A program made the position numbers and the translations under genes. The notes under the pieces are model-generated. The model was given only the letters and a program-made list of their open reading frames with translations, searched no databases and was not told the DNA's origin. Of a stretch of DNA of 64,000 nt, positions 1 through 64,000 are shown one piece after another. This stretch comes from Halpernia frigidisoli (GTDB lineage: Bacteria > Bacteroidota > Bacteroidia > Flavobacteriales > Weeksellaceae), in NCBI RefSeq assembly GCF_900113805.1, contig NZ_FOQT01000001.1, forward strand, positions 848,411 to 912,410, in the 5' to 3' direction. How positions within the stretch are numbered: the stretch's first letter is position 1; the number at the start of each line of letters is the position of its first letter.

Positions 1-68
1 TCAGGAATGCTAAAATTGGCACCCCAAATTCCCCATCGCATCGTTCCTACTATTAATTTTGAAAACAT
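1..68 (-). CDS. Aldo/keto reductase, N-terminal fragment (cut by window edge)
   Basis: Reading the minus strand from the ATG at 68-66 gives a 22-residue N-terminus with the elements KLIVGTMRWGIWG, which resembles the first beta strand and turn of flavobacterial aldo/keto reductases (NADPH-dependent carbonyl reductases with a TIM-barrel fold). The frame stays open to base 1, so the gene continues outside the window. It is divergent from the thioesterase gene at 179. No catalytic residues (Asp, Tyr, Lys, His tetrad) lie in the visible part, so the assignment rests on the N-terminal pattern alone and could be wrong. Confidence 0.55.
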   Translation of the reverse strand, partial: MFSKLIVGTMRWGIWGANFSIP

Positions 69-151
69 GTATTTTTATTTCAAAGGTAAAAAATTTATAA
101 GAAAATAGAATTTTTAAATGATTTTGCTAAATCGCCCCATTTTCTAATCAC

Positions 152-159
152 TAACTTTG
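152..159 (+). promoter_or_regulatory. Bacteroidota-type -7 promoter element of the thioesterase gene
   Basis: TAACTTTG matches the TAnnTTTG -7 consensus of Bacteroidota housekeeping sigma factors and lies 19 bases before the ATG at 179. A TTTTG at 122-126 could be the -33 element, although the 25-base spacer is longer than usual. Confidence 0.45.
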
Positions 160-178
160 TAAAACAAAATTTAACTAC

Positions 179-574
179 ATGAACTATCATACCAGAAAAT
201 GGGTAAAACCGGAAGATCTTAATCCGAATCATTCGCTTTTTGGCGGTAGATTATTGCAATGGATCGACGAAGAAGCCGCACTCTACTCTATTATTCAGTT
301 GGAAAATAACAAAGTCGTTACTAAATATATATCTGAAATTAATTTTATAAGTTCTGCAAAACAAGGCGATATTATTGAAATCGGTATTGAAATTTTATCT
401 TTCGGGAATTCTTCATTAAATTTAAAATGTCAGGTGCGAAACAAAATGACGCATCAAACAATTATTACCGTAGAAAAAATTGTGATGGTTGCTTTAGACG
501 AAAATGGAAATCCAGTTGCAAACGGAAAAACGCAAATGGAATACACGAAAGACCACTTAGAAAATGGACAATAA
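179..574 (+). CDS. Acyl-CoA thioesterase, hotdog fold (YciA-like)
   Basis: 131 residues, a single hotdog domain. The N-terminal stretch NPNHSLFGGRLLQWIDEEA matches the thioesterase helix that carries the catalytic Asp/Glu and the Gly-rich turn of the YciA/BFIT group. These cytoplasmic enzymes hydrolyse acyl-CoA to free acid and CoA. Length is normal for a single-domain member, which works as a dimer or hexamer. The last 11 bases overlap the start of the P-type ATPase gene at 564, so the two genes are probably translationally coupled, although no functional link between them is evident. Substrate chain length cannot be read from the sequence. Confidence 0.85.
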   Translation: MNYHTRKWVKPEDLNPNHSLFGGRLLQWIDEEAALYSIIQLENNKVVTKYISEINFISSAKQGDIIEIGIEILSFGNSSLNLKCQVRNKMTHQTIITVEKIVMVALDENGNPVANGKTQMEYTKDHLENGQ

Positions 575-3188
575 AATACACCAGCAAAAAATATCGCCTT
601 CTTCTGTTTACTATTGCCCGATGGAATGCGAAGGTGAAAAAGTTTATTTCGCCCCGGGAAGATGTCCGAAATGTAACATGTTTTTGGTTCCGGTTGAAGA
701 ACGTGAAGACCAAAAAAATAAGCCACAAACTTTCTCAAAAACCAATTTACCGGAAAAGTTTAAAGAAAAGATCGGCGAATACTTTTGTCCGATGTTTTGC
801 GAGGGTGATAAAACTTATTCTTCAGATTCGGGTTGTCCGGTTTGTCACATGCATTTGGAAGAAATTACTGAAGATTTAGTTAATAGTTCTCAGTTGTCGG
901 TTGATGGTAATTCCAATTCAAAAACTGACAACCAAAAACCAACAACTGATAACCAAAAACCTGGCAAATATTATTGCCCGATGTATTGCGAAGGCGATAA
1001 AGTTTATGATTCTAACGTTGGTTGCCCCGTTTGTGGAATGGATTTATTGAAATATCCAGAGAAAAAATCAACACAATTTACTTGTCCGATGCATCCCGAA
1101 ATTGTGGAAAATGAACCCGGAAGTTGCCCGATCTGCGGAATGGATCTGGTGCCAATACCCAAAAGAAACAATGATGATGAAGAAGATGAAACTTATAAAC
1201 TTTTAAAGAAAAAATTGATAATTTCTCTAATTTTTACCACTCCTGTATTTTTACTTTCAATGGGAAAAATGATTGTTAATCTGCCTTTTTCTCCGAAAAC
1301 TTCGGCCTATTTAGAAATGATCTTAACTTTGCCGGTTCTATTTTATGCCGGTTGGTTTTTAATAAAACGCGGCATCAATTCCTTTAAAACCTGGAATTTA
1401 AATATGTTCAGTTTAATTGCCTTGGGAAGTGGCGCGGCTTTTATCTTTAGTTTAGTTGCTTTATTTTTTCCGTCAATTTTGCCAATGGAAATTAGCGGGC
1501 ATAATGGTGAAATTCCGGTTTATTTTGAAGCGGTTTCTGTGATCTTAACTTTGGTGATTTTAGGTCAATTGATGGAAGCAAAAGCACATCAAAAAACTGG
1601 AAACGCAATCCGGGAATTAATGAATTTATCGCCTTCAACGGCACATTTAATTAAAGATAATTCTGAAACTACAGTTCCGCTAGATCAAATTAAAAAAGGT
1701 GACTTCTTGAGAGTAAAACCTGGTGAAAAAATTCCTGTTGACGGTAAAATTACGGAAGGAAATTCTACGATCGATGAAAGTATGATCACGGGCGAACCGC
1801 TTGCAGTCGAGAAAAAAGAACATGAAAAAGTAACTTCCGGAACAATAAACGGCAACCAAAGTTTTGTAATGCAAGCCGAAAAAGTAGGCGATGAAACGCT
1901 GCTTTCACATATTGTAAAAATGGTAAACGAAGCGAGCCGAAGTCGAGCGCCAATTCAAAAACTGACTGATAAAGTGGCAAAAATATTTGTTCCAACTGTA
2001 ATTGGAATTGCGATCTTGACTTTCATTATCTGGCAAATTTTCGGGCCGGAAAATAACAAAACAATCTTTGCTTTCGTAAACGCAGTTGCGGTTTTAATTG
2101 TTGCTTGTCCTTGCGCTTTGGGTTTGGCAACGCCAATGTCATTAATGGTCGGAATTGGAAAAGGCGCAAAAAACGGGATTTTAATTAAAAATGCCGAAGC
2201 CTTGGAAGAATTGCATAAAATAAATGTTTTAATTACAGACAAAACTGGCACTTTAACGGAAGGAAAACCAACTTTAGAAAATATTGAAGCGGTTGAAAAT
2301 ATCCATAAAGATTTAGTTTTAGAAATTGCAGCAGCCTTAAATCAAAACTCTGAACATCCTCTATCAACGGCGGTTTTAAATAAAGCCAAAGCAGAAAATT
2401 TAGAAATTAAAAAGATAAATAACTTTGAGAATATTTCCGGAAAAGGCTTAAAAGGAAATTTAAATGACAAAGAAATTTTGCTTGGAAACGAAAGTTTGAT
2501 GGAAAGTAATAAAATAGAAATTCCAGCAGATTTAAAAGAAAAAGCAATCAGAATTCAGGAAAAAGCACACACAGTTTCTTATGTTGCAGAAGATGGAAAA
2601 GTAATTGGATTTGTGAGTTTTACGGATAAAATTAAAGAAAGTTCTAAAATTGCAATAGATTATTTATTGAAAAATAATGTAGAAGTTATTATGATAACTG
2701 GCGATAATGAACATACTGCAAAAGCGGTCGCAGATGAATTAGGAATAAAAAAATATATTGCAAAAGCACTTCCGGAAGATAAATTAAATGAAGTGAAAAA
2801 ACTTCAAAATCAGGGGAAAATCGTCGCAATGACGGGCGACGGAATTAATGATTCACCGGCGTTAGCACAAGCCAACGTTGGAATCGCGATGGGAACCGGA
2901 ACTGATGTCGCCATTGAAAGTGCGCAAATTACTTTATTAAAAGGTGATATTTCGGGCGTTGTAAAAGCGAAAATTTTAAGTGAAAAATTATTAAGAAATG
3001 TTAAGGAAAATCTGTTTTTTGCTTTTGCATATAATGTTTTGGGAATCCCGATTGCTGCAGGTTTGCTCTACCCTTTTTTCGGAATTTTATTATCGCCAAT
3101 GATTGCGGCGGCGGCGATGAGTTTCAGTTCGGTTTCTGTGATTTTAAATTCATTGAGATTGAATACAATTGATCTGAATATTAAATAA
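564..3188 (+). CDS. Copper-type heavy-metal translocating P-type ATPase with four N-terminal HMBD modules
   Basis: 874 residues, a P1B-type ATPase that should export monovalent copper (or silver) across the inner membrane. The cytoplasmic N-terminus holds four short metal-binding modules of the YHS-like HMBD type at about residues 16-44, 73-100, 136-164 and 172-198, each built on Cys-Pro-Met at one end and Cys-Pro-x-Cys-x-Met at the other. The usual ferredoxin-like HMA domain (GMTCxxC) is absent. Later motifs are complete: TGEP in the actuator domain, the membrane Cys-Pro-Cys at 515-517 that defines the copper group, the phosphorylated DKTGT (Asp559), SEHPLS and GDGINDSPAL. A short direct repeat, TDNQKP twice, lies in the linker at 121-133. 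The gene overlaps the thioesterase by 11 bases. No CopY/CueR-like regulator is adjacent. Confidence 0.93.
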   Translation: MDNKIHQQKISPSSVYYCPMECEGEKVYFAPGRCPKCNMFLVPVEEREDQKNKPQTFSKTNLPEKFKEKIGEYFCPMFCEGDKTYSSDSGCPVCHMHLEEITEDLVNSSQLSVDGNSNSKTDNQKPTTDNQKPGKYYCPMYCEGDKVYDSNVGCPVCGMDLLKYPEKKSTQFTCPMHPEIVENEPGSCPICGMDLVPIPKRNNDDEEDETYKLLKKKLIISLIFTTPVFLLSMGKMIVNLPFSPKTSAYLEMILTLPVLFYAGWFLIKRGINSFKTWNLNMFSLIALGSGAAFIFSLVALFFPSILPMEISGHNGEIPVYFEAVSVILTLVILGQLMEAKAHQKTGNAIRELMNLSPSTAHLIKDNSETTVPLDQIKKGDFLRVKPGEKIPVDGKITEGNSTIDESMITGEPLAVEKKEHEKVTSGTINGNQSFVMQAEKVGDETLLSHIVKMVNEASRSRAPIQKLTDKVAKIFVPTVIGIAILTFIIWQIFGPENNKTIFAFVNAVAVLIVACPCALGLATPMSLMVGIGKGAKNGILIKNAEALEELHKINVLITDKTGTLTEGKPTLENIEAVENIHKDLVLEIAAALNQNSEHPLSTAVLNKAKAENLEIKKINNFENISGKGLKGNLNDKEILLGNESLMESNKIEIPADLKEKAIRIQEKAHTVSYVAEDGKVIGFVSFTDKIKESSKIAIDYLLKNNVEVIMITGDNEHTAKAVADELGIKKYIAKALPEDKLNEVKKLQNQGKIVAMTGDGINDSPALAQANVGIAMGTGTDVAIESAQITLLKGDISGVVKAKILSEKLLRNVKENLFFAFAYNVLGIPIAAGLLYPFFGILLSPMIAAAAMSFSSVSVILNSLRLNTIDLNIK

Positions 3189-3196
3189 TTAGAATT

Positions 3197-3550
3197 ATGC
3201 TTCAAAAAATCATCCCAAAACTTCCCATGCGGGATAAAAATTTAACTAAAAATTTCTATCTAAATAATTTAGGATTTACAGAACTTGGTGATTGGGGCGA
3301 TTATTTTATGGTTTCAAAAGACGATGTCGAAATTCACTTTTTTCTTTTTAAAGATTTAGATCCGAAAAAAAATTATGGAATGATTTACATTAGAACCAAT
3401 GAAATTGAGAAAATTTACCAAAATTTTATTGATAATGGAATTAAAATTCATCCTAACGGAAAACTGGAAGAAAAACCCTGGAATCAAAAAGAATTTTCAA
3501 TTTTAGACCCGGATAAAAATCTTTTAACTTTTGGACAAAGTATTAAATAA
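3197..3550 (+). CDS. VOC-family protein (glyoxalase/bleomycin-resistance fold)
   Basis: 117 residues with the paired beta-alpha-beta-beta-beta units of the vicinal oxygen chelate fold: an opening segment IIPKLPMRDKNLTKNFYLNN and a closing FSILDPDKNLLTFGQ, the pattern of the small bleomycin-resistance/glyoxalase-like proteins. Some family members bind a metal and some bind drugs as dimers; this one could do either. It starts 8 bases after the ATPase stop, and its own stop is immediately followed by the sirtuin ATG, so it belongs to the same transcription unit. The substrate is unknown. Confidence 0.75.
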   Translation: MLQKIIPKLPMRDKNLTKNFYLNNLGFTELGDWGDYFMVSKDDVEIHFFLFKDLDPKKNYGMIYIRTNEIEKIYQNFIDNGIKIHPNGKLEEKPWNQKEFSILDPDKNLLTFGQSIK

Positions 3551-4234
3551 ATGAAAAAAAATTTAGTTGTACTTTCCGGCGCAGGAATTTCCGCTGAAAG
3601 TGGCATTAAGACTTTTCGGGATTTTAATGGTTTGTGGGAAAATCACCGCGTTGAAGATGTCGCAAGTCCGGAAGGTTTTGCGCGCGATCCGAAATTAGTT
3701 TTAGATTTTTATAATGCAAGACGTAAGCAATTAAGTGAAGTTTTTCCGAATGAAGCACACAAAATTTTAGCAGATTTAGAGAAAGATTTTAACGTAGAAA
3801 TTATTACCCAGAATGTTGATGATCTTCACGAACGCGCAGGTTCAACAAAAGTTTTACATCTTCACGGCGAACTTTTAAAAGCCAGAAGTGTTTTAAGTGA
3901 TGATAAAATTATTGATTGGAAAGACGATATGAAAATTGGTGATTTGGATGAAAATGGTATTCAAATTCGTCCACATATAGTTTGGTTTGGGGAAATGGTT
4001 CCGGAACTGGAAAACGCCGCAGAAAAAGTTTCAACGGCAGATTTTTTAATTATTGTTGGAACGAGTTTACAGGTTTATCCCGCCGCAGGTTTGGTAGATT
4101 TTGCACCGGAAAACTGTGAGATTTTTGTGATCGATCCAAATCTGGAAGAAAAATCCGTTCGTCACACTCATTTTTACAAAATGTCCGCAAGTGAAGGCAT
4201 GAAAATAATTCAGAAAAAACTGAAAATTTTATAA
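3551..4234 (+). CDS. Sir2-family NAD-dependent protein deacylase, class III-like (CobB/SIRT5 type)
   Basis: 227 residues. The NAD-binding GAGIS motif (10-14), TQNVD (86-90) and the catalytic His105 in HLHGE are all present, so it should remove acyl groups from lysine using NAD+. The Tyr54-x-x-Arg57 pair inside FYNARR is the class III signature that binds the carboxylate of succinyl- or malonyl-lysine. The four zinc-binding cysteines of typical sirtuins are missing; the only cysteine is near residue 192. The ATG directly follows the stop codon of the VOC gene. Desuccinylase or demalonylase activity is inferred from the motif, not proven. Confidence 0.88.
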   Translation: MKKNLVVLSGAGISAESGIKTFRDFNGLWENHRVEDVASPEGFARDPKLVLDFYNARRKQLSEVFPNEAHKILADLEKDFNVEIITQNVDDLHERAGSTKVLHLHGELLKARSVLSDDKIIDWKDDMKIGDLDENGIQIRPHIVWFGEMVPELENAAEKVSTADFLIIVGTSLQVYPAAGLVDFAPENCEIFVIDPNLEEKSVRHTHFYKMSASEGMKIIQKKLKIL

Positions 4235-4304
4235 TCATCAGATAATTAATAAAGAGTTGATACTTTCCGATACCTTTACAAATCCAAATCTTTATAAATA
4301 AAAA

Positions 4305-4964
4305 ATGTCAGAAAACTATTTAGAAAATCAGTATTTACAAATTAAAAATCAAATTCCGGAAGGAGTTCAATTGGTTGCAGTATCAAAATTTCATTCTGCG
4401 GAAAAAATTAAGTTGATCTATGATTTAGGTCAAAAAGTCTTTGGTGAAAACAAAGTGCAGGAACTTGTTGAAAAATATGAAATTCTTCCAAAAGATATCG
4501 AATGGCATTTGATTGGACATTTACAAACTAATAAAGTAAAATATATTGCGCCTTTTGTAAATAGCATTCAAAGTGTAGATTCTGAGAAAGTTTTAAAGGA
4601 AATTGATAAAGAAGCTTTAAAAAATTCCCGAGCAATTAATGTTTTACTTCAGGTAAAAATTGCGGAAGAAGATTCTAAATTTGGTTTAACTATTCCCGAA
4701 ACTGAACAAATTTATAATGAGTATTTAAATGGTGATTTTCCAAATATTAAAATTACCGGTTTGATGGGAATGGCAACTTTCACTGAAGATAAAGTTCAAG
4801 TTAGAAGCGAATTTTTAAAATTAAAGACACTTTTTAATAAACTTAATCAACTTCAAAAATTAGAAACTCTTTCAATGGGAATGAGTGATGATTTTAAACT
4901 GGCAGTTGAATGTAGTTCAAATTCTGTGAGAATTGGTTCTGCCATTTTTGGTGACAGAGAATAA
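4305..4964 (+). CDS. yggS: YggS-family pyridoxal-phosphate homeostasis protein (PLPBP)
   Basis: 219 residues, the whole family length. It shows the PLP-binding Lys28 in VAVSKFH, the FGENKVQEL and EWHLIGHLQTNK segments and a C-terminal MGMSDDF motif, the hallmarks of the YggS/PROSC family, a single-domain TIM barrel resembling the N-terminal domain of alanine racemase. Members carry PLP and buffer vitamin B6 and amino-acid metabolism rather than catalyse a known reaction. The gene stands alone, 70 bases after the sirtuin gene and 71 before the sigma-54 regulator. Confidence 0.93.
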   Translation: MSENYLENQYLQIKNQIPEGVQLVAVSKFHSAEKIKLIYDLGQKVFGENKVQELVEKYEILPKDIEWHLIGHLQTNKVKYIAPFVNSIQSVDSEKVLKEIDKEALKNSRAINVLLQVKIAEEDSKFGLTIPETEQIYNEYLNGDFPNIKITGLMGMATFTEDKVQVRSEFLKLKTLFNKLNQLQKLETLSMGMSDDFKLAVECSSNSVRIGSAIFGDRE

Positions 4965-5035
4965 TCAAATTTTCAAGGGAATGATTTTTGTTATGGGAAA
5001 TAGCAATTCAAAATAATTTAATTTAAAAATAAAAG

Positions 5036-6223
5036 ATGAAGCAGAAAATTTTAATAGTTGAAGACGAAGCAGCCATTTCTGGTGCGATCCAAAGTATATT
5101 GTCAGATGAAATGACAGAGTACGACTTTATCGTCGCTGGAGACGGTTTGGAAGCTTACAAATTATTAGAAAAAGAAGATTTTGAATTAATTATTTCTGAC
5201 ATGAAAATGCCAAAAATGACCGGAAATGAACTTCTTACGCAAACTTTAAAACTTAAACCTGAGAGCACTTTCATTATGATCTCGGCTTTTGGCGATATAG
5301 ACACGGCAGTTGGTTGTATCCGCGAGGGTGCTTATGATTTTATTGAAAAGCCAATCGATATTAATCGTTTGATCACCAGTGTAAAAAACGCTCTTCATAG
5401 AGAAGTTTTAAAAAAAGAAAACAGAAATCTGCAATCTGAAAATTCTAATCTTAAGAAAAAAGTAAATAAAAAATACCAGATGGTTGGGGATTCTCCAGCT
5501 TTAAAGGAAATTCAGGATATTATTGATAAAGTGTCTCTTTCAGACGCACGTGTATTAATTACGGGCCCAAATGGCGCAGGAAAAGAATTGGTAGCACACG
5601 CAATTCATGCGCAAAGTGACAGAAACAGAGGTCCGATGGTTGAGGTAAATTGCGCTGCAATTCCGTCAGAATTAATTGAGTCGGAACTTTTCGGTCACAT
5701 GAAAGGTTCATTTACTGGCGCGATTAAGGACAAACAAGGAAAATTTGAACTCGCGACTGGTGGTACTATTTTTCTTGATGAGGTTGGTGATATGAGTTTA
5801 AGCGCACAGGCGAAAGTGTTGCGCGCTTTGCAAGAGAAAAAAGTGTCGCCCGTTGGAAGCGATAAAGAAATAAAAATTGATGTTCGTGTTTTGGCCGCAA
5901 CAAATAAAGATCTCAAAAAAGAAATTGAGGAAGGAAAATTTCGGGAAGATTTATTTCACAGATTGTCTGTGATTGAGATTTCTGTTCCCTCTTTAAATGA
6001 AAGATTAGATGATATTCCTTTATTAATTAAACATTTTTCTAAAATTATTTCTGAAGAACAGGGAACGCCGAAAAAAGATTTTAGCGAAGCTGCAATTACT
6101 TCTTTACAAAAGCTTAACTGGACTGGAAACATCCGTGAACTGCGAAATGTAGTTGAACGTTTGATGATTTTAGGTGAAAATCCGGTCGAAGCAAAAGATG
6201 TAGATTCTTTTGTGAAAAAATAG
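5036..6223 (+). CDS. Sigma-54 interacting response regulator without a DNA-binding domain
   Basis: 395 residues. Residues 1-120 are a receiver domain with the phosphoacceptor Asp55 in IISDMKMP and a conserved Lys in IEKPID. Residues 150-380 are an AAA+ sigma-54 activation domain with Walker A GPNGAGKE, the sigma-54 contact loop GSFTGA (a GAFTGA variant with Ser), Walker B FLDEVGD and the arginine-finger region. The protein stops at VDSFVKK just after the AAA+ lid, so the Fis-type helix-turn-helix that ends NtrC-like proteins is absent. It must act from solution or through a partner. No histidine kinase is adjacent. A terminator-like hairpin follows at 6267-6288. Confidence 0.9.
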   Translation: MKQKILIVEDEAAISGAIQSILSDEMTEYDFIVAGDGLEAYKLLEKEDFELIISDMKMPKMTGNELLTQTLKLKPESTFIMISAFGDIDTAVGCIREGAYDFIEKPIDINRLITSVKNALHREVLKKENRNLQSENSNLKKKVNKKYQMVGDSPALKEIQDIIDKVSLSDARVLITGPNGAGKELVAHAIHAQSDRNRGPMVEVNCAAIPSELIESELFGHMKGSFTGAIKDKQGKFELATGGTIFLDEVGDMSLSAQAKVLRALQEKKVSPVGSDKEIKIDVRVLAATNKDLKKEIEEGKFREDLFHRLSVIEISVPSLNERLDDIPLLIKHFSKIISEEQGTPKKDFSEAAITSLQKLNWTGNIRELRNVVERLMILGENPVEAKDVDSFVKK

Positions 6224-6266
6224 TTCGAAATTTATTACCTCTTTTTTTGAGGATTTAACAATTTAA

Positions 6267-6295
6267 TTTGCCGTATTTTTGCGGCAAATTTTTTT
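6267..6295 (+). terminator. Terminator hairpin whose loop carries a promoter -7 motif
   Basis: TTTGCCG (6267-6273) pairs with CGGCAAA (6282-6288), followed by a run of seven T. This fits an intrinsic terminator for the sigma-54 regulator gene. The segment between the arms contains TATTTTTG (6274-6281), a match to the TAnnTTTG -7 element that could drive the MATE gene starting at 6296. Confidence 0.65.
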
Positions 6296-7660
6296 ATGTC
6301 ATTTCTTAATAAAAAATACACAAAAGCCTCACTAATATTAGCGCTACCAGTAATGCTCACTCAGGTTGGGCAAGTATCTGTCAATTTATTTGATAATATA
6401 ATTGTCGGTAATCTTTTGGGCGCAGATGCTTTGGCGTCGGTCGCTTTGGCAAATGGCGTATTTTTCTCAATCTTTGTTTTTGCCTTGGGATTTTCATTTG
6501 CCATTCCGCCTTTGGTTTCTGAAGCTCATGTAACAGATAATCACGAAAAAATTAATCAAATTTTCCGACATGGTTTTGTAATTAATATGGTAGTTGCAGT
6601 TTTGTTAATGACCATTTTATATGCAGCATTACCACTTATTTATCATTTAGATCAGCCGCCTAAAATTATCCCAAATACTTTGAGTTATTTAAGCATTATG
6701 ATCTTAACGATGATCCCGTTTATGCTTTTCCAAACACTTCGTGAAGTTTCTGAGGGACTTTCTTACACGATCGGCGTTACGAAAGCTACGATTGCAGCGA
6801 ATGTGGTAAATGTTATTTTAAATTACATTTTTATAAAAGGTTTATTTGGCGTAAAGCCAATGGGTGTGGAAGGTTCAGCGTGGGCAACTTTTATCGCCAG
6901 GATTTTTATGGTTGTTCTACTCTATTTTATACTTCGTAAAAAAGAAGTGACTAGACGTTATATTTTAGATTTTTCATTAAAAATAAAAAGTTTTTCAAAA
7001 GACATTTTTGAAACTATGATCCGGTTGGGATTTCCTACCGCGCTTCAAATGTTTTTTGAAATTTCTGCTTTTGCCGCAGCTGCTTTTATTTGTGGATTAG
7101 TTTCTGCTAAAGATATTGCCTCGCATCAGATTGCTCTTTCTATGGCATCTTTTACTTTTAATTTATGTATCGGTTTTAGCGTTGCTTCTACCGTTCAAGT
7201 TGGACGACGAATTGGCGAAGGAAATTTTGAAGGCGTGAAAGAAGTCGGGATAAATAATTTAAAGATTGCATTCATTTTTATGTCATTGTGTGGTACATTT
7301 TTTATTTTAGGAAGGCATATTTTACCAACATTTTTTACCAAAAAAGAAGATGTGGAAGTTATTTTGTTAGCTTCAAAACTTTTAATTGTGGCTGCTTTGT
7401 TCCAATTATCAGATGGCATTCAGGTGACGGCTTTAGGCGGATTACGGGGTTTGCAGGACGTAAAGGTACCGAGTATTATTACATTTATTGCTTATTGGCT
7501 GATCACAATTCCTTTAGCCTATTTTCTTTGTGTAAATATGAAAATGGGTGCATTTGGTGTTTGGATCGCCTTAGGAAATGGTCTAAGTATTTCCGCCATA
7601 CTTTTGGTCGTGAGATTTTTAAAATTAGCGGACAGAAAAATTAATTTAAATAAAATTTAG
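6296..7660 (+). CDS. MATE-family multidrug efflux transporter
   Basis: 454 residues and about 12 predicted membrane helices in two similar halves, as in the MATE family. The start (ASLILALPVMLTQVGQVSVN) and the NLFDNIIVGNLLGADALASV segment match the first two helices. Family members expel cationic drugs and metabolites in exchange for Na+ or H+ across the inner membrane. The substrate cannot be told from the sequence. The ATG lies only 14 bases past a possible -7 element (6274-6281), so the mRNA leader would be short. The next gene begins 6 bases after the stop, so the two are probably cotranscribed. Confidence 0.9.
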   Translation: MSFLNKKYTKASLILALPVMLTQVGQVSVNLFDNIIVGNLLGADALASVALANGVFFSIFVFALGFSFAIPPLVSEAHVTDNHEKINQIFRHGFVINMVVAVLLMTILYAALPLIYHLDQPPKIIPNTLSYLSIMILTMIPFMLFQTLREVSEGLSYTIGVTKATIAANVVNVILNYIFIKGLFGVKPMGVEGSAWATFIARIFMVVLLYFILRKKEVTRRYILDFSLKIKSFSKDIFETMIRLGFPTALQMFFEISAFAAAAFICGLVSAKDIASHQIALSMASFTFNLCIGFSVASTVQVGRRIGEGNFEGVKEVGINNLKIAFIFMSLCGTFFILGRHILPTFFTKKEDVEVILLASKLLIVAALFQLSDGIQVTALGGLRGLQDVKVPSIITFIAYWLITIPLAYFLCVNMKMGAFGVWIALGNGLSISAILLVVRFLKLADRKINLNKI

Positions 7661-7666
7661 AATAAA

Positions 7667-9184
7667 ATGGATATTAATATAAGAAAACTAAGATTAGACG
7701 ATTATGATGTGCTGATCGAAGTGATGAAGAAGGCTTATCCGCAGATGAATGATGACGTTTGGACCAAAAGAAATATTGCGAAATTAACATCAATATTTTC
7801 TGATGGCCAATTGTGTATCACTGTGGACGGGGTTTTAGCTGCAGCTTGTCTGTCAATAATCGTGCAGTATGAATTATTCGGAGATGACCATACTTACGCA
7901 GATATTACGGCAGATTACAGTTTTAATACACACACTGATATTGGAAATGTACTTTATGGAATTGAAGTTTTTGTTGACCCGGAATACCGAACTTTACGTT
8001 TGGGCAGAAGACTTTATGATGCCAGAAAAGAATTATGCGAGCAATTAAATTTAAGATCGATAGTTTTAGGCGGAAGGATACCAAACTACCATGAACACAG
8101 CCATGAACTTACACCAAGACAGTATATTTCAAAAGTTCGGGATAAAGAAATTTATGATCCGGTTTTAAGTTTTCAATTGTCTAATAATTTTTTACCGATT
8201 CGGGTTTTAAAAAAATACTTGCCTGAAGATGAAGCGTCCAGAGAAAACGCCGTCTTAATGCAGTGGAACAACATTTATTATAGCAAAAAAAATCAAAATA
8301 CAATGCAGGACAGCATCATCCGACTTGGTTTGGTGCAATGGCAGATGCGACATTTTGCGACAATTGATGATTTTTATAAGCAGGTGGAATTTTTTGTTAA
8401 TGTCATGGGAGATTACAAAGCTGATTTTGTACTTTTTCCGGAATTATTTAATACGCCACTTCTTGCGCCTTTCAATCATCTTTCTGAACGGGAAAGTATG
8501 TTTGAACTGGCAAAATTAACGGAAGAAATTAAAATGAAAATTTCTGATTTTGCGATCAGCTATAATGTCAATATTATTTCCGGAAGTATGCCTTTTGAAG
8601 AAAACGGCGAACTTTATAATATGTCTTATTTAATGCACCGTGACGGAAAGATCGATGAATACAAGAAAATTCACATTACGCCAAACGAACGACGTTATTA
8701 TGGAATGAAAGGCGGAAGTGAAATAAAAGCCTTCGACACAGATTGCGGAAAAATTGGTTTAATTATTTGCTACGACGTAGAATTCCCGGAACTTCCACGA
8801 CTTCTCGCGGATCAAGGCATGAAAATTTTATTTGTTCCTTATCTCACAGACACGCAAAATGCGTACACGCGCGTTCGAAATTGCGCAGCAGCAAGAGCGA
8901 TTGAAAATGAGTGTTACGTGGCGATTGCAGGTTGTGTCGGTAATTTACCTGGCGTAAATAATATGGATATTCAATTTGGACAGGCAGCTGTTTTGACGCC
9001 TTCCGATTTTTCTTTTCCAACAAATGGTGTAAAAGGCGAAGCTACACCAAATACAGAAATGACTTTAATTGTTGATGTGGATTTAAATCACCTGAAAGAT
9101 CTGCATTACAACGGCGCTGTAAGAACAATTACCGATCGCCGAAAAGATTTGTATGACACGATTTCTTTGAATATTGAAAAATAA
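7667..9184 (+). CDS. GNAT acetyltransferase fused to a nitrilase-superfamily amidohydrolase
   Basis: 505 residues in two domains. About 1-200 is a GNAT N-acetyltransferase-like domain with an acetyl-CoA-binding type segment (DPEYRTLRLGRRLYDAR). About 215-495 is a carbon-nitrogen hydrolase with the Glu-Lys-Cys triad visible: Glu in VLFPELFNTP, Lys in DEYKKIHITP and nucleophile Cys368 in IICYDVEFPE. The fusion is a recognised family in bacteria, but its substrate is not settled; an amide or a small N-acyl compound is the general expectation. It follows the MATE gene by 6 bases. A strong hairpin terminator begins 6 bases after the stop. Confidence 0.9.
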   Translation: MDINIRKLRLDDYDVLIEVMKKAYPQMNDDVWTKRNIAKLTSIFSDGQLCITVDGVLAAACLSIIVQYELFGDDHTYADITADYSFNTHTDIGNVLYGIEVFVDPEYRTLRLGRRLYDARKELCEQLNLRSIVLGGRIPNYHEHSHELTPRQYISKVRDKEIYDPVLSFQLSNNFLPIRVLKKYLPEDEASRENAVLMQWNNIYYSKKNQNTMQDSIIRLGLVQWQMRHFATIDDFYKQVEFFVNVMGDYKADFVLFPELFNTPLLAPFNHLSERESMFELAKLTEEIKMKISDFAISYNVNIISGSMPFEENGELYNMSYLMHRDGKIDEYKKIHITPNERRYYGMKGGSEIKAFDTDCGKIGLIICYDVEFPELPRLLADQGMKILFVPYLTDTQNAYTRVRNCAAARAIENECYVAIAGCVGNLPGVNNMDIQFGQAAVLTPSDFSFPTNGVKGEATPNTEMTLIVDVDLNHLKDLHYNGAVRTITDRRKDLYDTISLNIEK

Positions 9185-9190
9185 AAAAAA

Positions 9191-9220
9191 TCCCGAAACG
9201 TTTGTTTCGGGAATTTTTTT
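9191..9220. terminator. Terminator hairpin, first copy of a pair flanking the toxin-antitoxin genes
   Basis: Stem TCCCGAAAC (9191-9199) with GTTTCGGGA (9204-9212), loop GTTT, A-rich before and T-rich after, so it works on both strands. It ends the GNAT-nitrilase mRNA and, on the minus strand, the antitoxin mRNA. A nearly identical copy lies at 9935-9960. Confidence 0.85.
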
Positions 9221-9233
9221 TGCTTAATAATTT

Positions 9234-9533
9234 TTACAAAAATGTTAAACCTATTTTCTTGTTTAGCCCAATTTCAAAAATTCTAATTAAGGTTGAAAGT
9301 TGAATATTCCCCCTACCATTTTCAATTCTTGATATGTAACTTTTTTTTGTTCCTGCTTTTTCCGCTAATTGTTCTTGTGTTATTTTCGCCTCTTTTCTTG
9401 CATCTTTAAGCATTTCACTTATAATAAACATTTGTGAGTTTTTTTCATAAGTTGTTCTACTTTCAGTTCCGATTTTACCATGTTCAACTTCAATAAGTTG
9501 ATCGAAAGTTTTAATGTTTTTATAATCTTTCAT
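9234..9533 (-). CDS. higA: XRE-family antitoxin (HigA-like)
   Basis: 99 residues. The C-terminal half is a Cro/C1-type helix-turn-helix: ITQEQLAEKAGTKKSYISRI, then the family-typical ENGRGNIQLSTLIRI. The N-terminal 40 residues carry no recognised fold and probably wrap the toxin. Its ATG overlaps the stop codon of the toxin gene by 4 bases (ATGA), giving the toxin-first order of HigBA-type type II modules. It should neutralise the toxin and, with it, repress the operon through the palindrome at 9877-9894. The symbol is given by type, not from a database match. Confidence 0.85.
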   Translation of the reverse strand: MKDYKNIKTFDQLIEVEHGKIGTESRTTYEKNSQMFIISEMLKDARKEAKITQEQLAEKAGTKKSYISRIENGRGNIQLSTLIRIFEIGLNKKIGLTFL

Positions 9534-9868
9534 CTCGCTTTATTTTTAAAATAACATTGTTTTAATTTTTTTGCTTTTTCAATTTCTTTTGAAGGTGTTT
9601 TTTGAGTTTTCTTTTGAAAACCATTAAATAAAACAACTAATTTACCTTCATCAAAACAACAAAATATTCGGTAAATATTAGATTGAAACTCTATTCTGAT
9701 TTCATACAAACCATCAGTTGCATCTAAATGTTTAAGAAATTTCTCTGGAACTTTTTCTACTTGTTTAATGAGTTCAAAAACATATTGAATTTTACCTTTT
9801 AATTTTTCATCAAGAACTTGATAAAATTCTATAAAATGATTTTCATAAAAGATCAACTCTCTTTTCAT
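9530..9868 (-). CDS. higB: RelE/HigB-like toxin (phage Gp49-like family)
   Basis: 112 residues, the size of the Gp49-like branch of the RelE/ParE superfamily. The core strand pattern is visible: GLYEIRIEFQSNIYRIFCCF, then KLVVLFNGFQKKTQKTP and the helix EIEKAKKLKQ, as in ribosome-dependent HigB mRNA interferases. It lies first in a two-gene operon and overlaps the antitoxin by 4 bases. The ATG at 9868 is only 4 bases past a -7 element (9873-9880), so the mRNA may have almost no leader. The operon is bracketed by two copies of one terminator hairpin, suggesting insertion between the neighbouring convergent genes. Confidence 0.87.
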   Translation of the reverse strand: MKRELIFYENHFIEFYQVLDEKLKGKIQYVFELIKQVEKVPEKFLKHLDATDGLYEIRIEFQSNIYRIFCCFDEGKLVVLFNGFQKKTQKTPSKEIEKAKKLKQCYFKNKAR

Positions 9869-9872
9869 CTCA

Positions 9873-9903
9873 CAAAGTTATCTAATAAGATAACAATTTG
9901 CAA
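9873..9903 (-). promoter_or_regulatory. Toxin-antitoxin operon promoter with overlapping palindromic operator
   Basis: On the minus strand, TTG (9903-9901), a 20-base spacer and TAACTTTG (9880-9873) form a good Bacteroidota promoter. The palindrome GTTATCTAATAAGATAAC (9877-9894, 6-base arms) covers the spacer and the first bases of the -7 element, the position expected of an operator bound by the HigA-like repressor. Confidence 0.7.
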
Positions 9904-9934
9904 GTTATTTTAAAAATTATTTAAATAAAAAAAA

Positions 9935-9964
9935 TCCCGAAATGTTTGTTTCGGGAATTTTTAT
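9935..9964. terminator. Terminator hairpin, second copy of the flanking pair
   Basis: Stem TCCCGAAA (9935-9942) with TTTCGGGA (9949-9956), A-rich before and T-rich after. Across hairpin and T-tract it differs from the copy at 9191 by a single base (T for C at 9943) until the end of the T-run. It ends the TonB receptor mRNA, which is transcribed leftward. Confidence 0.83.
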
Positions 9965-9983
9965 ATATATTTAAGAATAAATA

Positions 9984-12413
9984 CTAAAGTCTGAACTCCA
10001 ACTTCACATTAAAAAATCGTCCCGTCAATCTCACAGGAACCGGATAAATTAAACCAGAATTGACATCAGTGATTGAAGTATTTGCAACAGTATTATTGAT
10101 ATTAAAAGCATTAAAAATCTGAACGCCTAAAGACAATTCTTTAAAATTACCCCAAAAACCACCATTCACTTTATTATCTTTTTGATCAATAAAAATTTTA
10201 GATAAACCGATATCCACACGTTTATAAGATGGTAAAGTTGTCTGGTATCTGTAACGAAATGTGTAATCAGGTTTCCCTTTCTCATCCAGTTGAATCGGAG
10301 CGCCGTTTGGTAATCCATTTCCATAAGTCAGAGTTAAATTAACGCGCATCGACGGAAATCTCGGCATATAATCCTGATAAAATAAAGCCAGTCTCAAACG
10401 TTGATCAGTCGGTCTCGGCACATTTCCAAGATCATTTATGTTTTCAAAAACACGGGCGTAACTTGCAGAGATCCAGGAATCAATTCCCGGAACAAATTCC
10501 CCAAATAATCTGGCGTCTAAACCATAGGCATAACCTTTTGCATTATTTTCTCCCGAGTATCGAATTCTAACGTTATCCTGAAAATATGGAATTAAATCTG
10601 ACAATTTTTTATAATAAGCTTCCGTAGTCAGTTTAAATGGACGTTCTTTCAATTTAAATTCAAAATCATTTGCTAAAATAATCTGTATTGATTTTTGCGA
10701 TTTAATATTTGGATTAAAATTTCCATCCAGATCTTTTATTTCCTTATAAAACGGCGCTTGGTAATAAACGCCACCGGATAATTTAAAAAGCATATCAAGA
10801 TCCCAGTTTGGTTTTATCGCGATTTGAGCTCGTGGCGAGAAAATAGTTTCATCATTAAAACTCCAGTGTGCAACGCGCGCTCCGGCATTCACGAACATCT
10901 TATTTTCACCTAAATAGAATTTTTTGGAATATTGTGCGTAAGCCGACATTCTGGTTGGCTCAATGTGATTTTCGCCATTAATATTATATTTTAAAGCTAA
11001 AAGCGAGGCATCTAAAGTTCCGGGATTTACAAAATTTCTCGGTGAACTGTAGCCAATCGAATCTACAAGTTGATATTCATTGGTGAGATCCTGCAGATTT
11101 TCCTTTTCATATTTAAAACCAATTTCAAAATCAGTATTAATGTCTGGTGAAAATCTGGTTTTAAATTGCGTTCCATACGTTTTAACGAACAAATCATTTC
11201 TCGCGTGATCGATCTGTCCGCCAACATCGTACGATGTTATCGGATTTCCTGTCGAATCAAATGTTTGAAGTTCGTATGCAGAAGCAATTGTATAATACTC
11301 TTTTTCACGATTCTGATAAGCAAAATTATCAAGGGTCAGTTTCCATTTTTTTGAAGGTTTAAAAGTGACAGTTGCAGTTCCCATCACATTTCTGTATTGA
11401 TCATTTTCCCTTCCGATGTATCCAATATTTAATTTAATAGGTTGAAGCAGTGTTCCAAAATCCACTTCTTTTTGCTTTGGAACCACCTCAAAATCATTTT
11501 TAGAATAATAACCCAAAAAAGAAACTGCCCATTTTGAATTAAAATTATAATTAATATAAGACTGGAAATCCTGATATTGTGGGTTAAAATCCGTGTCTTC
11601 ATTTAAAGTATTTAAGACCAGATTTGTATTCCTGTAGCGCGCTGAAAATAACGCTGATAATCTTTGATTTTTTGAAGCAAAACCTGTAGAAAGTCTTCCG
11701 CCAATTAAACTTGCTTCACCCGACAATTCAAATTTTGTGGGTTGTCTGTAATAAATGTTAAGACTTGAAGACATTTTATCACCGTATTTTGGTTCAAATC
11801 CACCTGCTGAAAAGTTGATATTCGAAACCATGTCAGGATTAATAATGCTTAAGCCTTCCTGCAAAGAATTTCTAATTAAATATGGACGATAAATTTCAAT
11901 ATCATTTATGTAAATTAAATTTTCATCAAAATTTCCACCGCGAACCATGTATTGTGAACTCAGTTCTGAGTTTGAATTTACGGATGGTAAAGTTTTCAAA
12001 AGTCCTTCAATTCCGCCTGAAAGTGACGCAACTTGCTGCGCTTCCTTTGCAGAAATTTCAATTGATGTCAAGTCTGTAACTTTATTTTTTGCCTTTTTCT
12101 GGAAAACAACTTCTTCAATCTGACCCTCTTTTGGCATATTTACGAAAAGCACATTAAGGTTTTGCGTTTTTGGTGAAGTTTTAATGGACTTGCTGAATAT
12201 TTTAAAACTTTCCTTTTCAGCCGTGATATTTTGCACAGTTGTAGCCAAAGGAATTTTAATAAAACCGGCATTATCAGTTAAATATTCCTGATTATTATAG
12301 GTTACTTTGGCACTGGGAACCGGCGCTCCGTTTTCATCTAAAACCTTAAGGTTGATCTGGGAAAAAGCCAAAAATGGCAGAATAAAAAACAGGAATAATT
12401 GAAGTTTTTTCAA
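9984..12413 (-). CDS. TonB-dependent outer-membrane receptor
   Basis: 809 residues. A signal peptide (MKKLQLFLFFILPFLAFSQ) is followed by a carboxypeptidase-regulatory-like beta sandwich (about 20-100) and a plug domain (about 115-220) with VRGGNFDENLIYINDIEIYR, a TonB-receptor plug pattern. The rest is a beta barrel that ends in an aromatic-poor strand, FFNVKLEFRL. These receptors import large nutrients (siderophores, cobalamin, oligosaccharides) with energy from TonB. No SusD partner is adjacent, so it is not a standard SusC/D glycan pair. The ligand is unknown. Confidence 0.9.
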   Translation of the reverse strand: MKKLQLFLFFILPFLAFSQINLKVLDENGAPVPSAKVTYNNQEYLTDNAGFIKIPLATTVQNITAEKESFKIFSKSIKTSPKTQNLNVLFVNMPKEGQIEEVVFQKKAKNKVTDLTSIEISAKEAQQVASLSGGIEGLLKTLPSVNSNSELSSQYMVRGGNFDENLIYINDIEIYRPYLIRNSLQEGLSIINPDMVSNINFSAGGFEPKYGDKMSSSLNIYYRQPTKFELSGEASLIGGRLSTGFASKNQRLSALFSARYRNTNLVLNTLNEDTDFNPQYQDFQSYINYNFNSKWAVSFLGYYSKNDFEVVPKQKEVDFGTLLQPIKLNIGYIGRENDQYRNVMGTATVTFKPSKKWKLTLDNFAYQNREKEYYTIASAYELQTFDSTGNPITSYDVGGQIDHARNDLFVKTYGTQFKTRFSPDINTDFEIGFKYEKENLQDLTNEYQLVDSIGYSSPRNFVNPGTLDASLLALKYNINGENHIEPTRMSAYAQYSKKFYLGENKMFVNAGARVAHWSFNDETIFSPRAQIAIKPNWDLDMLFKLSGGVYYQAPFYKEIKDLDGNFNPNIKSQKSIQIILANDFEFKLKERPFKLTTEAYYKKLSDLIPYFQDNVRIRYSGENNAKGYAYGLDARLFGEFVPGIDSWISASYARVFENINDLGNVPRPTDQRLRLALFYQDYMPRFPSMRVNLTLTYGNGLPNGAPIQLDEKGKPDYTFRYRYQTTLPSYKRVDIGLSKIFIDQKDNKVNGGFWGNFKELSLGVQIFNAFNINNTVANTSITDVNSGLIYPVPVRLTGRFFNVKLEFRL

Positions 12414-12512
12414 GGTAAATTATTAGGCAACTAAAATAGGTAAAATTTTTAAATCTGTTAAAAATTTTAACACTTTACAATCGCTTTTAAACCATGGAAA
12501 AATTAACTAAAA

Positions 12513-13322
12513 CTATAAAATCGACTCTCTCACACGCGTCAACTTTCCTAATAAATTTTCCAATAAATCTAAACGCAACATATTTGCACCATCCGAAAGC
12601 GCAACTGAAAGATCTGGATGCGTTTCTATAAATAAACCGTCGGAACCTACCGCAATTCCTGCTTTTGCGATGGTTTCTATTAAATCTGGTCTTCCGCCGG
12701 TAACGCCGGAACTTTGGTTTGGTTGCTGCAAAGAATGCGTCACATCTAAAATTACCGGTGCATAATTTTTCATTGTTGGAATTCCTCGAAAATCTACAAC
12801 CAGATCTGTATAGCCAAATGAATTTCCACGTTCGATTATTGCAGTTTTTAAATTACCAGAATCTGTCATTTTTTCAATGGCAAATTTCATGGATTCAGGA
12901 GAAAGAAACTGTCCTTTTTTTAAAGTCACACATTTGCCGGTTTTTGCAGCGGCGATTAATAAATCAGTCTGACGAACGAGGAATGCAGGAATTTGCAAAA
13001 CATCAACATATTGCGCTGCCAAAGCTGCGTGTTCGTTCTCATGAATATCTGTAGTAGTCGGAATATTGAAAGTCTCTCCTACTTTACGCAAAATCTCCAA
13101 AGATTTTTCTTCGCCAATACTAGTAAAACTGTCAACTCTGGAGCGGTTTGCTTTTTTAAAACTACCTTTAAAAATATAAGGAATTTCAAATTTATTCGTG
13201 ATTTCTATCACTTTTTCAGCGATTCTAAGTGCCATATCTTCGCCTTCAATAATGCACGGACCGGCGATTAAGAAAAAGTTTTTAGAATTTTTATGCTGTA
13301 TATTTTCTAAGAATTGTATCAT
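12513..13322 (-). CDS. kdsA: 3-deoxy-8-phosphooctulonate (KDO-8-P) synthase
   Basis: 269 residues, near the usual 270-285. KdsA condenses phosphoenolpyruvate with arabinose-5-phosphate to give KDO-8-phosphate, the first committed step to the inner-core sugar of lipopolysaccharide. Landmarks are FFLIAGPCIIEG at the start, FKGSFKKANRSR (PEP and A5P binding), the substrate loop VTLKKGQFLSPESM, DVTHSLQQPN and ETHPDLSVALSDGANML near the end. It is cytoplasmic. It lies 26 bases downstream of the DUF1697 gene on the same strand and is probably cotranscribed with it, which looks incidental. Confidence 0.96.
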   Translation of the reverse strand: MIQFLENIQHKNSKNFFLIAGPCIIEGEDMALRIAEKVIEITNKFEIPYIFKGSFKKANRSRVDSFTSIGEEKSLEILRKVGETFNIPTTTDIHENEHAALAAQYVDVLQIPAFLVRQTDLLIAAAKTGKCVTLKKGQFLSPESMKFAIEKMTDSGNLKTAIIERGNSFGYTDLVVDFRGIPTMKNYAPVILDVTHSLQQPNQSSGVTGGRPDLIETIAKAGIAVGSDGLFIETHPDLSVALSDGANMLRLDLLENLLGKLTRVRESIL

Positions 13323-13348
13323 TTGAATTTTAATTTCAACAAAAATAA

Positions 13349-13885
13349 TTAAAACTTAGCAATTATTTTTTCAATTGTGTTGATATTTCTTGAAGTCAGA
13401 GAATCTTTAAATAATTTTTTACCTAAAATTTTACCAAAATTAGAATCTAAAGTCAAACCTTTTTTTACTTTCCAATAAAAATTTTCATCAATAATTTTCG
13501 CGTCTTCACCTTCTGTATTTTCAGTTTCGTTAAAGTTTTGTAGAAGTTCGATTTCAAAATCTTTTACATTTATAAAAATATAAACGTGAAAATCCAGATC
13601 TTTTTCAAAAGGATTTTTTACTGAAATACCGTTCACTTCTTCAGCGTTTTTTAGAAATAAAAATGCTTCATATTGAAAATGATCTGAAAGTGATCTTTCT
13701 AATTTTTCCTTTAAAATATTTTTATCTAAATCAGATTTAAAAATAATATTTCCCGTTGCCAAAACCGACATAACTTCTTCACAGCCACTTTTTAAAAAAA
13801 CTTCACACAATTCTGCCATTTTCATCGAAGTTTCGTTGACGTTGACGCCGCGAAGAAATGCTACAAATTTTTGAGGATTTTTCAT
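13349..13885 (-). CDS. DUF1697 domain-containing protein
   Basis: 178 residues from the chosen start at 13885. The opening KFVAFLRGVNVN and the LATGNIIFKSD segment are the clearest DUF1697 signatures; this is a widespread family of unknown biochemical function with a two-lobed alpha/beta fold. The frame stays open upstream to an ATG at 13954, but that would overlap the neighbouring membrane-protein gene by 52 bases and add a tail unlike the family, so the internal ATG is preferred. Confidence 0.82.
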   Translation of the reverse strand: MKNPQKFVAFLRGVNVNETSMKMAELCEVFLKSGCEEVMSVLATGNIIFKSDLDKNILKEKLERSLSDHFQYEAFLFLKNAEEVNGISVKNPFEKDLDFHVYIFINVKDFEIELLQNFNETENTEGEDAKIIDENFYWKVKKGLTLDSNFGKILGKKLFKDSLTSRNINTIEKIIAKF

Positions 13886-13902
13886 TTTAAATAAATTAAA
13901 AA

Positions 13903-15252
13903 TTACCAGTAAAAATTTCCGATCATCTGCATTCCAAAACATTGAAGAAGACATAAAATAAATAAAACATCATAGGTTTTCTTTTCAAGATTCTGAAATA
14001 AAATCATAACAAATGGTACTATATAAAGACAAGCTCGAGCCGTTTCGCCTGTTCCATAAGCGCCGGTCAAAAACATTATCAATAAAGCCAAGATCGCACT
14101 GTAGAAAATGTTTTTTTGTGGTAAATTTTTAATATTCAAATACTTCTTTGAAAATAAAACGGCAACAACTGCGAATGATAAAAAAACCAGAATTTCACCA
14201 ATATCTTCAAGTCTTGTAAAGAAATAAATTCTAGGTTGAACCAGAAACATAAAACCATTTGGATTCTCTGAATGAGACGCTTTTTGAAAAGTTTCCAGAT
14301 GATTATAGCCTGAAAAATAGTGGATAACATAAAAGAAGAAAACACTTGAAAATATAATAATAATTCCCAGATAAATCAGTTTAAAATCTTTTTTAAATAA
14401 ATAAAATAAGCTTAAAATCCCTAGAAAAGCAAGCAAAAATAAGCCGGAAAAAGAGAGACAATTGATTACTATGAAAGAAATTACAGAAATTAAAACACCA
14501 CGCAAATTGAGTGAATTAGTTTTTATAATTAATAATAAACCATAAAGGAAAAAGATGGTGAACGCGAGGATTATTCCGTCAATTGAAACTAGCGAATAAA
14601 TATTAACGGACGGAATAATACAAAAAAGCAATGTAATTTTCTTTGCATTTTCTTTGCTAAAATCTAAAAGTTTTAAACATTTATAAAAAACAGGAACACC
14701 TGAAAAAGCCATCAGAAAAAAAACAATTCCTAATGCTAAAATATTTCCGTTGAAAAATTTTAAAATAAAATAATGAAGAAGCGTTGCGAACGGCGGATGT
14801 GTCTTGGTATGAAGTTGAAAAGTTTCAAGATCATTATTAAAATTCCTTAACCAAATTTGCCAGTTTTGAATGTGAATGGCGTCAGTATAATATTGTCGTC
14901 CTTTTAAATAAAATGGTTGCATAAAAGCAATATCAAGATTACCTTGCGCCAGATTTCCTGTTAAAATTAAGAGAAAACATAAAAACATTACTACAAAAAC
15001 GTTGAGATTGCGACTATTTTTTAAAGCAAAAAAACCAATAAAGAGAAATAAAAATGCAACTAAAAATCCGGGAATTAAGAAAGCATTCGGATAAATAACC
15101 GAAAATGGATAAAGAATTCCTACTCCTGTGAAAAATTTATTTTGAAGCAGTAGAAAATTGATAACTGCAAAAATCATCCAAACCGCAATTGAAAGAAAAA
15201 ATATTTTCCGCGGAAAGTGATTTTTAAAGTTAATGAAGAATTCTTTTAGCAT
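13903..15252 (-). CDS. Polytopic membrane protein, GT-C glycosyltransferase-like
   Basis: 449 residues with roughly 11-12 hydrophobic segments. The first large outer loop (about 110-165) carries Asp-Ala-Ile-His and HTKTHPPFATLLHYF; a His-rich THPP loop at this place is typical of GT-C fold enzymes that move sugars from polyprenyl-phosphate carriers to acceptors in the periplasm. It could use a donor of the kind made by the DprE-like operon at 58.2-61.8 kb, but nothing in the sequence proves this. It lies 17 bases upstream of the DUF1697 gene on the same strand. No family name can be assigned with certainty. Confidence 0.6.
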   Translation of the reverse strand: MLKEFFINFKNHFPRKIFFLSIAVWMIFAVINFLLLQNKFFTGVGILYPFSVIYPNAFLIPGFLVAFLFLFIGFFALKNSRNLNVFVVMFLCFLLILTGNLAQGNLDIAFMQPFYLKGRQYYTDAIHIQNWQIWLRNFNNDLETFQLHTKTHPPFATLLHYFILKFFNGNILALGIVFFLMAFSGVPVFYKCLKLLDFSKENAKKITLLFCIIPSVNIYSLVSIDGIILAFTIFFLYGLLLIIKTNSLNLRGVLISVISFIVINCLSFSGLFLLAFLGILSLFYLFKKDFKLIYLGIIIIFSSVFFFYVIHYFSGYNHLETFQKASHSENPNGFMFLVQPRIYFFTRLEDIGEILVFLSFAVVAVLFSKKYLNIKNLPQKNIFYSAILALLIMFLTGAYGTGETARACLYIVPFVMILFQNLEKKTYDVLFILCLLQCFGMQMIGNFYW

Positions 15253-15408
15253 AAAGAAATATTTTAATGCATTGTTAGATTATTAATTCTGACAATTTGC
15301 AAATGTATCAAAGATTTTATTCTTTTAAAATTAAATATCGAATTTCCCTTTTATTCTAATTTTTAAATAAAGATTTCATAAATTGAACACCAATAAATTG
15401 AATTCAAA

Positions 15409-16311
15409 ATGCAGAAAAATGCACTAAGTTTTACCCAGGGATTGCAGGAATCTTTGGTGGAATACTGGAATACTTTCGTTCTTTCCCTACCCGGTATTTT
15501 CGTAGGAATATTGATTTTATCAGCTTTTTTTCTTATCGCTTCCTACCTTTCAAAATTAATAAAAAGCCGTTTTCTAAATAAAAACCACGATCCGCTTTTT
15601 GTTACTTTTTTAAGTAAAACCATAAAATTTTTATTGATAATTTTTGGTGTAATTCTCGCGATGCAGGCCGTTGGATTAAGTGGTATTGCAAAAGGTTTAC
15701 TTGCTGGTGCGGGAATTTCCGCGTTTATTTTTGGATTTGCCTTTAAAGATATTGCAGAAAATTTTCTCGGCGGAATGATCTTGGCTTTTAACAGACCTTT
15801 TTCGCTGGACGACACGATAATGATCCGGGAATTTAGCGGTCATGTAAAAGCATTAAATTTTCGCACAACGCATATTAAAACTTTTGACGAAAAAGATGTT
15901 TTTATTCCAAATTCTGTAGTGATCAAAGAACCATTAACTAATTTCACACGTGATGGACAAATCAGAATGGATTTTATTGTGGGAATTGATTACGAAGATG
16001 ATATTACTAAAGCAATTGAGACCATTGAAAAAGCAATCGAACCAATTGAAGATTTAAAGAAAAATAAAAAACCATTTGCTGTGGTTGAAGAACTTGCGAC
16101 AAGTACGGTGAATATTCGGGTTTATTTTTGGACAGATACATTAGATTATAAAAAAGGTGTTCTTCAAATAAAAAGTGAGGTAATGACCAAAGTAAAAGAA
16201 ATTCTGGTTTCTGAAGGTTTCAGTTTGCCTTCTGATATTCAAGAACTTAAAATATATGGAAAACAACCGTTACCGATCAATATTTTAAATCTAAATAATG
16301 ATAAAAATTAA
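15409..16311 (+). CDS. Small-conductance mechanosensitive channel (MscS family)
   Basis: 300 residues, close to E. coli MscS (286). There are three N-terminal membrane helices; the pore helix TM3 is glycine/alanine-rich (GIAKGLLAGAGISAFIFGFA) and runs into FKDIAENFLGGMIL, the signature of the family. A beta domain follows, with DDTIMI, then the C-terminal alpha/beta cage domain. The channel opens under membrane tension to release solutes after hypo-osmotic shock. It lies 26 bases before the DUF2254 gene on the same strand, so the two may share an mRNA. Confidence 0.93.
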   Translation: MQKNALSFTQGLQESLVEYWNTFVLSLPGIFVGILILSAFFLIASYLSKLIKSRFLNKNHDPLFVTFLSKTIKFLLIIFGVILAMQAVGLSGIAKGLLAGAGISAFIFGFAFKDIAENFLGGMILAFNRPFSLDDTIMIREFSGHVKALNFRTTHIKTFDEKDVFIPNSVVIKEPLTNFTRDGQIRMDFIVGIDYEDDITKAIETIEKAIEPIEDLKKNKKPFAVVEELATSTVNIRVYFWTDTLDYKKGVLQIKSEVMTKVKEILVSEGFSLPSDIQELKIYGKQPLPINILNLNNDKN

Positions 16312-16337
16312 AGACCAATTTTAAAATATAATTAACA

Positions 16338-17564
16338 ATGAGTTTAAGTAAATGGTCCCGCGTTTATTACAATAAAATGATCGAAAGCATCGCTTTTTAT
16401 CCCGCACTTATTGCGTTTGGATTCTTAATTTTATCTTACGTCATGCTACAGATTGATTTTTCACCATTTGGAAAAGAATTTAAATCAGGCTTAAGTTGGT
16501 TGAGTTTAAAAGATGCAAATACGGCAAGGACGATAATCTCTACCGTTGCCGGCGCTATTATTTCTTTGACGGTTTTCAGTTTTTCTATGGTGATGATTGT
16601 TTTAAATCAAGCGGCTTCGCAAATGAGTAACCGCGTTTTGAACAGCATGATCGAAAACCGTTTTCAACAGGTTATTTTAGGGATTTATATTGGAACAATT
16701 GTTTATGCGCTCTTTTTATTAAGTACCATTCGTGATATTTCCAGCGGCGTTTATGTGCCGGCATTGAGTATTTATTTTTTAATTTTTTTGACAGTAATTG
16801 ATATTTTTCTTTTCATTTATTTTTTGGATTACGTCACCCAAACAGTTAAATATGAAACCGTAATTGACCGTGTAAAAAAGCAGACAATGCATTCCATGAA
16901 GTCCAATTTTCAGGAAATAAATGAGAAAGTTCCAACCTGGGAAAATATGCCTTTTGTAGAAATCAAAGCGCAGGATTCTGATTATTTTCAAAGCTTTAAC
17001 TCAAAAAGATTGCTTGAAATTTGTTGTGAGAATGATCTTTTTATAACATTTCCCTTTAAACAGGGCAGTTTTATTTTACAGGATACGCCCTGCATTTTAA
17101 TTCATAACAAAGGAAATATTACACAAAATATTTTAGATAATATTACAGACTGTCTGGACTTTTTCAGCGGACAACCTATTGAGAGAAATGCAGATTACGG
17201 ATTCAATCAACTGGCGGAAATTGCGCTTAAAGCTTTAAGTCCTGGAATAAATGATCCCGCGACAGCCGTTTTAAGCCTTCATGCTTTAGGTGCTTTGTTA
17301 AAATATAAGTTGACACACAAGCTGCCATTTTTACTTAATGATAAAAATGACCTAGCCAGAATTTATTTGCCAAGTTCGTCTTTTTTAGAAAATTTTGAAA
17401 AATGCATTGTCCCGATCTGGAATTATGGCAAAAAAGACCAGTATATTCAAAATCAACTATTTGAAACTATAGAGCAACTTCAAAAGCTGGATTCTAAAAA
17501 TTTGTACAAACCAACTTTCGAAATGTGGCTGGACAAAATTGGCGCAGAAAAGAATTTAATTTAA
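16338..17564 (+). CDS. DUF2254 domain-containing membrane protein
   Basis: 408 residues. The N-terminal half has four membrane helices; the second contains TVAGAIISLTVFSFSMVMIV followed by LNQAASQMSNRVL, a pattern I associate with DUF2254. The C-terminal half is soluble and includes LAEIALKALSPGINDPATAV, the most conserved block of the family. The function is unknown; its place after an MscS channel gene suggests a membrane or ion-related role, which is inference only. Confidence 0.88.
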   Translation: MSLSKWSRVYYNKMIESIAFYPALIAFGFLILSYVMLQIDFSPFGKEFKSGLSWLSLKDANTARTIISTVAGAIISLTVFSFSMVMIVLNQAASQMSNRVLNSMIENRFQQVILGIYIGTIVYALFLLSTIRDISSGVYVPALSIYFLIFLTVIDIFLFIYFLDYVTQTVKYETVIDRVKKQTMHSMKSNFQEINEKVPTWENMPFVEIKAQDSDYFQSFNSKRLLEICCENDLFITFPFKQGSFILQDTPCILIHNKGNITQNILDNITDCLDFFSGQPIERNADYGFNQLAEIALKALSPGINDPATAVLSLHALGALLKYKLTHKLPFLLNDKNDLARIYLPSSSFLENFEKCIVPIWNYGKKDQYIQNQLFETIEQLQKLDSKNLYKPTFEMWLDKIGAEKNLI

Positions 17565-17696
17565 CAACTCGAGTTTTTAACATCATAAATATCTTTTTTA
17601 AAATCATTTTAAAGTGTGGAAAATATTTTTGCATAAATTTAAATGAACTTTTAATTATTTTTATACCTTCACTAAAGCAAAAACATAACATCTAAC

Positions 17697-18194
17697 ATGA
17701 AAACTTCTAAACTAAAATCACTTTTTTCTCTACTTGCATTCTTTGCAATCATCGGTTTTGTATTTACTTTTACCACAAGTTCAACAAAACTTTACAAACC
17801 TGTCAGCGAAAAACAAAGCGAATGGAAAAATTTAAAAGTTCTGCCTCAAAACATCTCAGAAGACAGTTTGCATTTTGTGATGAGAACTTTCAACACATCA
17901 CTTGGCGTTCGATGTAATTATTGCCACGCTGCAAAAGCAGATGATCCCACAAAAATCGATTTCGCGTCAGATGCAAAAAATTCAAAATTAATTGCGCGCG
18001 TTATGCTGGAAATGACAAACGATATCAACTCTAAATATTTTCTACCTCACGCGCCGGAACCAAAACCAAAGCAAGTTGTTGCGGTTTACTGTATTACTTG
18101 CCACCGCGGTAATACAAACCCTACTGAATATTTTCAAGATGTAAGTAAGATGATCCCTGCGCTTATGCCGGAACCGAAAAAAATAAAGAAATAA
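17697..18194 (+). CDS. Dihaem c-type cytochrome, periplasmic or membrane-anchored
   Basis: 165 residues. An N-terminal hydrophobic segment (about 8-27) acts as signal or anchor. Two haem c sites are present: Cys73-x-x-Cys76-His77 and Cys132-x-x-Cys135-His136. The spacing and the motif VRCNYCHAA ... YCITCHRG resemble the small cytochromes related to the photosynthetic reaction-centre cytochrome subunit that are widespread in non-photosynthetic Bacteroidota. It presumably carries electrons in the periplasm; partners are unknown. It stands alone and ends at a strong terminator. Confidence 0.85.
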   Translation: MKTSKLKSLFSLLAFFAIIGFVFTFTTSSTKLYKPVSEKQSEWKNLKVLPQNISEDSLHFVMRTFNTSLGVRCNYCHAAKADDPTKIDFASDAKNSKLIARVMLEMTNDINSKYFLPHAPEPKPKQVVAVYCITCHRGNTNPTEYFQDVSKMIPALMPEPKKIKK

Positions 18195-18200
18195 AAACAA

Positions 18201-18230
18201 AAAAAGCAACTTTTCAGTTGCTTTTTTTTT
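18201..18230 (+). terminator. Intrinsic terminator after the dihaem cytochrome gene
   Basis: AAAAAGCAACT (18201-18211) pairs with AGTTGCTTTTT (18216-18226), loop TTTC, followed by more T. The A-rich left arm lets it serve the leftward CoA-transferase gene too. Confidence 0.88.
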
Positions 18231-18247
18231 GAATATTTTATTAAAAA

Positions 18248-18904
18248 TTAATCGAATATCATTTCTGGAATTTCGCCTTCTATAAGTAAATCGGCTTCTG
18301 TCGCTTTTATAATATCTTCCACAGAAACGCCGGGCGCTCTTTCCAAAAGTTTAAAACCATTCTCGGTAATTTCCAAGACAGCTAATTCAGTCACGACTTT
18401 TTTTACACATTTTACGCCAGTTAAAGGCAAAGTGCAGTTTTTTAAAATCTTAGATTCACCTTTTTTATTGACGTGCATCATCGCTACAATAATATTTTCG
18501 GCAGAAGCCACTAAATCCATCGCACCACCCATTCCTTTCACCATTTTTCCGGGAATTTTCCAGTTCGCAATATCGCCATTTTCTGAAACTTCCATGGCTC
18601 CGAGAATCGTCAGATCTACTTTTTGACTTCTGATCATGCCGAAACTAAAAGAAGAATCAAAAAAAGATGCGCCCGGAAGTGCCGTTATTGTTTGCTTTCC
18701 GGCGTTTATTAAATCCGCATCTTCTTCGCCTTCGAAAGGAAATGGTCCCATTCCAAGCACGCCATTTTCACTTTGAAACTCCACATTTAGATTTTCAGGA
18801 ACATAATTTGCCACCAAAGTTGGGATTCCAATTCCGAGGTTTACGTAATACCGGTCTTTCACTTCTTTTGAAATTCTTATCGCGATCTGTTCTTTTGTGA
18901 GCAT
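18248..18904 (-). CDS. scoB: 3-oxoacid CoA-transferase, subunit B
   Basis: 218 residues, the usual length. The catalytic glutamate is Glu46 in SENGVLGMGP, which forms the glutamyl-CoA thioester; the N-terminal VNLGIGIPTLVANY is also typical. With subunit A it moves CoA from succinyl-CoA (or acetyl-CoA) to acetoacetate or a related acid. In most genomes the A and B genes are adjacent and often overlap. Here subunit A lies 2.5 kb away at 21454-22152 on the same strand, with an ABC exporter and a lipoprotein gene between. It is probably still a functional pair. Confidence 0.93.
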   Translation of the reverse strand: MLTKEQIAIRISKEVKDRYYVNLGIGIPTLVANYVPENLNVEFQSENGVLGMGPFPFEGEEDADLINAGKQTITALPGASFFDSSFSFGMIRSQKVDLTILGAMEVSENGDIANWKIPGKMVKGMGGAMDLVASAENIIVAMMHVNKKGESKILKNCTLPLTGVKCVKKVVTELAVLEITENGFKLLERAPGVSVEDIIKATEADLLIEGEIPEMIFD

Positions 18905-19228
18905 GGCAAATTGTTATGCTGCAATTTATAGAATTTTCAGTAAATACAAAAGCAGAATTTTTTAAAATCTAATTTACAATTTATATGACTATTTTTTGGG
19001 CAGCTTTTCCGCCTTCCACTCCCGCTTTTTTGTTCCACTGCGTTACACAAAAAGAGCTCCGTTCAAGTCGGGCTGCAGTTCAGTTGCACAAATAAAATGA
19101 ATCTATGAATTTAAGTTTTCTCCAATATTTTCAAAAGCGTTTTTGTTAATTATACCTTATTATCTAATGTATAAAATCACGCAATTACGTCAATTAATAT
19201 CAGTAATTTTGCACTCAATTAATTTAGA
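18905..19228. other. Intergenic region of 324 bases between divergent genes
   Basis: It separates scoB (leftward) from the ABC exporter (rightward). It holds the GC-rich imperfect palindrome listed at 18998-19076 and, near its right end, TAATTTTG (19204-19211), a fair -7 element for the exporter gene. I see no open reading frame or RNA gene in the rest. Confidence 0.6.
18998..19076. repeat. GC-rich imperfect palindrome, likely an interspersed repeat
   Basis: The outer arms GCAGC (19000-19004) and GCTGC (19072-19076) are complementary, and the inner CTTTTTTGT (about 19025-19033) pairs with ACACAAAAAG (about 19045-19054). The segment is much richer in G and C than the DNA around it. It looks like a copy of a small dispersed element known from flavobacterial intergenic regions; only one copy lies in this window, so that is recollection and inference. 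Confidence 0.45.
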
Positions 19229-21016
19229 ATGAAAACATTATTACGTTATTTAAAACCATACAAATGGTTACTAATCATATCTTTGGCTTTAGCAACAATA
19301 AATCAGGTTTTTTCCCTTTTTGGTCCGGCAATCACCGGAAATATTCTTGACCAACTAGTCACGCATCCAAACTATTTTGATACCGCAAAAAAAATTCCCA
19401 GAACTTTGCATGAGTTTTTTAACGGAACAGATCTTTACCACGGCGTTTTTTACTTTTTAGGATTATTAATTGGAACGGCCATGGTCAGTAGAATTGCAAA
19501 AGCATTTCAGGATTATGTGGTAAATGTGATCACTCAAAAATTTGGTGCTAATATTTTTACTGATGGTTTGCAGCATTCTATGGCGCTGCCGTATCAGGAA
19601 TTTGAAGACCAGAGAAGTGGCGAAACTTTATCAATTTTAACGAAAGTTCGCGAAGATTCCACGAAATTTATTACCAATTTTATAAATATTTTCTTTGGGA
19701 TTTTGGTCAGTATTATTTTCGTTTCGATTTACGCAGTTCGCCTTCATTGGTCGATAATGCCCGTTTATGTTGTCGGTATATTTATTATTTCTTTCATCAC
19801 AAATTTATTAAGTAAGAAAATAAAAACAATCCAAAAAACTATTGTTGCAGAAACGAACAGTTTGGCCGGAAGTACGACGGAAAGTTTAAGAAATATTGAG
19901 ATCGTAAAAAGTTTAGGTTTAACAAAACAGGAAGTTAAACGCCTGAATAACAATACTTACAAAATTTTAGGATTAGAATTAAAAAAAGTAAAAAGCATTC
20001 GGTCATTGAGTTTTATTCAGGGAACAATGGTTAATTTTTTACAGCAAATGATAACCTTTACGTTACTATTTCTAATATTTAAAAACGTCGTTACGCCAGG
20101 TCAATACTTATCATTGGTTTTTTACGGTTTCTTTATTTTTGGTCCGATGCAGGAAATTGGAAATATTATTATTTCTTACCGTGAAGCGCAGGCATCATTA
20201 AATAATTTTGATAATTTGATGAAAAAACCAGTCGAAGAAAAACCATTAAAACCTAAACAAATTGGAGGCATTGAAAAACTGGATTTTAAAAACGTCTCAT
20301 TTAAACATCAAACTGCGACTTATAAAGCATTAACCGATATTTCATTTGAAGTCAAAAACGGAGAAACCATCGCTTTTGTTGGTCCAAGTGGCGCCGGAAA
20401 AAGTACTTTGGTTAAATTATTGGTTGGACTTTACCGTCCAAAAGAAGGCGAAATTTTCTATAATAACATCAACGGAAATCAATTTGATTTTGATGAATTA
20501 CGAAATCAAATCGGTTTTGTAACGCAAGACACCCAACTTTTTGCCGGAACAATAAAAGAAAATCTTCTGTTTGTAAATCCTGATGCGACGGATGAAGACA
20601 TTAGTTTGGCTTTAAAAAAATCGAGTTGTACCGGTTTAATTGAACGCGCAGATAATGGAATTCAAACAGTAATTGGTGAAGGCGGTTTAAAATTAAGCGG
20701 CGGCGAAAAACAAAGAATTGCAATTGCAAGGGCACTTTTGAGAAAACCACATTTGCTTATTTTTGATGAAGCCACTTCCGCTTTAGATAGTATTACAGAA
20801 GAAGAAATTACTTCCACAATTCGTGAAATTTCGAAAGAAAAAGAACAAATTACCGTTTTAATTGCACACCGTTTAAGCACAATCATGCATGCTGACAGAA
20901 TCTACGTCTTAGAGCGTGGAAAAGTAATAGAAATGGGTTCACATGAAAATCTTTTAGAGGAAAAAGGTTTGTATTATGCGATGTGGCGACAACAAATTGG
21001 GGAGAGAAAATTGTAG
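19229..21016 (+). CDS. ABC-type exporter, fused permease and ATPase (MsbA/lipid-drug type)
   Basis: 595 residues, the typical half-transporter length. Residues 1-320 hold six membrane helices; 335-590 is the nucleotide-binding domain with Walker A GPSGAGKST, signature LSGGEKQR, Walker B LLIFDEATSALD and the His switch in IAHRLST. It should work as a homodimer in the inner membrane and export a lipid, peptide or drug. It sits on the plus strand between the two CoA-transferase subunit genes, which point the other way. The substrate is unknown. Confidence 0.92.
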   Translation: MKTLLRYLKPYKWLLIISLALATINQVFSLFGPAITGNILDQLVTHPNYFDTAKKIPRTLHEFFNGTDLYHGVFYFLGLLIGTAMVSRIAKAFQDYVVNVITQKFGANIFTDGLQHSMALPYQEFEDQRSGETLSILTKVREDSTKFITNFINIFFGILVSIIFVSIYAVRLHWSIMPVYVVGIFIISFITNLLSKKIKTIQKTIVAETNSLAGSTTESLRNIEIVKSLGLTKQEVKRLNNNTYKILGLELKKVKSIRSLSFIQGTMVNFLQQMITFTLLFLIFKNVVTPGQYLSLVFYGFFIFGPMQEIGNIIISYREAQASLNNFDNLMKKPVEEKPLKPKQIGGIEKLDFKNVSFKHQTATYKALTDISFEVKNGETIAFVGPSGAGKSTLVKLLVGLYRPKEGEIFYNNINGNQFDFDELRNQIGFVTQDTQLFAGTIKENLLFVNPDATDEDISLALKKSSCTGLIERADNGIQTVIGEGGLKLSGGEKQRIAIARALLRKPHLLIFDEATSALDSITEEEITSTIREISKEKEQITVLIAHRLSTIMHADRIYVLERGKVIEMGSHENLLEEKGLYYAMWRQQIGERKL

Positions 21017-21034
21017 GAACATTAATTCAAAAAA

Positions 21035-21445
21035 CTATAATTGAATTTCATAGAAAAAGCATATTCCGGTTTTTAAATCTTTAAAATATCTTGAACCTTG
21101 ATCAAAATCACTACTAATTTTATATTTTTTTGAACCTTTTGATGGTTTAAACCAATTTGGCTTAGACTCTATAAATTCATCATTTATTATAGAATCATTA
21201 ATTAAGTTGTTTTGTTTAATGAATTCATTTACCCAAAATTTCTTTGGTATAAATTCTAAAAACATAATATATTCTTTCGAAAAATGAGAGGATTGCCAAT
21301 ATTGTCCGTTAATTAATCTTACGTCAGAATTTGGATTAGTTCCACTCCAATATTTGTAAACTTCCGTTGGATTATTGGTTTTTATTTCACTGCAACTTAT
21401 GAGAGAAAATAAGGTAAAATAGAAAAAGAAATTTATTATTTTCAT
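21035..21445 (-). CDS. Small lipoprotein of unknown function
   Basis: 136 residues. A signal peptide ends in the lipobox LISC, with the acylated Cys near residue 18 followed by SEIKTNN, so the mature protein should be anchored in a membrane. The rest is rich in Lys, Asn, Phe and Trp (YKYWSGTNPNSDVRLINGQY) and matches no family I recognise. It lies 8 bases downstream of scoA on the same strand and so probably shares its mRNA, although no functional tie is apparent. The coding sequence is more AT-rich than its neighbours, which hints at late arrival. Confidence 0.7.
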   Translation of the reverse strand: MKIINFFFYFTLFSLISCSEIKTNNPTEVYKYWSGTNPNSDVRLINGQYWQSSHFSKEYIMFLEFIPKKFWVNEFIKQNNLINDSIINDEFIESKPNWFKPSKGSKKYKISSDFDQGSRYFKDLKTGICFFYEIQL

Positions 21446-21453
21446 TCCTACAG

Positions 21454-22152
21454 TTATTTATTCCTCACCGTCCTCTGCTCTATCCTTTTCTCAAATTTTT
21501 CACCTTTAAAAATTCGCTGAACCATAATTCCGGGAATGTGGATTTCGTTGGGATCTAAAACGCCCGGTTCTACGAGTTCTTCAACTTCGGCAATAGTGAT
21601 TTTTCCTGCGCCAGACATTGGTGCGTTGAAATTTCTGGCGGTTCCTTTAAAAATTAAATTTCCAGCGTGATCGCCTTTCCAGGCTTTGACTATGGAAAAA
21701 TCGGCTTCAAAAGCGTGTTCTAAAATGTGCATTTTGCCGTGAAATTCTTTGGTTTCTTTGCCTTCCGCGACTTCTGTTCCGTAACCTGCAGGCGTATAAA
21801 ATGCAGGAATACCGGCTTGTGCGGCACGGCATTTTTCGGCTAAAGTGCCTTGAGGTGTGAGTTCGACATCTAATTCGCCGGAAAGCATTTGGCGTTCAAA
21901 TTCTGCGTTTTCACCGACGTAAGAAGATATCATTTTTTTGATCTGCTTTTTTTGAAGCAACAAACCTAGACCGAAATCATCAACGCCGGCGTTGTTTGAA
22001 ATACAAGTTAAGTCCGTCACATTTTTCTTAACGAGTTCTGCAATACTATTTTCCGGAATACCGCAAAGTCCGAAACCGCCGAGCATTATGGTTTGTCCGT
22101 CTTTGATATCTTTTAAAGCTACTTCTACGTTTGCAACTCTTTTATCGATCAT
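21454..22152 (-). CDS. scoA: 3-oxoacid CoA-transferase, subunit A
   Basis: 232 residues from the start chosen at 22152. The opening [20 protein letters not shown] and the [10 protein letters not shown] glycine loop are typical of subunit A; later [20 protein letters not shown] and GGF/AG blocks complete the CoA-transferase family I fold. Together with ScoB it interconverts acetoacetyl-CoA and succinyl-CoA. An upstream ATG at 22236 would add 28 residues, but that stretch lies inside an intergenic repeat (CGCAAAGACGC-type) and has no family counterpart, so it was not used. Confidence 0.93.
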
Positions 22153-22198
22153 TTTTTGTTTCTTTTTGTCTGGTTTAAAAGTAAGATTTTTTTTGGTT

Positions 22199-22236
22199 TC
22201 ACGCAAAGACGCAGAGTAAATACGCGCAAAGAGCAC
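22199..22236. repeat. CGCAAAGAC-type low-complexity intergenic repeat
   Basis: The segment contains CACGCAAAGACGCAGAG and GCGCAAAGAGCAC in near-tandem order. Such CTTTGCGTCTTTGCG units occur between genes in many Flavobacteriia, as far as I recall. It covers the region that would code for the longer, rejected N-terminus of ScoA. Confidence 0.45.
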
Positions 22237-22335
22237 AAAAATTTTATTAGGCTTCGAAATGCTTTTAATAAAAATTTCTTTTGTGAAAAGATTTTCTACT
22301 TATAAATTCCTCGCATGAGGACGTAGGTGGAAATC

Positions 22336-22398
22336 CTTTTGTAATTGCGATAGAAAATAATTCAACTAAAAAAAACGCTTCGATCGCAATTACAAAAG
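22336..22398. repeat. Inverted repeat with perfect 16-base arms
   Basis: CTTTTGTAATTGCGAT (22336-22351) and ATCGCAATTACAAAAG (22383-22398) are exact reverse complements around a 31-base A-rich spacer. No T-run follows on either side, so it is not a simple terminator. A dispersed repeat, a remnant of a miniature element or a structured RNA are all possible. Confidence 0.6.
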
Positions 22399-22509
22399 AT
22401 TGGGAACCGAAGACCGACCTTTTTCTTTTGACAAATTTTCTAGTCTGTACTAACTTTCTAAAGAAAAAGGGCATGCCCAAATAAATATTAGATTAAATAA
22501 AATATTTGT

Positions 22510-22540
22510 TGGTCATTATAAAAATTTATTCTATTTTTGC
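22510..22540 (+). promoter_or_regulatory. rplS promoter
   Basis: TTG (22510-22512), a 20-base spacer and TATTTTTG (22533-22540) match the Bacteroidota -33/-7 promoter well. Transcription would start near 22545, giving a leader of about 65 bases. Confidence 0.7.
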
Positions 22541-22611
22541 AACCTGTAAACCAACCTCTGACGATAGCCGTGAACGTTGCTTTGCTAGACAATTTTTTTA
22601 TAAATTAAACG
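22541..22611 (+). promoter_or_regulatory. Possible L19 autoregulatory leader RNA
   Basis: The leader between promoter and rplS can fold: TAGC (22566-22569) with GCTA (22585-22588) encloses CGTGAACG, followed by a run of seven T (22594-22600). Ribosomal protein leaders of this sort are known, and I recall that a Flavobacteria-specific L19 leader has been proposed. The helices seen here are short, so this is a suggestion. Confidence 0.4.
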
Positions 22612-22962
22612 ATGGATTTAATTAATTACGTACAGGAAAAGTACATTGAGAAGAAAGACTTCCCAAAATTTAAGGCAGGTGACACAATCACAGCATATTA
22701 CGAAATTCGTGAGGGTGCTAAAACAAGAACTCAGTTCTTTAAAGGTGTAGTAATCCAAGTGAGAGGAACTGGTCTTACAAAAACTTTCACTATCAGAAAA
22801 ATGAGTGGTGATGTAGGTGTAGAGAGAGTTTTCCCTTTAAATTTACCAGCACTTCAAAAAATCGAAATCGATAGAAGAGGTAAAGTGAAAAGAGCAAGAA
22901 TTTATTACTTCCGTAAACTTCGTGGTAAGAAAGCGAGAATTAAGGATGTTGCTAGAAAATAA
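22612..22962 (+). CDS. rplS: 50S ribosomal protein L19
   Basis: 116 residues, normal length. The segments FKAGDTITAYYEIREGAKTR, FFKGVVIQVRG, TFTIRKMSGDVGVERVFPLN and VKRARIYYFRKLRGKKARI are the conserved blocks of L19, which sits at the interface between the ribosomal subunits. In many bacteria it is cotranscribed with rimM and trmD; here it stands alone with its own promoter, leader and terminator. Codon use is the conservative type of highly expressed genes. Confidence 0.98.
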   Translation: MDLINYVQEKYIEKKDFPKFKAGDTITAYYEIREGAKTRTQFFKGVVIQVRGTGLTKTFTIRKMSGDVGVERVFPLNLPALQKIEIDRRGKVKRARIYYFRKLRGKKARIKDVARK

Positions 22963-22980
22963 TTTCTTTTACAGAAATAG

Positions 22981-23010
22981 AAAAAACCACCGAAATACGG
23001 TGGTTTTTTT
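22981..23010 (+). terminator. rplS terminator
   Basis: AAAAAACCACCG (22981-22992) pairs perfectly with CGGTGGTTTTTT (22998-23009), loop AAATA. Confidence 0.92.
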
Positions 23011-23042
23011 GTGACTTATTTTTTATGCGAAATTTTAAAAAG

Positions 23043-23077
23043 AAAAACCATCCCAAAAAAATTGAGATGGTTTTTTC
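23043..23077 (-). terminator. Terminator of the M36 protease gene
   Basis: AAAAACCATC (23043-23052) pairs with GATGGTTTTT (23066-23075). It lies 18 bases past the protease stop codon on the minus strand and ends in T on that strand. Confidence 0.8.
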
Positions 23078-23094
23078 TTAAAATAAATTTGCTT

Positions 23095-25698
23095 TTATTT
23101 TTTAATAATTAATTTAGAAGAACTTTCAACTCCTAAACCTTTTACTTTAACAATGTAAACACCATTTTGCAATTTAGCTGTAGAAACACTTTCTGATCCG
23201 GAAACTTTATCCGAAGTCACTAATCTACCTGCAGCGTCATAAACTTCAACAGATAATTTACCTAATTGAGAAGTTGGCACTTTAATGAAAAACTCATTTT
23301 TAGCAGGGTTTGGATATATGCTTAAACTTTTATCTTTCACATTTTCACTAGTTGATAGTGGTGAGCAATCTGAAGGAATAGTAAAGTCTTCAATCTGATC
23401 ACTTATACCAGTTCCTGTTCCGGTTTTTGTTCCTGCAGAAGCGCTTACACCAAGCCCTCTTTTTGCAAATGTATTCCAGATCATACATCTGTCTGTCCCT
23501 CCGCCTAAGGCATCCGCTGCTAAAATTGCATCTCTGCCGTCGATAAATGTCGGTGAACAAATCTGACCTTTTAGACCGTTTATTACCAATTGTAAAACTT
23601 TACCACTTCCACTTGTTGGATTGGCGGCTACATCAGAAGCGTATCCATATTTAGCGGCAAAATTCCAATGAAGATCCCAAAGCATTGATGCCCAAACGAA
23701 ACCGATAGTATGTACGTCTAATTGCGTTACGCCATTTGCATCTACGTAAGTTTTACCATTTGTATATCCATAAGTTACATTGTTAACTGCAGAATCTGTA
23801 GAATATTTTTGAGGTCTGATTCCCAAACCATTTGTTGGCTGACCAACAGCGTAAGTTCCTATTCCACGCGCTACAGTTGCTGTGGCGTTTGGCTGATTTG
23901 TAACCATTAAAGCAAAGAAATCTGACCATCCCTCTCCCATCTGTTCGTTTGAGTTTGCGGAATTCAAGCAGCGGTAACCGTCACCTGTATTTCTGTTAGA
24001 GATACCGTGTCCATATTCATGGGCTACGATACCGTTATCATAACTTCCGTCTAAATAATTCGCATCAAATTTGCTGAATTTTAAAGTAACATTAACCGTT
24101 TTTGAAGCCGCTAACAAAGATTTAATGTACTCACCTTCGGAGTTTTCTGTTATAATTGAAGGAATTGTAATTGTTGCATCCGTTCCACCCATAGTACCAA
24201 TCGCAGGTGAAGCAGCACCATTATAAATAACTACGCCAATTGCACCAGCAGTTTGTGCATTCTTCACTTTAACTACAAAACCACAAGTTCCCCTTTCTAT
24301 TAATGCTATATTATTTAGCATTGAAGCAGCAGGTAAAGCAGTACAACCGTCGATTGGAGAAGCTAATTTAAGATCTCCTGTTACACCTGGATTGCTTAGT
24401 GCAGGTCCAAATTGTGCACCGAAAGTTTTAGCTAATCTTGAAACTGCTTCAGCCGGAGTATTGTAATAAAGTCTTTTTGCGTCAACAAGATTCGAGTCCC
24501 ATAAATACATCTGCATTCTTGGAAGCGATCCGTCAATTGGCGTGGAAAAATTTGCATTATTGCTTCCACTTCCGTCCTGGGCTTCTGCGCGAACATAATC
24601 GTTACCTGCGCCGCCTTTGCTAAAATTATTAGACTGGAAATTTCTTGCAGCTTCTGTAAATCCAAAGCGGTACATGATATCATGCATTTTATTATTCATG
24701 TAGAATAAATTTGTGGTAGCAGAAGCGAGATTCTCGTTTGCACTTGAAAGTGCGCCGTATGGATAATCAAAAACTCTTCCTGCACCAGCATCAGGCACAG
24801 CTTGCGGTACATTAATACCATTCTGATCACTGTAAGCATATGCATTATTTCCCTGCGTTGTTGTGTAAGACGTAACGCCGTTAGACTGCCATCCTTCCGG
24901 TGAAGCATCTAAAAACCACGGATCTGTAACTAAAGTTCTTGTTCCGAAAGTTGGACCTTCTAATGGTAACGCAAATACCCTGTAACTTGCTGTACCCGCC
25001 GCCGCATTCAATTTTTTAATTTCCTCGGCAGCAATGGTTTTAACACTTTCTGGTAAATGATCCGTTAAAGTCTGACTAAAAGCATCATCATTGAAATTAC
25101 AGGATAATGTCAAATTATTTTCTTCTAAAATTTTGCCGGAATTTGCATCAACTAAAATATTCCAGTAGTTAGAATTATTTTTTTCCTCAACGAAAAACTC
25201 ATAGCAAAGAACTAAATTTTCTTCACTTTTAAAATATACAAGTCTTCTTTTTGCTACTGATTTTAAACCGTCTTCTTTCGCTAAAATATCAAGCAAACGA
25301 TATTCGTCACCATTAAGTTTTAGTTTTTTAGCGACACTTTTAAATGCTGCTGCGTCGGTAAGGCCAGCTTTTGCAGAAGAAACAACATCATAATTTTTAA
25401 CAAAGTTTTCTGTATAAAATTTCACATCAGAATCCTTTATCAAAGCTGTTGCTACTGAATTGTAAACGGGTATGCCATTGTACGTCTGTTGTATTTTTAC
25501 AACTTCAGAGTTCATGGAGGAAGAAAAATCCTGATTACTTATTTCAAAATCTTTTAGATCATTTTTCACAAATTTACTTCCATTAGTATTGGAAATATAA
25601 TTTTTTATGATCCCCTCATAATTCTGCGAATAAGCTTTACCAACTGTAAATAAGCCGCAGATCAATAACAATTTAACCGATAGATATCTATTTTTCAT
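23095..25698 (-). CDS. Secreted M36 (fungalysin-type) metalloprotease with T9SS sorting domain
   Basis: 867 residues. In order: signal peptide (1-25), an FTP/propeptide region (about 30-200), a fungalysin peptidase domain with the zinc motif HEYGH (His560-His564), a PA-type insert before it (GVVIYNGAASPAIGTMGG region, about 440-535) and a C-terminal T9SS type A sorting domain (about 790-867) with LSIYPNPAKNEFFIKVP and a final KLIIKK. It should be secreted through the type IX system after passing the inner membrane by Sec, and it digests extracellular proteins. It has its own terminator; TATTTTTG at 25728-25721 is a candidate -7 element. Confidence 0.94.
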   Translation of the reverse strand: MKNRYLSVKLLLICGLFTVGKAYSQNYEGIIKNYISNTNGSKFVKNDLKDFEISNQDFSSSMNSEVVKIQQTYNGIPVYNSVATALIKDSDVKFYTENFVKNYDVVSSAKAGLTDAAAFKSVAKKLKLNGDEYRLLDILAKEDGLKSVAKRRLVYFKSEENLVLCYEFFVEEKNNSNYWNILVDANSGKILEENNLTLSCNFNDDAFSQTLTDHLPESVKTIAAEEIKKLNAAAGTASYRVFALPLEGPTFGTRTLVTDPWFLDASPEGWQSNGVTSYTTTQGNNAYAYSDQNGINVPQAVPDAGAGRVFDYPYGALSSANENLASATTNLFYMNNKMHDIMYRFGFTEAARNFQSNNFSKGGAGNDYVRAEAQDGSGSNNANFSTPIDGSLPRMQMYLWDSNLVDAKRLYYNTPAEAVSRLAKTFGAQFGPALSNPGVTGDLKLASPIDGCTALPAASMLNNIALIERGTCGFVVKVKNAQTAGAIGVVIYNGAASPAIGTMGGTDATITIPSIITENSEGEYIKSLLAASKTVNVTLKFSKFDANYLDGSYDNGIVAHEYGHGISNRNTGDGYRCLNSANSNEQMGEGWSDFFALMVTNQPNATATVARGIGTYAVGQPTNGLGIRPQKYSTDSAVNNVTYGYTNGKTYVDANGVTQLDVHTIGFVWASMLWDLHWNFAAKYGYASDVAANPTSGSGKVLQLVINGLKGQICSPTFIDGRDAILAADALGGGTDRCMIWNTFAKRGLGVSASAGTKTGTGTGISDQIEDFTIPSDCSPLSTSENVKDKSLSIYPNPAKNEFFIKVPTSQLGKLSVEVYDAAGRLVTSDKVSGSESVSTAKLQNGVYIVKVKGLGVESSSKLIIKK

Positions 25699-25847
25699 AT
25701 AATAAGTTTAATTAAATTGCCAAAAATACATTTATTTTATAAAAATTTACGATAATTTAACACAAATAGATTTAAATTTTAAATTATTTTTTAATTAGTT
25801 GGAAGTCAGCTACATTTTTATTGATATTTTTTTAATACAAAAAAAAC

Positions 25848-25868
25848 GCCTCACAATAATTGCGAGGC
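25848..25868 (-). terminator. rpsA terminator
   Basis: GCCTC (25848-25852) pairs with GAGGC (25864-25868), extended by CAA/TTG inside a mismatch, and the minus strand then runs into eight T. It follows the rpsA stop by about 26 bases. Confidence 0.78.
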
Positions 25869-25894
25869 ATTTAAAAATTTAAAAGATTTGAAGA

Positions 25895-27739
25895 TTAGTT
25901 ATTACCTTCTTCCATTTTCTTTTTAAGTTCTGCTAAAACATCAATGTCACCAAGTGTAGATTTCTCTTCATTGTTGCTTGACGAAGAAGTAGAAGATGAT
26001 TTGCTGGAAGAATCTTTTACGTTTTTCTTCTCTTCATCTCTAAAAATCCCGGTATGGGAAACTACTACTCTTTTGAATTCTTTGTTAAATTCAATTACTT
26101 TAAAGTCCGCACTATCACCTTTTTTGATTTTAGAACCGTCTTCTTTTTCTAATAATCTTGATGGGCAAAATGCTTCAACTTCTGCATCTTCAAACTGTAC
26201 GGAAGCACCTTTGTCAAAAACATCTGTTGCTTTACCATTGTGTACTGTTCCTTCAGCATATTTAGTTTCAAATTTATCCCAAGGATTTTCAAGTAATTGT
26301 TTGTGACCTAAAGAAAGTCTTCTTGCCTGAACATCAAGTTCCAACACGATTACTTCTAATTTATCACCAACATTACAGAATTCTGATGGATGTTTGATTT
26401 TTTTAGTCCAAGAAAGATCTGAGATGTAAATTAATCCATCAATACCTTCTTCTAATTCTACAAAAACACCAAAGTTTGTGAAGTTTCTCACAGTTCCTGT
26501 GTGCGTAGATCCGATTGGGTATTTCGCTTCAATATTTGTCCAAGGATCTTGGTTCAATTGCTTCATACCAAGAGAGATTTTTCTGTCTTCTCTGTCTAAA
26601 GTCAATACTTCTGCTTCAACTTCATCACCTACTTTTACGAAATCTCCGGCGCTTCTCAAATGAGTACTCCAAGACATTTCAGATACGTGAATTAATCCTT
26701 CTACACCTGGCGCAACTTCTACAAAAGCACCATAATCAGCAAGAACTACTACTTTACCTTTTACTTTATCACCAATTTTGATGTTTTCGCTTAAAGCATC
26801 CCAAGGATGAGCTTCAAGTTGTTTCATACCTAATTGGATACGAGTTTTATCTTCATCAAAATCAAGAATTACCACTTTCACAGTTTCACCGTCAGAAAGA
26901 ACTTCTGATGGATGATTAACTCTGCTCCATGATAAATCTGTAATGTGAATTAAACCATCTACGCCTCCTAAATCAACAAATACACCGTAAGAAGTTATGT
27001 TTTTCACAGTTCCTTCTAATACTTGTCCTTTCTCTAATTGAGCGATGATCTCTTTTTTCTGACCTTCAATATCTGCTTCGATAAGCGCTTTGTGAGATAC
27101 AACAACGTTTTTAAATTCTGGGTTGATTTTCACAACTTTAAATTCCATTGTTTTACCTACAAACTGATCGTAATCTTTAATTGGTTTCACATCGATTTGT
27201 GAACCTGGTAAAAACGCTTCCAATCCGAAGATATCCACGATCATACCACCTTTTGTACGGGATTTTACTAAACCATTTACAATTTCGCCAGTTTCGTGAA
27301 GTTCATTCACTTTATCCCAAGCTTTAAGAGTTCTCGCTTTTTTGTGAGACAATTGCAATTGACCTGTTTTGTCTTCTCTTTTGTCAACCATTACTTCAAC
27401 TTCATCACCTACTTTCAGGTCTTGGTTGTAACGGAATTCGTTAAGAGAAATTACACCTTCAGATTTGAAGTTAATATCTACAATCGCTTCTCTGTCTGTA
27501 ATTCTTACCACTTTCCCGGTAATTACGTCAGAATCTCCTAAATCATTAAGAGAACCATTGTAAATTTCTTCTAATTCCTGTTTTTCTGTTCTGTCTTCAG
27601 CGTTAAGTCCGCTTTCAAAAGATTCCCAGTCAAACGCTTCTGGTGCTACGTTTTGGTTTTCAAGTACCGCATCGTTTTTTTGTTTGTGTTGGCTTTGGCT
27701 TTCTACAACCTCTTCCGTTGTGTTTGTCGTATCTGACAT
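25895..27739 (-). CDS. rpsA: 30S ribosomal protein S1
   Basis: 614 residues, somewhat longer than the E. coli protein because of an acidic, Gln/Glu-rich N-terminal extension (about 1-60) and a Ser/Lys-rich tail (about 575-614). Between them are six S1 RNA-binding repeats, each with the GxVxxxxxxGxxVxxGxxGxxH pattern, for example GVFVDLGGVDGLIHITDLSW, GAFVEVAPGVEGLIHVSEMSW and GVFVELEEGIDGLIYISDLSW. S1 helps the ribosome bind mRNA, which matters in an organism where Shine-Dalgarno sequences are rare. It is monocistronic with a long leader. Confidence 0.97.
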   Translation of the reverse strand: MSDTTNTTEEVVESQSQHKQKNDAVLENQNVAPEAFDWESFESGLNAEDRTEKQELEEIYNGSLNDLGDSDVITGKVVRITDREAIVDINFKSEGVISLNEFRYNQDLKVGDEVEVMVDKREDKTGQLQLSHKKARTLKAWDKVNELHETGEIVNGLVKSRTKGGMIVDIFGLEAFLPGSQIDVKPIKDYDQFVGKTMEFKVVKINPEFKNVVVSHKALIEADIEGQKKEIIAQLEKGQVLEGTVKNITSYGVFVDLGGVDGLIHITDLSWSRVNHPSEVLSDGETVKVVILDFDEDKTRIQLGMKQLEAHPWDALSENIKIGDKVKGKVVVLADYGAFVEVAPGVEGLIHVSEMSWSTHLRSAGDFVKVGDEVEAEVLTLDREDRKISLGMKQLNQDPWTNIEAKYPIGSTHTGTVRNFTNFGVFVELEEGIDGLIYISDLSWTKKIKHPSEFCNVGDKLEVIVLELDVQARRLSLGHKQLLENPWDKFETKYAEGTVHNGKATDVFDKGASVQFEDAEVEAFCPSRLLEKEDGSKIKKGDSADFKVIEFNKEFKRVVVSHTGIFRDEEKKNVKDSSSKSSSTSSSSNNEEKSTLGDIDVLAELKKKMEEGNN

Positions 27740-27845
27740 ATTAAAAAAAAATTTGTATTCCTTAGATTTCAGTTTTGGTTAATGTGGTAACCTGAAAAAT
27801 ATGGAAGTTGTTAATTATTAAGGTTTTACTTTCCCAAAATACTTC

Positions 27846-27891
27846 CCACAAAAGTGGTGCAAAAATAGGATTTTTAATTTGATATTACAAA
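27846..27891 (-). promoter_or_regulatory. rpsA promoter and leader hairpin
   Basis: On the minus strand TTTG (27891-27888), a 20-base spacer and TATTTTTG (27867-27860) form a strong promoter. Just downstream CCAC-TTTT-GTGG (within 27848-27859) folds into a small hairpin at the start of the roughly 115-base leader, a possible site for S1 feedback control. Confidence 0.65.
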
Positions 27892-27919
27892 TATAAAATG
27901 GGGCAAATTGAAGTAAAAA

Positions 27920-27940
27920 AAAGCATTCTTTCGAATGCTT
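27920..27940 (-). terminator. Terminator of the T9SS cargo gene
   Basis: AAGCATTC (27921-27928) pairs with GAATGCTT (27933-27940), loop TTTC, with T-run on the minus strand. It lies about 24 bases past the stop at 27964. Confidence 0.85.
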
Positions 27941-27963
27941 TAAAGATTATATAAAATATTTAT

Positions 27964-28929
27964 TTAGTCTTTAATAATTTTAGTTACTTTATTAGTTGTA
28001 CCATCGTTTACCTTTAACAAATAAACTCCCTTTTCTAAACTGGAAATATCATAAGATTCTGCCATTTTGAAAGATTTAACTTTTCTACCACCCAAATCAT
28101 ATATCGAAATATCAGTTTTTGCATTTAATGATTCTTGAGGAATACTTAATTTGAAGGAACTTTTCACTGGATTAGGATAAATTACTAATCTACTATCATA
28201 CTGACGTGTTTCTGTTGTACTTAATGTTGCAACAGTATAATTTATTAAAAAAGGAACCGCTTGCGGAGCTAAAGAACCTCCATCAGTAAATGCAACCCAA
28301 CTAGTACCATTATATTGCAATGCATTCGCTCCCGAAGGACCTGTCGCTCCTACAATCGTAACGGGTGGAAAAAAAGCAGATGCATCATTTGTAGGATGTG
28401 CTTGGAAATCCACCCAAAAAGTACCAGAATTTAAAGACGTAGCGACATTTGCAGAAAGTTTCCAAATTCTTCTGTTAGTAGCAGCTGTACCATTTCCAAT
28501 TCTATAAATTTTATAGTCGACACTATTTGCAGTATTCAATAAGTTTGTTGTAGTGTCCCCAAAAACGATTGCTCCAGCTCCACCAGGAACACCATTCCAA
28601 ATTCTTAAATTTATTTGATCAAATGGATATGTTGTAGAGGAGGTTTGATATCCCAAAGCTTCTACTGAAGTAATAGTCCATTTTTGACCGGCAGGAACTA
28701 CAAAATCGTCTGCTAATCGAAAATTACTTGTCAATGAATTATTGTAAATAGCCGAAGAACCGATTGTTGTGTTCCCAGCAGCAGCTTGTACTTCACTCCA
28801 AGTGTAACCTGTTGGAGCTACTCCACCCGTACTTGTTGTTGATCCTGTACTCAAATTTCCGTTTGAGTACGTTTGCGAATTAATTAATGATCCACAAAGA
28901 ACCATTACAGATAGTAAATGTTTTTTCAT
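27964..28929 (-). CDS. Secreted protein with T9SS type A sorting domain, function unknown
   Basis: 321 residues from the start at 28929, chosen because it begins a clean signal peptide (MKKHLLSVMVLCGSLINSQ); the longer frame from 28986 adds 19 residues with no signal function. The mature part (about 20-245) is Thr/Ser/Gly-rich and beta-type (FRLADDFVVPAGQKWTITSV, NLRIWNGVPGG), a single sandwich domain seen in other flavobacterial exported proteins. The last 75 residues are the sorting domain (LVIYPNPVKSSFKLSIP ... GVYLLKV ... IIKD). It should be exported by the type IX system and attached to or released from the cell surface. TATTTTTG at 28958-28951 is a candidate -7 element. Confidence 0.85.
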   Translation of the reverse strand: MKKHLLSVMVLCGSLINSQTYSNGNLSTGSTTSTGGVAPTGYTWSEVQAAAGNTTIGSSAIYNNSLTSNFRLADDFVVPAGQKWTITSVEALGYQTSSTTYPFDQINLRIWNGVPGGAGAIVFGDTTTNLLNTANSVDYKIYRIGNGTAATNRRIWKLSANVATSLNSGTFWVDFQAHPTNDASAFFPPVTIVGATGPSGANALQYNGTSWVAFTDGGSLAPQAVPFLINYTVATLSTTETRQYDSRLVIYPNPVKSSFKLSIPQESLNAKTDISIYDLGGRKVKSFKMAESYDISSLEKGVYLLKVNDGTTNKVTKIIKD

Positions 28930-29153
28930 ATTAAATAATTTACGTTGTATCAAAAATAGTACAATATTGTTATACAAAAAAAACATTTTAACATTATTTT
29001 TATTAAAACGTAACGAATTTCATAATATTTATATTGATTAATTTTTTTTTTCAGTTAAATTAGCTTAAAAAATTTAATAATTATTAAAAAAGTAATTTTG
29101 AACAAATATTAAGTATAACCATTTTTTCTTTTTTTAAAGAAGTTTGTTTCCAC

Positions 29154-29161
29154 TAACTTTG
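29154..29161 (+). promoter_or_regulatory. -7 promoter element of the helicase gene
   Basis: TAACTTTG fits the TAnnTTTG consensus. Only four bases separate it from the ATG at 29166, so transcription would begin at or next to the start codon. No clear -33 element is visible. Confidence 0.5.
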
Positions 29162-29165
29162 CAAA

Positions 29166-30473
29166 ATGAATTTTGAACAAATTTTAGAAAAACTTAATAT
29201 TTCTGCTCTCAATCAAATGCAGAAATCTACACTTGAAGCCGCAGAAAAACAAAATGAAATCATTTTACTTTCGCCGACTGGTTCCGGCAAAACTTTGGGA
29301 TTTCTATTTCCAATCGTTAAGAAATTAGAAAAATCTGCCGAAGGCATTCAGGCAATGATCATCGTTCCAGCTCGGGAATTGGCTTTGCAAATAGAAACAG
29401 TTTTCAAATCTATGGGAACAGATTTTAAAGTTTCAGTTTGCTATGGTGGTCACGATAAAAAGATCGAAATCAATAATTTTACGGAAGCTCCTGCAGTTTT
29501 AATCGGAACACCTGGAAGAATTGCCTACCATTTAAAACACGATAATTTTGACCCTTTAAATATCAAAACTTTAGTTTTAGACGAATTTGACAAAGCCTTA
29601 GAATTTGGTTTTACAGAAGATATGTCTTTCATCATTTCAGAACTTGAAAATTTAGAACAAAAGATTTTAACCTCGGCGACCAATATTTCAGAAATGCCAG
29701 ATTTTACGGGTGTTAAAAATCCAAAAATTATTAATTTCTTAAAAGCAGAAGCCTCAAAACCTGCCTTGCAATTAAGAAAAGTAGAAACTATTTCCGAAGA
29801 AAAATTAGATATTTTATTTAAACTGATCTGTAAAATCGGCAATAAAAGAACTTTGATTTTCTGCAATCACCGAGACGCAGTTGACCGGATTTCTGACCTT
29901 TTAAAAGAAAAAGGAATCGCAAGAGAAACTTTCCATGGCGGTTTGGAACAGGACGAAAGAGAACGCGCTTTATTAAAATTTAGAAATGATTCGGCGCGCG
30001 TTTTAATAACAACGGATTTGGCCGCACGCGGTTTGGACATTCCTGAAGTAGAGTCGATTGTTCATTACCAATTGCCGCAGAATGAAGACGCTTTTATCCA
30101 CCGGAACGGACGTACGGCAAGGATGCACGCAAAAGGTTTTGTTTATTTGATCATTTCTAACGATGAAAATTTCCCCTTCATTAAAAATAATATTGAAGTT
30201 GAAAACCTGGACGGCAATTACAAAATCCCAGAAAAAACGCCATTTTTAACCGTCTATTTAAGCGCCGGAAAAAAAGACAAAGTGAATAAAGTAGATATTG
30301 TAGGATTTTTACTTAAAAAAGGCGAATTAGAAAAAGAAGATTTGGGTTTAATTGAAGTAAAAGACACCACTTCTTACGTTGCTGTAAATCGCAAAAAAGT
30401 AGTTATACTTTTAAAAAAACTAGAAAACGAACGGTTAAAAAACAAAAAACTGAAAATTGAGATTGCTTATTAA
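29166..30473 (+). CDS. DEAD-box-type ATP-dependent RNA helicase with DEFD motif
   Basis: 435 residues. All helicase motifs are present: Walker A SPTGSGKT (Lys42), PARELALQ, TPGR, motif II DEFD (139-142, in place of DEAD), motif III SAT (170-172), ITTDLAARGLDIPEVESIVH and HRNGRTAR for motif VI. Residues 365-435 form a small C-terminal RNA-binding-like domain (VDIVGFLLKKGELEKEDLGLIEV, then YVAV), similar to the domain that targets DbpA to 23S rRNA. It probably remodels rRNA or mRNA, and an assembly role is likely. The start is only 4 bases from a -7 element. Confidence 0.9.
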   Translation: MNFEQILEKLNISALNQMQKSTLEAAEKQNEIILLSPTGSGKTLGFLFPIVKKLEKSAEGIQAMIIVPARELALQIETVFKSMGTDFKVSVCYGGHDKKIEINNFTEAPAVLIGTPGRIAYHLKHDNFDPLNIKTLVLDEFDKALEFGFTEDMSFIISELENLEQKILTSATNISEMPDFTGVKNPKIINFLKAEASKPALQLRKVETISEEKLDILFKLICKIGNKRTLIFCNHRDAVDRISDLLKEKGIARETFHGGLEQDERERALLKFRNDSARVLITTDLAARGLDIPEVESIVHYQLPQNEDAFIHRNGRTARMHAKGFVYLIISNDENFPFIKNNIEVENLDGNYKIPEKTPFLTVYLSAGKKDKVNKVDIVGFLLKKGELEKEDLGLIEVKDTTSYVAVNRKKVVILLKKLENERLKNKKLKIEIAY

Positions 30474-30483
30474 TTAAGATTTT

Positions 30484-30696
30484 ATGAAAATTAAATTTTT
30501 AAAATATATAAAAAATAATCTGTCATGGTTTTTTATAATAATCATACTTTCAATCTTCACTTTTTACATTAAACCATGTGTACAAAAGAGTTATTTAAAA
30601 ATTGATGTTGACCGTTGGACAAAATCTTATTACCTAAATTTTATTATCATTACAATCATTATTTTTTCCATCTTAATAATAGCAACACTTCGTTAA
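30484..30696 (+). CDS. Small two-helix membrane protein, unknown
   Basis: 70 residues with two hydrophobic segments (about 14-28, IIIILSIFTFYI, and 50-67, FIIITIIIFSILIIAT) joined by a short polar loop, so both ends should face the same side. No family is recognised. It follows the helicase by 10 bases on the same strand and lies just before the IS remnant. Given the decay next to it, it may itself be a leftover, but it has a plausible ATG and composition. Confidence 0.5.
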   Translation: MKIKFLKYIKNNLSWFFIIIILSIFTFYIKPCVQKSYLKIDVDRWTKSYYLNFIIITIIIFSILIIATLR

Positions 30697-30756
30697 AAAC
30701 CCACCTAACCTTTTGAATATCAGGTAAATAAACTGAAAAAAGTTAGTATAAAAATA

Positions 30757-30831
30757 GGATAACTCATTGATTTTCAATATCTTATAGGAATAACAACAAA
30801 CTTCTAATTTGTGAATTTCTCCGAGTTATCC
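30757..30831. repeat. Inverted repeat around the transposase start
   Basis: GGATAACTC (30757-30765) and GAGTTATCC (30823-30831) are perfect reverse complements and enclose the GTG start at 30811. Such a fold could hide the start codon in read-through transcripts, a control known from some insertion sequences; here it is inference. Confidence 0.45.
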
Positions 30832-32025
30832 AGCACCAAAAATATCGTTTTTTCTGCCCTTTTGCAAATGAAAAACATTAATGTTAGTAGAAATAATTTT
30901 ATGCTTCATCTATTTTCACTTTTTTTGAGCATTAAAGGAAGATTGAATTTCCTCCAGTTGGAGAGGTTCCGTAAATTTGATGAGCAGTCCTATCGTAATA
31001 ATTTTGAGAAAGAATTTGAGTTTTTGGAGTTCAATAAAAATTTAATCAAAGAGCATTGTAGCCCAAATTTGGCGATCGCTTTTGACCCCAGTTTTATCTC
31101 AAAATCTGGAAAGAAAACTCCGGGAACTGGTTATTTTTGGTCTGGTTGTGCAGGAAGGACAAAATGGGGTTTAGAAATTTCTGGTTTGGCTGCAATTGAT
31201 TGTGAAAATCATACGGCTTTGCATTTAGAGGCTGTGCAAACAGTTGGTTTAAAGGAAAATGAAACCCTTGTGCACTATTATTTAAAAATAATTTTAGAAA
31301 GAAAAAATGGCCTGCAGGAACTCTCAAAATGCATTTTGGTAGATGCCTATTTCTCAAAAACTACTTTTGTAAATCCATTGGTAAATGAGGGTTTCACGAT
31401 CATTTCCAGGCTTCGGGATGATGCTGATTTGAGATATAATTTTGAGGGAGAATAAAAAAAAGGCAAAGGAAGACCAAGGAAATATGAAGGTAAAATTGAT
31501 TTTAAAAACCTTGATTTATCAAAATGTAAAAAAGTGAGCGGCGAAGAAAAAGAGGAAATTTTTTCGGGAATTGTCTTTTCAAAATCTTTGAAAATGAATG
31601 TGAATTTGGTGATTGTAAAAACGAAAAATAAGGAAAAATGGACGCGTAAACTCTATTTTTCTACGGATATTATACAAAATTGGCGTTTGATTTTAGACTT
31701 GTATAAAAGCAGATTTCAGATTGAGTTTTTGTACCGCGATGCAAAACAATTTACAGGATTAAATGATTGTGAAGCCAGAAGTGAAAATAAACTAAAATTT
31801 CATTTCAATGCATCACTTACAACGATCAATTTAGCGAAAATTGCACATTGGTTGAAGGTATCAAAAGAAGAAAGAGGTGCGTTTTCTATGGCAGATGTAA
31901 AAACGATGTATCATAATGATTTACTGATAGATAGATTTATTAGAAAGTTCGGGATAAACCCGAACACGACAAAAAATAAACTCAAATTAAAGGAACTCTA
32001 TTGTTTTGGCAGAATTGCTGCTTGA
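30811..32025 (+). pseudogene. IS4-family transposase, inactivated by one in-frame stop codon
   Basis: Two open segments (30811-31455 and 31534-32025) are the same reading frame, broken only by TAA at 31453-31455. Read through, they give about 404 residues with the complete DDE set: first Asp in AIAFDPSF, second Asp in CILVDAYFSK, and Glu in YKSRFQIEFLYRDAK, which fits the IS4 signature Y-2-R-3-E-6-K exactly. The start is GTG at 30811. A C-to-T change at a CAA codon would explain the stop. Inverted arms GGATAACTC (30757-30765) and GAGTTATCC (30823-30831) surround the start. I could not find convincing terminal inverted repeats or a target duplication. Confidence 0.88.
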
Positions 32026-32044
32026 GATATTAACGAAGTATTGA

Positions 32045-32398
32045 ATAGTAAAAAGTATTATTAAAAAACGATCATTTGAAACAATTGCTGGATCATTTTT
32101 AGGACTTATAATATTTTCTTTCTTCCTGTTTGCTCTTGCACAATCATCTGTAACCTCAGTAGTATTATTGATTAACAAATTAGATTCTCAAAAGGAATGT
32201 AAAAGGATTTATAAAACATTTTATATTTCGGACAGCCGAACATTTACTGCTTATAATTTAAAAATGGATAATGATTTAATTGATGAAAATGATTATCGTC
32301 ATTACACAAAAAAAGAAGATTTTAAAACCCTAAAAGCCGGAGATACTTTAATTTTCAGAATGCATGAAGGAATTTTTGGTATTCCTTATTTTAAATAA
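32045..32398 (+). pseudogene. 5'-truncated gene for a membrane-anchored protein, unknown
   Basis: The frame is open from 32045 to the stop at 32398 and gives about 117 residues: a basic stretch (KKRSFETIAG), one membrane helix (SFLGLIIFSFFLFALAQSS) and a soluble tail with TFYISDSRTFTAYNLKMDND and IFRMHEGIFGIPYF. There is no ATG, GTG or TTG before the membrane helix; the only possible start, TTG at 32168, would cut the helix off. The missing 5' end abuts the transposase gene (stop at 32025), so the gene was probably truncated when the insertion sequence arrived. No family recognised. Confidence 0.6.
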
Positions 32399-32424
32399 AA
32401 AAAAGTTTTTGCTAACAAATGCAT

Positions 32425-33305
32425 TTAGCGTAAACCTTTCATTTTTGTGGTCAAAGTATAAACAGATTTTGAAGCCGTTATAAAAAGTGTAGAAAAATTT
32501 TTTCCACCAAAAGTGACGTTTGCAGTCCATTTTTCAGGAATATTGATATGTTTTATTTGTACTCCTTTTTTATTAAAAATCGTCACTCCATTACCTGTGA
32601 GATAAACATTTCCTTCTTTGTCAATCGTCATTCCGTCAGAACCCATCGAGCAAAACAAAGTTTTTTCGCTTAAAGTTCCGTCTTCTTTCATTTTATATTT
32701 ATAGGTTTTTCCGGCACCAAAATCAGAAACATAAAGTTCATTTTTTTTGCATTTCCAATAATGCCGTTTGGTTTTACAAAAGTTGTATCAACTGTAATTA
32801 TTTCCCCATTTGGTTTGCGCAAATAAAGATTTTCTTTATCGATTTCCTGTTTAAAATTCTTCCAGTAATCTCTCACATATAAAGGATCTGTGAAATAAAT
32901 AAAACCTTTATCGATCCATAAATCGTTTGGTCCATTCAATCTTTTTCCGTTAAAATTACTTAGCAAAACTGTCTTAACTTTATTTTTAGAATAAGATAAA
33001 ATTTCGCCATTTTCATCTGAACAGGTTAAGAGATTTCCTTCCGAATCAATATAAGTTCCGTTGGCGCGTCCTGTTTTATTTAAAAATTCGGAAATTTGAT
33101 TTGTCTCACAATTCCATTCGTAAATTTTATCATTTGGCTGATCTGTAAAAAAAACATTTCCGTTTAAATCTGCAGAAGGACCTTCCGTAAAACTAAACCT
33201 ATCAGAAATTAAAACGGGAGTTTCATTCGGTTTCGTAATATCTTTCTGCACAGAACAAGATGAAAGTGATAATACAAGAGCGCTATAAATGATAAAATTC
33301 TTCAT
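32425..33305 (-). pseudogene. SMP-30/gluconolactonase-like lipoprotein gene with a frameshift in an A8 tract
   Basis: Residues from 33305 form a lipoprotein signal (SALVLSLSSCSVQ) and most of a six-bladed propeller of the SMP-30/gluconolactonase family (SFTEGPSADLNGNVFFTD, RANGTYIDSEGNLLTC, NGPNDLWIDKGFIYFTDPLY). The frame breaks at eight A in the minus strand (plus-strand T at 32741-32748); the 3' part continues in another frame from about 32740 to 32425 with SDGMTIDKEGNVYLTGNG. Nine A would restore one protein of about 293 residues. Family members hydrolyse sugar lactones and bind divalent metal. It is either a true pseudogene, a phase-variable tract or a sequencing error. Confidence 0.8.
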
Positions 33306-33413
33306 AAAACAAAACTAATAATTTATCATTGAAAAAAATTGAATTGAGAACCAAATTTTATAATCACTTTTTTTTCTCTTAAAAAAAGCATTAAGTTTGT
33401 AATAATTCTTTTT

Positions 33414-33743
33414 ATGAAACTCAATTTACCAGAAAAACTTTATTATTCCATCGGCGAAGTGGCAAAGGCTTTTGATGTAAATACTTCATTGATAAGATAT
33501 TGGGAACAGGAATTTCCTATCATTAAGCCAAAAAAGAATAAAAAAGGAAATCGTTATTTTACTCCAAATGATCTTCAAAATCTCCAGATTATCTATCATT
33601 TAGTTAAAGAAAAAGGCTACACTTTGGATGGCGCTAGAGTCGCGTTAACAACAAATTCTAAAATTTCTGAGACTGTTTCAATGATCGATCGGCTTCAATA
33701 TGTGAAAGCTGAACTTTTAAAATTGAAAGATTCTTTAGATTAG
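33414..33743 (+). CDS. MerR-family transcriptional regulator, short form
   Basis: 109 residues. The MerR winged helix-turn-helix is complete: YYSIGEVAKAFDVNTSLIRY, then WEQEFPIIKPKKNKKGNRYF. The wing and the two-helix hairpin follow, and the C-terminus ends with a short coiled-coil dimer helix. No metal- or drug-binding domain exists, so its signal is unknown. Proteins of this short type are common in Bacteroidota. TAAGTTTG (33392-33399) is a good -7 element 14 bases before the ATG. Confidence 0.88.
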   Translation: MKLNLPEKLYYSIGEVAKAFDVNTSLIRYWEQEFPIIKPKKNKKGNRYFTPNDLQNLQIIYHLVKEKGYTLDGARVALTTNSKISETVSMIDRLQYVKAELLKLKDSLD

Positions 33744-33823
33744 TTTACATTTTCGCATTTTATTTTAAAATTTCATATAAATTATTACATCTTTTTGTAA
33801 TTTTATTGCAAATTTTAAAATAA

Positions 33824-34984
33824 ATGAGATCAAATCTACCACAAAAACTTTTTCGTAAAAATTTGTGGGTTATTTTAATTCTTGTTTCATGCATTGTAAG
33901 TGCAAAGATTTATACAAAATTTTTTGTAAAATCCGAAAATCCTGATTTTTCAAAAATTCAGTTTTTAAAGATAAAGGAAAATTTACCGGAATTAAAAATC
34001 AAAGATTTTGATCCAAATCTTTTATCATTGGAACAATGGCAAAAACTAGGTTTATCTGAAAAACAAGCTGAAACCATTTTAAAATACAAACAAATCGTTG
34101 GTGGAGAATTTAAATCCCAAGATCAACTGCAAAAGTGCTACTCTATTTCAGCGGAAAAATTCGAGCAAATTCAACCTTTTATTTTATTGCCAAAAAGTTC
34201 AAAATCTTCGGATGCTTTTGCGAAAAATAAATGGGAGAAAAAGGAAATTAAAGTCAACAAAAAATTTAATCCAGATTCTTATTCTCAAAAAGACTGGGAG
34301 AATCTTGGTTTTTCCGAAAAGCAATCTGCCGGAATTTTAAAATATAAAAATTACTTAGGCGGAAGTTTTGTGAGCAAAGAAAAACTGAAAGAATGCTACA
34401 TGATCAACGAAGAAAATTTCGTTAAACTTTCATATTATTTAATTTTACCTGAAAAAACACCTTCAGATTTTAATCCTTATAAAAGTAAATTCGCAAAGGA
34501 AAAAATCAAAATAAAATATCAAAATTTTGATCCGAATTTATTAGATTCAAAAGGTTGGATGGCGCTTGGTTTTTCTGAAAAACAAGTTTTAAATATTTTA
34601 AATTACAAAGAAAGATATTTGAAAGGCAGCTTTAAAACTCTGGAAGATATTTCAAAATGCTACATGATCTCGCCGGAAAAATTTGAGGAAATGAAACCAT
34701 TTATTAAGTTAAATCCGCAAAATATTATTGCTAAAAACACTTCAATTTCTCAAGTACAAATTTCAACACCAAGAACTGATTTTAGCAAAATAGATTTAAA
34801 TAAAATCAATTTTCAGCAGTTAAAAGAATATGGATTTACAGATAGAGCTGCAGGAAGTTTTCTGGGATTTAGAAAAAAACTAAATGGATTTACTTCAAAA
34901 GATCAGATTTTAAAAACTTATAATATTGACATTGAATTAACTAAAAAACTTTTGGAAATCGCTCAACTTAAGCCTGTAGAATAA
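33824..34984 (+). CDS. Membrane-anchored protein with four helix-hairpin-helix repeats
   Basis: 386 residues. A membrane anchor (about 13-33) is followed by four repeats of about 65-90 residues. Each opens with FDPN or FNPD (the last with IDLN), goes through GLSEKQAETILKYK-like (GFSEKQ in two others) helix-hairpin-helix elements and, in the first three, ends with KCYSI, ECYMI or KCYMI. The fourth is divergent (GFTDRAAGSFLGFRKKLNG). The arrangement resembles the ComEA type of DNA-binding module, which takes up DNA in competent bacteria, but here it is repeated on the outside of an anchor. It ends at a bidirectional terminator. Confidence 0.8.
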   Translation: MRSNLPQKLFRKNLWVILILVSCIVSAKIYTKFFVKSENPDFSKIQFLKIKENLPELKIKDFDPNLLSLEQWQKLGLSEKQAETILKYKQIVGGEFKSQDQLQKCYSISAEKFEQIQPFILLPKSSKSSDAFAKNKWEKKEIKVNKKFNPDSYSQKDWENLGFSEKQSAGILKYKNYLGGSFVSKEKLKECYMINEENFVKLSYYLILPEKTPSDFNPYKSKFAKEKIKIKYQNFDPNLLDSKGWMALGFSEKQVLNILNYKERYLKGSFKTLEDISKCYMISPEKFEEMKPFIKLNPQNIIAKNTSISQVQISTPRTDFSKIDLNKINFQQLKEYGFTDRAAGSFLGFRKKLNGFTSKDQILKTYNIDIELTKKLLEIAQLKPVE

Positions 34985-35016
34985 AAAAATCTGCAACTTT
35001 CGCTGCAGATTTTTTA
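34984..35016. terminator. Bidirectional terminator between convergent genes
   Basis: AAAAAATCTGCA (34984-34995) pairs with TGCAGATTTTTT (35004-35015). It serves the helix-hairpin-helix gene and the leftward endonuclease gene. Confidence 0.9.
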
Positions 35017-35019
35017 GAA

Positions 35020-36924
35020 TTATTTTTTAATTATTTTAAAACTTTGATTATCAATTTTTAACATATAAATTCCTTTTTTCAGTCGATCAACATTGATAAA
35101 CGCTTTAGTTCGGAAAGGTTCTTTTTCGCTTAAAATTAATTTCCCGGAAAGATCAAAAATGTGCGCAGTTTTACTTTTGTTTAACTCTAAACCTTTTGCA
35201 AAAATTTGAGATTCAGTAATTGGATTTGGATAAATTATAATTCTGTTTTTATCAGAAAAAGCATTTTCCGAAGTACTTAAGTTTCCTAAATTTGCACAGT
35301 AATCAGCTGGATTTTTTTCCCATTCGGCAATATTAAAATTGGAATTTGGCTGTAACACACTGTTTAATCTATACAAGGAAACGTTTTCCAAATCTGAAAA
35401 ATTATTGGCATCAAATGCACCAAGCGCATCTACAGTCGTTGATTTGTAGCGAAGTGATAAGAAATTGGTCCCATCAAAAATTAGAGATGGTGCATCAGAT
35501 ACGAACTTGGCCTGGCTTGGTGAGTAGCAGGAGAAATTTGCTTTTTGATTCATCATTACAAAAGTCTCATTATCTGCAACTTCTCCTTCTAACTGCAAAG
35601 GATCTTCAAAATAATAGGCAGTTCGTTTGAACTGAATGCTTATGCTGTAAGAGTCTAAATTGACAGAATGCCCTGTTTTATTCGTTATTTCAAGTGCTTT
35701 ATTGTTATCCGTTCCTTCCAGATATTTCGTAATAATTAAATCTTTTGCGTACGTATCAGTTGTATAAGTTAAGATTGGTAAAATATTACTTCCCACAGAC
35801 TGCATATTAGAATTATTGTAAGATTTTACTGTGAAATTATAATTCAAAGATGGTGTCAAATGATCTACGGTAAAAGAATTATTTTTTGAAGTGCCAATTT
35901 CAACGCCATCCTGATAAATTTTATAACCTACAATTGATGCGTCTGACGGTTTAACCCAAGATAAATTAACAAAATAAGCACTTACTTTTGATGCCGTCAA
36001 AACAGTTGGAGATTGCGGCGCAACTGTGCTTAAAGTTTGATTCCAAATAAGATTTACCCATTCCGGATGGTCTATAAATGGATTTCTATTTTTTTGAATA
36101 CCATAGATTTCATTATTACGATCAATTTCTCTTTGCGACACAGGATCATCTTGATTCCATTGCAAAAGTTGTTGTAAAAACCACGGATCAAAAGCATGTT
36201 CCATAGTTCCATCTAAAAAACCTACATCTGTAGTTGCATCCTGAGTAACTGTTGAATAATATTTTAAGGCTACAAAACTGGATAATTTACTTTCATATCG
36301 CACAGCAAAATACAAAATCATTCTGGCAATATCTCCGCGAAACTCAGCAATTGGCTCATAAACACGCCCTTTATAATCACTTCCGGGATTTTCACGATTG
36401 CCTATTTTAGACGTGTTTGAAAAAGTATAAAATAAATTAGCAGAGGTGGTTTTCGAAATCCCATAAGGATAAAAATTTCTTAATTGATTGATCTTTGCAT
36501 CCGCTGGAACTACAAAATGCAGATCAGAATACATTGGATAGGCGGAATTAAAAGTAAATTGCGGAACGATATGTTCTCTGTTTAATGCGCTTCCTTCGCC
36601 AGCAGCACCAGCTCCAACTATCGGATGTGAAAAAGCCTGATTATCCGAAGGAAAAAATTCAATTTTATCGGGACCTGTTGGATTTTCTGCATAAATGTCC
36701 AAATAAGAATTGTCTTTTTCGTAATATTTATCAAGATCTGTTACGCCGTACAATTGTGGAAGATCACTATCATAGTTCCAACTTATGGTTTTGTTTGATA
36801 TGATATTATATAAAACAGATTTCAATTTGTATCCATCTAAGCCTGCTGTTGCATCATAATAGCCGGGAGGAATTTGCGCGAACGAAAAAAAAGGTATAAA
36901 AACAAAAAATAAAAGTTTTTTCAT
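35020..36924 (-). CDS. Secreted endonuclease I with Fn3, lamin-tail-like and T9SS sorting domains
   Basis: 634 residues from the start at 36924, chosen because it opens the signal peptide MKKLLFFVFIPFFSFAQ (the upstream ATG at 36963 adds 13 non-signal residues). Endonuclease I domain about 25-290, with the active-site pattern LNREHIVPQFTF and SDLHFVVPADAKINQLRN; an Fn3 domain about 315-400 (PTVLTASKVSAYFVNLSW); a lamin-tail-like domain about 405-555; and the T9SS type A domain in the last 75 residues (IIIYPNPITESQIFAKG). It should degrade extracellular DNA, and sorting is by the type IX system. TACCTTTG (36950-36943) is a likely -7 element. Confidence 0.92.
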   Translation of the reverse strand: MKKLLFFVFIPFFSFAQIPPGYYDATAGLDGYKLKSVLYNIISNKTISWNYDSDLPQLYGVTDLDKYYEKDNSYLDIYAENPTGPDKIEFFPSDNQAFSHPIVGAGAAGEGSALNREHIVPQFTFNSAYPMYSDLHFVVPADAKINQLRNFYPYGISKTTSANLFYTFSNTSKIGNRENPGSDYKGRVYEPIAEFRGDIARMILYFAVRYESKLSSFVALKYYSTVTQDATTDVGFLDGTMEHAFDPWFLQQLLQWNQDDPVSQREIDRNNEIYGIQKNRNPFIDHPEWVNLIWNQTLSTVAPQSPTVLTASKVSAYFVNLSWVKPSDASIVGYKIYQDGVEIGTSKNNSFTVDHLTPSLNYNFTVKSYNNSNMQSVGSNILPILTYTTDTYAKDLIITKYLEGTDNNKALEITNKTGHSVNLDSYSISIQFKRTAYYFEDPLQLEGEVADNETFVMMNQKANFSCYSPSQAKFVSDAPSLIFDGTNFLSLRYKSTTVDALGAFDANNFSDLENVSLYRLNSVLQPNSNFNIAEWEKNPADYCANLGNLSTSENAFSDKNRIIIYPNPITESQIFAKGLELNKSKTAHIFDLSGKLILSEKEPFRTKAFINVDRLKKGIYMLKIDNQSFKIIKK

Positions 36925-37080
36925 AGAGTATAATTTTGATTTCAAAGGTATAAAACTTTTCATCCTCCTATATTAATGTTGAATTAAATTTTTAACATCA
37001 AATTTCGGCTCATATCTGAAGATAATTAATGAAATGTTGATAAAATTTAATTATATTTGCACCTTGAAAATTTAAAGAAA

Positions 37081-37431
37081 ATGAGTACGATTTTTACATT
37101 ATTCATGGTTTTAATCATGATTTTGAGTGTTTTATTAGTAATAATTATTATGGCACAAAATCCAAAAGGTGGCGGACTTTCCGGGACTTTTGGTGGCGCT
37201 TCACCAGCTCAGTTTGGTGTGCAGAGAACAAATGATTTTATGGAAAACGCAACCTGGACTTTGGGTGCTTCCATTATTGTTTTAATCATCATCAGTGTTG
37301 TGATAACAGCAAAACCTAGTCAAATGACTGCTCCACAAGCAGTTCCTCAAGGTAGAACTGCTCCGGCGCAACAAACTGCTCCGACACAAAATACGACTAC
37401 TTTACCGGCTCCAGCACCGGCAGGAAAATAA
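37081..37431 (+). CDS. secG: Preprotein translocase subunit SecG
   Basis: 116 residues from the ATG at 37081; an upstream TTG (37057) would add eight residues not found in the family and lies on top of the -7 element TATATTTG (37052-37059). Two membrane helices flank the conserved loop AQNPKGGGLSGTFGG, the SecG hallmark; the tail is long and Ala/Pro/Thr/Gln-rich. SecG assists SecYE in protein export across the inner membrane. It is monocistronic. Confidence 0.95.
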   Translation: MSTIFTLFMVLIMILSVLLVIIIMAQNPKGGGLSGTFGGASPAQFGVQRTNDFMENATWTLGASIIVLIIISVVITAKPSQMTAPQAVPQGRTAPAQQTAPTQNTTTLPAPAPAGK

Positions 37432-37450
37432 AATTTTAAAATTTAAATAA

Positions 37451-37482
37451 AAAAAGAGATTCTCATTCGGGAATCTCTTTTT
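37451..37482. terminator. Bidirectional terminator between secG and a glycosyltransferase gene
   Basis: AAAAAGAGATTC (37451-37462) pairs with GAATCTCTTTTT (37471-37482). The right arm overlaps the last codons of the leftward glycosyltransferase gene. Confidence 0.88.
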
Positions 37483-38314
37483 TGTTTACCTTATATTTTT
37501 CCAGACTGTGTTTTAAGTTTAAACCCAAACTAAGAATAGTAAATTTAAAAGGATTTTTTGCTTTATAATATTTACGAAGAAAAATATGCATCGCGCCATA
37601 AAAACGCTTTAGGTAAATAAGATCTTTAACAGAACTTTCGCCTTTAAGATGTAAAATTGAATATTTGCCGTAATAATAATTTTTATAATTTTTTTGAAGT
37701 AATGTGTAGCAAAGATCGATATCTTCACCATACATAAAGTAAGCTTCATCAAGACCGCCAATTTCTAAATAAACTTCTTTTTTTATGAGTAAAAATGCGC
37801 CTGTTATCACTTCTACTTCAGCAATTTCATATTCAGCAACGTCATTTCTATAATAAGATTTTAAATTATTTGTTTTCAAATTACACATTAATTTTTCAAA
37901 AGAATTGATCATGTTTGGAACGGCACGCTTACTTTCCGGTAAAAATATTCCGTTTATATCATGCATCCTTACACCAAGACACCCAAAATTAAGTTTAGAA
38001 TCTGCAAAATTTAAAATTTCATTAATGTAAAAACCCTCAAATTCGGTGTCTGGATTTAACAAAAGTAAATAGTCACCATTCGCAGATTTTGCAGCAAAAT
38101 TATTAGCCACAGCAAAACCATCATTATTTTCGGATGCTATAAAATTGACTTTCGGGAATTCTGCGATCAGGTTTTTCCAGGTGTTATCTGGACTTTTATT
38201 GTCGATCACAATGATTTCAAAAGAAAGATCTGTCAGGTATTTTTGCAGAGATAAAAGACAATTTCGCAAAAGAACTTCCACGTTATAATGAACGATAATA
38301 ATACTTAACCTCAT
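37463..38314 (-). CDS. Family 2 glycosyltransferase (rhamnosyltransferase-like)
   Basis: 283 residues. A GT-A fold with the nucleotide-sugar binding start LSIIIVHYNVEVLLRNCLLS, IVIDNKSPDNTW, the DxD-like LLLNPDTEF and a membrane-near C-terminus. It resembles the WbbL group, which adds rhamnose or another deoxysugar to a lipid-linked intermediate. It probably helps to build surface polysaccharide or LPS. It lies 42 bases downstream of another GT2 gene, transcribed the same way. Donor and acceptor are unknown. Confidence 0.88.
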   Translation of the reverse strand: MRLSIIIVHYNVEVLLRNCLLSLQKYLTDLSFEIIVIDNKSPDNTWKNLIAEFPKVNFIASENNDGFAVANNFAAKSANGDYLLLLNPDTEFEGFYINEILNFADSKLNFGCLGVRMHDINGIFLPESKRAVPNMINSFEKLMCNLKTNNLKSYYRNDVAEYEIAEVEVITGAFLLIKKEVYLEIGGLDEAYFMYGEDIDLCYTLLQKNYKNYYYGKYSILHLKGESSVKDLIYLKRFYGAMHIFLRKYYKAKNPFKFTILSLGLNLKHSLEKYKVNKKEIPE

Positions 38315-38356
38315 ATTTCTTCCGAAATTTTTTTAAATTTAAATAAGATGAAAAAA

Positions 38357-39163
38357 CTATTTACCTTGAAATTTTAAATATTTATTTCTCGCTAACCTGA
38401 AAACATATTTAAATTTATAAAAAATAAAATAGCAAACATATTCCGAAAAATTAATTCGTTTCAAATCAAAAACTTCCTTTAAATTTTTTTGAAAACCTCT
38501 TTCCATTTCAAATAAATTCGCTGACAAACCTGAAACGCCGAATGATCTTTTCCCCTCGCCTGCCAAAACTAATTCTTCGTTCAAAATAAACATATTATTT
38601 TTTTCAGAAACTTTTAACCAGTAATTTAAATCCTCCGCATATCGCTGATTTTCATTAAAAAAGCCACTGTTTTCCAACACTTTTCTTTTAAATAAAACAG
38701 TTGACGGCTGTGTTTCGTTTCTAAACATCAGTTTTCTGAAAGTAACTTCAATCAAATTATTACTAGTTAAATTATAAGGAAATTTAATAGATTGACCTTG
38801 TCTTTTGCAACCAATAAAATCAATGTTGAAATTCTTATTCTCCAAAAGGAGCATTTGTCGCTCGGTTTTCTCCGGAAACCACTCATCGTCGGCATCAAGA
38901 AGTGCAATAAAATCTCCTTTACAAATTTTTAGCGCTGTATTCCTGGCTCTTGAAACGCCGCCATTTTCCTGACCAATTAGTTTTATATTTTGATGTGGAT
39001 TTTCTTTAATAAATTTTTCAATTAATGTTCGGCTATTGTCAGTTGAGCCGTCATTTACAACGATTACTTCAAAATCACCTTTCCATGTTTGATCTTGTAC
39101 GGACAGTAAACTTTTAACAATCGTTTTTTCGGCATTAAAAACAGGAATTATTACAGAAATCAC
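38357..39163 (-). CDS. Family 2 glycosyltransferase
   Basis: 268 residues. A GT-A fold with VIIPVFNAEKTIVKSLLSVQ, VIVVNDGSTDNS and the acidic metal-binding FIALLDADDEWFPEKTERQ. The N-terminal 210 residues are the catalytic domain and the last 50 contain an amphipathic or membrane-associated helix. Together with the next gene downstream (gap 42 bases) it should make part of a surface glycan. It follows recR by 36 bases; all three run leftward and may be one operon. Confidence 0.9.
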   Translation of the reverse strand: MISVIIPVFNAEKTIVKSLLSVQDQTWKGDFEVIVVNDGSTDNSRTLIEKFIKENPHQNIKLIGQENGGVSRARNTALKICKGDFIALLDADDEWFPEKTERQMLLLENKNFNIDFIGCKRQGQSIKFPYNLTSNNLIEVTFRKLMFRNETQPSTVLFKRKVLENSGFFNENQRYAEDLNYWLKVSEKNNMFILNEELVLAGEGKRSFGVSGLSANLFEMERGFQKNLKEVFDLKRINFSEYVCYFIFYKFKYVFRLARNKYLKFQGK

Positions 39164-39199
39164 TTTTCTAGGAATTAATTTTTGCTAAATATAAAGAAA

Positions 39200-39811
39200 T
39201 TAATCCTCTTCGTTATAAGGAAGTCGGTTTTGAATAGATCTTCCTAAAGATATTTCGTCAGCATATTCCAATTCATCACCGACCGAAATACCGCGCGCAA
39301 TTGTAGAAAACTTAACGCTAAAAGTTTTAAATTTTTTATAAATGTAATAGGCAGTCGTATCGCCTTCCATTGTGGCGCTAAGTGCAAAAATAATTTCTTT
39401 TAAATTGTCTTTTTCAAGCTTTCTTTCAATACTTCCAATATTCAACTGACTCGGTCCCACGCCTTCCATTGGTGAAATTTTTCCGCCAAGAACCAGGTAT
39501 TTTCCTTTAAATTTAGACGTATTTTCGATAGCCATTACGTCGCGTACGTCTTCCACGATACATAATATTTCTTCGCTTCGTTTGGGATTGCTGCAAATTT
39601 CACAAATTTCATGATCTGAAAAATTATGGCAACTTTTACAATATTTGATGTCGGTCACCAGTTTTTTTAAACTTTCACCTAAAAGTATTCCCTGAGATTC
39701 GGGTTGTTTTAAAAGATGCAATGCCAAACGAAGGGCAGATTTTTTACCTATTCCGGGTAATCCCGATATTTCTTCAACTGCTTTTGCCAGTACTTTGCTT
39801 GGATAATCCAT
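39200..39811 (-). CDS. recR: Recombination mediator protein RecR
   Basis: 203 residues, the normal length. A helix-hairpin-helix ([17 protein letters not shown]), the four-Cys zinc finger [16 protein letters not shown] and a Toprim domain ([30 protein letters not shown]) are all in place, followed by [15 protein letters not shown]. RecR, with RecO and RecF, loads RecA on gapped single-stranded DNA. It opens the leftward GT2 cluster. The gene organisation differs from the dnaX-recR arrangement of E. coli. Confidence 0.96.
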
Positions 39812-39959
39812 GTTACAAAAATATAGATTTAATAAAGCTTTTCAAATATTTTTATTTTTTATTTTAAATGGAATTAAAAAAAAATCTTATTATTCTAAAA
39901 TTATATATTTAGCTAAAATTTAGGTTTCTTTGTATCTTAATGATCAAAAGGTATATTAA

Positions 39960-41246
39960 ATGAGCGGTTTATTAGACTATTTGCAACTCCATCAGGGAGA
40001 AGAAAGCAAAAGTAAAGTGATGGAAAGCGTTAGAAGTCAGATTTCTTTCCGTGGTGCAAATTTATGGATTCTGGCCTGTGCTATTTTTATTGCTTCTGTG
40101 GGTTTAAATGTAAATTCTACAGCTGTTATAATTGGTGCGATGTTAATTTCTCCGTTAATGGGACCAATTGTAGGAACCGGTTTCGCTTTGGGAACTTACG
40201 ATTTTACTCTTTTAAGAAAATCAATTAATAATCTCCTGATCGCTACTTTTGTAAGTCTTTTAGTATCAACAGCTTATTTTTATCTAAGCCCTTTTAAAGA
40301 AGTACAGTCTGAACTTTTATCCCGAACTTCTCCTACAATTTATGATGTTTTAATTGCTTTTTTTGGCGGTTTGGTTGGCGTAATTGCCATCACAAGAGTT
40401 GAAAAAGGAAATCCGATACCAGGCGTTGCGATCGCGACAGCGTTGATGCCACCGATTTGCACAGCAGGTTATGGTTTGGCAACGGGCAATATGAGCTATT
40501 TTTTAGGTGCTTTTTATCTTTATTCTATCAACTGTTTTTTTATATGCATCGCTACTTTTTTTGTAGTAAAATTTTTAAAATATCCCTCCGCTTTAGTCGA
40601 TTCAAAGTACGAGAAGAGAATTAAATATGGAATTTCAATCCTGATTGTGATCATGATCGTACCAAGTTTTTATCTCGCCTATAACTTATTTAATCAAAAA
40701 AAGTTTACAAAATCAGCAGAAGAATTTATTCAAAAAGAATTTGACAATAACGGCTACACGGTTATTTATAAAAAGATAAATTATAACACCACTCCTAAAA
40801 GTATAGATCTGGCCTTTTTAAGCAAAAAATTTACTGATGCGGAGATTTTATCTTACAACAAAATGTTGGCTAAAGATGGAATTTTTGGTGCTAAATTAAC
40901 GATAAGACAAAACAACACCGATTTAAAATCAGAAATTTTAAGTGAAATTAATAAAAATGATACCAACATTTCTGAAAAAGACATTGCCCTTACAAAAATC
41001 CGTCAGGAACTTGATAATTATAAAATAACAGATTCTACCCTCTTAAAAGAAATCAATATTCTCTACCCGACCATCGGAAATGTTTCATATGGAAAAATAG
41101 AGCAATATCCACAAACGGACAGTGCGAAACTACAGTTCGTGCTCGTTTATACAGGTCAGAATATTGATGAAAACCGCATTAAAACATGGTTACGAGAAAG
41201 GCTTCACGAGAAAAATGTTGTTTTAATAAAAGAAACAGAAAAGTAG
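39960..41246 (+). CDS. DUF389 (TIGR00341-type) membrane protein
   Basis: 428 residues. The N-terminal half (about 25-260) has six to seven membrane helices with VNSTAVIIGAMLISPLMGPI and GNPIPGVAIATALMPPICTA, the clear marks of the DUF389 family. The C-terminal half (about 270-428) is soluble and charged, with NYNTTPKSIDLAFLSKKF and other beta-type strands. The family has no known reaction; transport or membrane-stress roles are guesses. It is preceded by its own intergenic region and lies next to the ClC gene. Confidence 0.85.
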   Translation: MSGLLDYLQLHQGEESKSKVMESVRSQISFRGANLWILACAIFIASVGLNVNSTAVIIGAMLISPLMGPIVGTGFALGTYDFTLLRKSINNLLIATFVSLLVSTAYFYLSPFKEVQSELLSRTSPTIYDVLIAFFGGLVGVIAITRVEKGNPIPGVAIATALMPPICTAGYGLATGNMSYFLGAFYLYSINCFFICIATFFVVKFLKYPSALVDSKYEKRIKYGISILIVIMIVPSFYLAYNLFNQKKFTKSAEEFIQKEFDNNGYTVIYKKINYNTTPKSIDLAFLSKKFTDAEILSYNKMLAKDGIFGAKLTIRQNNTDLKSEILSEINKNDTNISEKDIALTKIRQELDNYKITDSTLLKEINILYPTIGNVSYGKIEQYPQTDSAKLQFVLVYTGQNIDENRIKTWLRERLHEKNVVLIKETEK

Positions 41247-41402
41247 TTTTCAATTCAATATTAGAAAAGTAAAATTTTAACAGATATAAGCTTGAAATTT
41301 AGCCTTTGTCTTATATTTCATTTAAATTTGTAAAAGTTTGTAAATAAACAAGCATTTCAAAATTTGAAAAAATTTTAGATTAAAAACAGGCATTATTTAA
41401 CG

Positions 41403-43247
41403 GTGAATATCCACAACAAAAAAAAGCTCGTCAGCTTTCTTAAATATAAACGTGAGTTTCAAAAATTCGGACTAAAAAAAGTACGGAGCTACGAAATCGT
41501 ACTTCACTGGCTAAGCAATCGTCTGAGCAGAAATCAATTTTTAATTCTTTCCGGTATTTTAGTGGGCTGCACTGCCGGTTTAGCAGGTGTTTTGCTTAAA
41601 ACTTTGGTGCATCAAATTCATTACTGGATCGTTACAAAAGTTCATTTTGAAGATCAGATCTTTTTTTATGTTGTTTTCCCATTTTTAGGAATTGTTCTCA
41701 CCACGCTGATTGTTTTAAGTATTTTTAAAGGAAATGATAGAAAAGGAATTGGCGCAATTTTGTATGAGATTGCTCAAAACTCAAGCGTCGTTTCATCGGT
41801 AAAGATGTATTCTCAAATAATTCAAAGTGCTGTAACAGTGGGTTTGGGTGGTTCCGCAGGATTAGAAAGTCCGATTGCAGTTACAGGTGCGGCGATCGGT
41901 TCAAATTTTGCGCAAACGTACAGATTAGGCTACAAAGAAAGAACTTTACTTCTGGCTGCGGGTGCTTCGGCAGGAATTGCATCGGCTTTTAATGCACCAA
42001 TCGCAGGTATTATGTTTGCTTTTGAAATATTATTGACAGGCGTTGTTTTTTCAGATTTCATTCCGCTTGTTGTAGCAGCTGTTTGTGGCAGTTTATTGTC
42101 CAGAATTTTACTTCAGGAAGATGTTTTATTTAGATTTTATGCGCGCGAGTCTTTTGACTACCACAATATTCCATATTATTTAATTTTAGGTATTGCATCA
42201 GGTTTTTACGCACGATATTTCGTTTTGGTCTTTACAAAAACCGAACATTTTATAAATAAATTTAAATTTTCCCGACTTAGAAAAGCGATGATTGGTGGCG
42301 CGGCGCTTTCATTACTTTGTGTTTTATTACCACCACTTTTTGGTGAAGGTTATGATACGTTGAAATTATTAACTAACGGCGATCCATCAAGTATTATCGA
42401 AAACAGTTTTTTTGGTTATTTAGATTTGGGAAGTTGGACGGTTATCATATTTCTGGCTCTTGTTTGTATTTTAAAAGCATTTGCAACCTCAATCACTATT
42501 TTTAGCGGTGGAAATGGGGGAAGTTTTGCACCATCCCTTTTTGCTGGCGGAACTTTAGGATTTTTATTCGCGATAATCTGTAAACAGTTTGGATTGAGCG
42601 ATGTTCCCACCAGCAATTTGGTTTTAGCTGGAATGGCCGCGGTAATGAGCGGTGTGCTTTACGCACCTTTGACAGCTATTTTTTTAATAGCAGAATCCAG
42701 CCAGGGTTACGATCTTTTTCTTCCTTTAATGATAGTTTCTGTTATTTCTTATTTAATGGCAAGATGGTTTTCCCCGATAAATCCCGATTTAAAACCTATG
42801 GTAGAACAGGGAAAAATTTTCACAAATGAACATGATAATAACCTGATTTATTCTTTGCATTTGCGTGATTTCATCGACTTTCAGTCTCAAACTATAAAAG
42901 CTGACGCGCCTGTTTCTGAATTATTTGAACTGATAAAAAATGGTCATAAAAATATATTTGCCATCGTTGATAATGATAATCGTTTACAGGGCGTTTTAAC
43001 AATGGATGATATTAGACCTTATCTTTTCAATAAAACAGCAGATCTTCCTGTTAATATTCAGCAGATCATGAAAGTTCCGCCAGCGGTGGTTAATTTACGT
43101 CAAAGTGCTGTGGCAATTCTTAAAACTTTTGATGATACCGCTGCATGGCATTTACCGGTTGCTGATGAAGATGATAAATTTGTCGGTTTTATTTCAAAAT
43201 CAAAAATTCTGACGAGTTATCGGGAACTTTTGAAAGATTATTCTTAA
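41403..43247 (+). CDS. ClC-type chloride/proton antiporter with C-terminal CBS pair
   Basis: 614 residues, start GTG at 41403. About 12 membrane segments carry the selectivity elements: GSAGLESPIA (the gating Glu of GREGP is kept as GLESP), AFNAPIAGIMFAFE (the proton-path Glu is kept), and GGNGGSFAPSLFAGG. These two glutamates are present in the transporters, so it should exchange Cl- for H+. The C-terminus (about 490-610) has two CBS domains (AIVDNDNRLQGVLTMDDIRP, then DEDDKFVGFISKSKI), which bind adenosyl ligands and tune activity. Confidence 0.92.
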   Translation: MNIHNKKKLVSFLKYKREFQKFGLKKVRSYEIVLHWLSNRLSRNQFLILSGILVGCTAGLAGVLLKTLVHQIHYWIVTKVHFEDQIFFYVVFPFLGIVLTTLIVLSIFKGNDRKGIGAILYEIAQNSSVVSSVKMYSQIIQSAVTVGLGGSAGLESPIAVTGAAIGSNFAQTYRLGYKERTLLLAAGASAGIASAFNAPIAGIMFAFEILLTGVVFSDFIPLVVAAVCGSLLSRILLQEDVLFRFYARESFDYHNIPYYLILGIASGFYARYFVLVFTKTEHFINKFKFSRLRKAMIGGAALSLLCVLLPPLFGEGYDTLKLLTNGDPSSIIENSFFGYLDLGSWTVIIFLALVCILKAFATSITIFSGGNGGSFAPSLFAGGTLGFLFAIICKQFGLSDVPTSNLVLAGMAAVMSGVLYAPLTAIFLIAESSQGYDLFLPLMIVSVISYLMARWFSPINPDLKPMVEQGKIFTNEHDNNLIYSLHLRDFIDFQSQTIKADAPVSELFELIKNGHKNIFAIVDNDNRLQGVLTMDDIRPYLFNKTADLPVNIQQIMKVPPAVVNLRQSAVAILKTFDDTAAWHLPVADEDDKFVGFISKSKILTSYRELLKDYS

Positions 43248-43323
43248 TTTTTATAAGAAATTTTAAATCTTAAAATAAACAGGTCTCAAATTAAATTATT
43301 TAAAAATCCTGATTAAATTAAAA

Positions 43324-43370
43324 AGAGCCTGACAATAGTTTTTTAATTTTATTATCAGACTCAATTAAAT
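43324..43370 (-). terminator. Imperfect terminator hairpin of the molybdenum hydroxylase operon
   Basis: GAGcCTGAcAATA (43325-43337) pairs with TATTaTCAGaCTC (about 43351-43363) with two internal mismatches, just past the large-subunit stop at 43376 on the minus strand. Confidence 0.5.
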
Positions 43371-43375
43371 TTATT

Positions 43376-45640
43376 TTAAACGGTTTTAATATTCTTTAAA
43401 TATTTCTCCTCAATATCTATCATAAAAGGCTGATTGTAATAGCGTTTATTATTTGCTTTATAAAGCGCATTTGCCAAAGCAGCGATTGCCGGCGGAAAAG
43501 GTGGTTCACCCAGACCGGTTGGATGAACGTCATTTTCAACAAAATGAACTTCCACATCACGTGGCGCATCATTATTTCTCATCAACTGATATGTGTTATA
43601 ATTTTTCTGCTCAGGTTTACCGTTTTTAATAGACAACTGCGTAAAAAGTGCGTGACCAATTCCGTCAACAGTTCCACCTTCTATCATATTTGAAGCTCCT
43701 AACGGATTGACAACTATTCCACAATCAACAGCGCAATATACTTTTTCGATAATTGGTTTTCCGTTGTCCATACGCAATTCCACAATATCCGCGACGTAGC
43801 TGTTATGACAATAGTAAGCAGCAACACCTCTACTAACATTCGGTTTTGGCTTACTCCAATCTGATTTTTCTTTAACTAATTTTAAAACTCCTGCATAACG
43901 TTTTGCATCATAATCATTCTTTTTGCCAACTGGATTTTTAATAGCGCGGTCAAAAAGTTCAAGTCGAAAATCAATCGGATCTTTTCCCGCTGCTTCTGCA
44001 ACTTCATCTAAAAAAGCCTGTTCTACCGCTCCCATAAAATTGGAATCCGGTGCACGGAAAGCTGCTGTCGTAATATTCGAATTAACAGTCCATTCTTCCG
44101 CCAAGTAATTATCAACTGCACCCGCTGGAAAACGGTTTTCATATAAAGGACTATCCGGAATACCACCAACTTTTTGATGATAAGCGATCAGATTATTATT
44201 TTTATCTAAAGCTGCGCGAAAATAAGCCAGGTAAGTTGGGCGATAATTCCCAAAAGTCATGTCATCTTCTCTCGTGTAAATTAATTTTACAGGTTTTTTG
44301 ATTTTTTGAGAAATCAGAGCAGCTTCCAGTAAATAGTGTCCGTAAAGTTTTCTACCAAAACCGCCACCAATACGCGTCATTTGAATATCTACTTGATCTA
44401 AAGTTAAACCCAAACGTCTTGCGACAGATTTTTCCATAAATTCGGGCGTTTGAATAGAACCTTTAAGTTCAGCTTTATTTGCTGTAACGTCAGCATAAAA
44501 ATTAAGCGGTTCCAACGGACTGTGCGCCAAATATGGTGCGGTATAAGTACTTTCAATAATTTTTGCCGCATTTTTAAATGCCGTTTCAGGGTCTCCGTCT
44601 TTCCGAACTTCTTTACTTTTTTCTTTATTTTTAGCGAACATTTGTTCATAATGGCTTTGCGTATTTTCCAAACCAGAAGGTACTTTCGTCACTTTACCAG
44701 GTTTTCCACCCATTCCCTGAGATTTAACTTCATAAGAATCAAAAGGAATCCATTCTGCCGTTATTAATTTTTTTGCTTTCATGATTCTCCAAGTAGAATC
44801 ACCTGTGATCACTATAAATTCAGGAAAAGCAGAAGTATCAAAAGCGCCACGCTCAAAATCTTCAGGATACGCATTTAAAGAAAACACATCAAAAATACCT
44901 TTTGACGCAAGTGCTTCTTTTGCTTCAAAACTTTTCAATTTCATCCCAAAAGCTGGTGGATGAAGTACTGAGGCAAAAACCATATTATCTCCGTAAACAT
45001 CAAGTCCAAACTGTGCTTTTCCGGTTACAATTCCCGGCCCTTCCACATTAAACTGAGGATGTCTGACGATATTAAAATCTTTGATATTCTTTACTTCCAC
45101 TTCTTTTGGAACAGGAATTTTTGCCGCAGCGGAAGCCATTTCACCAAAAGTTGCTTTTTTACCGCTTTTTTTATGAGAAAGAATTCCCATATTAACTTCA
45201 ATTTCTGAATCCGGAACATTCCATGATTTTGCCGCTGCCTGAACTAACATTTTTCTTACGGCAGCTCCAGCCATTCTTAGCGAATCCCAGCTTTCCTTGA
45301 TCGACTGACTTCCGCCAGCCAATTGTCTGGTAAAAATAGCTGTATTTAAAGGTGCCTGAACTACTTTTACGTTTTTCCAGTTTACACCTAATTCTTCAGC
45401 AACGATCATCGGCATAGAAGTTTTTACGTTTTGACCAACCTCCGGGTTTGGTGAAGCTATTGTAACTGTTCCGTCCGTATCAATTTTTATAAAACCATTA
45501 AGTTGAAAACCGCCTTTTATAGTAGGATCTTCTCTTACAACTGCTGAAAGCCAGCTAAATTGCAGCATCAATCCCGCACCACCCAACGCAGATAATTTTA
45601 AAAAAGAGCGTCTATTTAAATGTGTTTGTATTTTTGCCAT
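43376..45640 (-). CDS. Molybdenum hydroxylase large subunit (IorB/xanthine dehydrogenase family)
   Basis: 754 residues. A twin-arginine signal (RRSFLKLSALGGAG) predicts export across the inner membrane with its cofactor. The molybdopterin-binding segments GGGFGRKLYG and GTVDGIGHALFTQL are present, and the catalytic Glu lies in TGLGEPPFPP near the end. This matches the isoquinoline 1-oxidoreductase beta group of the xanthine oxidase family, which hydroxylates N-heterocycles or aldehydes. It is followed upstream by the 2Fe-2S subunit (gap 2 bases) and the cytochrome (28 bases). Its substrate cannot be read from the sequence. Confidence 0.93.
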   Translation of the reverse strand: MAKIQTHLNRRSFLKLSALGGAGLMLQFSWLSAVVREDPTIKGGFQLNGFIKIDTDGTVTIASPNPEVGQNVKTSMPMIVAEELGVNWKNVKVVQAPLNTAIFTRQLAGGSQSIKESWDSLRMAGAAVRKMLVQAAAKSWNVPDSEIEVNMGILSHKKSGKKATFGEMASAAAKIPVPKEVEVKNIKDFNIVRHPQFNVEGPGIVTGKAQFGLDVYGDNMVFASVLHPPAFGMKLKSFEAKEALASKGIFDVFSLNAYPEDFERGAFDTSAFPEFIVITGDSTWRIMKAKKLITAEWIPFDSYEVKSQGMGGKPGKVTKVPSGLENTQSHYEQMFAKNKEKSKEVRKDGDPETAFKNAAKIIESTYTAPYLAHSPLEPLNFYADVTANKAELKGSIQTPEFMEKSVARRLGLTLDQVDIQMTRIGGGFGRKLYGHYLLEAALISQKIKKPVKLIYTREDDMTFGNYRPTYLAYFRAALDKNNNLIAYHQKVGGIPDSPLYENRFPAGAVDNYLAEEWTVNSNITTAAFRAPDSNFMGAVEQAFLDEVAEAAGKDPIDFRLELFDRAIKNPVGKKNDYDAKRYAGVLKLVKEKSDWSKPKPNVSRGVAAYYCHNSYVADIVELRMDNGKPIIEKVYCAVDCGIVVNPLGASNMIEGGTVDGIGHALFTQLSIKNGKPEQKNYNTYQLMRNNDAPRDVEVHFVENDVHPTGLGEPPFPPAIAALANALYKANNKRYYNQPFMIDIEEKYLKNIKTV

Positions 45641-45642
45641 TA

Positions 45643-46101
45643 TTACATTTCTTTTGCGGCGGTTCTAATTGCCCGGTTTATACGTGTATAAGTCGCACAT
45701 CTGCATAAATTCCCATTCATTGCACGTCTTATTTCTTCATCTGAAGGATTTGAATTTTCTTTTAAAAGCGCCGAAGCCGTCATGATCTGACCTGCCTGAC
45801 AATAACCGCATTGCGCGACGTCATGTTCCAGCCAGGCTTTTTGCACCGGGTGATCGCCATTTTTTGAAAGACCTTCTATTGTTGTAATTTTTTTACTTAA
45901 AACTTCACTCACAGGATAAGCGCAAGATCTGATTGCTTTTCCATCTAAATGTACAGTACAAACGCCGCAGTGAGCGATGCCACAACCAAATTTAGTTCCC
46001 AGTAATCTTATATCATCTCTTAAAATCCACAAAAGCGGTGTATCTGAATCAACATCAACTGTATGTTGTTTTCCGTTTATATTTAAATTATATGTTGGCA
46101 T
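45643..46101 (-). CDS. (2Fe-2S) subunit of the molybdenum hydroxylase (IorA-like)
   Basis: 152 residues, the complete two-cluster subunit. The plant-ferredoxin-type cluster uses Cys in GCGIAHCGVCTVHLDG and RSC; the second uses CGYCQAG and CRC in GNLCRCATYTR. It passes electrons from the molybdenum centre towards the cytochrome. There is no signal peptide; it is probably carried through the Tat pathway as a partner of the large subunit. Two bases separate it from that gene. Confidence 0.94.
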   Translation of the reverse strand: MPTYNLNINGKQHTVDVDSDTPLLWILRDDIRLLGTKFGCGIAHCGVCTVHLDGKAIRSCAYPVSEVLSKKITTIEGLSKNGDHPVQKAWLEHDVAQCGYCQAGQIMTASALLKENSNPSDEEIRRAMNGNLCRCATYTRINRAIRTAAKEM

Positions 46102-46129
46102 AATCCAATTATTTTTTTATTTATATTAT

Positions 46130-46768
46130 TTATTTGGCCGGAGCATAAGCACCATTATCGATCCATGTGTACCAAACTTTTGCAAATTCTTCATGAGATA
46201 ATGGCGGCAAAGTTCTGCCACCGCCCATTAGCCAGCCACCTTTTACCAAACCATCTTCAGCATGTTCTCTTAAAGCTTTCATATCTTTTCCGCCGTTTTT
46301 TTTGGGATCAACAAGTTGTATCGCCAGTTCCCTTGCAGATTTTCCCTGAAAAACCATTTTCATATTCATTGGTGGTAAATGCCAGTCAGGATTTCCCGGT
46401 GGCGTATTTTCTCCTGGAACACCTTTCGCAGCGTGACACGTAATACATTGCATTGTTGCAATTCCTTTTCCATCAACACCTCTTTCAGGTAACATATTGT
46501 GGATATGACTGTCATCGCCCTGCAAAGGAATATCTCCGGAAGGATGGCAATTCATACATCTTGGACTCATTAAAACACTGTAAACTTTTTTAAAAGCTTC
46601 AACTGATGCAATACTATCCTTTTTCTGAGATTTTATAATTGAAGAATCTCTGCTGTCAACAGCTGTCATTGTTTTTTCAGTTGTCGCGTAGACAAAAATT
46701 GAAACGCTTAAAATAGAAAAAGCACCAACTTGAAAAAAAATATTCTTTTTTCTTTTATTTATATTCAT
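46130..46768 (-). CDS. Dihaem cytochrome c of the molybdenum hydroxylase
   Basis: 212 residues from the ATG at 46768, chosen because it opens an anchor of the type NKRKKN plus a hydrophobic helix; the frame extends to 46816 but that part adds nothing recognisable. Two haem c sites, CMNCH and CITCH, each sit in a cytochrome-like setting (MNCHPSGDIP, ITCHAAKGVPG). It probably receives electrons from the 2Fe-2S subunit and feeds them into the respiratory chain. Cytochrome partners of this kind are common next to periplasmic Tat-exported IorAB-type enzymes. Confidence 0.85.
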   Translation of the reverse strand: MNINKRKKNIFFQVGAFSILSVSIFVYATTEKTMTAVDSRDSSIIKSQKKDSIASVEAFKKVYSVLMSPRCMNCHPSGDIPLQGDDSHIHNMLPERGVDGKGIATMQCITCHAAKGVPGENTPPGNPDWHLPPMNMKMVFQGKSARELAIQLVDPKKNGGKDMKALREHAEDGLVKGGWLMGGGRTLPPLSHEEFAKVWYTWIDNGAYAPAK

Positions 46769-46935
46769 GTATTTTTTTATTTGAAATTGAACTTTGTGAG
46801 AATTACCAATTGACAAAATTTTTAAACTTTAATTTAAAAAACTATCAATAGGTTTAAATACTATCGTAAATCTAATAAAATAGTAAGAAAATTTACTTAA
46901 CCAAATCCAATTTAGACTCATTCTAAATTCGGAAT

Positions 46936-47811
46936 TTATCTGATTTTTTGAATGATCGGATTAAAGGCTTTTGAAGCAACATTAACAAAATCACCGATAG
47001 AAATATCAACAAGATCAGAATCTTCCGCAATTATTTTTACAAAGTTTTTTTCTATTAAAACGGTGATAATATTCAAAAATCCTTCTTTTTTAATATTAAT
47101 AACTTCACCCGTAAACTGGAATTTTCCACTCACTTTTTTGTTGGAAAATATATCGATTGGTTTTCCATTTTCTTTGATAGAGCCATTTTCCAAAATAAAA
47201 ATTTGATCTGCCATTTTTACAATTTCACTGATTGAATGGCTTACTAAAATAGTGGTCAATTTATATTGTTTGTGAATTTTTAAAACATAATCCTGCAACT
47301 TTAATCTCATTTTAAAATCAAGCGCCGAAAAAGGTTCATCAAGTAATAAAATTTTTGGCTGCCGAACTAAAGTTCTCGCCAATGCCACCCTTTGCTTTTG
47401 TCCGCCGGACAGATTCTCAGGTTTTTTATTTTGCAATTCTTTTAACTCAATTAATGCGATCAATTCATTTACTATCTTTTCATTTTGACCTTTATCCAAA
47501 GCATAAAGTAAATTTTCACGAACAGTCATGTTTGGAAAAAGCGCATGATCCTGAAATAAGAATCCAATATTTCTTTTTTGCGATTTTAAATTAATATTTT
47601 TTTCACTGCTAAATAAAATCGCATCATCAATCAAAATACTACCTTTTTCAGGTTGCATTAATCCGGCAAACATTCTTAGAACGGAAGTTTTTCCTGCACC
47701 GGAATCACCATATAATGTTGTAAATGAACCTTTTTCAATAGTCATTTTAATATCCAGATTCATCATTCCGTTTTCTGAATCTAATTTTTTTTGAAGATTT
47801 AAATTTATCAT
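46936..47811 (-). CDS. modC: Molybdate ABC transporter, ATP-binding subunit ModC
   Basis: 291 residues. Walker A YGDSGAGKTSVLRM, signature LSGGQKQRVALARTLVRQ, Walker B ILLLDEPFSALD and the His switch LVSHS are intact; about 60 C-terminal residues (FQFTGEVINIKKEGFLNI) form a TOBE-like regulatory domain. It powers molybdate import through ModB. Its ATG overlaps the modB stop by 4 bases (ATGA). It is the last gene of the mod operon before the 167-base gap to the cytochrome gene. Confidence 0.93.
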   Translation of the reverse strand: MINLNLQKKLDSENGMMNLDIKMTIEKGSFTTLYGDSGAGKTSVLRMFAGLMQPEKGSILIDDAILFSSEKNINLKSQKRNIGFLFQDHALFPNMTVRENLLYALDKGQNEKIVNELIALIELKELQNKKPENLSGGQKQRVALARTLVRQPKILLLDEPFSALDFKMRLKLQDYVLKIHKQYKLTTILVSHSISEIVKMADQIFILENGSIKENGKPIDIFSNKKVSGKFQFTGEVINIKKEGFLNIITVLIEKNFVKIIAEDSDLVDISIGDFVNVASKAFNPIIQKIR

Positions 47812-48482
47812 TTTGAAATACGGTTTAAATAACCGCCATTTACCAAATAAACAGACAGTAAAATTAGAAACGAAATAATAAAAAGTATGAATGAATAAGT
47901 ATTTGCGGCGGAATAATTCAGCATTTCAACTTCATCATAAATAGCGATGGAAGCTACTTTTGTTTGCCCTGGAATATTGCCACCAATCATTAAAACAACG
48001 CCAAATTCACCGATTGTATGGGCAAATGAAAGTATTATTCCCGTTAACAGCGACGGTTTTATATTTGGTAAAAGAATCTTAAAAAGCGTAGTCGTTTTTG
48101 ATTTTCCCAACATGTATGATGCTTCCGACAGGTTTTTAGATAAATTCGAAAATCCGGATTGAATTGGGTGAACCATAAATGGCAAACTGTAAATGACAGA
48201 TGCGATGACTAAACCCGGAAAAGAAAAAATTAATTTTAAACCAAAATAATTTTCTAACCAGGCTCCGAAAGAATTTGCCGGACTGAAAGCGATCAAAAGG
48301 TAAAACCCCAAAACTGTTGGCGGCAAAACCAAAGGCATACTTACCAAAGTTTCAATGACAGGTTTTATTTTAGATTTAGAATTTGACAGCCAAAATGCAA
48401 GTGGAATTGCCAAAAAAAACAATAAAATTGCCGTTATGAATGCGAGTTTAAAGGTCAAAAATAAAGGTTGCCAATCTATCAT
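47808..48482 (-). CDS. modB: Molybdate ABC transporter, permease subunit ModB
   Basis: 224 residues with five membrane helices. The family loop MPLVLPPTVLGFYLL and the EAA motif (LSEASYMLGKSKTTTLFKI, then LPNIKPSLLTG) are present, followed by FAHTIGEFGVVLMIGGNIPG, a strong ModB mark. It forms the membrane channel for molybdate. The ATG overlaps the stop of the di-Mop gene by 4 bases, and its own stop overlaps the start of modC by 4 bases, so the three are translationally coupled. Confidence 0.95.
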   Translation of the reverse strand: MIDWQPLFLTFKLAFITAILLFFLAIPLAFWLSNSKSKIKPVIETLVSMPLVLPPTVLGFYLLIAFSPANSFGAWLENYFGLKLIFSFPGLVIASVIYSLPFMVHPIQSGFSNLSKNLSEASYMLGKSKTTTLFKILLPNIKPSLLTGIILSFAHTIGEFGVVLMIGGNIPGQTKVASIAIYDEVEMLNYSAANTYSFILFIISFLILLSVYLVNGGYLNRISK

Positions 48483-48877
48483 TCGGAGATCATTATTTCA
48501 TTTGTTTTGATAAGCGCTGTTACTTTATCACCAATTTTAAGTTGAAGTTGTTCTACCGCAAATGTCGTAATAATTGATTTTACAAAGCCAATTTCGGTTT
48601 TTATTTCAACTTTACTTAGAAGAACATCTTTTTCAATATTAGAAATAATGCCGGAAATTTTATTCTGCATACTTATAAAATCTACATTTCTCTTCGCAAG
48701 AACGACTTCAGTTTCTTTAAAATAAAGATTTACCGATTGATTTTCTTTTAAATAATCTGCAGTTTCCGGGGTTTCCAGCAAAATGGTTTTAAATAAAACA
48801 TCGTCCACAAGAATTTGCACCAAAGACAAACTTTCTGAACTTTCAATTTTAGTAATTTTTCCCTGAAATGTGTTCAT
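48479..48877 (-). CDS. Di-Mop/TOBE molybdate-binding protein
   Basis: 132 residues made of two tandem TOBE/Mop-type repeats of about 65 residues: the first begins GKITKIESSESLSLVQILVD and the second begins ISGIISNIEKDVLLSKVEIK, each ending in a beta strand with Val-Leu or Ile-Met. Such proteins bind molybdate or tungstate in the cytoplasm and act as storage or sensor. It lies between modA and modB and overlaps modB by 4 bases. No separate ModE-like helix-turn-helix protein is near, so regulation may be direct. Confidence 0.8.
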   Translation of the reverse strand: MNTFQGKITKIESSESLSLVQILVDDVLFKTILLETPETADYLKENQSVNLYFKETEVVLAKRNVDFISMQNKISGIISNIEKDVLLSKVEIKTEIGFVKSIITTFAVEQLQLKIGDKVTALIKTNEIMISE

Positions 48878-48885
48878 TTAAATTT

Positions 48886-49635
48886 TTATTTATAACCGTA
48901 ATTTACCATAATTTTGTTTGCATCAGGAGAAAATAAGAAGTCATAGAATTTTTGTGCATCTGCATTTTCGGCATTTTTATGCTTTATTACAACAACGCCT
49001 TGCGCAATTGGCGAATAATCACTTTCATTAACATCGATCCAGCTTCCTTTTCCTTTCATTTCAGGTGATAAAACTACAGATTTTGCAGTAAAACCAATTT
49101 CTGCCGCTCTTGAAATTATAAATTGATTGGTTTGAGAAATACTTTCCCCGAAAACAAGCTTATTTTTTATAACATCGTAAAGTTTCATTTTTTCCAAAAC
49201 TTCCACCGTTGCCTTTCCATACGGCGCTAATTTTGGATTTGCAACTGCAATATGTTTAATTTTATCTGTTGTCAAAATATCAAATGATGGTTTTACATCT
49301 TTATTAATTGACCACATGACTAATTTTCCGTAAGCGTAAATTTCTGGTTTTTTAATCGTAAATCCAGCTTTGTAAAGTTCTTCTGGATACTTCATATCTG
49401 CAGAAATAAAAATATCAACTGGTGCATTTTGCTGTATTTGCGCGGTTAATTTGCCTGAAGAACCAACATTTGTTTCACATTGAATACCTGAAATTTCTGT
49501 GAATTTTTTAATTAAATCTTTCATGGCGAACTGCATATTGGCGGCAACTGCAATGTTTAATTTTTTAGTTTCCTTCTCCTTACAGGAAAAAATTACAAAA
49601 AAAACTGCTAGAAAAAGAGGAAGTAATTTCTTCAT
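48886..49635 (-). CDS. modA: Molybdate-binding periplasmic protein ModA
   Basis: 249 residues. A lipoprotein signal (LFLAVFFVIFSCKEKE) anchors it. The body has the ModA pattern: LNIAVAANMQFAMKDLIKKF, TNVGSSGKLTAQIQQNAPVD and IFISADMKYPEELYKAG near the start, VFGESISQTNQFIISRAAE and KSVVLSPEM later. It captures molybdate (or tungstate) and passes it to ModBC. Eight bases separate it from the di-Mop gene and 7 from the DUF2490 gene. Confidence 0.95.
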   Translation of the reverse strand: MKKLLPLFLAVFFVIFSCKEKETKKLNIAVAANMQFAMKDLIKKFTEISGIQCETNVGSSGKLTAQIQQNAPVDIFISADMKYPEELYKAGFTIKKPEIYAYGKLVMWSINKDVKPSFDILTTDKIKHIAVANPKLAPYGKATVEVLEKMKLYDVIKNKLVFGESISQTNQFIISRAAEIGFTAKSVVLSPEMKGKGSWIDVNESDYSPIAQGVVVIKHKNAENADAQKFYDFLFSPDANKIMVNYGYK

Positions 49636-49642
49636 TTTAAAA

Positions 49643-50398
49643 TTATTTTGATTTAGAAATATTAATTTTTTGTGTTACACCCAGCCAAATTATATTAGCT
49701 TGATTGTAAGTTCCAACTGTTTTGGTCGAAGCAAACTGATTATTATAGGTTAAAGATGCTGAAAAATTTTTGTCTAAAGTAACGATCGTTCCAATGAGCA
49801 GGCGGTTTTGATCAAAAACATTACTTACAATCTCCTTTCCTGCATTGATCATAATTTCATCTCCAACACTCAATGCAACATTTTTTGTTGGATCTGTCGA
49901 AGATAATTTAAAAACTGGAACAGTAAATAATAATCTGTAGCGAAACCTAAAATTAAAATCACTTCCAGATTTGATTTTATCGTCAACTACAGGGTTAAAA
50001 AAACGTTCTTCTAATCTAAACCTGTGCTGAATTGTTACCGGCTTATAAATAGTGCTCATATTAAATTCCTGATATGGCCGAAATTCTACCCTGTTTATTT
50101 TTCCAGAATTGTCATAAAATCCCAAATGAGCAAAACCGGCACCTACAGCCATACTGCTATTAAGTTTGTAATAAATTCCCGTTCTCACAATATATTGCGA
50201 ACTATTTTCAAGATCATTTTTCCAGCGAAAGCCGCCGTCTGTGAAGAGCGTCCATTTATCGTTGAATTTTAATTGAGTGTAATATTGGATCCACTGTTGG
50301 TTTTCCCGGTTAACTTTTTTTTCCTGAGCAAAACTTTTTAATCCAACGAGAAAAGATACCAAAATTATCATTCTTTTAAACATAACAGTAAACTTCAT
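49643..50398 (-). CDS. DUF2490 outer-membrane beta-barrel protein
   Basis: 251 residues. A signal peptide (MIILVSFLVGLKSFAQ) is followed by an antiparallel beta barrel pattern (QWIQYYTQLKFNDKWTLFTD, GIYYKLNSSMAVGAGFAHLG) ending with FSASLTYNNQFA and a final Trp-rich strand, which fits the DUF2490 family of Bacteroidota. The function is unknown. It is the first gene of the mod operon, so it may be an outer-membrane pore for the oxyanion; this is inference. The start could be at 50398 or 50383; both keep the signal peptide. Confidence 0.75.
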   Translation of the reverse strand: MKFTVMFKRMIILVSFLVGLKSFAQEKKVNRENQQWIQYYTQLKFNDKWTLFTDGGFRWKNDLENSSQYIVRTGIYYKLNSSMAVGAGFAHLGFYDNSGKINRVEFRPYQEFNMSTIYKPVTIQHRFRLEERFFNPVVDDKIKSGSDFNFRFRYRLLFTVPVFKLSSTDPTKNVALSVGDEIMINAGKEIVSNVFDQNRLLIGTIVTLDKNFSASLTYNNQFASTKTVGTYNQANIIWLGVTQKINISKSK

Positions 50399-50637
50399 TT
50401 GTATTTTATATTGGTTTTGTGGCTTTAAAAATACTCAAAAAGTTAAAAATATTTTATTTTGAATTTACTAAATATAAAAACATAGATTTTTTTCGTCAAT
50501 AATATTTAAATTCTCACATCATTCAAGCTATAATTTTACATTATTAAAAATTAAAATGGAAATATTTTCTTATAAAGTAAAACAATACCAATTAATTATA
50601 GTATTTTTATTAAATTAGGTTTTTAAAAAAAATTGTT

Positions 50638-53529
50638 ATGAAAAAATTAATTATAAATTTATTTTTTATTTTTCAATTTCTTTTTATACAAATTTCCTAC
50701 TCTCAAAATTACAATCTTACTAATAGTTTTACAACAAAAGATGGCTTACCAAGCAATTTGATCTATGAAACCTTGCAGGATAACAGTGGATTTCTTTGGG
50801 TAGCTACTGACAATGGAATATCCAGGTTTGACGGTAAGAGATTTATAAATTATTCTACAAAAAATGGATTACCTTCTAATGATGTTATCCAGATCATCAA
50901 ACAAAATGATGGTACGATCTGGGCAAATTGCTACAAACAGGCGCCAAGTTATTTTAATGCGCAACTTAATCGTTTTGTCTGTTTAGAATATGACGCTTTT
51001 GTTTTAGAAATAAGTAGTGACTTGTTTAGCATGATCTATAAGATTTTAAAAAATGAGTTGTTTTTTGAGAATTATAACGGAAGTTTCATTTTTAAAGAAG
51101 GTAAAATAACTAATAAAAAAAAATTCAATAAAGTTGATATTGAAAATAGAATTACTGAGATCTATTTGAAAAATCAGAAAATTGTACTTAAACAAGATAT
51201 TAAAATTAACGGAATTGACAAAAATGTAACCAGTCAATTTTATAAAGAAAATATCTACTTGGGAAGTATAAAAATTGACTATAAAAATCAATTAATTAAC
51301 AGTCAGGTAGATAATAACTCTTTATATTGGTTCACTAAAAATAAAGTATATCAAACTCAAATTATTGATTTAAAGCCTTTTAAATATAAAAGTAGAAATA
51401 TAAATATTTCTAAAAATATAAAATGGCATACATTTTCCGAGGGGAAATTAAATATCACATGTACAGATGGAACCGTTTTGATTTATGATGAAAAAACACT
51501 GCAATTATGCAGTACCATTAAAAATAAATTTAATGTAAACACTTCCTACGTCGATCATCAAAATAATGTTTGGGTTTCTACAATAAACAATGGTTTAATG
51601 TATTATACCAATCAAAATATAAAAAAAGAACAATTTTCTGATAGAGCAATCACCAATTTCTTATGTGCTAAAATCTCAGATAACGGGGAAATAATTGCGG
51701 GTAATTATCAGGGTGAAATTTATGTGAAAAAAGGTAAAAGCGAACAAAAATATAATTTTAGCCAAATAAAAGAAAATAATCTTTGGATCAGAAATATCCA
51801 TTTTTTTCCAAAAAAAACTATTGTAGTTTCCGATAATGGAATATTAACAAATTTTAAAAAAAACAGCACTTTTTTAAATTCAAGAAATGAACGGTTAAAT
51901 ATAAAATCTTCCCTAAAAATAAATGAAAGTGACTTGATTTTAGGCAGCATTCAAGGTTTAATAAAATATAATGTAATTACAGAGAAATATGCAATTTTAA
52001 ATTTCCCAAAGGAAAGAATACTTAATTTAAAAAAAATTAATGACTCCTGTTTTTATTTTTCTGCCAACGAAGGTTTGTATGAATATCATTTAAATAAAGA
52101 TAAATACCAACTCCTTATTTCAAATAAAAACTTTAAAAATGATAAAATAGAATATTTTGAAAATATTTCGGCTTCTAAAATCTGGATAAGTACTTACAAA
52201 GGCCATTTATTTTTTTTAGATCATCAAAAAACAGTGCTTAAATTTATTAATGACAGGAGACTTCCACTCAATATTTCAAAATTAATACATATTGGAAATC
52301 AACTCTGGATCGCTTCCAAATCAGGAATTTATGTAGTGAATTATGATGACTTAAAATCTATTTCTGTTTCAAAAATCAGCACTTCAGATGGTTTAACTTC
52401 TAATGTTATAAACTATCTTGACTATAAAAAAGACACTGTATATGCGGCCACAGATATGGGTATTTCTAAAATTCCATCTAAATTCATTAAGACAAATTTT
52501 ACGGTAAAACCTCATCTTATTGATGTAAAGATAAACGGCAAAAATGTTGCTTTAAATTCAAAATATGATCTAAAAAGTAATGAAAATAATATATCTCTAG
52601 AATTAGCAGGTGTAGATTTAACGGGGCATTTTAAGAATTTTCAGTACGCTGTTAATAGTAATAATTTCACAGATATTAATGGAAATTTTCTAAATCTTCA
52701 GCTTTACAGTGGTTTAAATAAGATCATTATTAGAGCGACAAACGAAAATAATGAGGTTCAAAAAGATCAAATTGTGTTAGTTTTTGATATTGCAACGCCT
52801 TTTTACAAAGCCATTTATTTTTGGATTATTTTAACGATCCTTATTTCTGCTACCATATTTTATTTAGTAAACAGACAAAAATTTTTAAGACAAAAAAGAA
52901 AATTTCTACAAAGATTAGAAATTGAACGTGACCGCAATAAAATTACCTCAGATTTACATGATGATCTCGGCGCGTCATTAAGTAGTTTGCAGATTAACAG
53001 TTCGATTGCGCAAAAATTATTTGACAAAAATCCTTTAGAAGCCAAAAAAATTCTTAAAAAAATTGAATTTCAAGCGAAAAATATTTCAGAGAATATTGGG
53101 GATATTATTTGGAGCTTAAAACCTACCAAAAATGAATTTATGTCGCTAAGCACGAGAATTAAGAAAATAACGAGCGAAATTTTGGGCAGTTCAGATATTA
53201 ATTATAAAATACAGATTGATGAAAAAATTAATGATGAAATTACAGATTTTTCAGCAAGGAAAAACATTATCTTGATAATCAAAGAATGCCTAAATAACAT
53301 TTTAAAACACAGTGGGGCAACAAAAATGAACCTCATCATTGAAAAAATTGATGAAAATTTTTTAATCGAAATTTCTGACAATGGTATTGGTTTTAAAGAT
53401 TGCGAAAATAAAGGAAATGGCTTGACAAATATTGCAAAGCGCACAAGAGAATTAAATGCAAAACTCGAAATTTTGTCTTGTGATGGTACAAGCATAAAAT
53501 TGGAAGTCCCTACATTTAGGGAAGTTTAA
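50638..53529 (+). CDS. Large sensor histidine kinase with propeller repeats and Y_Y_Y domain
   Basis: 963 residues. Signal peptide (about 1-22), then a long periplasmic region of two-component-regulator propeller repeats (for example DGLPSNLIYETLQDNSGFLW, NGISRFDGKRF, NGLPSNDVIQIIKQNDGTIW) up to about 620, a Y_Y_Y domain (about 625-718), one membrane helix (about 722-745) and a HisKA_3 kinase with phospho-His774 in SDLHDDLGASL. The ATP-binding part has ISDNGIGF and GNGLTNIAKR. The kinase type pairs with LuxR-like regulators, and the neighbour gene is one. It senses something in the periplasm that cannot be named. Codon use is markedly AT-rich. Confidence 0.92.
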   Translation: MKKLIINLFFIFQFLFIQISYSQNYNLTNSFTTKDGLPSNLIYETLQDNSGFLWVATDNGISRFDGKRFINYSTKNGLPSNDVIQIIKQNDGTIWANCYKQAPSYFNAQLNRFVCLEYDAFVLEISSDLFSMIYKILKNELFFENYNGSFIFKEGKITNKKKFNKVDIENRITEIYLKNQKIVLKQDIKINGIDKNVTSQFYKENIYLGSIKIDYKNQLINSQVDNNSLYWFTKNKVYQTQIIDLKPFKYKSRNINISKNIKWHTFSEGKLNITCTDGTVLIYDEKTLQLCSTIKNKFNVNTSYVDHQNNVWVSTINNGLMYYTNQNIKKEQFSDRAITNFLCAKISDNGEIIAGNYQGEIYVKKGKSEQKYNFSQIKENNLWIRNIHFFPKKTIVVSDNGILTNFKKNSTFLNSRNERLNIKSSLKINESDLILGSIQGLIKYNVITEKYAILNFPKERILNLKKINDSCFYFSANEGLYEYHLNKDKYQLLISNKNFKNDKIEYFENISASKIWISTYKGHLFFLDHQKTVLKFINDRRLPLNISKLIHIGNQLWIASKSGIYVVNYDDLKSISVSKISTSDGLTSNVINYLDYKKDTVYAATDMGISKIPSKFIKTNFTVKPHLIDVKINGKNVALNSKYDLKSNENNISLELAGVDLTGHFKNFQYAVNSNNFTDINGNFLNLQLYSGLNKIIIRATNENNEVQKDQIVLVFDIATPFYKAIYFWIILTILISATIFYLVNRQKFLRQKRKFLQRLEIERDRNKITSDLHDDLGASLSSLQINSSIAQKLFDKNPLEAKKILKKIEFQAKNISENIGDIIWSLKPTKNEFMSLSTRIKKITSEILGSSDINYKIQIDEKINDEITDFSARKNIILIIKECLNNILKHSGATKMNLIIEKIDENFLIEISDNGIGFKDCENKGNGLTNIAKRTRELNAKLEILSCDGTSIKLEVPTFREV

Positions 53530-53573
53530 ATTGCTATTTTACTTCTAAATTTGTTTAATAATTTAAAAAATTA

Positions 53574-54185
53574 ATGATCCGCATATTTGCATTTGACGAT
53601 AGTACTGAAAGACTCCAAAGTCTGAAAGCGCTCATTTCTTTAAGCGACAATTTAGAATATGTTGGCGAAGCAGGAAATTGTGAAAATGCATTAGAAAAAA
53701 TGGAAAAATATGTTCCAGATGTAGTTTTAATGGACATTAATATGCCCGTCGTCAATGGTTTGGAGGGTTTGAAATTGATAAAATCAAAATTTCCACAAAT
53801 AAAAGTGTTGATACAAACTGCTTTTGATGATAGTGATAAAATTTTTAAAAGTATTTCTGGCGGTGCAAGTGGTTACATTTTAAAATCTGACTCTGCTACC
53901 CGAATTTTACAAGCTATAGAAGAAGTTTACGAAGGTGGCGCTGCAATAAACCCAGCAATAGCGAAGAAAGTTTTAGAATATTTCGCACCTAAAAAATCTG
54001 TGATTCTGACTGTAAAAGAACAGGAAGTTTTAAAATATTTGGCTGAAGGTAACAATTACAAAATGGTTGCAGACCAATTAGGCGTGAGTTATTCTACCAT
54101 CAATTCTCACACAAAACACATTTACGAAAAACTGCATATTTCTTCATTAGGCGAAGCGATTGCCTGGTATTACAAAAATCTTTAA
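53574..54185 (+). CDS. LuxR/NarL-family response regulator
   Basis: 203 residues. A receiver domain has the phosphoacceptor Asp in VVLMDINMPVVNG and the Lys in YILKSDSA. The C-terminal NarL-type helix-turn-helix (LTVKEQEVLKYLAEGNNYK, then MVADQLGVSYSTINSHTKHI) binds DNA. It starts 44 bases after the kinase stop and is its obvious partner. A terminator follows at 54215, so the KGWDG-repeat gene downstream is transcribed separately, perhaps as a target. Confidence 0.95.
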   Translation: MIRIFAFDDSTERLQSLKALISLSDNLEYVGEAGNCENALEKMEKYVPDVVLMDINMPVVNGLEGLKLIKSKFPQIKVLIQTAFDDSDKIFKSISGGASGYILKSDSATRILQAIEEVYEGGAAINPAIAKKVLEYFAPKKSVILTVKEQEVLKYLAEGNNYKMVADQLGVSYSTINSHTKHIYEKLHISSLGEAIAWYYKNL

Positions 54186-54214
54186 ATTTTTATTTTTCAT
54201 TTCAAATTTTACTT

Positions 54215-54239
54215 ATCCCTATTTTTAGGGATTTTTTTG
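54215..54239 (+). terminator. Terminator after the response-regulator gene
   Basis: ATCCCTA (54215-54221) pairs with TAGGGAT (54226-54232), loop TTTT, followed by a T-run. Confidence 0.85.
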
Positions 54240-54284
54240 TGTTTAAAATTCAATAATCTTTGTACTACATTTTAAAACATAACT

Positions 54285-56132
54285 ATGAAAACACTTCAAA
54301 GAATTTTAATGTTCTTCTTTGTGATATCAATTTGCGTAGTGCAAGCACAAGGAAAAACCAAAGGAAAAATAGTATATCCTGGTCCGAAAATGCCGAGACT
54401 TATACTTTCTGCTGGGTACGGAAATACAATTCCGAGTTCAAGCACAAAAGATGCTTATTTCACCAACTCATCTGGGATTAGTGGTGATTTATTTGTTCCA
54501 TTTTTACTTTTTAGAAAAGGTTGGGATGGAACCGTAAAAGGCGGAAACTATGGATTTAATATTGGCGGAAGTTACAACTTCGGAGGTAACGGAAATCCTT
54601 CTCCAACTTTACCGGCTGCATTTCCTGTTACGGGTCAAACTTCAAGTTCCGTTGCTTATAGAGGTGTAGATCCAAAAAATCCTGGTTTTAGAATTGGCGG
54701 TGGTCCACAAGTCAACTTTTATTTAATGAATCACCTTCTTCTTTCGCCGATGGTTTTGGCAGAATATTTTAGTACCACACAAAAAACCTTAAGTGCGGTA
54801 CAGACAACGCAAGTAAAGGGACAATCCACAGACTATAATCTTCTTACTTTACCAGAAACTAAAACTACAGGTTTTTCTGTCACTCCAAAATTGAGAATGT
54901 CATATTTCTTCGGAGATAATTTTGGAATTTTTGCTGATGCGGGATATATTTTCGGCCCAAAAGTTAACACACAAATGACATCTTTAAAACCAGAAGGAAA
55001 TTCCAATCAAGCGGGACAATATAACCAACAACAACTGGATTTTGGGACGCAAGTTAAGAATGCTTTATCTACTTCTTACAGTGCTTTTGCGGTAAACATA
55101 GGTTTGAGTTTTGCTTTTGGCGGGAAGAAAGTGGGGGTGAAAAGTGTTCAGTCGCAAGGACAAACTTTTGGACAAAAAGTAGCCAGTGGCGTTGCATCAG
55201 GTATTACTGTGGTTTCGCAAGGTACAAAGAAGACAGATGGTAAAGGTTGGAATGGAGTTGCTAAAACTGATGACAAAGGATGGAACGGTAAAACTGAAGT
55301 AAAGGATAAAGACTGGAATGGAGTTGCAAAAAAAGATGGAAATGGAGCATCCGATGCAGGATATCATGTTCAGGAATTTAATAATGGTTGTACTAGAACC
55401 TGCACAGGAGATTGGTCTTCATTATCGGGAGGAGGTTATAGTTGTGATGGCACCGCGGGTCCTTTAAATTGTAATGGTATGGGTAATACATTATTGCGAG
55501 AAAACAATAATCAGAATAATCAAAATTTTGACAGTGATGGAAATATAAAACCAAAAATGACAAAAGCAGATTCAGGTAAAAAACAAGACAAAGTTGCCAG
55601 AAAAGGTTGGGACGGCACAGTAAAAGGCGGAAGTAAAAGAATTAAGGACAATGATATGCCAAAATATGCAACTGAAATTACTGCAGGTTCTCATAAACAT
55701 TGGGAAGATTACGCATTCAGTTGCCGTCCAGGTGGTGGATTTGAATGTATAGTTCCTTTTGTTAAAGGAAGTAGCAGTAAATTAGAAATAGATCAATCCA
55801 AAGGTTTTGGATGGGCAATAGAAAATGAAGAGGGTAATTCTATGATAATATTTAATCTGACAGAAAACAATCTTTCGCCCGCAACATATAAATCTCTAGT
55901 AAAAGATAAAACTATGGAAGTTGTAGATAATACTTTTATCCCAAAGGATTTTGTAAAAAAAATGTTTTTAGATGCAGGTATAAAAGATATACCAACCGAA
56001 GTTAAAATCCCGCCTGGCATCTATAATGTAGATGTAAACGGTAATCCTCAACCTGATAATTTTAAAGTCAAGATTACTATTACAATTACAAAAGATCCCT
56101 TTATTATTAAAATAAGAATCGAAGTATATTAA
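54285..56132 (+). CDS. Exported protein with KGWDG/KGWNG repeats, family unknown
   Basis: 615 residues. Signal peptide (about 1-21, ending VVQAQ). Residues 35-285 look like an outer-membrane beta barrel (MPRLILSAGYGNTIP, GFRIGGGPQVNFYLM, PKLRMSYFFG, AFAVNIGLSFAFGG). Residues 319-351 are three tandem 11-residue units (GKGWNGVAKTD, DKGWNGKTEVK, DKDWNGVAKKD). The sequence RKGWDGTVKGG occurs twice, at 77-87 inside the barrel and at 439-449. After it, two Cys-rich stretches (CTRTCTGDW ... SCDG ... LNCNG; SCRPGGGFEC) and a soluble tail to 615. I recognise no family. It follows a kinase-regulator pair and has its own promoter region. Confidence 0.65.
   Translation: MKTLQRILMFFFVISICVVQAQGKTKGKIVYPGPKMPRLILSAGYGNTIPSSSTKDAYFTNSSGISGDLFVPFLLFRKGWDGTVKGGNYGFNIGGSYNFGGNGNPSPTLPAAFPVTGQTSSSVAYRGVDPKNPGFRIGGGPQVNFYLMNHLLLSPMVLAEYFSTTQKTLSAVQTTQVKGQSTDYNLLTLPETKTTGFSVTPKLRMSYFFGDNFGIFADAGYIFGPKVNTQMTSLKPEGNSNQAGQYNQQQLDFGTQVKNALSTSYSAFAVNIGLSFAFGGKKVGVKSVQSQGQTFGQKVASGVASGITVVSQGTKKTDGKGWNGVAKTDDKGWNGKTEVKDKDWNGVAKKDGNGASDAGYHVQEFNNGCTRTCTGDWSSLSGGGYSCDGTAGPLNCNGMGNTLLRENNNQNNQNFDSDGNIKPKMTKADSGKKQDKVARKGWDGTVKGGSKRIKDNDMPKYATEITAGSHKHWEDYAFSCRPGGGFECIVPFVKGSSSKLEIDQSKGFGWAIENEEGNSMIIFNLTENNLSPATYKSLVKDKTMEVVDNTFIPKDFVKKMFLDAGIKDIPTEVKIPPGIYNVDVNGNPQPDNFKVKITITITKDPFIIKIRIEVY
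55239..55337 (+). repeat. Three tandem 33-base units coding for KGWNG repeats
   Basis: Three consecutive 11-codon units encode GKGWNGVAKTD, DKGWNGKTEVK and DKDWNGVAKKD. Related single units occur at 54513-54545 and 55599-55631, which encode identical residues but differ at three third-codon positions. Confidence 0.75.
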
Positions 56133-56237
56133 AAATCAAGTTGAAAAATGAAATATTAATCGAAAATAAATTTTCTAAACAAGTACAGTTTTTGAAAGAG
56201 GTTGCGAACAGACATTTTAACAATTAAGTGCTAATAG

Positions 56238-56268
56238 AAAAATCCTTCGATAATTTCGAAGGATTTTT
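56238..56268. terminator. Bidirectional terminator between the KGWDG gene and the tRNA-Asp genes
   Basis: AAAAATCCTTCGA (56238-56250) pairs with TCGAAGGATTTTT (56256-56268), loop TAATT. It lies one base past the 3' end of the tRNA genes on the minus strand. Confidence 0.9.
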
Positions 56269-56269
56269 G

Positions 56270-56343
56270 CGATCCGGACGGGACTCGAACCCGCGACCTC
56301 CGCCGTGACAGGGCGGCATTCTAACCAGCTGAACTACCGGATC
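56270..56343 (-). tRNA. tRNA-Asp (GTC), downstream copy
   Basis: 74 bases on the minus strand. Acceptor stem GATCCGG with CCGGATC, D-loop AGCTGGTTAGA, anticodon stem CCGCC/GGCGG around CTGTCAC (anticodon GTC, Asp), T-arm GCGGGTTCGAGTCCCG and discriminator G. CCA is not encoded. It is identical to the second copy at 56374. Confidence 0.95.
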
Positions 56344-56373
56344 AATTTTTTTAAAAGAAATTGTAACTTTTTG

Positions 56374-56447
56374 CGATCCGGACGGGACTCGAACCCGCGA
56401 CCTCCGCCGTGACAGGGCGGCATTCTAACCAGCTGAACTACCGGATC
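56374..56447 (-). tRNA. tRNA-Asp (GTC), promoter-proximal copy
   Basis: Same 74 bases as the copy at 56270, 30 bases away and on the same strand, so both are cotranscribed. Anticodon GTC (Asp), discriminator G, no encoded CCA. Confidence 0.95.
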
Positions 56448-56482
56448 TCATGCAAATAATTTTTACTTTATTTTGATGACTG

Positions 56483-56513
56483 CAAAAGTACACTTTTCTG
56501 ATAAATCTGCAAA
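56483..56513 (-). promoter_or_regulatory. Promoter of the tRNA-Asp pair
   Basis: On the minus strand TTTG (56513-56510), a 19-base spacer and TACTTTTG (56490-56483) match the Bacteroidota promoter. The tRNA 5' end is 36 bases downstream. Confidence 0.7.
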
Positions 56514-56529
56514 CAAAAAAATAAAAAAA

Positions 56530-56551
56530 TGCTTTCCCGTAAAGAAAAGCA
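56530..56551 (-). terminator. Terminator of the thioredoxin gene
   Basis: TGCTTT (56530-56535) pairs with AAAGCA (56546-56551), and the minus strand continues into seven T. It lies 22 bases past the trxA stop. Confidence 0.7.
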
Positions 56552-56573
56552 CTCATTATCAAGGTAATTATTT

Positions 56574-56891
56574 TTATAAGTAAGCAGACAATTTCTCCGC
56601 TATCACTTCTTTCGGGGAAACACCAACTAATTTATCTACAACTTCCCCATTTTTAAATATTAAAACTGTAGGAATATTTCTGATGCCATAATCCATAGAG
56701 ATTTGCTGATTATTATCTACATCAACTTTTCCTACGATTGCTCTACCTTCAAAATCATTAGCGATTTCTTCCACTATTGGACCCAACATTCTACAAGGAC
56801 CACACCACGCTGCCCAAAAATCAACCAAAACTGGTTTATCTGAGTTTAATACTGTTTCCTGAAAAGACTGGTCTGTTATTTCGATTGCCAT
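56574..56891 (-). CDS. trxA: Thioredoxin
   Basis: 105 residues, normal length, with the active site WCGPC (Trp29-Cys33), the preceding VLVDFWAAWCG and the cis-Pro segment RNIPTVLIF. It reduces disulfides in cytoplasmic proteins and supports ribonucleotide reductase. It is a single gene with its own terminator; the cysteine desulfurase gene upstream is on the same strand, 63 bases away. Confidence 0.97.
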   Translation of the reverse strand: MAIEITDQSFQETVLNSDKPVLVDFWAAWCGPCRMLGPIVEEIANDFEGRAIVGKVDVDNNQQISMDYGIRNIPTVLIFKNGEVVDKLVGVSPKEVIAEKLSAYL

Positions 56892-56954
56892 TTTATAATA
56901 TTTTTAATTATTGTTATACAAATTTACTTAATTTTTTATAGAAAGAAGGCTTCG

Positions 56955-58130
56955 TTATCTATACTGACTATTAGCATTTTCTATCTCATGGGTTTTTGTG
57001 ATTGATATCAAAATTTCTACAAAACGGTCTATTTCCGCCTTCGTAGTATTGTGTGAGAAAGAAATTCTTAAAGGTGTCCCGTTTTCCATATCATGTTCCT
57101 CCAAAACCATCATCATTACCATCGAAGGTCTTGCTGCACCTGATGAACAGGCACTTCCCTGTGAAAGTGCAATACCTTCCATATCTAATTTCAGGCCGAT
57201 CATTGCATCTTTATAAGGTAAAAGTGTACTTAAAACGGTATAAAGACTTTCGCTTTCCTGATCACTTCTTCCGTTAAATTTAATACCTGGAATATTTTCT
57301 TTTAATTGAGAAATAGTATAATTTTTTATCTCCTGAATTTGATTTTTGTAAGTCTCAAGATTTTCGATGGAAATTTCCAGAGCTTTTCCTAAACCTACGA
57401 TTCCTACGACATTTTCTGTTCCTGCACGCAAAGAACGTTCCTGCGGTCCGCCGGTGATAATTCCTTTTAGGCCCGAAGCTTTTCGTACAAATGCAAAACC
57501 GCTTCCTTTTGGACCATGAAATTTATGAGCGCTACACGAGGCAAAATCAATATTTATTTTCGAGAAATCCAAATCTAAATGCCCAATAGTCTGAACTGTA
57601 TCAGAATGAAAAAGCGCATCGTATTTTTTACAAATATCTGCCGTTTTTTCGATATCCAAAAGATTTCCGATTTCATTATTAACGTGCATTAAACTCACCA
57701 AAGTTTTCTTTTCTAATTTTTTTAAAGCCTCTTCCAAATCATTTAAATCAATATCTCCTTTTTTATTTGGTCTTAAATAAACCACTTCCACGCCGAAAAG
57801 TTTTTTTAGTTCCTGAACACTTTCTGCGACGCATTTGTGTTCTAAGGGTGAAGTGATAATTCTCTGAACACCCAAATGATGAACGGCCGATTTCAGGATC
57901 ATATTATTTGATTCTGTCCCGCAAGAGGTAAAAATGATTTCTGAAGGAGAAACTTTTAAATATGTTGCAGCTTCGCGCCGAACTTTTTCAATCAAAGTTT
58001 TGGCTTCCTGCCCAATGCTGTGCGTAGAAGATGGATTGCCGTAGCTTATTTTCATCACATCAACCATTGCATCAATGACTTCCGGTGAAAGCGCTGTGGT
58101 AGCGGCATTGTCTAAATATATTTTATCCAT
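56955..58130 (-). CDS. Cysteine desulfurase (NifS/IscS family)
   Basis: 391 residues. A PLP-dependent fold type I enzyme: YLDNAATTALSPEV at the start, the PLP Lys in SCSAHKFHGPKGSGF and the active-site Cys in QGSACSSGAARPS on its mobile loop. It takes sulfur from L-cysteine as a persulfide for Fe-S clusters and thiolation of tRNA. The loop around the Cys is of the long IscS/NifS type. No iscU or sufE lies near, so the exact delivery system is not visible. Confidence 0.94.
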   Translation of the reverse strand: MDKIYLDNAATTALSPEVIDAMVDVMKISYGNPSSTHSIGQEAKTLIEKVRREAATYLKVSPSEIIFTSCGTESNNMILKSAVHHLGVQRIITSPLEHKCVAESVQELKKLFGVEVVYLRPNKKGDIDLNDLEEALKKLEKKTLVSLMHVNNEIGNLLDIEKTADICKKYDALFHSDTVQTIGHLDLDFSKINIDFASCSAHKFHGPKGSGFAFVRKASGLKGIITGGPQERSLRAGTENVVGIVGLGKALEISIENLETYKNQIQEIKNYTISQLKENIPGIKFNGRSDQESESLYTVLSTLLPYKDAMIGLKLDMEGIALSQGSACSSGAARPSMVMMMVLEEHDMENGTPLRISFSHNTTKAEIDRFVEILISITKTHEIENANSQYR

Positions 58131-58233
58131 TTACTGGGAATTATTTAAAAATTATTTAAGTTTTAAAAATGAGAAAAATCGTTCAAAAAATAAAAGCACT
58201 AAGTTAAGAAGATTACTGCAGGACCTGTGATGA

Positions 58234-58827
58234 TTAATGAAAAAATTTGTAATGTCCTTCGTTGGCGTATTTTAAAAGTGCATCATCACCGGAAGTGTCA
58301 CCGAATGCAATGCTTTTGTCAAATTTTTTATCACCCAAAACCTCTTTTATTCGTCTAACTTTTTCTTCACCGTTACAATTCGCACCTTTAAATTTACCGG
58401 TAAAAATTCCATCTTTAAATTTTGCTTCGGTAGAAATTAAGATCATATTAAATTTATCCGCAAAAGGCTTTACCCAAAGATCCAAAGATGCCGTTACCAG
58501 ATAACTTTCGGTTTGCTGCCGATCCATATTATGAATAAATTCCAAAGCATTCTCACGGATGAGATCCGGGTAATTTTCCTTAAAAAAACTTTGTGCTTTT
58601 TCTTTTAAAAATACTTCGCTTTTGCCTTTTAGAACAGAAGCAATAAAATGTCTTTTTACCTTTTCAGCCTTCGCCAGTTTAAACTTCAATAGCATAAAAA
58701 CAGGAATGTGAAGTAAAAATTTAGCAGCAAATCTATTTTGATCGCAGTGCCGCAAAAACATAAACATAGTGTCTTTAGTCGTTAAAGTGCCATCAAAATC
58801 AAAAAAATATACCTTTCGCATCTGCAT
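58234..58827 (-). CDS. HAD-IB family phosphatase, possibly of polyprenyl-phosphoryl-ribose phosphate
   Basis: 197 residues. HAD motif I FFDFDGTLTTKDT, motif II VTAS in SYLVTASLDLWVKPF, and motifs III/IV in DKKFDKSIAFGDTSGDDALL. The cap is of the helical C1 type seen in phosphoserine phosphatase. It is the last gene of an operon with DprE2-, DprE1- and UbiA-like genes (gap 2 bases to the SDR gene). The mycobacterial route needs a phosphatase to remove the 5-phosphate from decaprenylphosphoryl-5-phosphoribose, and this enzyme would be a fit. That is inferred from position. Confidence 0.85.
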   Translation of the reverse strand: MQMRKVYFFDFDGTLTTKDTMFMFLRHCDQNRFAAKFLLHIPVFMLLKFKLAKAEKVKRHFIASVLKGKSEVFLKEKAQSFFKENYPDLIRENALEFIHNMDRQQTESYLVTASLDLWVKPFADKFNMILISTEAKFKDGIFTGKFKGANCNGEEKVRRIKEVLGDKKFDKSIAFGDTSGDDALLKYANEGHYKFFH

Positions 58828-58829
58828 TT

Positions 58830-59555
58830 TTATAATTTTAATTTTTTAAAAATAAATTCAGGAATATTTCTGATAATTGTCATAATAATGAACCAGATCG
58901 GTAAAACGTAAGCCACATCTTTTTTACTTTTGTAAGCTTTGTAAATACAATCTGCGGCTTGCTTGGGCGATGCTGTCAATTTCGGATTTAATGGTAAACC
59001 TTCGGTCATTTTTGTTGACATAAAACCAGGTTTCACCGTTAAAACATGCACTTTTTTTGTAAATAAATAATTTCTTAAACCACTTAAATATGCTGTTATT
59101 GCTGCTTTTGCGCTACCATAAATAAAATTACTTTGCCGTCCTCTTTCGCCCGCTACTGATGATAAGACAATTAAAGTTCCGGTTCTTTTTGCTTCCATTT
59201 TTTGGGAAAAATAATTCAGTACAGGAACTAATTTCGCGTAATTAATATTGATGATTTTTTCTGTATTTTTATTATTGTAAAGACCAGTTTCAGAATCTTC
59301 ACCCAGAAAACCTGTTGCGCAAAACAATAAATTCGACGAAATATAATCCAGTTTTCCGTAATCAATATCCTTTTCAATATTTAAATTGACGATTTCGGCG
59401 TGCTGAAGGTATTTTACATCTAAATGTTTTACAAACTTTTGAGTAATTTCCGGATTAGAAGTGAGCAAATAAATCACCGGAAATCTTTCGCCTTCACCAA
59501 TTACTTTTTCTACAAAAGCCTGCGCAATTTCAGAATTTGAGCCTAAAACGATCAT
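58830..59555 (-). CDS. Short-chain dehydrogenase, DprE2-like
   Basis: 241 residues. A Rossmann start MIVLGSNSEIAQAFVEK, Ser in VLSSVAGERG and the YxxxK pair in NFIYGSAKAAITAYL fit an SDR. Its place directly after a DprE1-like gene (gap 9 bases) suggests that it reduces the 2'-keto intermediate to decaprenylphosphoryl-arabinose, as DprE2 does in mycobacteria. The C-terminal 35 residues are hydrophobic, which is also seen in DprE2 and may hold it at the membrane. Confidence 0.87.
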   Translation of the reverse strand: MIVLGSNSEIAQAFVEKVIGEGERFPVIYLLTSNPEITQKFVKHLDVKYLQHAEIVNLNIEKDIDYGKLDYISSNLLFCATGFLGEDSETGLYNNKNTEKIININYAKLVPVLNYFSQKMEAKRTGTLIVLSSVAGERGRQSNFIYGSAKAAITAYLSGLRNYLFTKKVHVLTVKPGFMSTKMTEGLPLNPKLTASPKQAADCIYKAYKSKKDVAYVLPIWFIIMTIIRNIPEFIFKKLKL

Positions 59556-59564
59556 AGTTTAAAA

Positions 59565-60881
59565 TTAATTGTGTTTAAGAATTCTTTTTTGCTGCAATGA
59601 ATTAAACTTAGGATTATTTACATTTTTTAAATAATCAGTTAATGAAGACCGACTCATGCTGTCTTTGGCTAAATAAATTCTGCCGCCGTAAGTCTCCACA
59701 ATATCGTCCAGTTTTGATACTAATTTTGATAAATTTTTATTGACTTTAAAATCAAGCGCCAAAGTGTAACCTTCCATCGGGAACGAATTGTAGGCTTCTG
59801 AATTACTTTTTCCAAATAGTTTTAAAACCGCCAGAAACGAACCATTTCCACTTTTTGAAATAGTTTCCAGAATTTTTTTCATTCCTTCTTTTCCATTTTC
59901 TTTTGGAATTACCATTTGATACTGGATAAAACCAGATTTTCCATAGATTTTATTCCAGTCTTTAATAGCATCTAAAGGATAAAAAAAAGTTTCATAATCG
60001 ATGATATTTTTTAAAAATTTTGAACGTTGTTTAGCATAGAAAAAATAATTAAAAATCTTAACGCTTAAATTATTTAAAACAAAATCCGGAAAGAAAAACG
60101 GGACGACGGGCGAAAATTTCTTTTTAACCTCAAAAGGTTTTTCTCTGGCTTTTTGTGGAAGCTCGCTTAATAGAGCATGTTCGCCACGCATCATGATCGA
60201 TCTGCCGCTGTTTTTTCCTTTTTGAAGACAATCTATCCAGGCAACAGTGTATGTCCAATTTTTACTTTCTTCAAATAATGTAAAAATTTCATCAAGATTT
60301 TCAGCTTTTATGCTTTCCTGACGAATGTAGGAAGTTTCAATTTTTTTTAATTGAAATTTAGCACTTAAAATTATTCCTGTAAGTCCCATTCCACCGACAG
60401 TTGCCCAAAATAATTCCGCATTTTCGGACCGTGAACATTTTAATATTTCACTTCTTTCATTCATTAAAATAAATTCTATCACAAATTCGCAAAACGAACC
60501 TTCGAAATGGTGGTTTTTTCCATGGATATTTGCGGCTATAGCGCCACCAATTGTGATTAATTTAGTTCCAGGCGTTACATATAAAAAATATGATTGCGGC
60601 ACAGAAATCTCTAAAATTTCCGACAGTAAAACACCTGATTCACATTCTAAAATACCGTTAATTCTGTCAAAAGATATAAATTTATTTAATCTTTTAGTGG
60701 AGAAAATATGTTCAGCCAAAGAAGAATCTCCATAGCACCGACCGTTTCCACGTGCAATGATATCATTTTTTCCAGTGAGATAATCTTGTATATCGGAATA
60801 AGATTCGGCAGATCTCACTTCTTTCTCAAATACAGGAAAATTACCCCAATTACTCACTTTTTGAATAAAATTCTGCTGCAT
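59565..60881 (-). CDS. FAD-binding oxidoreductase, DprE1-like
   Basis: 438 residues from the ATG at 60881, which shares its A with the UbiA stop codon (TAATG). A longer frame to 60920 would overlap UbiA by 40 bases. It has the VAO-type FAD domain: IIARGNGRCYGDSSLAEHIF, then VTPGTKLITIGGAIAANIHG, FAD-contacting residues and a substrate domain with IQYQMVIPKENGKEGMKKI. In mycobacteria DprE1 oxidises decaprenylphosphoryl-ribose at C2'. The gene order UbiA-DprE1-DprE2 is the same here as for the arabinose donor. Confidence 0.87.
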   Translation of the reverse strand: MQQNFIQKVSNWGNFPVFEKEVRSAESYSDIQDYLTGKNDIIARGNGRCYGDSSLAEHIFSTKRLNKFISFDRINGILECESGVLLSEILEISVPQSYFLYVTPGTKLITIGGAIAANIHGKNHHFEGSFCEFVIEFILMNERSEILKCSRSENAELFWATVGGMGLTGIILSAKFQLKKIETSYIRQESIKAENLDEIFTLFEESKNWTYTVAWIDCLQKGKNSGRSIMMRGEHALLSELPQKAREKPFEVKKKFSPVVPFFFPDFVLNNLSVKIFNYFFYAKQRSKFLKNIIDYETFFYPLDAIKDWNKIYGKSGFIQYQMVIPKENGKEGMKKILETISKSGNGSFLAVLKLFGKSNSEAYNSFPMEGYTLALDFKVNKNLSKLVSKLDDIVETYGGRIYLAKDSMSRSSLTDYLKNVNNPKFNSLQQKRILKHN

Positions 60882-61765
60882 TATTTGTAATAAATTTGAA
60901 GTAAAAATGAAATTAACCAAAGCACAAGAGTGATTTGGATATAACGGTCTTTATATACAATTTTTGTTGGCGATTCCGTTTTATTATAAACTAAAGTCTG
61001 TTGTAAATATCTCAGAAAAGCAAAAACTACAAAAATAACTGTATAAAAAACGCGCGGATGAAAACGTTGCTGAACTTCCGGCGAAAGGGTAAACATTAAA
61101 TAGCAGACAATTGCCAAAGTAACGGAAATTGACAACGCAATGTCGGCGAACTGTACGTTGTAACCATCTAAAGCTTTCCTTGATTTCCCGGAGATTTGCG
61201 CATTTACAAGTTCACCACGTCTTTTTCCGAGCGCTAAAACTAATGCCAAAACGAAGGTTAGTAAAATAGCCCACTGAGAAATGTAAATTCCTGTAATGTA
61301 ACCTCCGGCTAACACGCGAAGAACAAAACCTACGGAAATAATACAAACATCTACTATTGCTACGTGCTTTAATTTGAACGTATAAGCGATATTCATCAAA
61401 AAATAGAATAAGATTATTACGCAAAACTTCCAGATATTTTGATGAAAATATAAAAATCCAAAATATTTTAAAGTGAAATCAAGAAGAATCAGGGAAGTTA
61501 AAAGATAAATTGCGTTTCTTTTCGAAATAACGCCGCTAGCCAAAGGCCGGTTTCTTTTTTCCGGGTGTTTTTTATCCTGCTCAATATCGCTGTAATCATT
61601 TATAATATATATTGAACTTGCAGCAATAGAAAATATGATGAAAGCAAAAATGCTTTTTACCAAGAGATCGCTGTTCATTACATTGCCGGAAAAAAATAGT
61701 GGCGCGAAAACAAAAAGATTTTTCACCCACTGCTCTATTCTCAGCAACTTTAAATATTTAACCAT
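60881..61765 (-). CDS. UbiA-family polyprenyl-phosphate phosphoribosyltransferase
   Basis: 294 residues with about eight to nine membrane helices. The metal-binding motif NDYSDIEQDKKHPEKRNRP matches the NDxxDxxxD of UbiA enzymes, preceded by LLRIEQWVKNLFVFAPLFF, a characteristic start of the decaprenyl-phosphate phosphoribosyltransferase group. It should join phosphoribose from PRPP to a polyprenyl phosphate at the inner membrane. It is the first gene of a four-gene leftward operon. Confidence 0.88.
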   Translation of the reverse strand: MVKYLKLLRIEQWVKNLFVFAPLFFSGNVMNSDLLVKSIFAFIIFSIAASSIYIINDYSDIEQDKKHPEKRNRPLASGVISKRNAIYLLTSLILLDFTLKYFGFLYFHQNIWKFCVIILFYFLMNIAYTFKLKHVAIVDVCIISVGFVLRVLAGGYITGIYISQWAILLTFVLALVLALGKRRGELVNAQISGKSRKALDGYNVQFADIALSISVTLAIVCYLMFTLSPEVQQRFHPRVFYTVIFVVFAFLRYLQQTLVYNKTESPTKIVYKDRYIQITLVLWLISFLLQIYYK

Positions 61766-61807
61766 TGTCTAAAATCAGCTGCAAAATTACTGATTTAAAA
61801 ATAAAAA

Positions 61808-61825
61808 AAACTGCCGAAGCAGTTT
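61808..61825 (-). terminator. Terminator of the OmpA-like lipoprotein gene
   Basis: AAACTGC (61808-61814) pairs with GCAGTTT (61819-61825), loop CGAA; the minus strand continues into T. It lies 26 bases past the stop at 61851. Confidence 0.82.
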
Positions 61826-61850
61826 CTTTATAAATATGTGACACTATTGT

Positions 61851-62543
61851 TTAGTTGCCATTATTTGCATCATTGATCATTGTTTGATTTGCCGTAATTG
61901 CAAATTCAACACGTCTGTTTTGTGCTCTTCCTGCATCAGAATCATTTGTTGCAATTGGATCCAGTTCACCTCTACCAACAGTTACCATTCTTGAACTTGC
62001 AAGACCTTTCGCAGACAAATAGTTTTTTACTGCTGCAGCTCTTTGAGCAGAAAGAGTCAAATTATAAGAATCTGTACCCGTGCTGTCTGTATATCCAAAA
62101 ATATTGATATTAGTATCAGGATTATTTGCAAGTACAGTAGCTAATTTATCTAAGTTGGCTTGAGCAAGTGACGTTAAATTTGAAGAATTGAAATTAAAAT
62201 TAACAGTATTTTCGCCTAAAGTAATTTTAATACCATCTCCCACTCTTTCCACTTCTGCACCAGGTAAAGTATCCTTGATTTCTTTTGCCTGCTTATCCAT
62301 TTTATTCCCGATCACATTTCCTGCAACACCACCAATTACGCCGCCTAAAACTGCACCAAGGGCACTATTTCCACCTTTTCCGATGTTATTTCCTAAGATT
62401 CCACCAAGAACAGCTCCACCAGCTGCACCGATTGCGGTTCCTCTCTGTTGGTTGTTAGAATTTTTTACAGCTTCACAACTTGATAAAGCTAAAGTTGCTG
62501 ATAAAAAAATCGCTGCAACGTTTGTTTTGTTAAATATTTTCAT
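61851..62543 (-). CDS. OmpA-family lipoprotein with glycine zipper
   Basis: 230 residues. Lipoprotein signal with LALSSC, then a glycine zipper (GTAIGAAGGAVLGGILGNNI, GKGGNSALGAVLGGVIGGVAG) of about 45 residues that can oligomerise in the membrane. The C-terminal 115 residues are an OmpA domain with NINIFGYTDSTGTDSYNLTL, SAQRAAAVKNYL and a final RRVEFAI, which binds peptidoglycan. It should fix the outer membrane to the cell wall. It lies just after a lipocalin-like gene on the same strand, 37 bases away. Confidence 0.93.
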   Translation of the reverse strand: MKIFNKTNVAAIFLSATLALSSCEAVKNSNNQQRGTAIGAAGGAVLGGILGNNIGKGGNSALGAVLGGVIGGVAGNVIGNKMDKQAKEIKDTLPGAEVERVGDGIKITLGENTVNFNFNSSNLTSLAQANLDKLATVLANNPDTNINIFGYTDSTGTDSYNLTLSAQRAAAVKNYLSAKGLASSRMVTVGRGELDPIATNDSDAGRAQNRRVEFAITANQTMINDANNGN

Positions 62544-62580
62544 AATTTTAATTTTAATTGTTATAGTATTGAAAATGAAC

Positions 62581-63060
62581 TTACTTCATTGACGTTCTCT
62601 GGAAATTGTAAGTTACTTTCACATTTTGTCCTTCAAAAGGAATATTTTGCTGTAAACTAAACTGATCAGTAGATTGGTTTAATAAATCTAAAGCATATCC
62701 TGAAGTTACATTTTTAGCTTTCGTACCGTCAACTAATTTTTTAAACATAAATTGGTTACCTGATATCACATCAATTTTTATTGGTTGTGAAACTGTCGGG
62801 CAAGAACCTCCACCATTGATTGTGTAAGCTCCGGAATAGTTATTTGGAATAAATCTCCAGTTACTTCCTACGAAGCACGATGCATCAGCATTCTCGTCAA
62901 AAGGTTTTATTTTAAAAGATTTATCATAATCTATACTGGTAATTTGCCAATCCCCTTTCATTTTCAGAAATTCTGCGCGGTTGGTTTGTGCCATTTTTGC
63001 CGTAGAACAAGATGTTAACGCAAATACAGAAACAATCCCTGTGAGTAATAAATTTTTCAT
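62581..63060 (-). CDS. Lipocalin-like lipoprotein
   Basis: 159 residues. Lipoprotein signal (VFALTSC), then one compact beta domain with LKMKGDWQITSIDYDKSFKI, WRFIPNNYSGAYTING and VKVTYNFQRTSMK at the end. This is the bacterial lipocalin-like/META-like pattern; the barrel often binds small hydrophobic molecules. It lies 37 bases before the OmpA-like gene and may be cotranscribed. No ligand can be read. Confidence 0.75.
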   Translation of the reverse strand: MKNLLLTGIVSVFALTSCSTAKMAQTNRAEFLKMKGDWQITSIDYDKSFKIKPFDENADASCFVGSNWRFIPNNYSGAYTINGGGSCPTVSQPIKIDVISGNQFMFKKLVDGTKAKNVTSGYALDLLNQSTDQFSLQQNIPFEGQNVKVTYNFQRTSMK

Positions 63061-63120
63061 TGTTTTATTTTTTGTTATTTACCATTTATTAAAAAACCGT
63101 GCCACAAATTTTAACAAAAA

Positions 63121-63140
63121 AAAATCCGGCAAATGCCGGA
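63121..63140 (-). terminator. Terminator of the S8 protease gene
   Basis: TCCGGC (63125-63130) pairs with GCCGGA (63135-63140), loop AAAT; the minus strand ends in a long T-run (63113-63124). Confidence 0.85.
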
Positions 63141-63161
63141 CTTTAAATTAAAATCAAATGT

Positions 63162-64000
63162 TTACTTTTTAACTTTCTTTTTTGCTTTTACTTTTTTTAC
63201 GCTGGTTTTGACCGAAGATTTTTTGTAAAAGTTATCATACGCATAAACTGCAGCTTTATAGGTGTCAATCACACCACCGGAAACAGATACTTTATCAAAC
63301 GTTTCTTCCGGCGCATCTTTAATTTCTGCATTAACTGTGGATTTATTTACAGTTTTTTCAAAAGATTCAATTAGTTGTGCGGGCGTTAAATTTGGCATAT
63401 AAGCTAATAGAATAGCAGCAGAACCAGCTACAACGGGTGATGCCATTGATGTCCCGGCCAAATACTGGTATTTACTACCTGCAACTGAAGAATAAATTTC
63501 TTTTCCCGGTGCAAAAACATCAACCATCTTTCCGTTGTAATTGGAAAAATCTGCACGCAAATGAGCATTGTCATTTGTGCTCGCACCAACAGTGATGACG
63601 TTATTTAGAAATGCTTTTTCATCGGTCTGTTTTTTAAAATTTGTTGGATAATTATCTTCTTTTTCAAGATCATCGTTGTCATTACCGGCCGCATGTACAA
63701 GCAAAACACCTTTATCCTGTGCATATTTAAAAGCTTCCCAAACTTTTTCTTTACCCGGCGAAACAGATTTTCCAAAACTCATGTTTACGATTTTCGCACC
63801 GTTATTAACAGCATAAAAAATACCATTGGCAATATCCTTGTCTCTTTCATCACCATCTGGAACTGCTCTGATTGTCATAATTTTCGCAACCTTACTCCCT
63901 ACACCATATTGAATCTCGCTATCATTTGGTTGACCTGCTATAATACCTGCAACGTGCGTTCCGTGCAAAGCGTCAGGACCTTCATAATGATTATTACCGT
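63162..64000 (-). CDS. Subtilisin-type (S8) serine protease, C-terminal part (cut by window edge)
   Basis: About 279 residues are visible; the frame is open to base 64000, so the N-terminus with signal and catalytic Asp lies outside. The catalytic His is in LHGTHVAG (around residue 12 of the visible part), the oxyanion Asn in HAAGNDNDD and the nucleophile Ser in GTSMASPVVAGSAAIL. The C-terminus ends in a Lys-rich tail (VKKVKAKKKVKK) with no sorting domain. It is probably a periplasmic or surface protease. The TTG at 63968 is an internal codon, not a start. Confidence 0.92.
   Translation of the reverse strand, partial: GNNHYEGPDALHGTHVAGIIAGQPNDSEIQYGVGSKVAKIMTIRAVPDGDERDKDIANGIFYAVNNGAKIVNMSFGKSVSPGKEKVWEAFKYAQDKGVLLVHAAGNDNDDLEKEDNYPTNFKKQTDEKAFLNNVITVGASTNDNAHLRADFSNYNGKMVDVFAPGKEIYSSVAGSKYQYLAGTSMASPVVAGSAAILLAYMPNLTPAQLIESFEKTVNKSTVNAEIKDAPEETFDKVSVSGGVIDTYKAAVYAYDNFYKKSSVKTSVKKVKAKKKVKK

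Follow-up and report, generated by a model that had tools for sequence, protein, structure and literature searches.

Our analysis indicates that an OmpA-like outer-membrane protein encoded in a 64,000-nucleotide stretch (the window) of the 3.0 Mb genome of Halpernia frigidisoli is quite probably under the control of a dedicated two-component system that acts through a pair of palindromes. The sensor kinase, the NarL-type regulator and the 615-residue exported protein are all encoded on the plus strand of the window. A first-pass annotation of this DNA had described the three genes, which we confirmed, and had suggested that the exported protein may be a target or partner of the kinase. Its role as a target of the kinase-regulator pair is supported by the conserved gene order, by an operator-like palindrome common to both promoters, and by the restriction of this palindrome to regulator-bearing genomes among the 20 genomes searched. 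The proposed site, its position and its probable targets are all readable from sequence alone, and a family of OmpA-like proteins that has no wall-binding domain and carries a species-specific tail and a repeated peptide thereby gains an entry point. The features of the locus are as follows.

Positions 50638 to 53529, plus strand: sensor histidine kinase, 963 aa, with Pfam Reg_prop, HisKA_3 and HATPase_c.
Positions 53507 to 53522, no strand assigned: palindrome 1, TCCCTACATTTAGGGA, in the last kinase codons; proposed regulator-binding site at the regulator's own promoter.
Positions 53546 to 53553, plus strand: -7 box TAAATTTG, consensus, 23 nt after palindrome 1; proposed regulator promoter.
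Positions 53574 to 54185, plus strand: NarL/LuxR-type response regulator, 203 aa, with Response_reg and GerE.
Positions 54216 to 54231, no strand assigned: palindrome 2, TCCCTATTTTTAGGGA, followed by a T-run and previously annotated as a terminator; proposed regulator-binding site at the barrel promoter.
Positions 54255 to 54262, plus strand: -7 box AATCTTTG, off-consensus, 23 nt after palindrome 2; proposed barrel promoter.
Positions 54285 to 56132, plus strand: 615-residue exported protein with an OmpA-type barrel, a word-repeat linker and an orphan C-terminal tail.
Positions 54381 to 55139, plus strand: eight-stranded OmpA-type barrel domain, residues 33-285, from the predicted model and fold matches.
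Positions 54513 to 54545, plus strand: word copy 1, RKGWDGTVKGG, residues 77-87, in the beta2-beta3 turn.
Positions 55239 to 55337, plus strand: three tandem 11-residue relatives of the word, residues 319-351, in the linker.
Positions 55560 to 55577, plus strand: second shared linker word, TKADSG, residues 426-431.
Positions 55599 to 55631, plus strand: word copy 2, RKGWDGTVKGG, residues 439-449.
Positions 55632 to 56129, plus strand: C-terminal tail, residues 450-615.

The palindrome has the consensus TCCCTA-N4-TAGGGA and stands about 27 nt ahead of a TTTG at both places. In Flavobacterium psychrophilum, according to PMC9723704, the -7 consensus for the primary sigma factor reads TAnnTTTG and spans -12 to -5. 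Palindrome 2 was found in 18 of 19 cassette loci, being absent in Filimonas (L052), and TTTG followed it at 26-27 nt in 17 of these 18 (it was missing in L053). Palindrome 1, which codes for or overlaps the last residues of the kinase and, in the window, precedes the regulator by about 50 nt, was detected with at most two mismatches in 17 of 18 loci, all 17 of which have TAnnTTTG with its TTTG 25-28 nt downstream; at site 1 of L050 there was no clear palindrome, two poor candidates being tied and the box following just one of them. Since the consensus box spans -12 to -5, the palindrome would span about -51 to -36 and be centred near -44, within the range of about -41 to -44 expected for the centre of a promoter-proximal activator site at a fixed distance to the -7 box. 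Activators in contact with RNA polymerase bind at such a position.

Shuffled controls did not reproduce these distances. The site-2 spacing was found in 12 of 13 representative loci, whereas 3000 dinucleotide shuffles gave 0.48 on average and never more than 4; the site-1 spacing was found in all 12 representatives, whereas 3000 base shuffles gave 0.03 on average and at most 2. The loci are related, and therefore these counts are not independent. Between palindrome and box, the median identity of the DNA across 10 representatives was 47% (range 24-88%), the window and L044 being 88% identical in this interval, and L059-L063 are near-identical rows. In addition, the base at the putative position -12 was T at site 1 in 17/17 loci and never T at site 2 (17/17). 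Two genomes found through the regulator alone had both palindromes, the 27-nt spacing and this -12 difference.

The occurrence of the palindrome followed that of the regulator. The exact sequence TCCCTANNNNTAGGGA, searched in 20 whole genomes, was present in all ten with the regulator and in none of the ten without it; the latter comprised G006, G125 and eight genomes picked before the palindrome was looked for there. In eight of the ten regulator-bearing genomes the exact palindrome occurred exactly twice, with both copies flanking the regulator gene. G165 had one exact copy and a second with one mismatch, and G175 had two exact copies, one in the cassette, where site 1 carries one mismatch, and the other elsewhere. 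A stricter pattern, requiring the T-run and a spacing of N2-8, occurred once each in 8 of 13 genomes and missed the regulator-bearing genomes of L049 and L058, which have longer spacing. Downstream of the extra palindrome of G175 (L124, position 7719) are a lipoprotein gene and a further gene of the outer-membrane barrel-like kind. We did not count this palindrome as a third target, as its direction is ambiguous: the T-run and the TTTG at 27 nt are on opposite strands.

The regulator itself contains a receiver domain and a LuxR/GerE helix-turn-helix (PF00072, 2.3e-21; PF00196, 2.4e-14), as do NarL/FixJ-type response regulators, which likewise have a palindromic site at promoters; here, however, the putative site is nearly cassette-specific. 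Our thin literature search found no published counterpart of TCCCTA-N4-TAGGGA, nor any description, in Bacteroidota, of a promoter site recognised by a NarL-type regulator that is paired with a propeller kinase. Because the palindrome is found at both promoters, at a fixed distance from the -7 box, and its presence is tied to the regulator, it is most likely that the regulator activates both its own gene and that of the barrel. The link between regulator and target is well supported by these sequence patterns, and from them we infer binding and regulation. The propeller kinase would sense a periplasmic signal and, as expected for its family, phosphorylate the NarL-type regulator, which in turn would bind the TCCCTA-N4-TAGGGA palindromes, as their footprint in the sequence suggests. 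Palindrome 1, at the 3' end of the kinase gene, would drive the gene of the regulator itself from a consensus -7 box, with a predicted +1 at about 53558, and palindrome 2 would drive the barrel gene or operon from an off-consensus box, with a predicted +1 at about 54267. As its -7 box is off-consensus, the barrel promoter would depend on an activator. The combination of a weak box and an upstream dyad at the barrel gene with a full box at the regulator gene thus agrees with a target that depends on the activator and a regulator that is basally active and controls its own gene.

Not all loci conform to regulator-dependent activation. The half-sites are separated by 4 nt in most lineages but by 11-12 nt at site 2 of L049, L050 and L058, a distance poorly explained by a rigid dimer site. 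In addition, Filimonas has no palindrome 2, L053 has no site-2 TTTG, and three barrel loci (L048, L056 and L057) have no such regulator alongside.

The earlier description of the barrel gene as following a terminator was correct in that a hairpin (54215-54232) followed by a T-run exists, but this is not the whole story, since there is a second copy without a T-run at 53507-53522 and the distance to the promoter box is fixed. At 54215-54238 a seven-pair stem with a 4-nt loop and a T-run has a predicted folding energy of -9.1 kcal/mol. A T-run of four or more T follows palindrome 2 in 18/18 loci, whereas palindrome 1 has none; only palindrome 2 has both the hairpin and the T-run of an intrinsic terminator. 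These features, which also fit the need for a terminator and in this respect weigh against regulator-dependent activation, would be expected if palindrome 2 were only the intrinsic terminator of the regulator transcript, kept by chance or descent, with an unrelated barrel promoter. We consider this improbable: a second copy devoid of a T-run lies in the coding end of the kinase gene in most loci, both copies keep a fixed distance to a -7 box, the presence of the palindrome is tied to the regulator, and both copies change together in L058. The altered half-sites TCCCTT/AAGGGA occur at site 2 of L050 and at both sites of Flavobacterium paronense (L058), the only locus with a joint change of both sites; the two sites differ in L049. 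There is, by contrast, a real if somewhat less than even chance that palindrome 2 has a dual role, serving in DNA as the activating site of the regulator for the barrel gene and in RNA as the end of the regulator transcript. The T-run is kept at site 2 only (18/18), and the dyad and spacing are kept at both sites, as a dual role would require; however, the T-run may have its role in the promoter region around -33 instead. At the Rfam gathering threshold nothing was matched at the palindromes, and the matches in the window were two tRNAs and one L19-Flavobacteria ribosomal leader (RF03130, 22552-22579). The 3' end of the kinase gene (window 53507-53529) and of its relatives encodes last residues such as IPKFRD and IPRFRE; because the operator-like palindrome encodes or overlaps these residues, the protein tail and the DNA site are constrained together.

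The gene order was retained in relatives: 17 of the 20 named loci have the kinase and regulator genes ahead of the barrel gene or its operon (the exceptions being L048, L056 and L057; the L044 kinase was included by alignment, at 34% identity). The cassette was found in Kaistella (Weeksellaceae), Frigoriflavimonas, Chryseobacterium, Flavobacterium, Flavobacteriaceae records and a Filimonas MAG. In a sample of 197 genomes of the family, the barrel was present in 11 and a regulator ortholog of at least 68% identity in 12. In all 12 a barrel gene follows the regulator; it belongs to the family of the window protein in ten and is of the canonical OmpA type in two (G193 and G012), where the genes after the regulator encode a protein with a barrel, two CarboxypepD_reg stretches and PF00691. 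This implies that the regulator stays with an OmpA-like target even where the barrel family differs; in these two relatives the regulator ahead of the canonical OmpA protein has the same palindromes. In G125, one of the 11 genomes with the barrel, the barrel gene is broken, the 19 kb examined contained neither kinase nor regulator, and the genome had no regulator ortholog and no exact palindrome. In the sister species G006, the ClC gene (located left of 43250 in the window) is directly followed by one tRNA-Asp and a thioredoxin gene, and about 13 kb corresponding to window 43250-56238 is absent from that place. This stretch comprises a molybdenum hydroxylase-like pair, a modABC-like transporter, a DUF2490 gene and the cassette, and the window has two tRNA-Asp copies (56269-56447) versus one in G006. 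Neither the barrel nor a regulator ortholog was found elsewhere in G006, which implies that the cassette is accessory, through either gain or loss.

The kinase consists of a signal peptide, a propeller-type periplasmic domain, one membrane helix, HisKA_3 and HATPase_c. In a model of moderate confidence (mean pLDDT 66), the best fold matches of its periplasmic part were the BT4663, BT4673 and BT3049 sensors, and the Foldseek E value of 9e-29 to 4a2l fits a periplasmic propeller sensor. The BT4663-type sensors of Bacteroides also combine a propeller-type periplasmic sensor with a membrane kinase, but they are hybrids with a fused regulator, whereas here a HisKA_3 kinase and a NarL-type regulator are encoded by two separate genes. 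The closest solved sensor is the heparin-sensing BT4663 domain, and we give about even chances to the possibility that this kinase senses a sugar or another nutrient, with the barrel being a downstream porin or adhesin and its repeated words unrelated to the kinase. The word repeats of Pedobacter, where no propeller kinase is adjacent, point the same way and weaken direct sensing of the word by the kinase, which is nevertheless possible. Against nutrient sensing, the kinase, regulator and barrel alone recur across the clustered loci, and no sugar-use gene is among them, although neighbouring genes were annotated unsystematically.

The 615-residue protein had been described as belonging to no family. 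Indeed, it had no Pfam or NCBIfam match at E<=1, PF00691 included, and a barrel-profile sequence search of the PDB gave no match, but its N-terminal half has a clear OmpA-type barrel fold. The model, built from 22 aligned sequences, was confident at residues ~39-278 and poor elsewhere (mean pLDDT 57.6). Residues ~33-285 matched the eight-stranded outer-membrane barrels of OmpA, NspA and OprF with Z 16-17, and the matches of the confident part, from Z scores and Foldseek, also included OmpW. On our assignment of strands and topology, the eight barrel strands would be 39-50, 62-78, 85-100, 134-147, 151-166, 192-208, 213-235 and 255-278, strands 118-127, 169-177 and 180-189 would be outer extensions of the barrel, and both barrel termini would be periplasmic, as in OmpA. 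The N-terminus, linker and tail are accordingly predicted to face the periplasm by analogy to the OmpA-like fold. The protein resembles OmpA and OprF in barrel fold, size and orientation of the termini. However, these consist of an eight-stranded barrel and a periplasmic C-terminal PF00691 domain, while the window protein lacks PF00691 and has a repeated word and a long, species-variable tail. The first-pass annotation had proposed checking for a barrel plus a Cys-rich domain; the barrel was predicted, but no domain was resolved in the low-confidence tail. When residues 436-615 were searched against 395 genomes sampled across the phylum, the only match was in the genome of the window itself. 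Homology of this tail to that of L058, suspected by eye, was unsupported (BLASTP E 6.0).

The repeat of RKGWDGTVKGG at residues 77-87 and 439-449 was confirmed, the 33-nt DNA copies differing at three positions that are all silent (GAT/GAC, GGA/GGC, ACC/ACA), as were the three tandem 11-residue relatives at residues 319-351. The longest exact repeat seen in 2000 shuffles of the protein was 7 residues, compared with the 11 observed, and the probability that all of three random changes in the word are silent is about 0.012. The first-pass annotation had attributed this to selection on the peptide, which agrees with the recurrence of the core in relatives with many silent codon changes, but some copies vary past KGW[DN]G. 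In the listed set, 22 of 24 KGW[DN]G copies were in barrel proteins, and the core codons vary silently throughout. Copies at the N-terminus and in the turn mostly read RKGWDG[TV]VKGG (the exceptions being RKGWDGWPKT in the turn of L051 and L047, a copy ending KGH in that of L044, and KGWNGITK at the N-terminus of L047), and linker copies mostly read KGWNG, with D instead at window residue 439 and in both L047 linker copies. An extra copy lies directly before strand 1 in Kaistella, and two copies directly follow strand 8 in Frigoriflavimonas.

With OmpA-like strands and termini, word copy 1 would be located in the first periplasmic turn. As its copies are placed ahead of strand 1, in the turn between beta2 and beta3 or behind strand 8, KGW[DN]G would be a periplasmic-side peptide, on the same side as the kinase propeller. 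This does not apply to every repeated word, since GVDPKNPGF, a form of which also ends two proteins, was found in a predicted outer loop. Our preferred guess is that the word serves as a conserved docking peptide in the periplasm. It is a long shot that the system forms a closed loop, in which the kinase would read its own target, the KGWDG words would ring the periplasmic barrel mouth as a multivalent peptide ligand, the amount or assembly of the barrel would set kinase activity, and the palindrome would be an operator in DNA and a terminator in RNA.

The words could also be functionless relics of small in-gene duplications, a reading to which we assign roughly one chance in three. Lineage-specific words (KGWDG, VKGGKNPGG, SISEKG, GHVTLL), their near-confinement to the barrel gene and the divergence of some copies after the core would suit relics, but the 11-residue unit recurs at places that are separate in the structure, its codons differing silently from genus to genus, and the identity between the two window copies stops at the unit's edges on both sides. 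The barrel occurs without KGWDG in Lutibacter (L048) and in Chryseobacterium, Pedobacter and Filimonas members; most barrel members of the latter three have VKGGKNPGG at the N-terminal place. The KGW[DN]G DNA pattern matched 28 times in 12 genomes, against 3 times for the reversed-pattern control, and by coordinates 20 were in the barrel gene, two in one other exported protein of G133 and six in unrelated or short frames. For GGKNPG there were 10 matches in 13 genomes versus one in the control, nine in the barrel gene and one (G585) in an unrelated protein. As the matches of both patterns are nearly confined to the barrel gene, the words are unlikely to be a dispersed mobile element or a genome-wide peptide tag. 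Of 197 genomes, 9 contained the GHVTLL pattern, which had fewer matches than its reversed control and thus is no general repeat. The literature search found no mention of KGWDG or GHVTLL.

In Kaistella chaponensis (L046, 14862-15476), a small exported protein without a barrel, encoded by the same gene as the G133 protein with the two KGW[DN]G matches, contains KGWNG twice and TKADSG, and ends exactly with KGVDPRNPGF, a word of the barrel loop. GHVTLLK/R occurs at N-terminal or extreme C-terminal positions in the products of L058 7245-9317, L047 7986-9971, L050 5585-7495 and L146 3767-4693, the last of which carries it without a barrel.
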